NCBI GenBank assembly: GCA_001412365.1
Contig: LKUE01000253.1
Span: 1 to 8,692, forward strand
Reading direction: 5' to 3'
Length of the DNA stretch: 8,692 bases
Origin: Desulfuromonas sp. SDB
Lineage (GTDB): Bacteria; SDB-A
Part shown: one piece after another, positions 1 through 8,692 of the stretch
How the letters are laid out: each line of letters begins with the position of its first letter
Numbering within the stretch: the stretch's first letter is position 1
The notes under the pieces: generated by a model
The model's input: only the letters and a program-made list of their open reading frames with translations
Told to the model about the DNA's origin: nothing
The model's database searches: none
Position numbers and translations under genes: made by a program

Positions 1-60
1 ACAATTTGAATGAGAGAAATTTGTCACCTGTCAAATCAAGTGCTGTCTAGTCCAATTTAT

Positions 61-1305
61 TTACTCATCTAATGGACTTTTAACTCCTAATATATTCTTT
101 TTTGCCACATGAGTGTAGATCATAGTGGTTTGAAGATTTTTATGACCCAACAATTCCTGAATAGTTCTAATATCATATCCTTTTTCCAGCAGATGAGTGG
201 CAAAACTATGTCTTAAACTGTGTATGGAGGCATTCTTGACTATGTCTGTTTTTCTTAAGGCTACTTTAAAAGCTCTTTGCAGTGAAGCTGGATGATGATG
301 ATGACGTCGAACTGTTTTAGTTACGGGATCAACTGATAACTGTTTAGAAGGAAATATCCAAAACCACCCCCATTCCTTACCTGCCTTGGGATATTTCCTT
401 TCCAAAGCAAAAGGTAGTTGAACTCCGGGTACATCATTGTCTCTATCTTTTTGATATAGTTTTTTTATCTCCTCTAAATGAACCATTAATTTCTCATGGA
501 GAGTTATGGGGAGTACAGTTCTTCGATCCTGGTCTCCTTTCCCCGATCTGACAATCAAAATATTTTGCTCTAAATCTAAATCCTTAACTCTTAATTGCAG
601 GCATTCACTTAATCTCAAGCCACAACCGTAAATCAATTCAGCCATAAGTTTCGAGGAATGATTTAAGTTGGAAAAAATCTGATGAATTTCTTGTTTAGTT
701 AAAACTACCGGAAGTTTTCTCTTATGCTTTGATCTCACTGCATCAATGGTATTTTCAATATCCTTTTCCAGAACATACCGAAACAAAAAAACTATTGCAT
801 TTAACGCCTGGTTTTGGGTGGCTGGAGCGACTTTGCGATCTACCGCTAAGTGGGTTAGGAAATCCTGAAGATCACCACCAGATAGGGTATAAGGATTTTT
901 AGATTTATTGTATCCGCTAAATTGTTTTAGCCAGGAAATATAAGTTTTTTCAGTTTGATAAGACCGTTGTTTTAATCTAAGTTTGTTTTTCATTTTTTCA
1001 AATATCTCATCCCATAAATTTTCATAATTATCATTTAAATTTGATGATGACTGCTGGTTTTTGCTTTTTAAAAAGAAATTATAAAGTTTTATGGCATAAT
1101 CAGCCTGATTAACCTGCCATTCAGGATAATTTTTAGAAAGGTGATTGATATAAGTATCCTTCTCTATTTGATCTATCATCTGGTCAAATTTTTTTGAATT
1201 ATAACTCAGACAAGATTCAACCCATTTCAGGTAAAATTTAATGTATTTCGATTTGATATTTACCTGATTTAATAGATAATTTTTAAAATCTGTAATTGTT
1301 TTCAT
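61..1305 (-). CDS. intI: Integron integrase (IntI-type tyrosine recombinase)
   Basis: This is a site-specific tyrosine recombinase that joins attC sites of cassettes to attI and excises them. The catalytic set is visible: R231 (GCGLR), K256 (SGKGDQDR), H362-x-x-R365 (HSLRHSFATHLL), H388 (LLGHK) and the nucleophile Y397 (MIYTH). The segment specific to integron integrases, absent from Xer proteins, spans about residues 297-346 (FALERKYPKAGKEWGW, then RRHHHHPASLQRAFK). The C-terminal GVKSPLD is also typical. The core-binding SAM-like domain starts near residue 103. The protein is 414 aa against about 320-340 for class 1-type enzymes, and the excess is an N-terminal extension of about 100 aa that looks like a second core-binding-like repeat. 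No clear ribosome binding site precedes the ATG at 1305. The stop is about 60 bp from the window edge. The gene is AT-rich and diverges from the array. Confidence 0.95.
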   Translation of the reverse strand: MKTITDFKNYLLNQVNIKSKYIKFYLKWVESCLSYNSKKFDQMIDQIEKDTYINHLSKNYPEWQVNQADYAIKLYNFFLKSKNQQSSSNLNDNYENLWDEIFEKMKNKLRLKQRSYQTEKTYISWLKQFSGYNKSKNPYTLSGGDLQDFLTHLAVDRKVAPATQNQALNAIVFLFRYVLEKDIENTIDAVRSKHKRKLPVVLTKQEIHQIFSNLNHSSKLMAELIYGCGLRLSECLQLRVKDLDLEQNILIVRSGKGDQDRRTVLPITLHEKLMVHLEEIKKLYQKDRDNDVPGVQLPFALERKYPKAGKEWGWFWIFPSKQLSVDPVTKTVRRHHHHPASLQRAFKVALRKTDIVKNASIHSLRHSFATHLLEKGYDIRTIQELLGHKNLQTTMIYTHVAKKNILGVKSPLDE

Positions 1306-1325
1306 TATTATAATAATACTGCATA

Positions 1326-1355
1326 ATAATAAATAATCAATATATTTATTAACAA
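1326..1355 (-). promoter_or_regulatory. Possible intI promoter
   Basis: Read on the minus strand, TTGTTA (1355-1350) and TATTAT (1331-1326) are separated by 18 nt and would give a leader of about 14 nt before the intI ATG. The -35 matches consensus at only 4 of 6 positions, and the whole region is so AT-rich that chance matches are expected. I did not find a canonical CTG-N10-CAG LexA box near it. Confidence 0.25.
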
Positions 1356-1381
1356 TTACTGTGAAGTCATTATAATTTATA

Positions 1382-1410
1382 TTGACTAAAGAGAAAGATT
1401 TAAATATACT
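1382..1410 (+). promoter_or_regulatory. Cassette promoter (Pc-like)
   Basis: TTGACT (1382-1387) and TATACT (1405-1410) are separated by exactly 17 nt. Each matches the sigma70 consensus at 5 of 6 positions, and the promoter faces the cassettes. It lies between intI and the first cassette, just upstream of the attI crossover, where integrons place the promoter that transcribes captured cassettes. Transcription would begin near 1416-1418, about 50 nt before the TIR start codon. This assumes a host with a standard sigma70 consensus. Confidence 0.6.
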
Positions 1411-1430
1411 CTGTATTAAATATAATACAG
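1411..1430. repeat. Inverted repeat over the Pc start site
   Basis: Two perfect 8-bp arms, CTGTATTA and TAATACAG, are separated by AATA. The repeat begins directly after the -10 hexamer and covers the expected transcription start. It ends 13 bp before the cassette crossover. It could be an operator for a repressor or an accessory integrase-binding site of attI. The half-site CTG...CAG spacing is 14 nt, not the 10 nt of the enterobacterial LexA box. Confidence 0.6.
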
Positions 1431-1449
1431 TAAAATATAAATGTTGGGC
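1431..1449 (+). other. attI: attI / first-cassette junction (core site)
   Basis: The core box GTTGGGC (1443-1449) fits GTTRRRY and marks the crossover G^TT between 1443 and 1444. Bases from 1444 onward belong to cassette 1, because GTTGGGCA is the reverse complement of the cassette's own terminal R'' box TGCCCAAC (2284-2291). The attI side extends leftward into the AT-rich region, perhaps through the inverted repeat, but its left limit is not visible. Confidence 0.75.
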
Positions 1450-1469
1450 ATTATAGAATGGAGAGTCAT

Positions 1470-2282
1470 ATGCAAAATGAAAAGTCGGTGGATGAGCAGA
1501 TCATTGAGATGTATAGAAATTTGGTCGCCAATAAACATCCTGACTTAGTTTCCGGTTGGCCAATCCTTACCGGGCATAATATAAAAGGCGGCTCTTATGG
1601 GGATTGGACGATCATTGTTTTTGAACATACTGGCAACCCCGTTATGAAGAGCAGTAGTGGCATTGGAGAAATTTCCTCCGCAATAATCGGATATGACCAA
1701 ATAACAGATGGTAACAAGGTCAGTGTTAGAGAGCGGATAGCTCGTCACTTCAGGCTATCGCGTCGTGATGCTGTTTTTGTTTTTGACAGGAGAGGCGATA
1801 TACAAGAAGATTTGAACGCAGCTATGCTTCAACATGAAATAGAAATGGGGCTTTGTCCAATGCGTATATTTTTAAGCCATAAAGGCGCAGATAAACCTAT
1901 GGTGCGTGAATTTAAGCGCACTTTTGAAGAATTGGGGTTTGATCCATGGTTGGATGAGGATGCGATGGCCGCTGGAGTAGAGCTTGAAAGAGCAATACTC
2001 CAAGGGTTTAAAGATTCGTGTGCAGCAGTATTTTTTGTCACTCCCAATTTTCAAGACGAGGAATACTTATCAACCGAGGTAAACTACGCCATTCAAGAAA
2101 AGAGGAATAAAGGTGAAAGGTTTTCTATCGTTACGATAGTGTTTTCAGAAGGCCCCAACAGGGGTGTTGTCCCAGATTTGCTTAAGCAATATGTATGGAA
2201 AGAACCTAATAGCGAAGTAGAAGCTTTTAGGGAAATTATCAGAGCTATACCGATCAAAGTGGGGCCAGTCCAGTGGAAATAA
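1470..2282 (+). CDS. TIR-domain protein with unknown N-terminal domain
   Basis: The TIR domain occupies about residues 131-258 (numbered from the ATG at 1470). It begins MRIFLSHKGADKPMVREF, followed by LGFDPWLDED and AAVFFVTPNF, with a TEV motif whose glutamate (E203) is placed like the catalytic Glu of TIR NADases. Bacterial TIR proteins of this kind commonly cleave NAD+ in anti-phage defence; that activity here is inference. The first 130 residues (GDWTIIVFEHTGNP, RRDAVFVFDRRGD) match no domain I can name and may be the sensor. I chose 1470 because GGAGAG at 1460-1465 lies just upstream; an in-frame ATG at 1458 would add four residues but has no comparable site. It is the first gene behind the cassette promoter and is alone in its cassette. 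The stop codon ends 2 bp before the attC R'' box. Confidence 0.85.
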   Translation: MQNEKSVDEQIIEMYRNLVANKHPDLVSGWPILTGHNIKGGSYGDWTIIVFEHTGNPVMKSSSGIGEISSAIIGYDQITDGNKVSVRERIARHFRLSRRDAVFVFDRRGDIQEDLNAAMLQHEIEMGLCPMRIFLSHKGADKPMVREFKRTFEELGFDPWLDEDAMAAGVELERAILQGFKDSCAAVFFVTPNFQDEEYLSTEVNYAIQEKRNKGERFSIVTIVFSEGPNRGVVPDLLKQYVWKEPNSEVEAFREIIRAIPIKVGPVQWK

Positions 2283-2284
2283 TT

Positions 2285-2356
2285 GCCCAACAAGGCGCTG
2301 CACCGGAGGGCAATTCCGCTGCGCTTCATTGCCGCCGGTGAGCTTTGTCGTTGCAG
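2285..2356 (+). other. attC: attC site of cassette 1
   Basis: R'' is GCCCAAC (2285-2291) and R' is GTTGCAG (2350-2356). The inner stem pairs CACCGG (2301-2306) with CCGGTG (2335-2340) and GGCAAT (2309-2314) with ATTGCC (2328-2333). Unequal unpaired bases between the arms (AG against G) resemble the extrahelical base that marks the recombining strand. The terminal loop is about 13 nt. Confidence 0.8.
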
Positions 2357-2376
2357 GGCGCTGCGCGCCCTGCAAC
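2350..2376. repeat. Perfect 12-bp hairpin at cassette 1/2 border
   Basis: GTTGCAGGGCGC (2350-2361) and GCGCCCTGCAAC (2365-2376) are exact reverse complements with a TGC loop. The left arm is R' of attC1 plus the start of cassette 2; the right arm ends in R'' of attC2. There is no T-tract after it, so it is not an obvious intrinsic terminator. Confidence 0.85.
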
Positions 2377-2514
2377 GGGCGAGTTGAGTGAACTCCAATG
2401 AATCGTTTCTGTGCGCGCTGACTCGCGCCCTCCAACAATCCATTGGAGTGGAAAGAACCTGGCCGTATCCGAGCAAGCTCGAACACGTCCAGAACCTTCC
2501 GCTCAACTCGCCCG
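2351..2514 (+). mobile_element. ORF-less cassette (cassette 2)
   Basis: This cassette is 164 bp from TTGCAG to the G of the next GTT. Only 19 bp precede its own R'' box, so it is almost entirely attC. It has no plausible plus-strand coding sequence. Its start and R'' are complementary over 12 bp, which supports a genuine excisable unit rather than leftover spacer. It is GC-richer than both flanking genes. Confidence 0.75.
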
Positions 2515-2520
2515 TTATGT
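2370..2520 (+). other. attC: attC site of cassette 2 (long type)
   Basis: R'' is CTGCAAC (2370-2376) and R' is GTTATGT (2514-2520). The outer stem is a perfect 12 bp, GGGCGAGTTGAG (2377-2388) with CTCAACTCGCCC (2502-2513), continued by AAC/GTT. An inner stem pairs ACTCCAATG (2392-2400) with CATTGGAGT (2441-2449). The 151-bp span is at the long end of the attC range. A small hairpin, CGAGC-AA-GCTCG, sits in the right half. Confidence 0.8.
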
Positions 2521-2539
2521 TTAAAAAAAGGAAATAAAT

Positions 2540-4411
2540 ATGATTGAAATTAAAAAAATTGAGATTTCTCATTTTCGTTCAATTTACAGTTTAAAAGTTG
2601 ATAACTTAAGCGATTTAACAATCTTTGCAGGTAAAAATGACATTGGGAAATCTAATATTTTGAAAGCATTAAATTTATTTTTCAACAATGAAACTGATTG
2701 GAATACAAGTTTTGATTTTAAAAAAGATTTTTCATATAAAAGGAAAAACGAATCCATTAAGTTGAAAACTCGTCAATTTATACGTATTGCAATCCGTTTT
2801 AAAAGAGGCGATCGATATCAAAACAGTTTACCTGAAGAATTCACGGTAACACGTACATGGTATCGCAATTCATCTTTTCCAGATGAAAAGAATTCTCTTT
2901 CAAAAGAACACAGAAAAATAAAAAAGCCAAAATGGTCTATCAACCGTGCTAATTCTAGCCTTCAAAGATATCTAAACACTATAAGATTTGAGTATATTCC
3001 AGCAATTAAAGACAATCTATTTTTCACATATATATTAGGACGCTTGCAGCATATAATTTTTGCAAAAGGTTCCAATGAATCAACAGTTAAAGAATCTGTA
3101 GAAGGATTGAACAACACTATTTCTGATGAAATTAGGAATTTACAAAACGAATTCGCACTCATTACAAAGATAAGCACTCAAATAAATTTACCTGAAAAAT
3201 TATCAGATTTATTTAAGGCATTTACTGTAAACACGACAGAACTAGGAGAGAATCTTCCTTTACAACTCCGGGGAGATGGTATTAGAACCAGATTTATCCC
3301 TTCCTTGCTGCATCATATTTCACAAAATTCAAAACTATATTTTGTTTGGGGATTTGAGGAACCGGAAAATAATCTTGAATATTCCTTAGCAATAGAACTA
3401 GCAGAAAAAATGGCTAAAGAATATTCTCAAGATTCACAAATATGCATAACAACACATTCACCTGCGTTCTTCTCGCTATCTGAAAACAATATAACCATAT
3501 ATCGTACCTTTAAAAACAATTCTGGAACAGCATGCATAAATCTTAACGTTGCTAATCAAGATGCATCCGATCAATTATGGATTGAAATGGGACTAATGAA
3601 ATTTCAAATACAATCACAGAATGAATATAAAAAGAAACTTGATAGTTTAGAGAAAGAACGCGAGGATTTAAATAAAATAAAGAAGGAGACCACTAAGAGC
3701 AATACTCCAATTTTATTAACTGAAGGAAAATGGGATGAATTAATACTTAATACCGCATGGTCTAAACTCTATGATAACAAGAGTATCCCTTTCAGAATTA
3801 TATGTTCTGATCCATATCAAGGATCAAATACAGATTCTTTTGGTGGCATTAACACTGTTAAGCATTGCTTAGAATCAACACGTAAAGATGAAGCTATTAC
3901 TATCGGTTTATTTGATAGAGATATGCCCGGGTATCATAAAGGATTCAATGGATTGACTCGTAATTTTACTATCAGTTCTTTTAGTAAAGACGTTAAAATT
4001 CATAAGGCTGGCACTTCTGCAGCAATTGTTCTGCCTTCTATAGATAGTCGCCGAGAATTCGCTGCGGTATATAACCTTGAAATAGAATTTTATTTTAATG
4101 ATTCATATTTACAAAAAAAGGTTAAACAGAAAGGTTTAGAATTGAAACCTAGGTTAGTAAAAACTACTGTTATAGGAACGGGGTTAGAAGAAACGAAAGA
4201 AGCAACCGAGCCACATTTATATCAAATAGTAGACTCAACAAAAAAATATTTTGCAGAAACAATAGTTCCTACATTACCAAAAGAAGCTTTTGATAATTTT
4301 ACGATAATTTTTAACTTAATAAATACTACTGTGGATTTTATAAAAAAACATAACAAAGCACTACACCTGACTGGTACCCGCCGCCATTCGGCGTCGGCTA
4401 CCAGCAGGTGA
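2540..4411 (+). CDS. OLD-family ATP-dependent endonuclease (AAA ATPase + Toprim)
   Basis: The N-terminal ABC-like AAA domain starts EIKKIEISHFRSI and has Walker A GKNDIGKS (31-38), a signature-like LQLRGDGIRTRF (241-252), Walker B FVWGFEEPE (268-276, with Glu in place of the usual Asp) and an H-loop THSP (305-308). A charged helical segment (360-386) leads to a Toprim domain with LLTEGK (E395) and the acidic pair in DRD (D459, D461). This is the OLD architecture, an ATP-regulated DNA nuclease family used in phage defence. No UvrD-like helicase (GajB) follows, so it is not a complete Gabija pair and is better read as a single-gene OLD; a fused PARIS-like protein is less likely. GGA (2530-2532) precedes the ATG at 7 nt. 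The last 21 residues are encoded by the attC site, where the stop codon also lies. Confidence 0.85.
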   Translation: MIEIKKIEISHFRSIYSLKVDNLSDLTIFAGKNDIGKSNILKALNLFFNNETDWNTSFDFKKDFSYKRKNESIKLKTRQFIRIAIRFKRGDRYQNSLPEEFTVTRTWYRNSSFPDEKNSLSKEHRKIKKPKWSINRANSSLQRYLNTIRFEYIPAIKDNLFFTYILGRLQHIIFAKGSNESTVKESVEGLNNTISDEIRNLQNEFALITKISTQINLPEKLSDLFKAFTVNTTELGENLPLQLRGDGIRTRFIPSLLHHISQNSKLYFVWGFEEPENNLEYSLAIELAEKMAKEYSQDSQICITTHSPAFFSLSENNITIYRTFKNNSGTACINLNVANQDASDQLWIEMGLMKFQIQSQNEYKKKLDSLEKEREDLNKIKKETTKSNTPILLTEGKWDELILNTAWSKLYDNKSIPFRIICSDPYQGSNTDSFGGINTVKHCLESTRKDEAITIGLFDRDMPGYHKGFNGLTRNFTISSFSKDVKIHKAGTSAAIVLPSIDSRREFAAVYNLEIEFYFNDSYLQKKVKQKGLELKPRLVKTTVIGTGLEETKEATEPHLYQIVDSTKKYFAETIVPTLPKEAFDNFTIIFNLINTTVDFIKKHNKALHLTGTRRHSASATSR

Positions 4412-4426
4412 GTTTGAATGTTGGAA
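4348..4426 (+). other. attC: attC site of cassette 3 (overlaps gene end)
   Basis: R'' is ACATAAC (4348-4354) and R' is GTTGGAA (4420-4426). The stem pairs CACCTG (4364-4369) and CTGGTA (4371-4376) with CAGGTG (4405-4410) and TACCAG (4399-4404). A4370 is the only unpaired base, a textbook extrahelical base. An apical hairpin pairs CGCCG with CGGCG. The TGA of the upstream gene is at 4409-4411, inside the stem. Confidence 0.9.
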
Positions 4427-4460
4427 AGCATGTGTTTATTATTAACATAGGACAATAAAT

Positions 4461-5105
4461 ATGAAACCAGAATATGTACTTCCTGAATTGCATCTTGAAG
4501 CATTTAACTGTCCAAATTGTCATGTGTATTGTCGCCAGCATTGGTATTACTTAGCGGCTGCAGAAAGAAAAGACGGGTATGGATCACAATTCCGTGATGA
4601 ACGGTTCATGGTAAGTAACTGTGAACGATGCGGCTTCCCAACAATATGGCTTGGTGACAAAATGATTTATCCTGTCACGGCAGGTGCAGAGCCACCGAAC
4701 CCTGACCTACCCCCTGAAATAAAGGCCGATTACGAGGAGGCAAGGTCTATTCTTTCACAATCTCCAAGGGGTTCAGCGGCTCTCCTTCGCCTTTCTATTC
4801 AAAAACTATGTGCTCATTTAGGACAACCCGGAAAAAACATAAACGATGACATCAAGGCTTTAGTCGCGTCTGGTTTGCCTGCGAAGGTGCAGGAAGCGCT
4901 TGATAGTGTGCGGGTAATTGGAAACGAAGCAGTTCATCCGGGCACGATTGACCTTAATGATGATCGCAATACAGCCAATATGCTTTTTAAGCTTGTTAAT
5001 TTTATAGCAACAAAATTGATAACTGAACCGAAAGAAATTGATCAAATATATAGCTCTTTACCAGAATCAAAACTTAATGCAATATCTCAAAGGGATAAAA
5101 AGTGA
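4461..5105 (+). CDS. Zinc-ribbon DUF4145 protein
   Basis: The N-terminal part carries two CxxC pairs, C17/C20 (CPNC) and C54/C57 (CERC), that would form a zinc ribbon. A helical DUF4145 domain follows at about residues 85-200, with the characteristic RVIGNEAVHPG (151-161). DUF4145 is found alone and fused to restriction-enzyme subunits; its R...N...H arrangement resembles HEPN-type helical domains, but a nuclease role is not shown here. Other recognisable features are GSAALLRLSIQKLCAHLG (104-121) and a basic C-terminus. AGGA (4449-4452) is 8 nt before the ATG. It is the only gene of cassette 4, and its TGA ends 4 bp before the R'' box. No signal peptide or membrane segment is seen, so it is probably cytoplasmic. 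Function is unknown. Confidence 0.8.
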   Translation: MKPEYVLPELHLEAFNCPNCHVYCRQHWYYLAAAERKDGYGSQFRDERFMVSNCERCGFPTIWLGDKMIYPVTAGAEPPNPDLPPEIKADYEEARSILSQSPRGSAALLRLSIQKLCAHLGQPGKNINDDIKALVASGLPAKVQEALDSVRVIGNEAVHPGTIDLNDDRNTANMLFKLVNFIATKLITEPKEIDQIYSSLPESKLNAISQRDKK

Positions 5106-5109
5106 AGCT

Positions 5110-5172
5110 TTCCAACAAGGCTTTTGCAGCGGAGCGCAAAAAACGCGCACCCGCTGAAAAGCAGCGTTGGGT
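5110..5172 (+). other. attC: attC site of cassette 4
   Basis: R'' is TTCCAAC (5110-5116) and R' is GTTGGGT (5166-5172). GCTTTT (5120-5125) plus CAGCGG (5127-5132) pair with CCGCTG (5151-5156) plus AAAAGC (5157-5162), leaving G5126 as a single extrahelical base. Inner GCGC arms close the loop. It is a short, canonical attC of 63 bp. Confidence 0.9.
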
Positions 5173-5191
5173 GCTGAGAAAATGTAGAAAT

Positions 5192-5205
5192 TATTATTAA
5201 TAATA
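5192..5205. repeat. AT-only 14-bp palindrome
   Basis: TATTATT/AATAATA is a perfect palindrome in the leader of cassette 5. It may be a weak operator, or a by-product of AT richness. No confident promoter was found beside it. Confidence 0.3.
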
Positions 5206-5247
5206 TACAATATTGCAAAGGAGAATTGTCGTAAACCTAAATCTAAC

Positions 5248-5328
5248 ATGCTGCTTATAGCTTTTCAAGCGAAGGAGGCTGATGAAGTGTTGCGTAAGAT
5301 TCACGTGAAACTAGGAGAGACACCATGA
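5248..5328 (+). CDS. Possible 26-aa leader ORF or gene remnant
   Basis: A frame from the ATG at 5248 encodes 26 residues (ending RKIHVKLGETP). Its TGA overlaps the start codon of the DUF4062 gene as ATGA, the usual geometry of coupled translation. No Shine-Dalgarno sequence precedes the ATG. The frame stays open upstream to a TAG at 5185-5187 with no better start. It may be the tail of a lost upstream gene, a leader peptide or chance. No homology is recognised. Confidence 0.2.
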   Translation: MLLIAFQAKEADEVLRKIHVKLGETP

Positions 5329-5795
5329 AGCGTAAGCAAATTTTCATCAGCAGCGTCCAAAGCGAGTTTGCCCAAGCACGTGATAAGTTGGCCTCATTCA
5401 TCAACAACGATCCATATTGGAGCCAGTTCTTCTATGCTTTTATTTTTGAGAATCTCCCGGCCAGTCGGCGGAGTCCATCAGATATCTATCTGGCTGAAAT
5501 CGACAAGAGCACAATCTATCTGGGTATCTTTGGATATCGCTATGGAAAGCTTATCGATATCGGGATTTCGTCCACGGAACAGGAGTTTGACTATGCGATT
5601 AAGACAGGTCGAGATCCTCTAATTTTCATCAAAATATTGACTCCGAGAGCGAATCGCGCGAAACGCATGCAAGCACTAATTCGGAAGGCCAACGCCTATA
5701 CCTATGCCACTTTCCGTAACACGGATCAACTCTGTAGCGAGGTCCAGAGAAGCTTGCTTTTATGGCAACAAGATCAAACGCGGAGGACCAAATAA
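5325..5795 (+). CDS. DUF4062 domain protein (first half of a split pair)
   Basis: DUF4062 spans about residues 4-100: KQIFISSVQSEF (4-15), FFYAFIFENLPAS (35-47), IYLAEIDKSTIYLGIFGYRYG (split here as IYLAEIDKST, 54-63, and IYLGIFGYRYG, 64-74) and STEQEFDYAIKTGRDPLIFIK (STEQEFDYAI, 83-92, then KTGRDPLIFIK, 93-103). A helical tail ends RSLLLWQQDQ. The fold is related to TIR/nucleotide-hydrolase-type Rossmann domains; no catalytic activity is established. From general knowledge of the family, this domain is usually the N-terminus of a single longer protein that continues into an ATPase region like the next gene. Here a stop codon separates them. A strong site AGGAGA (5313-5318) precedes the ATG at 6 nt. 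The gene overlaps the next one as TAATG. A leader of about 150 nt, long for a cassette, lies upstream. A signalling or sensing role for the pair is inference. Confidence 0.75.
   Translation: MKRKQIFISSVQSEFAQARDKLASFINNDPYWSQFFYAFIFENLPASRRSPSDIYLAEIDKSTIYLGIFGYRYGKLIDIGISSTEQEFDYAIKTGRDPLIFIKILTPRANRAKRMQALIRKANAYTYATFRNTDQLCSEVQRSLLLWQQDQTRRTK
5782..5786 (+). promoter_or_regulatory. Ribosome binding site that fixes the ATPase start
   Basis: GGAGG lies 8 nt before the ATG at 5795 and inside the last codons of the DUF4062 gene. The alternative in-frame ATG at 5762 has no such site. The stop TAA (5793-5795) and the ATG share one base, so translation is probably coupled. Confidence 0.65.
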
Positions 5796-6820
5796 TGGAA
5801 GTTCCTTTTTATCTAACACCGGCAAAAGGCAGTAAGTTATCGGATATCGCTCAGGACCGCATCTATTGGTTTGTCGCTGAAGCTTCCGAGAAGCGAAAGT
5901 TTTCCTTTGAGACAACCCCGACACTAATGAATGTGCTAACCGAACTGGATCTGCTCGACAATAACCGCCTTCTTCATGCTGCCTTAATGCTTTTCGGTAA
6001 AAAGCCTCAGCGCTTCTGTCCCGCAGCTGTGGTAAAATGTTCACATTATCATGGTACCGAAGTGACGCGACCGATACCCAGTCATCAAGTTTTTGGAAAT
6101 ACCCTCTTCGAGCAAGTTGACAATGCGGTAGATTTCGTACTTTCCCACCTTGACCGCACTATTGGGAATCGGGAGGAGACTACAATCGCCGAGGAGAAGC
6201 TTGAAATTCCCAAAGAGGCGATTCGCGAGATCATTGTTAACGCCGTAGCCCACCGGAACTACGATTCCAATGCGTCTGTGCAGATTGACGTATTTACAGA
6301 CCGGGTTGAAATCATGAATCCTGGTGGGCTTCCTGGCGAACTAACGGTCGACGACTTAGTCAAGAAACACCTCTCGGTACCGGTGAATCCCTTCCTAGCT
6401 AGACCTTTCTACTTGGCCGGTTATATCAATCAACTAGGCTACGGTACTCTAAACGTTGTTAAATGGTGTCGGGAAGCTGGTCTTCCAGACCCTAAATTCG
6501 ATCCGGTGGAGAACCGTTTTCGAGTCACCATTTGGCGAAACTGGCTTACCGATGATCGCATAAAGGGCCTTAACCTTAATGAGAGACAAGTCAAAACCAT
6601 TCAATTTCTCAAATCAGACCTCCACATCACTAATGCCGAATTCCAAAAGTTAAACGGTGTATCACGCGCGACTGCCAAACGTGATCTCGATGAAATGGTA
6701 AAGCTAGGACTTCTCAAACTCGAAGGGGCTGGCCGATCCGCCCATTACCGGCTCTCCGGGTATCGGCTCAACAATGGCTCAAACGGCTCACATTACCGCA
6801 ATACTGGAAATGGCTCATAA
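5795..6820 (+). CDS. RecG-C-terminal-like HATPase with winged helix (second half of split pair)
   Basis: Numbered from the ATG at 5795 (341 aa). An N-terminal linker with LTELDLLDNNRLLHAALMLF (48-67) and VKCSHYHGTEVTRPIPS (80-96) leads to an HATPase_c_4 (GHKL) domain. Its N-box is EIIVNAVAHRNY (145-156, N149), the glycine motif is EIMNPGGLPG (172-181), and the second glycine box is LGYGTLNVV (214-222). A winged helix-turn-helix covers about 258-315 (ITNAEFQKLNGVSRATAKRDL). Proteins annotated as RecG-like or ATP-binding transcriptional regulators share this C-terminal plan but have no helicase domain. Coupling to DUF4062 suggests one complex. An in-frame ATG at 5762 gives 11 more residues. The C-terminus is Asn-Gly-Ser-rich, and its DNA repeat continues beyond the stop codon. 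Confidence 0.8.
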   Translation: MEVPFYLTPAKGSKLSDIAQDRIYWFVAEASEKRKFSFETTPTLMNVLTELDLLDNNRLLHAALMLFGKKPQRFCPAAVVKCSHYHGTEVTRPIPSHQVFGNTLFEQVDNAVDFVLSHLDRTIGNREETTIAEEKLEIPKEAIREIIVNAVAHRNYDSNASVQIDVFTDRVEIMNPGGLPGELTVDDLVKKHLSVPVNPFLARPFYLAGYINQLGYGTLNVVKWCREAGLPDPKFDPVENRFRVTIWRNWLTDDRIKGLNLNERQVKTIQFLKSDLHITNAEFQKLNGVSRATAKRDLDEMVKLGLLKLEGAGRSAHYRLSGYRLNNGSNGSHYRNTGNGS

Positions 6821-6837
6821 ACGGCTCAAATGGCTCA
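6765..6837 (+). repeat. Six GGCTCA repeats across the gene end
   Basis: GGCTCA occurs at 6765, 6776, 6785, 6812, 6823 and 6832, mostly within the unit AA(T/C)GGCTCA, encoding Asn-Gly-Ser. The fourth copy ends directly at the stop codon TAA (6818-6820). Two further copies follow out of frame because of the bases TA at 6818-6819. Without these two bases the frame would continue NGSNGSFI to a TAG at 6844-6846. Confidence 0.8.
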
Positions 6838-6866
6838 TTCATTTAGCATCACTCAGAGGAAGTGAA

Positions 6867-6989
6867 ATGACAACAAGCATTAGCAGTTATGCGCATAACA
6901 AATCACTAAAGCCAACTACTTACGCATGTCACTCACTTTGCAGAGCAAGCAAAGTCCGCGCCACGCTACGGCGGCTTAGTTCCACATAA
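6867..6989 (+). CDS. Small ORF reading through an attC (40 aa)
   Basis: The ATG at 6867 follows GAGGA (6856-6860) at 6 nt, a good ribosome binding site. Only the first residues (MTTSISS) lie before the attC; the rest (for example KSLKPTTYACH and RATLRRLSST) is attC read in frame, a common kind of cassette tail. It may be the remnant of a cassette gene whose body was deleted. A functional peptide is not supported. Confidence 0.25.
   Translation: MTTSISSYAHNKSLKPTTYACHSLCRASKVRATLRRLSST
6886..6899. repeat. R'/R'' palindromic junction GTTATGC-GCATAAC
   Basis: GTTATGC (6886-6892), a cassette-start core site, is directly abutted by its reverse complement GCATAAC (6893-6899), an R'' box. The 14-bp palindrome is what a cassette with no content between its start and its attC would show. 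Confidence 0.7.
6893..6985 (+). other. attC: attC-like site with degenerate 3' end
   Basis: R'' is GCATAAC (6893-6899). L'' CTAAAGCC (6906-6913) pairs with GGCTTAG (6973-6979), leaving one extra A as the likely extrahelical base. ACTTTGC (6935-6941) and GCAAAGT (6949-6955) form an inner hairpin. The only GTT nearby is GTTCCAC (6979-6985), which abuts L' without the usual spacer and does not fit GTTRRRY. The expected position of R' reads ACATAAG instead. The site therefore seems damaged or divergent at its right end. Confidence 0.6.
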
Positions 6990-7002
6990 GAGAATTGAAT
7001 TT

Positions 7003-8692
7003 ATGGTAAAAGAATATTTGAAGAAAATAGCTGAGACAACGATACAAGGTGACGCTAGAGAAGAAAGCTATTATCCTCAACTTGCTGATCTTTTTATAAA
7101 TTTTTCAGAATCGATTGGGAAGAAGAAAATACATGTTACAACTCTTCCGAAAAAAACTGATGCAGGAAATCCAGATTTTAGGATTTGGGATGGAAAACAA
7201 CATATCGTTGGTTATGTTGAAGCTAAAGTACCTGGAACTGATTTGAACAGGATTGAAGATTCCGAACAGTTAAAAAGATATCGAAGTACCTTCCCAAATC
7301 TAATACTTACTGATTTTTACGAATTCCGTTTATTCCGAGACGGTAAGCTTATAGATAAGATCTTTATTGGTCGACCATATGTCGCTCAAAAACTTAAAAT
7401 AGCATCACCGGTTGAAAATGAAAAATCACTCATAAAAATATTTGAAAAGTTCTTTGCATTTTCTTTACCTAAAGTATTTAGTGCAGAAACGTTAGCTATT
7501 GAACTTGCTAAAAGAACTCGATTTTTAAAAGATGAAGTGATTCATCAAGAATTGGAAGATGAAGAAAATAACAGTAATGAGGTCATAGGTTTTTTTGATG
7601 CTTTTCAAAAATACTTGATAGCAGGATTAAAAAAAGATGAGTTTGCTGATATATATTCACAAACTATAGCTTATGGTTTATTTGCTGCCCGTACTCGCTC
7701 CGAAAAAGAATTCAATAGACGATTAGCTTATAACTTTATCCCGCCAACAATTGGAATATTGAAAGATGTATTTCAATTTATTTCATTAGGGAAAGTACCT
7801 CAACAAATGGAAGTGATTATTGATGATATAGTAGAAGTACTTATTGCAGCAGACATATCAAAAATACTACAAGACTACTATAAGAAAGGCAAGGGACAAG
7901 ATCCGATTATCCATTTTTACGAGACTTTTCTAAATCAATATGATCCTAAAACTCGAGAGAAAAGAGGTGTTTATTATACACCTGAACCAGTGGTAAATTA
8001 TATTGTTCGTTCTCTAAATGAAACTCTAATTAATGATTTTGGAAAAGAAAACGGTTTCGCAAATACTGATGTTACAGTGCTTGATCCAGCAGGTGGGACA
8101 CTTACATTTTTAGCACAAACTACCAAATTTGCCATAGAAAATTTTGTTGACAAATTTGGAGAAGGACATAAAGCAAATTTTATCCGAGATCATATACTTC
8201 AAAATTTCTATGCATTTGAACTAATGATGGCCCCCTATGCCATTGCACACCTTAAAATGTCTTTCTTACTGGATGAATATGGATATAAGATGCAGGACAA
8301 TGATCGTTTTAAGCTCTACTTGACTAATACATTAGAAGTAGAAGATCTTGAACAAACTCGAATACCTGGCATGGCTTCTTTGGCAGAAGAAAGCAAACAA
8401 GCCTCTTTAGTAAAAAAGAAACAACCAATTCTGGCGATAATGGGTAATCCACCATATTCAATATCTTCCTACAATAAATCTGATTTTATTGAAGATATAA
8501 TGGATTTGTATAAACAGGACGTAAGAGATGAAAAAAACATTCAACTACTGTCAGATGATTACGCCAAATTCATCCGATTCTGCCATTGGAAAATTGAACA
8601 GACAGGTACAGGTGTTGTAGGCCTGATTACAAAAAACACATATCTAAACACTTCTGCATTCAAAGGTTTACGAAAAAAGATATTAGAATTTT
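7003..8692 (+). CDS. Type IIG/ISP-like restriction-methyltransferase (3' end beyond window)
   Basis: The frame is open from the ATG at 7003 to the window edge (563 codons, no stop), so the protein is incomplete. The N-terminus has a PD-(D/E)xK nuclease pattern: NPDFRIWDG with D58, then VGYVEAK with E73 and K75. A helical linker is followed by RGVYYTPEPVVNYIVRSL (321-338), the adenine-methylase region. SAM-binding motif I is DPAGGTLTFL (361-370), FYAFELMMAPYAIAHLKM lies at 402-419, and catalytic motif IV is NPPYS (482-486). It would cut and N6-methylate DNA in one polypeptide. There is no room for a helicase between nuclease and methylase, so it is not LlaGI-like. The recognition domain should lie downstream. 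Only a weak AGAG precedes the ATG. Whether this gene is a cassette is unclear. It is AT-rich, like intI and the OLD gene. Confidence 0.85.
   Translation, partial: MVKEYLKKIAETTIQGDAREESYYPQLADLFINFSESIGKKKIHVTTLPKKTDAGNPDFRIWDGKQHIVGYVEAKVPGTDLNRIEDSEQLKRYRSTFPNLILTDFYEFRLFRDGKLIDKIFIGRPYVAQKLKIASPVENEKSLIKIFEKFFAFSLPKVFSAETLAIELAKRTRFLKDEVIHQELEDEENNSNEVIGFFDAFQKYLIAGLKKDEFADIYSQTIAYGLFAARTRSEKEFNRRLAYNFIPPTIGILKDVFQFISLGKVPQQMEVIIDDIVEVLIAADISKILQDYYKKGKGQDPIIHFYETFLNQYDPKTREKRGVYYTPEPVVNYIVRSLNETLINDFGKENGFANTDVTVLDPAGGTLTFLAQTTKFAIENFVDKFGEGHKANFIRDHILQNFYAFELMMAPYAIAHLKMSFLLDEYGYKMQDNDRFKLYLTNTLEVEDLEQTRIPGMASLAEESKQASLVKKKQPILAIMGNPPYSISSYNKSDFIEDIMDLYKQDVRDEKNIQLLSDDYAKFIRFCHWKIEQTGTGVVGLITKNTYLNTSAFKGLRKKILEF

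Follow-up and report, generated by a model that had tools for sequence, protein, structure and literature searches.

Sequence analysis of an integron with defence-associated cassettes and recurring Pc-attI blocks in Desulfuromonas sp. SDB

Integrase, promoter and cassettes at the locus

The window, the whole analysed stretch of 8,692 nucleotides (contig C253 of the Desulfuromonas sp. SDB assembly), carries a gene for an integron integrase (IntI), a promoter (Pc), an attI site and a row of cassettes (Table 1). The phylum of the host is rarely sampled. The integrase scores 395.6 bits against TIGR02249 (cut-off, 265), and its closest solved structure is that of Vibrio cholerae IntI4 (2a3v, E = 1.4e-72). 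Its RHRH-Y catalytic residues are intact and align with those of IntI4, the IntI-specific insert is present, and the product has an N-terminal extension of about 100 aa. The genome encodes no other IntI. The attI site lies beside intI together with Pc, and five intI-proximal sites align as a conserved Pc-attI block, in which the crossover of the window's attI falls after G1443 (ATG^TTGGGC).

Table 1. Features of the array, in coordinates of the window (the last row is in coordinates extended onto contig C348)
Feature	Position	Strand	Evidence
intI, integron integrase, 414 aa	61..1305	-	TIGR02249; aligned to IntI4 structure 2a3v
Pc-attI block	1371..1449	+	Alignment to the attI sites of four related integrons plus off-site copies
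Pc promoter, TTGACT-17-TATACT	1382..1410	+	-35/-10 placement conserved across genomes in the alignment
Palindrome, 20 bp, CTGTATTAAATATAATACAG, adjoining the crossover	1411..1430	.	Common to the window attI and the attI2 copy only
Cassette 1, TIR-domain protein (ORF 1458-2282)	1444..2350	+	TIR_2, 7.8e-16; heptamers 7/7
attC of TIR cassette	2285-2356		Heptamers 7/7; fold z -0.8, no better than shuffles
ORF-less, highly structured cassette, 164 bp	2351..2514	+	Fold z -9.3; heptamers 7/7
attC of ORF-less cassette	2370-2520		Fold z -9.3 (for 2371-2520)
Cassette with OLD-like AAA-TOPRIM protein, 623 aa (ORF 2540-4411)	2515..4420	+	AAA_15/OLD-GajA-like; heptamers 7/7
attC of OLD-like cassette	4348-4426		Fold z -8.5; overlaps 3' end of ORF
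Cassette with DUF4145 protein, PD-T7-4 family (ORF 4461-5105)	4421..5166	+	Heptamers 7/7
attC of PD-T7-4 cassette	5110-5172		Fold z -4.9
DUF4062 TIR-like NADase domain protein, 156 aa	5325..5795	+	DUF4062, 6.2e-19
GHKL ATPase with winged-HTH end	5795..6820	+	HATPase_c_4, 6.8e-21
attC-like element	6886..6985	+	GTTATGC/GCATAAC boxes; L arms with extra-helical base; no canonical R' box; fold z -0.2, no better than shuffles
Type IIG restriction enzyme-methylase (residues 1-563)	7003..8692	+	REase-MTase, 7e-130
attC on C348	10068-10190 (extended)		Fold z -3.7

Cassette boundaries were tested independently by the heptamer rule, under which the first heptamer of a cassette should complement the R'' box of its own attC. 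Complementarity between R' and R'' was 7/7 in six cassettes (TIR, ORF-less, OLD, PD-T7-4, DUF3800 and ORF6N) and 6/7 in two more, against chance levels within the same DNA of 0.5% of pairs for 7/7 and about 6% for 6/7. When bottom strands were folded and compared with dinucleotide shuffles, four attC sites folded far better than their shuffles (z from -9.3 to -3.7). Because the attC-like element ahead of the restriction-modification (RM) gene lacks a canonical R' box, the stretch from DUF4062 through the ATPase to RM could not be demonstrated to be two cassettes. A separate RM cassette was considered but could not be demonstrated either, its start heptamer matching its own R'' at just 3/7, versus 6/7 for DUF4062 to RM as a single unit; the three genes may now form one cassette of about 5 kb. 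In sum of its sequence features (an intact IntI, a Pc/attI and attC-bounded cassettes), the array is a genuine integron. Profile searches bore out the integrase-headed array of the earlier note, recovering every family it had named, each in the place assigned to it.

The TIR domain of the first cassette's protein spans residues 137-249. The Thoeris arrangement of a ThsA effector beside a TIR protein ThsB was not found here: the TIR gene stands alone, and ThsB scores are weak. A set of viral contigs contained three relatives of the TIR protein. The ORF-less cassette, which is additional to the cassettes named in the earlier note, has a copy at 75% on contig C223, where it immediately follows another attI; at the Rfam gathering threshold the window has no match, and this cassette has sub-threshold matches only. 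The OLD-like gene is likewise alone in its cassette, with no UvrD-like GajB as in the GajA-GajB pair of Gabija. The fourth cassette's protein has a DUF4145 domain (4.9e-16) and matches the PADLOC model of PD-T7-4 (PDLC04109) over its full length (1-214 of 214 versus 1-209/211, E = 3.2e-88).

In the DUF4062 protein, E87 (in STEQEFDYA) falls at the KpSwz active-site position in the alignment, and the chain ends after DUF4062, with no C-terminal auxiliary domain of the Swarozyc type. The ATPase gene that overlaps it (TAATG) has an SD sequence (GGAGG), and in four relatives (L057-L060) a GHKL ATPase is fused to DUF4062; scans of a viral contig set for the ATPase and for DUF4062 gave no match. The RM gene is interrupted by the contig end and resumes on contig C348, giving 1018 aa in total, followed by an attC. 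Over the two contigs it matches PDLC03610 (residues 1-608 and 606-1069) and Type_ISP_C (5e-64), and it combines nuclease, N6-MTase and specificity domain in a single chain, as type IIG enzymes do.

Contig C348 extends the array, with the join resting on an 18-bp overlap and a maintained reading frame only. It adds weaker defence candidates than those of the window: DUF3800, an unknown 107-aa protein, ORF6N/PDC-S05 and a HerA-like protein. The ORF6N cassette retains an R'' box (CCTCAAC) without a full attC, and another attI copy, attI2, lies about 340 bp further on.

Recurrence of the Pc-attI block

The Pc-attI block is about 80 bp long, its conservation stopping near -80 and +3, and it recurs in this genome (G000) and in related intI-bearing genomes (G120, G121, G122 and G124). 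Model R1 recovered the held-out copy on contig C195 at 4e-5 and found no copy in same-family genomes that have no intI. Model R2, built solely from intI-proximal sites and the G000 copies, recovered held-out sites in G120, G122 and G124, with E values down to 1.6e-7. Because the R2 hits went into model R3, the top scores of R3 are partly by construction. The window's own block is an R3 match at E = 1.9e-10. At E <= 5e-4, R3 counted 6 copies in G000, 6 in G120, 8 in G122, 2 in G121 and 2 in G124, all multi-site genomes being draft MAGs and the array fragments of G000 lying on separate contigs, and it counted none in 25 control genomes without this integrase. Pattern matches on contigs C14 and C79 were not counted as attI, and a pattern scan for attI in the viral contig set found nothing.

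Similarity among copies is higher inside a genome than between genomes (67% versus 59%; 0/3000 permutations). In the relatives, the intI-proximal loci contain no internal attI copies; the additional copies are elsewhere in those genomes, between housekeeping genes. On one 114-kb contig of G122 (C17), intI-attI lies at 2.6 kb, with off-site copies further along at 53.8 and 72.7 kb, and binning errors therefore cannot account for the copies. The gene flanking the C223 site in G000 is absent from three same-family genomes in a synteny comparison.

Off-site sites mostly hold one cassette. In the relatives, 7 of the 14 off-site copies are followed by an ORF with an exact match to its own heptamer at its end, compared with 1 of 176 cross-site pairs, and an eighth off-site cassette with a 7/7 match (L147) was identified by direct reading; six of the 14 have no perfect R'' behind them. 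Within G000, the Fic cassette directly behind attI4 also obeys the 7/7 rule.

Interpretation of the blocks and of the cargo

We consider it probable that the window holds the intI-proximal part of a chromosomal integron whose block recurs as off-site Pc-attI sites with cassettes behind them, with the reservation on class that sedentary chromosomal integrons are defined by large arrays of more than 20 cassettes, whereas about nine lie on C253 and C348 and the C233, C195 and C223 fragments are separate contigs. IntI would recombine the folded attC of excised cassettes into double-stranded attI at ATG^TT, and Pc would transcribe the newest cassettes. The surviving IntI would also load the off-site Pc-attI sites in trans, most of which would derive from integron copies that lost intI, and each Pc would drive its local cassettes. 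Whether these steps add up to a distributed integron, in which one IntI would serve many scattered Pc-attI sites, every one of them having a promoter and a single cassette or a few, so that several cassettes, anti-phage ones among them, could stand first simultaneously, is in our judgment evenly balanced. The proposal of the earlier note that cassette order sets expression is too simple, because the genome has at least five further Pc-attI copies, several of them inside or heading other array segments.

The blocks could also belong to an ordinary integron with one functional attI, that beside intI, the others being dead remnants of earlier integron copies or of delta-attI-type cassettes, a reading that we regard as possible but doubtful. 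One off-site copy (G120_C90), the only one at which an intI relic was found, carries an internally deleted intI that retains residues 1-59 (66% identity), the last ~10 residues and the stop, and some copies are decayed, because the crossover G is missing from that on C195 (ATT) and the -10 of attI4 is poor; delta-attI cassettes are known from class 1/2 integrons (PMC12901181). However, the 16-nt crossover box and the promoter are kept in the copies while the flanks have no similarity, and the 7/7 rule behind at least 8 of the 14 off-site copies and attI4 is what real insertions would give.

As to the cargo, every gene-bearing cassette in the window belongs to a defence-associated family, the C223 fragment is similarly defence-like, and the suggestion that nearly all cassettes are candidate defence genes holds for the intI-proximal part; it does not extend to all integron DNA of the genome. 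Besides the weaker candidates on C348, the C233 fragment is mixed (glyoxalase, PadR/ABM, MazEF, a SoFic-like protein, an APH-like kinase and a serine hydrolase). PADLOC gave many promiscuous matches on 62 control genes, and hit counts alone were therefore not taken as proof of enrichment. The PD-T7-4 protein represents, over its full length, a system that was discovered by experiment, the DUF4062 protein belongs to the newly described Swarozyc NADases, and the RM gene encodes a complete type IIG enzyme; we infer that the cassettes of the window would protect against phage. It is rather unlikely that they were selected for other reasons, such as stabilisation by toxin-like genes or inter-element conflict. 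Toxin-like NADases and HEPN proteins can serve as stabilisers, and TA and Fic genes sit on C233, but direct evidence of anti-phage activity has been published for the families of RM, PD-T7-4 and DUF4062 (PMC9519451, PMC13174449).

We find it very improbable that the repeated block is a host regulon promoter/operator that the integron borrowed as Pc and is not attI. A promoter of the TTGAC-17-TATAAT type is clearly present in the block, and the palindrome is common to two integron copies; yet conservation peaks downstream of the -10 and stops exactly at GTT, where the cassettes begin, the end of the block resembles the published minimal attI2 core AATAAAATGTT, and the block is absent from genomes that lack this IntI, whether of the same family or not. 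That the genes form an ordinary defence island whose attC-like hairpins arose by accident is hardly credible: at some junctions (6893-6985 and two C348 sites) the fold is not, or scarcely, better than that of shuffles, but against it stand the intact IntI, the attI, six cassette starts at 7/7, a TIR attC with 93-97% identity to stretches of plasmids from Geoalkalibacter and Citrobacter, and a GC content per cassette ranging from 28% to 48%.

Significance and comparison with known systems

The textbook integron has a single integrase, a single attI and a single promoter, and its cassettes form one queue in which only the front ones are expressed. If this clade keeps several Pc-attI sites per integrase, the expression bottleneck and the idea of mostly silent cassettes would fail there, several defence cassettes could be expressed simultaneously, and lone cassettes between housekeeping genes would become recognisable as integron products. 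IntegronFinder-type searches recognise attI for few classes only, and scattered sites would therefore be missed. Clusters of attC without an integrase are known as CALINs, which resemble the off-site cassettes in lying at a distance from intI in an intI-bearing genome; the sites described here differ in starting with a recognisable Pc-attI and in mostly holding one cassette. Our literature search for multiple, internal, orphan or scattered attI, with subscription papers outside its coverage, found no precedent.

Defence-loaded integrons are already published, and the defence cargo of this array is another case. Darracq et al. 2025 (Science eads0768; review, PMC12409362) described sedentary chromosomal integrons that act as biobanks of anti-phage genes, and Kieffer et al. 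2025 described phage defence in mobile integrons. With the biobanks, the array shares an integrase, attI, an attC array, defence cassettes and an environmental chromosome. Of the V. cholerae cassettes, about 10% are active, and those for defence are described as small (Darracq et al. 2025/PMC12409362), whereas almost all of the first cassettes of the present array are defence-like and large (a 1.9-kb OLD cassette, possibly a 5-kb three-gene cassette with a 1018-aa RM protein), and several Pc-attI copies are present. Large systems (the RM enzyme, the 623-aa OLD-like protein and a two-gene NADase-ATPase pair) can thus ride in cassettes, in contrast to the description of cassettes as favouring small systems.

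Among the individual systems, PD-T7-4 (Vassallo et al. 2022, PMC9519451) is matched by a full-length family member, here carried as an integron cassette. The DUF4062 protein shares its domain and the position of the active-site Glu with Swarozyc (PMC13174449; KpSwz, PDB 10wc), but has a separate GHKL-ATPase/wHTH partner in place of an HTH/winged auxiliary domain, with the fused GHKL type in relatives. Delta-attI-type cassettes, in which attI lies within class 1/2 arrays and some of which are functional in IntI1 assays (PMC12901181), are similar in placing attI sequence inside a cassette array. These are mostly attI fragments of 14-18 nt replacing attC in one mobile array, whereas what recurs here is the entire ~80-bp Pc-attI block, in the relatives at separate chromosomal loci, and the off-site copies of the relatives do not match the delta-attI description.

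Cassettes of the integrase-proximal array

The window is one complete contig (C253, 8,692 bases) of a 3.14-Mb draft genome from a rarely sampled phylum, represented by four genomes in the collection used. An intact integron integrase, aligned to IntI4 of V. cholerae, lies on the minus strand at the contig start, followed by the Pc-attI region (cassette promoter and integrase docking site) and then by cassettes on the plus strand. Directly 3′ of the Pc −10 element is a 20-bp palindrome, possibly an operator, that is kept in the Pc-attI copy of contig C348 and absent from the other attI copies. Pfam and PADLOC recovered every family that the earlier note had placed behind the integrase: TIR, an OLD/GajA-like ATPase-TOPRIM, DUF4145 (PD-T7-4; PADLOC, 3e−88), DUF4062, a GHKL ATPase with a winged-HTH end (the HATPase), and a type IIG restriction-modification (RM) protein (the nuclease-methylase). 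The TOPRIM label derives from the PADLOC OLD/GajA matches and from motifs read by eye, with no separate Pfam match.

The RM gene is truncated by the contig end, and reversed C348 carries its frame onward with an 18-base overlap (profile positions 1 to 608 on the window, 606 to 1069 on C348; full protein, 1018 residues). Behind the RM attC, C348 encodes a DUF3800 protein, an unknown 107-aa protein, an ORF6N protein (PDC-S05 candidate, 2.7e−53), and, after a second attI, a HerA-like ATPase. This Pc-attI lies ~340 bp past the ORF6N cassette, which keeps its R″ box and has no recognisable attC 3′ half; the HerA-like ATPase has apparent N-terminal membrane helices.

Because both derive from one circular site, the first seven bases of a cassette (G^TTxxxx, the end of the preceding site) should be complementary to the R″ box of its own attC. 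On the same DNA, the null expectation is 0.5% at 7/7 and about 6% at 6/7. Bottom-strand folding strongly supports four sites (z, −3.7 to −9.3) and the remaining sites weakly or not. Given that the attC-like element between the ATPase and RM genes is without a canonical R′ box, and that DUF4062 through the RM attC, taken as one unit, gives 6/7, these three genes may form a single ~5-kb cassette.

Features of the arrays and of off-site copies in relatives
Feature	Location	Start	R″	Complementarity
Palindrome CTGTATTAAATATAATACAG	window, 1411-1430
TIR cassette	window	1443	2285	7/7
TIR cassette attC	window, 2285-2353
ORF-less 164-bp cassette	window, 2351-2514	2350	2370	7/7
OLD cassette	window	2514	4348	7/7
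PD-T7-4 cassette	window	4420	5110	7/7
DUF4062 and GHKL genes	window, 5325-6820
DUF3800 cassette	C348			7/7
107-aa-protein cassette	C348			6/7
ORF6N cassette	C348 (L013), 2708-3235 and ~2275-2710			7/7
TIR-TM gene	G122 contig C18 (L141), 1023-2480
Off-site copy with intI relic	G120_C90 (L181), ~3700-4363 and beyond

The attC of the TIR cassette is 93 to 97% identical to stretches on plasmids of Geoalkalibacter (behind a methyltransferase gene) and Citrobacter freundii (near a group II intron), which suggests cassette or attC exchange across phyla. The ORF-less cassette, whose bottom strand forms a branched fold of extreme stability (z, −9.3), may represent either a structured RNA or a bare attC unit.

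The DUF4062-GHKL pair

In the Swarozyc system (preprint PMC13174449), the TIR-like NADase is DUF4062. The only solved match of the window protein is KpSwz, with E87 aligned to its active-site position; we infer that the solved chain carries an E97A mutation there. DUF4062 and the GHKL ATPase share one chain in three metagenomic relatives and Legionella anisa, and are separate genes in the window and in L. hackeliae. With a GGAGG ribosome site and a TAATG overlap with the DUF4062 gene, the window ATPase gene seems genuinely separate and not the product of a frameshift. In PADLOC, the GHKL part falls close to SIR2-type pAgo-associated proteins, which hints at exchangeable NADase heads.

Pc-attI copies away from the integrase

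When copies of the ORF-less cassette were sought, a 75% copy turned up on contig C223. This copy directly follows an attI-like sequence that has no integrase in its vicinity. Behind the copy are PDC-S32-like and HEPN-like proteins, a NucC-like DUF6602 nuclease, a PLD-SNF2 helicase, an AlbA_2-GHKL protein, and another type IIG RM protein. A pattern search placed one attI box at intI, one each on C348 and C223, and two on contig C233. A model of these five sites found a sixth, held-out copy on contig C195 (4e−5) and had no match in same-family genomes without intI. On C233 (L098, reverse strand), the two copies lie 2 kb apart in a mixed array (glyoxalase, PadR+ABM, MazEF, SoFic-like Fic protein, APH-like kinase, serine hydrolase); the SoFic-like cassette follows one of them, attI4, and its start (GTTATCT) is complementary to its R″ box (AGATAAC) at 7/7.

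The closest intact integrases (48 to 63% identity) are in MAGs of Nitrospirota and deltaproteobacteria and a few others, whose intI-proximal attI sites have the −35, −10, and ATGTT positions in common. In three relatives (G120, G122, and G124), a nine-site model detected held-out copies remote from intI. With a third model (E ≤ 5e−4), Desulfuromonas sp. SDB and G120 have six copies each, G122 has eight, G121 and G124 have two each, and G125 has one, against none in 25 genomes without this integrase (best control, 6.5e−4). The conserved block spans about −80 to +3, and copies are more alike within than between genomes. Because intI-attI and two off-site copies of G122 share one 114-kb contig, a binning error is excluded for that genome.

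The relatives' off-site copies lie near glyQ/glyS, topA, cysK, folK, selB, coaE, and dnaK-type genes (named by eye from translated sequence), mostly with one cassette behind them. One such cassette, located between the genes for the alpha and beta chains of glycyl-tRNA synthetase, carries a TIR-TM defence gene; another carries MscL. An exact match of a copy's own heptamer at the ORF end occurs in 7 of 14 off-site copies, compared with 1 of 176 cross-site pairs, and an eighth was read directly (L147). Three of the eight matching sites (L177, L180, and L181) are significant with the third model only.

Origin of the copies and comparison with known integrons

Beside selB in G120, an intI relic upstream of an intact Pc-attI and cassette retains codons 1 to 59 (66% identity) and the final ~10 codons, stop included; the part between them is deleted. 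Several other off-site copies retain the intI-attI spacer as far as about −150, without intI. The simplest account of these sequences is that copies of the integron became dispersed and retained Pc-attI and cassettes but lost intI. In the proposed mechanism, the single surviving IntI would load cassettes in trans at any Pc-attI copy, and each Pc copy would express its local cassettes. Putative anti-phage genes are abundant in the intI-proximal array of Desulfuromonas sp. SDB, and we infer that they protect against phage.

Reports of defence cassettes, in chromosomal as well as mobile integrons, appeared in 2025 (Darracq; Kieffer; summarised in PMC12409362). The present array is a strong case of a kind already known, from a rarely sampled phylum and with unusually large cassettes. 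Whereas defence cassettes were known, the extra Pc-attI copies are the unexpected part.
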